Part shown: positions 1 through 11,398 of the stretch, in pieces
Layout of the letters: the number at the start of each line of letters is the position of its first letter
Numbering within the stretch: position 1 is the first letter of the stretch
From: Gammaproteobacteria bacterium
GTDB lineage: Bacteria > Pseudomonadota > Gammaproteobacteria > SZUA-229
Assembly: GCA_030641945.1 (NCBI GenBank)
Contig: DAOWLL010000022.1
Coordinates: forward strand, 1 to 11,398
Direction: 5' to 3'
Length of the DNA: 11,398 nucleotides
Translations under genes and position numbers: made by a program
The notes under the pieces: model-generated
Seen by the model: the letters and a program-made list of their open reading frames with translations, nothing else
Told to the model about the DNA's origin: nothing
Databases searched by the model: none

Positions 1-16
1 AAAGCGGGGTTTTTAT
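1..16 (+). terminator. Possible right half of an intrinsic terminator cut by the window edge
   Basis: The first bases read GCGGGG followed by five T and then AT. This looks like the 3' arm and T-tract of a plus-strand rho-independent terminator whose 5' arm would lie before position 1. If so, a plus-strand gene ends just left of the window and converges on the cytochrome cassette. Only half of the structure is visible, so this is weak. Confidence 0.25.
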
Positions 17-101
17 CCTTAAAAAGTGGCCTTTAAGCCTTTTGAGGGAATTATTATTGAGATAATTGTGCAATTAATCATGCAGTTGTGTTGGTCCGAC
101 C

Positions 102-123
102 CAGTTATACGGACAGTTATACG
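102..123. repeat. Short tandem repeat (CAGTTATACG twice) behind the last cassette gene
   Basis: The 10-mer CAGTTATACG occurs at 102-111 and again at 114-123, separated by GA, immediately downstream of the pentaheme cytochrome stop codon. A 5-bp GTCCG/CGGAC inverted pair spans the first copy. There is no T-tract on the minus strand, so it is not a convincing terminator. No function is assigned. I see no other gene in 1-125. Confidence 0.4.
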
Positions 124-125
124 AT

Positions 126-980
126 TTAATCTGCCAGAAAACTTGCCCGCCTGAGTTCACTTATTGCTCCTTTGATGCGCAATAAATCACCATCTAGCGC
201 CGGCTGCCCGTGCCACCATTGGTAATCAGGCGACTGATGCCCCACCCCCAGATGCACATTGACCAGATGCTGTCTCATTTTCATCATTTGCTGTCTTACA
301 GGCATCAGCTCCTCTTCGGAGAATTCGCCTGTTGCCTGTTTGATCAACCTGTCTGCTTCACGAATTTTTTTACGGGCAATTTCCAGCATAGCTTCGCCGT
401 TGGTGAAGAGATGTGTAATATATCGCGGCGAATGACATTCCTGGCAAACAGCCCTTGTATTATCCTGTACTTTTTCTGTTTCCATGTCGCTCATAAGATC
501 ATGCCTGACCGTCACACTCACATTATGATTGCCCTGGTGCATATGACAATAACCACATCCAGGCGAACGATAGCTTGCTAATTCAAAGGGTTGATTCCAG
601 TCATAACTATTTTTTTCGAGCTGCATTAATGTGCCGTGTTTTGAGCTTGAATAACTATGCACTATTGGCTCTTTTTTACCACCATGACAGTTAATGCAAG
701 TTTCATCATGACGGGCATTGCTAGCAACATCTTTGTGTAATGCGCCATGGCAGCTAACACAATCAACTTTGGGATTTGCTACAGCATGCACACTGTCACG
801 CCAGTCACTAATTAGTGCCTTGTTTTGTTTTTCGTGGCACTGTATGCATGTAGAATTTTCAAGAGCCATTGTGGATGATGGTGCATTTTCAGCAGCAAAA
901 CCATTTGATGCAATAACGCACAAAAAGAACATGCAAAACACCTTTGGCAAAAGATATTTTTTTATTGCGTGTCTGCGCAT
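126..980 (-). CDS. Exported pentaheme cytochrome c, shortened HAO-family paralogue
   Basis: A 284-residue protein with an N-terminal signal peptide (hydrophobic core about 12-27, likely cleavage after FAA30), so it is periplasmic. Five CXXCH heme sites start at Cys45, 74, 95, 142 and 179. The spacing and surrounding residues match the octaheme protein encoded just upstream. Heme 1 is followed by a DWRxS motif. The SKHG motif lies between hemes 3 and 4. CGYCHM...GNH corresponds to the HAO heme-7 region, and the WWHG-containing C-terminus matches the last part of HAO-like proteins. By this reading it keeps HAO-type hemes 1, 2, 6, 7 and 8 and lacks 3, 4 and 5, including the heme usually catalytic in HAO. 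An electron-transfer or partner role is therefore likelier than catalysis (inference). Its ATG overlaps the upstream TGA by one base (TGATG), suggesting coupled translation. Only a weak GAGA-like ribosome site precedes it. It is the last gene of the cassette. Confidence 0.88.
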   Translation of the reverse strand: MRRHAIKKYLLPKVFCMFFLCVIASNGFAAENAPSSTMALENSTCIQCHEKQNKALISDWRDSVHAVANPKVDCVSCHGALHKDVASNARHDETCINCHGGKKEPIVHSYSSSKHGTLMQLEKNSYDWNQPFELASYRSPGCGYCHMHQGNHNVSVTVRHDLMSDMETEKVQDNTRAVCQECHSPRYITHLFTNGEAMLEIARKKIREADRLIKQATGEFSEEELMPVRQQMMKMRQHLVNVHLGVGHQSPDYQWWHGQPALDGDLLRIKGAISELRRASFLAD

Positions 981-2350
981 CAGTTATGGTCTCTGTTGTA
1001 TTCGGTGTATTCACCATTAAACCAGAGCTTTCCTGGATGTTCTTGATGCCCGTTGTTTTTTCTGGCCTCATTCTTTTCGGCTTTACCAAGTGTGCGTATT
1101 TTTTCTGCTTTATGTTTAATTTTTTCAAGGCTGCTGTCCATGGCGGCATGCCCTTTGTTGGCAAATGATATATCACCATGCGCAGAACCTTTATATGCCG
1201 CCAGGTTATCAAAGTACCACATCTCAAAATAGTCACGTTCTATTGCTGAAACATTGTAGAAAGCAGAAGCCTGCCCTTCAAAGAATCCAACGTGTTCGTA
1301 TTGAATGAGATCGTCAGCTGAGTCTGTGGGATAAGGCGGACGTTCTTTTGCTGACGGATAAATTAAATTATCTGAACGCAAAGACTTCAGAATATCTTCT
1401 GCCCTGTATAATTTATTCCAGGCTGTTTTTCTTTCAGCATCCATTTCTTTCAGCCTGTCAGCTGACCAGTCTTTCTCATGACAATCAGCACACAGCTTGA
1501 TCCATTGCTTACGCTTGACCTCGTTACCCGATGTCAGTGGATTAATCTGTTTGATACCAAACTTCCAGATCGATTTGTTTGCTACCTGATGTTTACCTTC
1601 ATCCATATGACAGTAAGCACAAGTCGGTGCCGGGTAATTACCCTTGCGCAAAGGTTTTGACCAATCCCAGTTTTCACCTTCAGCCAGATAAAGTTCACCG
1701 TGTTTCGAGTTAAAATAGGTTTCATCATCCGGATGTGGCGGGCCACTGTGACAGGTAAGACAGGCTTCTGGCCGCCTTGCTTCTGCAGCACTGAAAAGAT
1801 GCCGTGTATGACAGGAATCACATTTGGTTGCAACCGAGTGACATTGCAGACAGGCCGTGACTTCGGCTTTGGGTTTATCGGCAAAATGTTTGGCATCCAG
1901 CGCGCGCTCCATCGCCAGGGCATGACTGGGGAAACCATAACGCTTTTCATCAACAAACTGATTATGTTGATCAGCGTGACAACCACCGCAAATTTCTGGT
2001 GAGGGCAAATGCAGGTCTTCATGATTGCTGCCGTGACAATCCGAACAATAAACTGCGTTCTGGTCGTCCGCAGGTTTTGAATGCCTGCTCTTACGCCAGT
2101 CATTCACGATGCCTGGTGTTACACCCTGGTGACAATCAATACACTGCTCACCACTAAACTCACCAATAACAGAATCAACCGAAACATAAAAGTCTTCCGG
2201 ATTCCAGTAGGCAAAAACAGCTTCGGGTTGCCAGCTTCTGGAATAGAGCCCGGCACCGTCACCGGACTTACTCCAGTCCACGTAATAAAAACCGATAGGC
2301 ACAGAAATGACCGCTATCAGAACAGGTATCCAGACATAGCGTACACGCAT
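980..2350 (-). CDS. Octaheme c-type cytochrome of the hydroxylamine oxidoreductase family
   Basis: A 456-residue protein with eight CXXCH sites starting at Cys70, 102, 121, 167, 177, 197, 244 and 287; none is the CXXCK variant. Family motifs visible are CDSCHTRHLFSAAEAR (177-192), CHSGPPHP, SKHG (215-218), CAYCHM..GKH (244-254) and EMWYFDNLAAYKG (376-388). Residues 6-24 form an uncleaved-looking hydrophobic segment, so it may be anchored in the membrane with the hemes in the periplasm. HAO-family enzymes either oxidise hydroxylamine or hydrazine, or reduce nitrite or hydroxylamine; which applies depends on the tyrosine cross-linked to heme 4, which I cannot place without alignment. The start at 2350 is chosen because GAGG lies 9 nt upstream of this ATG. 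An in-frame TTG at 2365, overlapping the previous stop, is possible but has poorly spaced ribosome-site bases. No haoB or cM552-type partner is adjacent. NrfA is excluded by the heme number and the CHTRH motif. Confidence 0.9.
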   Translation of the reverse strand: MRVRYVWIPVLIAVISVPIGFYYVDWSKSGDGAGLYSRSWQPEAVFAYWNPEDFYVSVDSVIGEFSGEQCIDCHQGVTPGIVNDWRKSRHSKPADDQNAVYCSDCHGSNHEDLHLPSPEICGGCHADQHNQFVDEKRYGFPSHALAMERALDAKHFADKPKAEVTACLQCHSVATKCDSCHTRHLFSAAEARRPEACLTCHSGPPHPDDETYFNSKHGELYLAEGENWDWSKPLRKGNYPAPTCAYCHMDEGKHQVANKSIWKFGIKQINPLTSGNEVKRKQWIKLCADCHEKDWSADRLKEMDAERKTAWNKLYRAEDILKSLRSDNLIYPSAKERPPYPTDSADDLIQYEHVGFFEGQASAFYNVSAIERDYFEMWYFDNLAAYKGSAHGDISFANKGHAAMDSSLEKIKHKAEKIRTLGKAEKNEARKNNGHQEHPGKLWFNGEYTEYNRDHN

Positions 2351-2361
2351 GATTGAGCGCC

Positions 2362-3156
2362 TCAAGCCTTTGTTTGTTTAATGCCTGGCGGACGACTCAA
2401 ATGTTGACGGCTATTCCACCAACGCACCAGGCCGATTATGACAAACACAAAAAATGGACCCAGGGCCAGCCAACTGCTAAAGCTGAATGATCTGTCATGC
2501 ATACTGACCGAGTCGCTATCTACATCAAGCATCAAGCGGTCATCGACAGGAATATGGCTTGCTCCAACAGGATTATCGTTCTTTTGCAGATAGTGCTGTA
2601 TCTGCATCATGATGTCCGCAGAAGGTGGAGAGTATTTCATGACTTCCATATTACGCTGCATTCTTTTTATCAGGCGGGGCCATTCAGCATGATTGTACTG
2701 AACCGGATCCGGCAAAACATGGCAGGCGCCACAATGGTTTTCAAACGCACCTGCGCCTACACCTTGAGGTGTACTCGTCATGGGTTTAAGTGCGTGTATA
2801 ACCAGATAACCGCGTAATTGATCACGCTCGTCAGAAGAAGGTGTCTTCACGTTGCCCAGTAAACCACCAAACCTGTCAGCGACATCCATCACTACCAGCA
2901 TGCGATCAAGCACCTGTGGCCATTCTTCAGCAGTATGGCGTCCGGGACCAGGCAGTTCATGGCACTGGGTGCAATAAGTTTGCATCAACACAGCACCATT
3001 ACCACCGGGATCGGGCAACTGATCGGGCATCAAACCCGGTGGCATTACCTCAGGATAAAGTGCGCACATATCCAGACCACCAAAACTATGACTGGCAAAT
3101 ACCAATGAACTTTTCAGTAATAAAAGCAGCAGCAATGTCAGCAAAGGAATCTTCAT
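2362..3156 (-). CDS. Membrane-anchored diheme cytochrome c
   Basis: A 264-residue protein with a leucine-rich signal peptide (about 1-21), two related cytochrome c modules and one C-terminal transmembrane helix (about 228-246, followed by RWW). Heme sites are Cys62-His66 and Cys142-His146. Each is followed by a similar pattern (LPGPGRHTAEEWPQVLDRM and LPDPVQYNHAEWPRLIKRM), pointing to internal duplication. Met86/Met90 and Met166/Met170 are possible sixth ligands. The topology places both hemes in the periplasm, tethered to the membrane. It is therefore well placed to pass electrons between the membrane protein encoded upstream and the multiheme cytochromes encoded downstream (inference from order). 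Its ATG overlaps the upstream stop as ATGA, and a perfect 7-bp hairpin sits just before the start. I do not recognise a named family. Confidence 0.88.
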   Translation of the reverse strand: MKIPLLTLLLLLLLKSSLVFASHSFGGLDMCALYPEVMPPGLMPDQLPDPGGNGAVLMQTYCTQCHELPGPGRHTAEEWPQVLDRMLVVMDVADRFGGLLGNVKTPSSDERDQLRGYLVIHALKPMTSTPQGVGAGAFENHCGACHVLPDPVQYNHAEWPRLIKRMQRNMEVMKYSPPSADIMMQIQHYLQKNDNPVGASHIPVDDRLMLDVDSDSVSMHDRSFSFSSWLALGPFFVFVIIGLVRWWNSRQHLSRPPGIKQTKA

Positions 3157-5570
3157 TGCACCGACCCGGTATGCCGGGTCATTGAGAAGGCAGGCACTGC
3201 ATCTCCTGGTTTGGGTGAAATAACGTCATTGACAGATTGAATAATTCGCTCACGAGGACGAAAACTGTTGAGGATACCTTCTGCAGCACGACGGCCAGCA
3301 GCAACTGCTGTCACAACCAGATCAGGGCCCAGTGTATTATCGCCGCCCGCATAGATTTTCAGGTTCGATGTTCTGCCATTATCATCCACGATGATGACAC
3401 CGCGCTGATCGGTTTCAATACCCAGTCGCGTCATCCATGTCTGCGGCCTGTTCACCTGGCCTACCGCGAAAATAACGACATCACAGTTGATGGTTTCCTG
3501 GCCACTAACAACCTTGTCGAAACGAACACCCGTTACGTATTCATCCCCTAACACCTGTGTCGGTGCATATTCCAGCCGTAAGCGCACACCTTCCTCCCAG
3601 GCTGCCTGCTTTTCCCTGGGTGTAGCACGCATCGCCTGCTCGTTACCCCGATATACGATGGTAACTTCCGAAGCACTCTGACGAATTGCCGCGCGAGCAC
3701 AATCCATAGCACTATCACCGCCGCCAATGACCAGTACATGCTTCCCTTCCATACTATTACTGTTCTTATCCTGATTGATCTGTTGTAAGTAACTCAGCGC
3801 ATCGGTAACACCTTTAAGATTCTGGCCTGGTAGTTGTAGATCACGAGAGGTCTGCGCGCCGGTGCCGAGGAATATAGCGTCATAACGGTTGTTCAATTGA
3901 TGCAGTTCGGCTTCATCAATCTTTTTACCCAACTGAAACTTGATACCTTGTTCCTGCAATATCTCCTGACGACGTGCCAGCAAAGTTTTGTCAAGTTTGA
4001 ACGACGGTACACCAGTTTCCATCAAACCACCGATTTTTTCATTTTTATCGAATACCGTAACCTCACAACCTGCCTTGCTGAGTTCATCGGCACAGGCAAG
4101 TCCGGCCGGTCCAGCGCCAATGACAGCAATGTGTTTACCATTTCCCTTAATTGTATTCAGGGGCTGCCAGTTATTATCCAGCGCCTCATTCACCAGATAA
4201 CGTTCAATCGCACCAATCGTTACTGCACCGCCCGGCTCCTTTGCCTTAGTGCAGGCACCTTCACATAAACGGTATTGCGGACATACGGTACCGCAGATTT
4301 CCGGTAGATTGCTGGTGCTTTGCGCAATCTCTGCTGCCTGCTGTATATTGCCAACAGCCACCTGCTCCAGCCATTCAGGAATACGGTTATTCAAAGGGCA
4401 GGCGTTGCTGCATCCAGGCAAACCGCAATCGAGACAACGACTGGCCTGCTGCTGAATCATGGCCAGTGATGGCTTTTTAGAAATTTCAGACCAGTCATTC
4501 ACTCGTTCAGATGGTAATCGACTGTTTACATCTTGACGGCCAGAATCCAGCAGTGGATCACATTTCAATAAATGACTGGCACTCTGTACCAGAGATTTAT
4601 TAAACATATTACGCACATCTCGAATTTCCAGTGCATCAGTCGGACAGGACACGACGCAGCGGGCACAACCCATGCAATCTTCCAGCGCTGTAACACGACC
4701 GGCTGCCTTACCCTGATTCCATACCGGAATCCCCATATCGCAAACCTGTTCACAACGTTGGCAGTCGATGCATTTGTCGGTATCCATATTGATGCCATAA
4801 AAACCGGCATGATTGAGCAAACCAAACGTTGCTCCGAAAGGACACAGGTAACGGCAATAAAAACGATTACCCACGATAGGCGCAATAAAGAAAGTACCAA
4901 AGTAAGTAACCGCAACAATTAGATAAAAACCACCAACAAAACTCACCGTCCAGGAATTGGGCGGATACTGGGTGACAACCATCACGCCTACATAATAAAT
5001 AAAGAAGAACCATTTAGAATGACGCAACTTCCACGTCCAGTTGGAACGCAGTGTGCGATCACGAAAAGCAAAACCAACAGATTCACGAATACCAACACAG
5101 GGACAGCCAAAGCCACAAATGATGCGGCGGCCAAATAAAAACACCAGCCCTAGGATCAGGAAGAAGGTGATCGTGCCCGGCACATGCAATGAAGGAAATA
5201 CCGGTTGTGCCCAGAGAAAACCTACATAGGGCTCATAAAATGGATACAACCAGGGAACCATCCACCAGAACACTGTAACCACGGATACAAGAATTATTAA
5301 CCGCCTTCGGGTATAGGCATTTTTTTCGGCAATAATCCGCCAGATGCCAAAGCCAAGAATAATTCCGTATTCGGTATAACGATTAAGCCAGATGGGATTT
5401 TCAAACCAGAACAACCAGGTTTCATTAAGCCAGCCAACAAAAGCCAGCGTGAATGCAGCGATGCTCAATATCTGAACGTGCAGACCATAACGCGCAGGCA
5501 TAAGATCCTGTTGTGTACCGTTAAAGGTACGCGGGTTATGGGTCAGTATATCCTCAGTTTGCATCACCAT
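3153..5570 (-). CDS. Fusion: NapH-like membrane polyferredoxin plus GltD-like FAD/NAD(P)H oxidoreductase
   Basis: An 805-residue fusion. Residues about 28-260 contain roughly five or six transmembrane helices with the NapH/NosR/CcoG-type cysteine motifs CGFGCP (152-157) and CRYLCP (239-244). Two 4Fe-4S ferredoxin motifs follow, Cys267/270/273/277 and Cys299/302/305/309. From about 350 the protein resembles the glutamate synthase small subunit (GltD/NfnB class). It has N-terminal Fe-S cysteines 379/382/387/391 and 426/430/436/440, an FAD-binding GAGPAG (485-490), an NAD(P)-binding GGGDSA (616-621) and the FAD motif AGGD (741-744). No GltB is present, so glutamate synthesis is unlikely. A membrane redox link between NAD(P)H and quinone or periplasmic cytochromes is inferred. 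The start at 5570 (alternatives GTG 5567 and ATG 5564) follows AAAGG. The frame stays open back to 5711, but those 47 codons are translation of a repeat element and are excluded. Overlaps the next gene as ATGA. Confidence 0.88.
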   Translation of the reverse strand: MVMQTEDILTHNPRTFNGTQQDLMPARYGLHVQILSIAAFTLAFVGWLNETWLFWFENPIWLNRYTEYGIILGFGIWRIIAEKNAYTRRRLIILVSVVTVFWWMVPWLYPFYEPYVGFLWAQPVFPSLHVPGTITFFLILGLVFLFGRRIICGFGCPCVGIRESVGFAFRDRTLRSNWTWKLRHSKWFFFIYYVGVMVVTQYPPNSWTVSFVGGFYLIVAVTYFGTFFIAPIVGNRFYCRYLCPFGATFGLLNHAGFYGINMDTDKCIDCQRCEQVCDMGIPVWNQGKAAGRVTALEDCMGCARCVVSCPTDALEIRDVRNMFNKSLVQSASHLLKCDPLLDSGRQDVNSRLPSERVNDWSEISKKPSLAMIQQQASRCLDCGLPGCSNACPLNNRIPEWLEQVAVGNIQQAAEIAQSTSNLPEICGTVCPQYRLCEGACTKAKEPGGAVTIGAIERYLVNEALDNNWQPLNTIKGNGKHIAVIGAGPAGLACADELSKAGCEVTVFDKNEKIGGLMETGVPSFKLDKTLLARRQEILQEQGIKFQLGKKIDEAELHQLNNRYDAIFLGTGAQTSRDLQLPGQNLKGVTDALSYLQQINQDKNSNSMEGKHVLVIGGGDSAMDCARAAIRQSASEVTIVYRGNEQAMRATPREKQAAWEEGVRLRLEYAPTQVLGDEYVTGVRFDKVVSGQETINCDVVIFAVGQVNRPQTWMTRLGIETDQRGVIIVDDNGRTSNLKIYAGGDNTLGPDLVVTAVAAGRRAAEGILNSFRPRERIIQSVNDVISPKPGDAVPAFSMTRHTGSVQ
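3163..3180 (-). promoter_or_regulatory. Perfect hairpin at the coupled gene junction
   Basis: GACCCGG (3163-3169), a 4-nt loop and CCGGGTC (3174-3180) form a perfect 7-bp GC-rich stem. It lies in the last codons of the fusion gene, 6 nt before the diheme cytochrome ATG at 3156. Only a weak Shine-Dalgarno-like GG-rich stretch is seen there, and part of it lies in the stem. The hairpin may hide the start site until ribosomes finish the upstream gene. The pairing is seen directly; the role is inference. Confidence 0.45.
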
Positions 5571-5606
5571 GTGACCTTTACTACCAGAACTAGAACAATA
5601 CAAACA

Positions 5607-5712
5607 TTTGCCACAGAGAGCACAGAGAACACGGAGTTTATTTTGATTACACGCGAAGCGTGTAAAAAAACCAGAAGCCTTTCTCTGAGACCTCTGTGTC
5701 CTCTGTGGCAAA
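5607..5712. repeat. MITE-like repeat with TTTGCCACAGAG ends
   Basis: The left end TTTGCCACAGAG-AG-CACAGAG (from 5607) and the right end (up to 5712) are near-perfect inverted copies. The interior holds an 8-bp hairpin TTACACGC-GAA-GCGTGTAA (5647-5665). Sequences built on CACAGAG/CTCTGTG ends of this kind are common dispersed non-coding repeats in bacterial genomes and are often mistranslated into short false proteins (recalled knowledge, not searched). It sits between the second DsrE gene and the fusion gene, in what may be a single transcription unit, and artificially extends the fusion frame by 47 codons. Confidence 0.75.
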
Positions 5713-5724
5713 AATAATATTTTT

Positions 5725-6078
5725 TCAAAACACCATCACCTGATCGCTGTCTTTTACCCAGGCGGCCAGCGCTTTCATGGAGCCGCGTTCTATACCCTCT
5801 ATCATGCTTGCTTCATCAATGAAGCAATCATCCAGTGACATGCCACATGCACGAACTTCCAGTCCACACTCAATGAGTTCACGAAGAAGCTCTTCCAGAT
5901 TTACTGCGCCTTCAGGTACATCGTGTTCTTTACGACCCACTTCTACGCCATCATCCAGAAGATGAACCTGTACCTTCATATCCTCTGTTAACGCCGCGCC
6001 TGCAAAACGCAGCGCATGCCATGCCTTATTGCCGGATTCGTAAGGAGCGTTCTGAATAACAATAGTTAGAGTTGACAT
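5725..6078 (-). CDS. DsrE-family protein (second of pair)
   Basis: A 117-residue protein of the DsrE/TusD/YchN fold, without signal peptide and so cytoplasmic. The N-terminal beta strand (LTIVIQNAPYESG) is followed by a helix with ALRFAGAAL. The family's conserved cysteine region is at ACGMSLDDC, with Cys78 and Cys85; Cys71 is nearby. The protein ends in the typical DQVMVF strand. Family members carry sulfur as a persulfide on the conserved cysteine and pass it between proteins. The start at 6078 is chosen because GGAGG lies 5 nt upstream. A longer in-frame ATG at 6090 would place that ribosome site inside the coding sequence. It follows its paralogue by 11 nt, so the two are surely co-transcribed and may form a hetero-oligomer (inference). 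Confidence 0.87.
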   Translation of the reverse strand: MSTLTIVIQNAPYESGNKAWHALRFAGAALTEDMKVQVHLLDDGVEVGRKEHDVPEGAVNLEELLRELIECGLEVRACGMSLDDCFIDEASMIEGIERGSMKALAAWVKDSDQVMVF

Positions 6079-6089
6079 AACAACCTCCA

Positions 6090-6434
6090 TTAAAAAACGA
6101 GAACTTTATCTGCACTCAGCGTGCGCTCTGCCAGCTCCTGCATCGTGCTTCGTTGTGCACGATCGATTAGTTCTTCATCCGTTAAACCACGCGCATCCAT
6201 ACAAGCACCGCATGCAAGTACTTCACCCTTGCGTATCACAGCCTTGAGCATGAGCTCGATATTGTAAAAACCCTGCGGTACTTTTTGTCCTCGTTTGGCA
6301 CCGTTCACGGCATCGGCTATCAGAAATATAGTCACTTCACTATTTTCATTACTTACTGCTTTGGCCAAACGCAGACCGTTATAACTGCGCTCTGTTCCAT
6401 AGGGCGGATCGTTGAGAATAATCAGAACGTTCAT
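6090..6434 (-). CDS. DsrE-family protein (first of pair)
   Basis: A 114-residue cytoplasmic protein of the DsrE/YchN type. The N-terminus MNVLIILNDPPYGTERSYNG is typical of this group, LACGACMD (73-80) supplies Cys75 and Cys78, and the C-terminus is DKVLVF. The cysteine position fits the sulfur-carrying residue of the family, with Cys78 as a possible partner. AAGGAG lies 7 nt before the ATG, a strong ribosome site. It differs clearly from its downstream neighbour, so the pair is an old duplication rather than a recent tandem copy. These two differ from the canonical DsrEFH/TusBCD set in that no third (DsrH/TusB) gene is present. Likely role: persulfide relay or sulfur trafficking; substrate unknown. 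Confidence 0.87.
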   Translation of the reverse strand: MNVLIILNDPPYGTERSYNGLRLAKAVSNENSEVTIFLIADAVNGAKRGQKVPQGFYNIELMLKAVIRKGEVLACGACMDARGLTDEELIDRAQRSTMQELAERTLSADKVLVF

Positions 6435-6536
6435 AATCTTTCTCCTTAAACTGGATAGTTACATTCAATCTAGCCAGTCACGCCCTTGTGGGGTTACACA
6501 CCAGGAAAAGTGACGGGCAAGAATTTTCAAGCTGCG

Positions 6537-6570
6537 CCACGCTACCATTTCAGACCAGATGGCAACGTGG
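6537..6570 (-). promoter_or_regulatory. Intergenic RNA hairpin favoured on the minus strand
   Basis: In the 161-nt gap between the small ferredoxin-fold gene and the first DsrE gene, arms 6537-6548 and 6559-6570 form a continuous 12-bp stem with a 10-nt loop on the minus-strand transcript. Two of the pairs are G-U. On the plus strand those two positions are mismatches, so the structure favours RNA in the direction of the operon. No T-tract follows, so it is not a standard terminator. It could be a processing or stability element. The rest of the gap shows no gene. Confidence 0.45.
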
Positions 6571-6595
6571 ATCAACGTGTCATTATCTGACATAG

Positions 6596-6838
6596 CTATA
6601 TGCTCGCCATCACAGCTTTACCATCACATTTCCTTATTTCACCGAGCAATACATCCGAAGTAACCATTTTCGGGTTATATGCCACTATCATGACATGTGG
6701 ATGTTCTTCATCATTAAAATGAACTGAAACCACACCTTCATGGGCGCGAAGCTCCCGCTCTACCTTGTCTCTATCATCACATGAACTTTCTGGATGGAGA
6801 TGAACGACAAAGTCTGCGATATTGATATCTGTACTCAT
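6596..6838 (-). CDS. Small ferredoxin-fold (HMA/NapD-like) protein
   Basis: An 80-residue cytoplasmic protein. Its pattern matches a beta-alpha-beta-beta-alpha-beta ferredoxin-like fold as in heavy-metal-associated or NapD-type domains: strand ADFVVHLHP, helix DDRDKVERELRAHEGV, strands SVHFNDEEHPHVMIVAY, helix TSDVLLGEIRKC and strand AVMASI. The CXXC metal-binding motif of true copper chaperones is absent; only Cys20 and Cys71 occur, with several histidines (13, 15, 40, 46, 48). Metal binding is therefore unproven. The start at 6838 is set by GGAGG 5 nt upstream; the in-frame ATG codons further upstream lack such a site. It lies 42 nt downstream of the VTT-rhodanese gene. Specific function unknown. 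Confidence 0.8.
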   Translation of the reverse strand: MSTDINIADFVVHLHPESSCDDRDKVERELRAHEGVVSVHFNDEEHPHVMIVAYNPKMVTSDVLLGEIRKCDGKAVMASI

Positions 6839-6880
6839 GATTACCTCCAGACAGTTACCTGTCATTAACACAAGTTTGTT

Positions 6881-7846
6881 TCAGTGAACCACCGGCAAAT
6901 CAGCCTCGATCCACTTTGTCATTCCACCGCGTACAACATGTACGTCGTGAAAACCTTGTTCAGTTAGTAGCAGTGCAGCCTTTGCAGAACGCTTGTCAGT
7001 CCTGCATACAATCGCGATCGGACGTTCGATATATTCAGTTAATTCATTCATGCGATCCGGCAGTTCTTCGACAGCTATATTGACTGCAGAAGCGATATAC
7101 CCCTGTTCTCCAACGTAATCTTCGGCAGTGCGCACATCGAGAACCAGGGCGCCATTGCTATCAATGCGTCTTTTTAGTTCAGGTATATCAATCGCTGGGC
7201 CCCGGCGTATATTGCCGATTATTCGTGGCAGGAAGGCCACCACCGCCAGTAACGCAAGCGCAATCAGTATCTTCTGGATCAGTCCTTCACCGCCACCGAT
7301 AGCTTCACGTCCTGCATAACCAAGATAGGTATATGCAATAGCACCAGGCAGCATGAATACATAGGTCGCAATCAAGTAATGCAGGAACCGTATCTTCGTC
7401 AAACCGAGTGCGTAATTAAGCAGATTAAACGGGAACAGTGGCACCAGTCTGACAAAAGCAACAAAACGCCAGCCTTCGCCCTCGACACCGTTAATTAATT
7501 GTTTGACCCTACCGCCCGCTTTGTCTGCAATCCAGTCTGATGCAAGGTATCGTGATATTAAAAAGGCCAGCACTGCTCCCAACGTGGCGCCTGTCAGGTT
7601 GTAGATAGTGCCAAGCACCGGTCCGAACAGGGCACCGCCGGCAAGCGTAATTACCGAACCCGGTAAAAACAACACCGTGACCAGCGCATAAATCAACATG
7701 AACACAATTGGAGCGAGCACACCCGCATCATTAATCCAGGCTTCGAGTGCAGCGGCATCGAATCGATCCCGATATACAATCGCAAGCGCTATGCTAATTA
7801 ACAGGCCAAGTATTAACACTATGCGTATTAGCCGGTTATTGTTCAT
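6881..7846 (-). CDS. VTT (DedA-like) membrane protein with C-terminal rhodanese domain
   Basis: A 321-residue fusion. Residues 5-24 and about 42-215 hold the helices of a VTT/SNARE-associated (TVP38/DedA-like) domain. Its hallmark loops are visible: FLPGSVITLAGGALFGP (60-76), followed by NLTGATLGA, and RLVPLFPFNLLNYALGL (133-149). Residues about 217-318 are a rhodanese domain with LDVR (236-239), the active-site loop CRTDKRS (281-287), where Cys281 is the expected sulfur-carrying residue, and the ending GGMTKWIEADLPV. The catalytic cysteine is intact, so sulfurtransferase activity at the inner membrane is plausible. VTT proteins are linked to lipid or small-molecule transport. The start at 7846 is chosen because GGAG lies 8 nt upstream; it overlaps the end of the previous gene by 11 nt, so the two are coupled. 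Confidence 0.9.
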   Translation of the reverse strand: MNNNRLIRIVLILGLLISIALAIVYRDRFDAAALEAWINDAGVLAPIVFMLIYALVTVLFLPGSVITLAGGALFGPVLGTIYNLTGATLGAVLAFLISRYLASDWIADKAGGRVKQLINGVEGEGWRFVAFVRLVPLFPFNLLNYALGLTKIRFLHYLIATYVFMLPGAIAYTYLGYAGREAIGGGEGLIQKILIALALLAVVAFLPRIIGNIRRGPAIDIPELKRRIDSNGALVLDVRTAEDYVGEQGYIASAVNIAVEELPDRMNELTEYIERPIAIVCRTDKRSAKAALLLTEQGFHDVHVVRGGMTKWIEADLPVVH

Positions 7847-8699
7847 TATCATCACTCCACTGGCGACGATTAATGGCATAGCTGTTTATACTGCCGATAA
7901 ATGGCAACCACAACATACCGTGCAGCCATGAAACAAGTTTGGGGTCGCGATAGGTATGAATACCAATATTCATGTTTTCATGGCCTGCTCGCGGTTGATC
8001 CCGGTAGGTACCAAACAAGCGATCCCACCAGGGCAAGTTGAAGCCGAAATTGCTGTTGGCCTCATCGTCTTCCACTGAATGATGCACACGGTGCATGTCG
8101 GGTGTAACCACGACCCAGCGTAATAGCCGATCCAGACCCAGAGGTAAGCGCACGTTAGCGTGATTGAACATCGCCGTAGCATTCAATACGACTTCAAAGA
8201 TAACAACCGCGACAACCGGCGGACCGAGCACAGCGATAGTGGCAAACTTGATCAGCATAGATAAAATTATCTCGATGGTATGAAATCGCGCGCCGGTAGT
8301 GACATCGAAATCAAGGTCGGCGTGATGCACACGATGCAGACGCCATAGGATCGGCACTGCGTGAACCATGACGTGTTGCAGGTAGATAATAAAGTCCATT
8401 GCCACGACTGAAGCGACAACAGCAACCACTGGCGATACATCGTAATAGTTAAAGATGCCCCAGCCCTGTTCGCTGGCAAATGCGGCCATACCAACGGCTG
8501 CGGCTGGAAAAATCAGACGAAGAATAAAACTATTGAAAAACACCAGGCCAAGATTGTTGGCCCAACGCACCCCCTTGGAAACGGTCAGTGCCCGGCGTGG
8601 TGCAGCCACTTCCCAGATCGCCATTACAGCAAATATACCAAAAAAGAAACTGAGGCGGATGACCATCTCATTTTGCAGGATCAGTTCATTGAAACTCAT
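7836..8699 (-). CDS. Sterol desaturase / fatty acid hydroxylase superfamily membrane protein
   Basis: A 287-residue integral membrane protein with the histidine clusters of the fatty-acid-hydroxylase superfamily (non-heme di-iron): HVMVH (109-113), HRVHH (122-126) and HRVHH (203-207), plus ARFHTIE (137-143) and a further His180. Hydrophobic segments at about 12-30, 50-75, 88-107 and 145-175 give four membrane helices. Family members use O2 to hydroxylate or desaturate lipids, but bacterial homologues of this type mostly have no known substrate. It is the first gene of the minus-strand block and is divergent from the ArsR-rhodanese regulator, 104 nt away. Only a weak GGGG ribosome site precedes the ATG. 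An O2-dependent enzyme in the same block as anaerobic-respiration-type cytochromes is noteworthy. Confidence 0.9.
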   Translation of the reverse strand: MSFNELILQNEMVIRLSFFFGIFAVMAIWEVAAPRRALTVSKGVRWANNLGLVFFNSFILRLIFPAAAVGMAAFASEQGWGIFNYYDVSPVVAVVASVVAMDFIIYLQHVMVHAVPILWRLHRVHHADLDFDVTTGARFHTIEIILSMLIKFATIAVLGPPVVAVVIFEVVLNATAMFNHANVRLPLGLDRLLRWVVVTPDMHRVHHSVEDDEANSNFGFNLPWWDRLFGTYRDQPRAGHENMNIGIHTYRDPKLVSWLHGMLWLPFIGSINSYAINRRQWSDDNEQ

Positions 8700-8713
8700 A
8701 GTGTGCGCCCCAG

Positions 8714-8742
8714 TTGGTAAGCAGCAAATATCAGGCTATACT
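8714..8742 (+). promoter_or_regulatory. Candidate sigma70 promoter for the ArsR-rhodanese gene
   Basis: TTGGTA (8714-8719) and TATACT (8737-8742) are separated by 17 bp, close to the sigma70 consensus. The predicted transcription start, near 8749, lies just before the inverted repeat at 8759-8780. A second TATACT at 8749-8754 has no good -35 partner. No equally good promoter was found on the minus strand for the divergent gene. Confidence 0.5.
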
Positions 8743-8758
8743 CTACTCTATACTTAAC

Positions 8759-8780
8759 TATTCAATTGATTGATTGAATA
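8759..8780. promoter_or_regulatory. Inverted-repeat operator, probable ArsR-family binding site
   Basis: TATTCAAT (8759-8766) and ATTGAATA (8773-8780) form a perfect 8-bp inverted repeat with 6-bp spacing in the divergent intergenic region. This is the usual size and AT-rich nature of an operator for a dimeric ArsR-family winged-helix repressor. It lies just after the predicted start of the regulator gene and upstream of the divergent block, so one bound dimer could affect both. The repeat is directly seen; the binding protein is inferred. Confidence 0.6.
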
Positions 8781-8803
8781 CTAGATTAATACTTTGAGGA
8801 CCA

Positions 8804-9472
8804 ATGTCAAGCGGTAATTTCAAACATGATCTGTTTAACCAGTTCGCCGTGGTAGGCAAAGCGCTCAGTAACGGCAATCGGCTGGAACTTCTGGAATTTC
8901 TGGCCCAGGGGGAACGCAGTGTTGAAGACCTGGCGACGGTGTCAGGATTAACCGTGGCCAATACTTCCAGGCACCTGCAGCAGCTGCGCCAGGCAGGGTT
9001 GATCCTGAACCGTAAAGAAGGCCTTAAGGTCTTCTATCGCGTCAGTGCTGATGATGTCATCGAGCTGCTGAGTGCCCTGCGTAATGTAGCTGGGCGCCAT
9101 GTGGCTGATGTGGAAAGACTAGTCAACACCTACCTGACCGTAAAGGACAACCTGGAACCTATTCCCCGCGATGAACTGCTGGCACGTGTTCAAGATGATC
9201 TAGTGACCGTGATCGATGTTCGTCCATCGGAAGAATACGCTGCAGGGCATGTCCCTGGTGCAACGAATATCCCGTTATCTGAGCTGGAAAAACATCTGGA
9301 TCAATTCGACCCTGAACAGGAAATTGTTGCCTATTGTCGAGGTCCTCACTGCGTTCTGGCATTTGATGCCGTAGCTAAGCTCCGTGAAAAGGGTCTCAAG
9401 GCACGACGTTTGCAAGATGGTTATCCTGAATGGAAAACAGCCGGCTTACCTGTAGAGCGTGAGCAATCCTGA
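8804..9472 (+). CDS. ArsR-family transcriptional regulator fused to a rhodanese domain
   Basis: A 222-residue protein. Residues about 10-95 are an ArsR-type winged helix-turn-helix (ALSNGNRLELLEFLAQGERSV, then the recognition helix NTSRHLQQLRQAGLI). Residues about 120-218 are a rhodanese domain with VIDVR (136-140), GHVPGATNIP and the active-site loop CRGPHC, giving Cys178 and a second Cys183. The ArsR part has no cysteine, so metal-thiolate sensing as in SmtB/ArsR is unlikely. Sensing of sulfane sulfur through Cys178, perhaps with Cys183, is the natural reading for this fusion (inference). GAGG lies 4 nt before the ATG. It is transcribed divergently from the minus-strand block, and the inverted repeat between them is its likely site. 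The stop is followed by a gap without a clear terminator. Confidence 0.92.
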   Translation: MSSGNFKHDLFNQFAVVGKALSNGNRLELLEFLAQGERSVEDLATVSGLTVANTSRHLQQLRQAGLILNRKEGLKVFYRVSADDVIELLSALRNVAGRHVADVERLVNTYLTVKDNLEPIPRDELLARVQDDLVTVIDVRPSEEYAAGHVPGATNIPLSELEKHLDQFDPEQEIVAYCRGPHCVLAFDAVAKLREKGLKARRLQDGYPEWKTAGLPVEREQS

Positions 9473-9564
9473 TTAAACAAAAAGAATAAGCATCTGTGAC
9501 AGTTGTTGAATGTCCGTATATGAACTCCACCAACTTACATTAAGCAGGCTGGTGGGCGATATCA

Positions 9565-9628
9565 GGGTACAGTATACGTATTTCAAAGGTGTCATCAGTC
9601 AGTAATTGAAAATAGGTATACTGTCCCC
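9565..9628. repeat. Imperfect inverted repeat, REP/MITE-like remnant
   Basis: GGGTACAGTATACGTATTTCAA (9565-9586) is matched in reverse complement by 9606-9628, with a couple of differences and a 19-bp spacer. The right arm read on the minus strand begins GGGGACAGTATACC, a type of end I recall from dispersed repeats linked to REP-associated transposases. No transposase is present. It lies 40 bp upstream of the cytochrome gene at 9668, in the otherwise gene-free 9473-9667. Confidence 0.55.
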
Positions 9629-9667
9629 AAAATTCCAAGTAGTGAGTGAACTTGTGGAGCCGAATCA

Positions 9668-10294
9668 ATGAAAGTGCACACATTCACAGGGTTTTTCCTG
9701 ATATCTGGGCTGCTTCTGTCACCAGGCCACACAGCGTCTGCAGCAGATGAAGCTTTCATCGAATCCGTAGTTATCTTCAACACTATCTGTGCTAAATGCC
9801 ATGAAGCTCAATGTAGCGGCCGGCTGAGTTTTGATGATGCCCTGGCAGCATCCACTGGCCATATCCTGCGCCATTATGGAGAGGCCTCCGGGAAAAAGTG
9901 GTTGCAAAAAGAGCTCTTCGAGATTCTCAATTACATGAAAGAGCGATGTTCCTATTACCCGATGAACACCCCGGTCCCTCTTACGAGGGTGTGGGGGAGT
10001 GATGTACTGGCTAAACTGTCCACCCTGCTGGAGAAAAACTACTTTATTCCCATTGGAAATTTCACTCCTGGAAGTTACCGTATTGAATTGGAACTTGAAA
10101 AGGATACCAGGATCACCGCTCATCTGATCACCGAGGAATTCGATATGATTGTCGAGGATTGTTATGAGTCGAGTAACAGACGGATTAATATCCCGTTTGT
10201 TGTCGAGTCATCAGGAATTCACTATTTTCGGATCTATCCGCGCAAGCCAGTGCGTATCACTCGGCTATCTATAACTACCTTAAACGATCAATAA
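9668..10294 (+). CDS. Exported monoheme cytochrome c-like protein with an unassigned C-terminal domain
   Basis: A 208-residue protein with a signal peptide (hydrophobic 7-19, probable cleavage after ASA25). A single heme site CAKCH (41-45) is followed closely by Cys49. Residues about 30-122 are mainly helical and could be a small cytochrome c-like module, with Met90 or Met99 as possible axial ligand. Residues about 125-205 alternate short hydrophobic and polar residues with prolines and glycines, as expected for a beta-sandwich domain; I do not recognise this half. GGAG lies 8 nt before the ATG. It stands alone between the regulator and nirS, converging on nirS. A redox or ligand-binding role in the periplasm is likely, but no pathway is assigned. 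Cys94 and Cys165 could also form a disulfide. Confidence 0.82.
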   Translation: MKVHTFTGFFLISGLLLSPGHTASAADEAFIESVVIFNTICAKCHEAQCSGRLSFDDALAASTGHILRHYGEASGKKWLQKELFEILNYMKERCSYYPMNTPVPLTRVWGSDVLAKLSTLLEKNYFIPIGNFTPGSYRIELELEKDTRITAHLITEEFDMIVEDCYESSNRRINIPFVVESSGIHYFRIYPRKPVRITRLSITTLNDQ

Positions 10295-10574
10295 GTGATG
10301 CAATGCAGGAACTTTGAGGGACGGGTAACCAGCTGACGCCAAGTATTAAAAGAATAAAAACCCTTTTACCAAAAGTCCAGTTAAACATTCCCACCAACAA
10401 ACCACCTTCTGCTACATTTTTGCCCTTAATTTCAGTTGAATATCAGTAAAACAGACTAGTTCAAATTTGTTTTACAAGCATTCATAAACAAACCTCAAAA
10501 GCAGTCCTTCATTAACATTATTTAACAGGCAGCTTTCCCTCTATGTCAGGATAGTTGTCGCCTGGAGTGCATGC
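10295..10574. other. Gene-free convergent intergenic region
   Basis: AT-rich sequence between the monoheme cytochrome gene and the nirS terminator. The only structure I see is an 8-bp inverted repeat GTAAAACA/TGTTTTAC (10446-10453 and 10468-10475) with a 14-nt spacer and no T-tract. I find no open frame with a ribosome site, no RNA gene, and no intrinsic terminator for the plus-strand gene. Confidence 0.5.
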
Positions 10575-10616
10575 AAAAAAAACCGGGCACACCCCGTATG
10601 GGTGGTGCACCCGGTT
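10575..10616 (-). terminator. Strong rho-independent terminator of nirS
   Basis: On the minus strand, AACCGGGTGCACC (10616-10604), a 10-nt loop and GGTGTGCCCGGTT (10593-10581) form a 13-bp stem with two G-U pairs, running directly into a T-tract (10582-10575). It begins 23 nt after the nirS stop codon. The wobble pairs and the T-tract both favour the minus strand, so it ends nirS transcription and makes nirS the last gene of its unit. Confidence 0.92.
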
Positions 10617-10639
10617 CAGATCTGCCTTATTACTGAGAC

Positions 10640-11398
10640 TTAGTAAATATCATCAGCTGTGTTAGTCACATTGAACTTACCGGTTGTCGCTGGCAATGTG
10701 ATCTTCTTTATCACGTTCAACGTGGTACCGTCGAGGATGACCTGTCCGCCACCCTCACCGGCCCAATCCGATATCCAGACTTCACTGCCGTCTTTATTGA
10801 ACTCCATGTGTACTGCCTTACCGGCACTGGCCACATCAAAGCAGCGATCAACGTCACCGGTTGATTTAGCAATGGCACAGATCTGCTTATCGTTGGTTGA
10901 ACTTAATGTCATGTCAACAAGTACCCAGGGTGAATTCGGGTGTGTCTTGATGAACAGCGAACCTGCAGCCGGCAGATCGATCTGACGGACCACTTTCCAG
11001 GCATGCTCTGGCTTGTTGGCCGGATCCGCACCATACACCGAGATAAACGGACTACCGATATGTGGTGTTGCATTTACCCAACCATAAACCGGATCTTCCC
11101 AGTTAGCGCCACGACCTGGATGTGGCACATTACCAACATCGATGATCTGTTCAAGGGTCTGCTCTTGCACATCCACAATCACTATCTTGTTGCTGGCATT
11201 CGCCGCAGTCATGAAATAGCGCTTGGTATGGTCCCAGCCGCCATCATGCAGGAACTTGGCTGTTGGAATGTTGCTAACCAAAGGTGCGCCTGCCAGCGAA
11301 TAGTCAACGATACCCACATAGCCGGACTCTTTCTGGTTAACCACCCACACGGGCGCAAATTCCGAGGCAACAATAGCCGCGACACGCACTTCAGGCAG
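10640..11398 (-). CDS. nirS: Cytochrome cd1 nitrite reductase NirS, C-terminal part of the d1 domain (partial)
   Basis: 252 codons of an open frame that continues past the right edge; the first visible GTG/ATG is not the true start. It matches the C-terminal heme-d1 beta-propeller of cytochrome cd1 nitrite reductase. FLHDGGWD and VPHPGRGAN hold the two catalytic histidines of the d1 site, and SLFIKTHP and the closing TGKFNVTNTADDIY are typical of NirS. NirN and NirF share the propeller fold, but the C-terminal ending and both histidines favour NirS. The enzyme reduces nitrite to nitric oxide in the periplasm during denitrification, taking electrons from small cytochromes or cupredoxins. The N-terminal cytochrome c domain and signal peptide lie outside the window. 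It ends at a strong terminator, so no further nir gene follows in this unit. Confidence 0.9.
   Translation of the reverse strand: MPEVRVAAIVASEFAPVWVVNQKESGYVGIVDYSLAGAPLVSNIPTAKFLHDGGWDHTKRYFMTAANASNKIVIVDVQEQTLEQIIDVGNVPHPGRGANWEDPVYGWVNATPHIGSPFISVYGADPANKPEHAWKVVRQIDLPAAGSLFIKTHPNSPWVLVDMTLSSTNDKQICAIAKSTGDVDRCFDVASAGKAVHMEFNKDGSEVWISDWAGEGGGQVILDGTTLNVIKKITLPATTGKFNVTNTADDIY

Follow-up and report, generated by a model that had tools for sequence, protein, structure and literature searches.

What does a compact set of multiheme cytochromes of the hydroxylamine oxidoreductase (HAO) family do when it is joined, gene to gene, to a flavoprotein, and is its chemistry that of nitrogen? The question is raised by the window (the whole stretch of gammaproteobacterial DNA that was analysed, 11,398 nucleotides), in which four such genes form a cassette at one end of a contig.

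Layout of the locus and its conservation

The four cassette genes lie on the minus strand and encode a pentaheme cytochrome of 284 aa (126..980) with a HAO fold minus hemes 3-5, an octaheme cytochrome of the HAO family of 461 aa (980..2365) with an N-terminal transmembrane (TM) helix, an accessory diheme c-type cytochrome of 264 aa (2362..3156) and a NapH-GltD fusion of 805 aa (3153..5570). The genes overlap by 1 and 4 bases, and the five, eight and two CXXCH motifs of the pentaheme, octaheme and diheme proteins give 15 heme motifs in total, in agreement with the original prediction of four overlapping or abutting genes with 15 heme sites, whose coordinates, strand and overlaps hold. Pfam and NCBIfam assign HAO-type multiheme, NapH, Fer4, Fer4_20 and pyridine-nucleotide oxidoreductase domains to the cassette.

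The operon probably exceeds the cassette and spans 8699 to 126. Its presumed first gene codes for a protein of the fatty-acid hydroxylase (sterol desaturase) family (7836..8699) and is followed, all on the minus strand, by genes for a VTT-domain membrane protein with a C-terminal rhodanese (6881..7879), a 91-aa protein (6596..6871) with no match in a Pfam and NCBIfam scan and with relatives at several cassette loci, and two DsrE-family proteins assigned by Pfam/NCBIfam (6090..6434 and 5725..6090). Divergent to the operon is the gene for an ArsR-type regulator fused to a rhodanese with a CRGPHC loop (8804..9472, plus strand). At the other end, the pentaheme gene stops 125 bases from the contig end, where the operon of the window is cut, so that what follows the cassette in this genome lies beyond the contig. 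Antisense ORF clusters were left aside in the gene-order analysis.

Octaheme relatives with 50-79% identity are present at 67 named-genome loci, and the cassette gene order recurs in other genomes, which argues against a chance arrangement. The order that could have proved to be unconserved in relatives is thus conserved, and a literature search found no described system of these four genes, as the original prediction had supposed. Judging by record titles, genera known to oxidise sulfur are among the carriers, and so are sulfur-oxidising animal symbionts, those of tubeworms and lucinid clams included; many titles of metagenome-assembled genomes are silent on lifestyle. Within the order of the window, the 54 genomes comprise 10 cassette carriers and 44 others.

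The cytochromes and their electron entry

The NapH-GltD fusion has about four TM helices, two CX3CP motifs, two ferredoxin-type 4Fe-4S groups and a GltD-type Fer4_20 domain with FAD and NADP sites. Among 39 full-length fusions, the window protein included, 22 of its 26 Cys are present in all; 21 of these belong to the NapH CX3CP motifs and to the two ferredoxin-type and two GltD-type groups, the 22nd being C624. C493 is kept in 38 of the 39, and C337, C502 and C696 are variable. The FAD motif GAGPAG and the NADP motif GGGD.A.DCAR are conserved across the fusions, and the predicted Fe-S groups, FAD site and NAD(P) site are accordingly borne out. The fusion forms one open frame at 41 of the 67 named loci. 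It shares with the NapGH/NapH-MauN family the NapH-type TM domain, the CX3CP motifs and two C-terminal 4Fe-4S groups, but differs in being fused to a GltD-type NADPH flavoprotein and in scoring below the family cut-offs (TIGR02163, 65.9 bits against 213; PRK09477, 61 against 234). As judged from sequence, its relation to the NapH quinol dehydrogenase is one of domain-level homology only, and we propose that it serves as an NADPH-to-membrane electron entry. Conserved domains and motifs of a membrane-linked path support the earlier suggestion that electrons pass between NAD(P)H and multihemes of the periplasm, in a direction that we infer. A NapH-octaheme fusion in Magnetococcales was considered and rejected, as the two genes overlap, yet lie in different frames.

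All eight CXXCH motifs of the octaheme align one to one with those of 4n4j (the anammox HAO kustc1061), of hydrazine dehydrogenase (HDH, 6hif) and of 6h5l, and its best PDB match is 4n4j (1.1e-68). Because the octaheme model is poor (mean pLDDT 66), the HAO heme arrangement is taken from sequence only. In the HAO trimer, a tyrosine loop from the neighbouring subunit links at the active site, in which an Asp-His pair also has a role. The cross-link Tyr is missing from the aligned column in all 63 octaheme orthologues (incomplete octahemes at five of the 67 loci, L080, L082, L086, L087 and L088, being omitted), and a second alignment shows only a gap there in each of its 69 rows; a Tyr stands elsewhere in the loop in three of the 63 (L067, L068 and L079). 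The position of the active-site Asp is Pro in 63 of 63 and the His is kept in 63 of 63, and heme 4 and its surroundings are highly conserved (profile of 41 of the 63 sequences). Compared with 4n4j and 6hif, the cassette octaheme has lost the cross-link Tyr, has Pro for Asp, and has a predicted N-terminal membrane anchor, other partners and another gene context. Kustc0457/Kustc0458 (6h5l) and a NapC-linked HAO-like protein of Desulfosarcina (WP_155326280) are likewise without the Tyr and have a dedicated partner cytochrome, but they keep the Asp, and that partner is Kustc0457 or a NapC-type cytochrome rather than a pentaheme HAO derivative with NapH-GltD. The cassette octaheme is a member of the HAO family but not an ordinary HAO.

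These features bear on whether the cassette could be an NADPH-fed nitrite or hydroxylamine reductase, serving ammonification or NO/NH2OH detoxification like the HAO reductases free of the Tyr cross-link. The octaheme is of the right family, and Tyr is likewise absent from the cross-link column of 6h5l, whose title describes a reducing HAO-like complex; an HAO that reduces nitrite and has no Tyr cross-link has reportedly been described. But the Asp that is Pro throughout the cassette octahemes is kept in 4n4j, HDH, 6h5l, the Ruegeria HAO, the Desulfosarcina protein and the HAO-like paralogues of our tree, and the genes that recur nearby belong to arsenic and sulfur types (see below). We consider this reading unlikely, and the nitrogen-oxide role suggested earlier finds no support, with the HAO hallmark residues gone and with neighbours and regulator of arsenic/sulfur type. 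NrfA had no match in any of the 54 genomes of the order, which leaves room for another ammonifier, but it is missing with and without the cassette and so does not discriminate. The HaoB, cM552 and NapC families had no match in the scanned window proteins (Pfam and NCBIfam), which also counts against a nitrogen-oxide role; haoB is present with the Ruegeria HAO reference.

In the tree, the node uniting the octaheme clade with 4n4j and HDH has a support of 0.999, the clade's own node a low 0.459. Among the paralogues, rows L013, L092-L094 and L099-L101 proved to be in a wrong frame or to represent another multiheme protein; most were re-drawn for the later tree, and the long-branch L092par1, another, unrelated multiheme protein, was removed. 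Anammox HAO and HDH act as oxidases, and the grouping with them, together with the arsenic-type neighbours, could mean that As(III) or methyl-As(III) is oxidised by octaheme and pentaheme, with the diheme anchor relaying the electrons to a terminal oxidase and NapH-GltD being otherwise employed. Simple hydropathy gives the diheme protein a signal/anchor at the N-terminus and a TM helix at the C-terminus, and its weak similarity, below cut-offs, to class I and DHC c domains would fit such a role. However, a relative of it went undetected at many of the 67 loci whereas NapH is retained, there is no Tyr for the cross-link that marks the oxidative enzymes, and arsenite electrons cannot reduce NADP without energy input, given the potentials of the two couples. 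We therefore regard oxidation as quite unlikely.

OTR, ONR and MccA are eight-heme periplasmic cytochromes of sulfur-linked bacteria and resemble the cassette octaheme in heme number, but they fall outside its PDB sequence-search matches, among which no OTR chain occurs. The active heme of OTR is bound through a Lys-type motif; no OTR-type heme motif was found among the eight of the octaheme, all of which are CXXCH. Passages of two papers place OTR in symbionts (PMC11237559, PMC7540712).

The pentaheme is homologous to the HAO octaheme, with hemes 3-5, the catalytic heme among them, excised. This kinship adds to the original prediction. Its scores against NrfB models (22 bits, cut-off 184; 20 bits, cut-off 167) and the DmsE family (34 bits, cut-off 192) are all below threshold. 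A loop, SPDYQWWHGxPALDGDL, is near-invariant in the pentaheme, whereas the corresponding loop of the octaheme is variable (51 aligned rows, 38 of them in the conservation profile; omitted were 7 loci without a separate pentaheme match and 10 with fewer than five in-frame CXXCH). Since the pentaheme keeps this loop without a catalytic heme and the octaheme loop varies, the pair suggests a composite active site. It could instead be a mere conduit that passes electrons to another periplasmic or outer-membrane protein and has no catalytic site of its own, in line with the hallmark residues lost from the octaheme, the absence of the catalytic heme from the pentaheme and the incomplete pentahemes at 10 of 67 loci, four of them in Thiobacillus. 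Yet a wire would need neither a conserved heme 4 region nor a near-invariant loop, and we give this possibility little weight, the least of those considered here.

Regulator, operator-like site and neighbours

Between the divergent genes, in the shared promoter region, lies an operator-like dyad, TATTCAA-N8-TTGAATA (8759..8780), which has a single exact copy in the genome of the window and is apparently dedicated to this regulator. When up to two mismatches are allowed, 61 of 72 regions upstream of the regulator contain it, compared with 5 of 1440 mononucleotide shuffles, the 72 including at least one locus taken twice (L024, L158) and four Thiobacillus regions whose regulators have only about 40% identity. 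The cassette thus sits, by sequence, under an ArsR-type regulator with a candidate operator. The same site is common to cassette loci and to arsS loci without the cassette.

A Cys pair conserved in all 65 aligned regulators lies in the rhodanese part, so that the inducer could be sulfane sulfur. A sulfur function would accordingly have the regulator sense persulfide and the cassette reduce periplasmic polysulfide, sulfite, thiosulfate or tetrathionate, or feed a sulfur relay. It would account for the rhodaneses on the regulator and the VTT protein, the DsrE proteins, the TauE-family neighbours at several loci (in two genomes TauE genes adjoin the operator-like site itself) and the record titles with sulfur-oxidiser genera and animal symbionts, but it leaves unexplained the methylation and arsenosugar-type genes within the same run. 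We hold it to be a doubtful but serious candidate.

Those genes are recurrent. Among the cassette neighbours, ArsS, TIGR04282, TIGR04283, ArsJ and the ArsJ-associated G3PDH score above curated cut-offs (one representative each), and the ArsM-like protein tested falls below its NCBIfam cut-off (192 bits against 263). arsM-like matches occur at 15 and arsS at 8 of the 67 loci. Of the 45 loci whose downstream sequence extends for 1.5 kb or more, 21 have an arsenic-type gene downstream, on the same strand in 15, and 24 have none; chance would place one single-copy gene there at about 0.27 of 67 loci, and hence the eight queries together at about 2. A weak gapAs match in L085 (28% identity) is counted in the 21 of 45 and in the corresponding 23 of 67, which are 20 and 22 without it. 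At one locus (L157), regulator, fatty-acid hydroxylase, VTT-rhodanese, NapH-GltD, octaheme, pentaheme, arsS, glycosyltransferases and arsM form one run, and another (L185) is similar, with TauE, DsrE and a methyltransferase interposed.

Several lineages have the arsenosugar-type cluster (ArsS, TIGR04282, TIGR04283, ArsM) and the cassette in a single run, and in several relatives the cluster shares the regulator, the operator-like site and the first genes. Six genomes that have no cassette octaheme carry this regulator and these first genes ahead of arsS; in five of them, with the operator-like site, arsS comes directly after, together with glycosyltransferases and arsM; the cassette-less arsS loci compared had no match to the cassette cytochromes. 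The ArsR-rhodanese gene was found in none of nine arsS loci taken for themselves (L159-L167). In the genome of the window, arsS is on another contig (G000:C93), and it adjoins only one of the 10 cassettes of the order (G049). ArsS exceeds its cut-off in 44 of the 54 genomes of the order and in 42 of 50 cassette genomes; being common with and without the cassette, its presence is uninformative and was discarded as evidence, and adjacency alone counts. Acr3 was also dropped as a correlate, the difference (6 of 10 carriers, 15 of 44 others) being weak. Overall, the context of the cassette looks, from the genes around it, like arsenic and sulfur rather than nitrogen.

A possible arsenic reductase

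We infer transcription as one operon, electron direction, complex formation and substrate. The reading that we favour, at somewhat less than even probability, is that the cassette is an inducible, NADPH-fed periplasmic reductase of an arsenic compound, possibly a thio- or methyl-arsenic. The GltD part would draw electrons from NADPH via FAD and 4Fe-4S groups, and the NapH part would move them across the inner membrane into the periplasmic octaheme/pentaheme pair of HAO descent, the membrane-anchored diheme protein being an optional additional link. The octaheme would contribute an open heme-4 site, which the pentaheme, with its reductive-HAO-type loop kept, may finish from the adjacent subunit. 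The substrate would be an arsenic compound of sulfidic water (arsenate, thioarsenate or an oxidised methylarsenical), and its periplasmic reduction would be part of an arsenic response under the ArsR-rhodanese regulator. More tentative still is the full version, an arsenic-responsive NADPH-driven reductase of the HAO family in which the pentaheme loop completes the octaheme active site in trans, within a regulon of the arsenic-methylation/arsenosugar type.

We know of no arsenic-transforming multiheme cytochrome system of the HAO family and, to our knowledge, a composite HAO-type active site has no earlier example. If the arsenic reading is true, multiheme enzymes of HAO type, familiar from nitrogen cycling, have been recruited for the chemistry of arsenic in sulfidic habitats, there is a direct NADPH-to-periplasm route of which we found none in the literature searched, and the annotation 'hydroxylamine oxidoreductase-like' can mislead as a nitrogen-cycle marker in metagenomes. 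The regulon would then belong to sulfur oxidisers and their animal symbioses and, as tubeworm and lucinid clam symbionts are among the carriers, would bear on the arsenic tolerance of these symbioses. In the tubeworm symbionts, the arsJ, permease and G3PDH genes lie on the strand opposite to the cassette.

Architecture and spread of the cassette

The four-gene redox cassette of the original prediction was correct in its coordinates, strand and short overlaps: the genes for a NapH-GltD fusion (5570-3153), a diheme cytochrome (3156-2362), an octaheme cytochrome (2365-980) and a pentaheme cytochrome (980-126) lie consecutively on the minus strand, with neighbours overlapping by 1-4 bases. The window is one whole contig of 11,398 bases from a 2.7 Mb genome (634 contigs, 86% complete). 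The presumed transcription unit extends beyond these four genes, as the same strand carries, 5' of the cassette, two DsrE genes and genes for a 91-aa protein, a VTT-rhodanese membrane protein and a fatty-acid-hydroxylase-family protein, from which an ArsR-rhodanese regulator gene diverges.

Across 39 full-length fusions, 22 of the 26 cysteines of the window's NapH-GltD are invariant, including those of both CX3CP motifs, both ferredoxin-type groups and the GltD-type groups; the FAD and NADP motifs are conserved as well. The solved structures closest to its C-terminal part are those of glutamate synthase small subunits and Nfn-type proteins. On the natural reading, NADPH would be the donor and electrons would flow outward.

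Within the order SZUA-229, the octaheme occurs at 71% identity or more in 10 of 54 genomes. Matches (E up to 1e-60) were present in 16 of 369 genomes sampled from the class, one of which (G137) is 44% identical and has stops in the gene. A scan of named genomes, sensitive to close relatives only, gave 67 octaheme loci (50-79% identity in the best segment), whose record titles include Gammaproteobacteria MAGs, tubeworm and lucinid symbionts, Thiogranum, Thiohalobacter, Thiobacillus, Sulfuricaulis, Magnetococcales, Nitrospinota and one Rhodospirillaceae MAG. NapH and GltD share a single open frame in 41 of these loci, and NapH lacks a GltD match in 14 (11 Magnetococcales, 2 Nitrospinota, 1 Rhodospirillaceae); the remaining 12 comprise 4 with NapH and GltD split by frame or gap, 3 with GltD alone and 5 with neither. 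As read from the locus table, 37 of the 67 loci have detected relatives of all three of NapH-GltD, octaheme and pentaheme, and the predicted four-gene order is indeed conserved in 21, with a diheme relative in between; both counts include some broken or incomplete genes, and many loci end at contig edges. The octaheme gene is broken or incomplete in loci L082 and L088, the pentaheme relative has fewer than five CXXCH motifs in 10 loci, and the diheme gene stands last in L048. Overall, the cassette architecture is well supported.

Several variants were seen. In a tubeworm symbiont (L084, 7926-9422), octaheme and pentaheme parts share one open frame with 10 CXXCH motifs, reflecting a fusion, a deletion or an assembly error. 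Stops interrupt the octaheme gene of L196 (8743-10139), from a one-contig genome in which the regulator and NapH-GltD are still matched. The stand-alone NapH of Magnetococcales and Nitrospinota (L069-L079 and L085, no GltD match) has an extra C-terminal TM helix in 2 of 3 checked. Elsewhere in the window, a partial cytochrome d1 domain protein (10640-11398, minus strand), ended by the contig edge, has no match among the 67 named loci, and a 208-aa protein (9668-10294, plus strand) with a single CXXCH-type motif (CAKCH) has no Pfam or NCBIfam match.

The octaheme protein and hydroxylamine oxidoreductase

The octaheme matches the Pfam Multi-haem_cyto family (1.8e-42) and retains all eight CXXCH motifs, and its best PDB matches are Kuenenia and Brocadia hydroxylamine oxidoreductase (HAO), the reducing HAO-like complex 6h5l and hydrazine dehydrogenase (HDH). 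FastTree placed it beside anammox HAO (4n4j) and HDH with support of 0.999, its own node being weak (0.459). Judged by sequence, it belongs to the HAO superfamily. None of the 63 octahemes (the window's and 62 others) has a tyrosine at the cross-link column, though 3 have one elsewhere in the loop, and in all 63 proline replaces the aspartate of the Asp-His pair. In contrast, this aspartate is kept by 4n4j, HDH, 6h5l, Ruegeria HAO, a Desulfosarcina protein and the HAO-like paralogues in the tree. On its residues, the protein lacks the hallmarks of hydroxylamine oxidation and is not an HAO. By the tests made, the cassette system is none of HAO, NapGH or OTR, though HAO-related, and full-text searches of open-licence papers gave no description of it.

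HAO-like octaheme paralogues also occur in the order (L090, on contig C308 of the window's own genome, L091-L094, L099 and L100); they keep the aspartate in the tree rows, and no arsenic-type genes lie near these loci.

Arsenic-type neighbours and proposed function

Eight arsenic-type queries (>60 bits) were run against the 67 loci, and 23 had at least one such gene: arsM-like in 15, arsS in 8, the two glycosyltransferases in 8 and 7, arsJ in 5, a permease in 5 and G3PDH in 6, including one weak match. Among 45 loci with at least 1.5 kb 3' of the cassette, 21 have an arsenic-type gene downstream (15 on the same strand); the chance expectation is about 0.27 of the 67 loci per single-copy gene (3.2 Mb genomes assumed), and therefore about 2 for eight queries. 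Counting against the arsenic link, 24 of the 45 have none of the eight types there. This adjacency comes from several lineages, some of which are not independent of one another (four Thiobacillus, five tubeworm symbionts). A small control, 8 loci (114 kb) taken around further multiheme genes from this order, 7 of them HAO-like paralogues, gave no match above 60 bits to the same queries.

Single representatives exceeded the NCBIfam cut-offs for ArsS (459.7 vs 300), TIGR04282 (196.6 vs 134), TIGR04283 (277 vs 182), ArsJ (599.7 vs 400) and ArsJ-associated G3PDH (551 vs 450); the ArsM-like protein tested (192 vs 263) and the SaoE-like permease adjoining ArsJ scored under theirs. In L157 the run is regulator, fatty acid hydroxylase, VTT-rhodanese, NapH-GltD, octaheme, pentaheme, arsS, TIGR04283, TIGR04282 and arsM. 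The complete genome at L185 has the same run, but TauE and DsrE precede NapH-GltD, a small methyltransferase precedes arsS, and arsM precedes the glycosyltransferases. Of 14 class-sample loci examined, 5 were already known, and arsS is present in 4 of the 9 new ones (L185, L188, L191 and L193). Also against the link, arsS was seen beside 1 of the order's 10 cassettes, and in the window's genome it lies on another contig; it occurs in 44 of the 54 genomes and in 42 of 50 cassette genomes, and its presence does not track the cassette. Support for the arsenic context is good across lineages but indirect for the window. A UbiE/ArsM-like methyltransferase of about 210 aa also stands behind the pentaheme in many loci (L185, 12495-13118; L034, L041, L045, L046 and others).

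The most likely function is NADPH-fed periplasmic reduction of an arsenical by an octaheme/pentaheme complex. Electrons from NADPH would pass through GltD to NapH and on to the periplasmic complex, where the arsenical would be reduced, so that the cassette would work like a transmembrane reductase; here we infer the arsenical substrate, the electron direction and a composite active site. Alternatively, because sulfur-handling proteins are frequent within the same operons, a sulfur or thio-arsenic compound may serve as inducer or substrate.

Regulator and operator

The ArsR-rhodanese regulator occurs in 33 of the 54 genomes of the order (E < 1e-90), and both rhodanese-loop cysteines are kept in all 65 aligned regulators (of 72). 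Among 27 regulator loci (L132-L158), many on short contigs, arsS is present in 8, NapH-GltD or more of the cassette in 4, and both in 1. In genomes G050, G051, G052, G053 and G027, where a search of the order did not find the cassette octaheme, arsS comes directly after the regulator, fatty acid hydroxylase and VTT-rhodanese genes; in G032, DsrE stands between. As a point against the arsenic link, the regulator was not found in any of 9 loci chosen for arsS itself (L159-L167).

The operator-like dyad TATTCAA-N8-TTGAATA stands in the divergent promoter of cassette loci and of cassette-less arsS loci alike. Of 72 regions upstream of a regulator gene, 61 carry it with up to 2 mismatches, vs 5 of 1440 mononucleotide shuffles. 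The window's genome has one exact copy, at window 8759-8780, and the order has 23 exact places in 22 of 54 genomes vs one place for the reversed control pattern. By our count, 20 are beside a regulator gene (incomplete in G039 and G041) and one, in G007, is unassigned. The other two lie directly 5' of a TauE-family permease gene with the regulator absent (L211, contig C236 of G038; L218, contig C5 of G049), and TauE may therefore be a predicted part of the same regulon.
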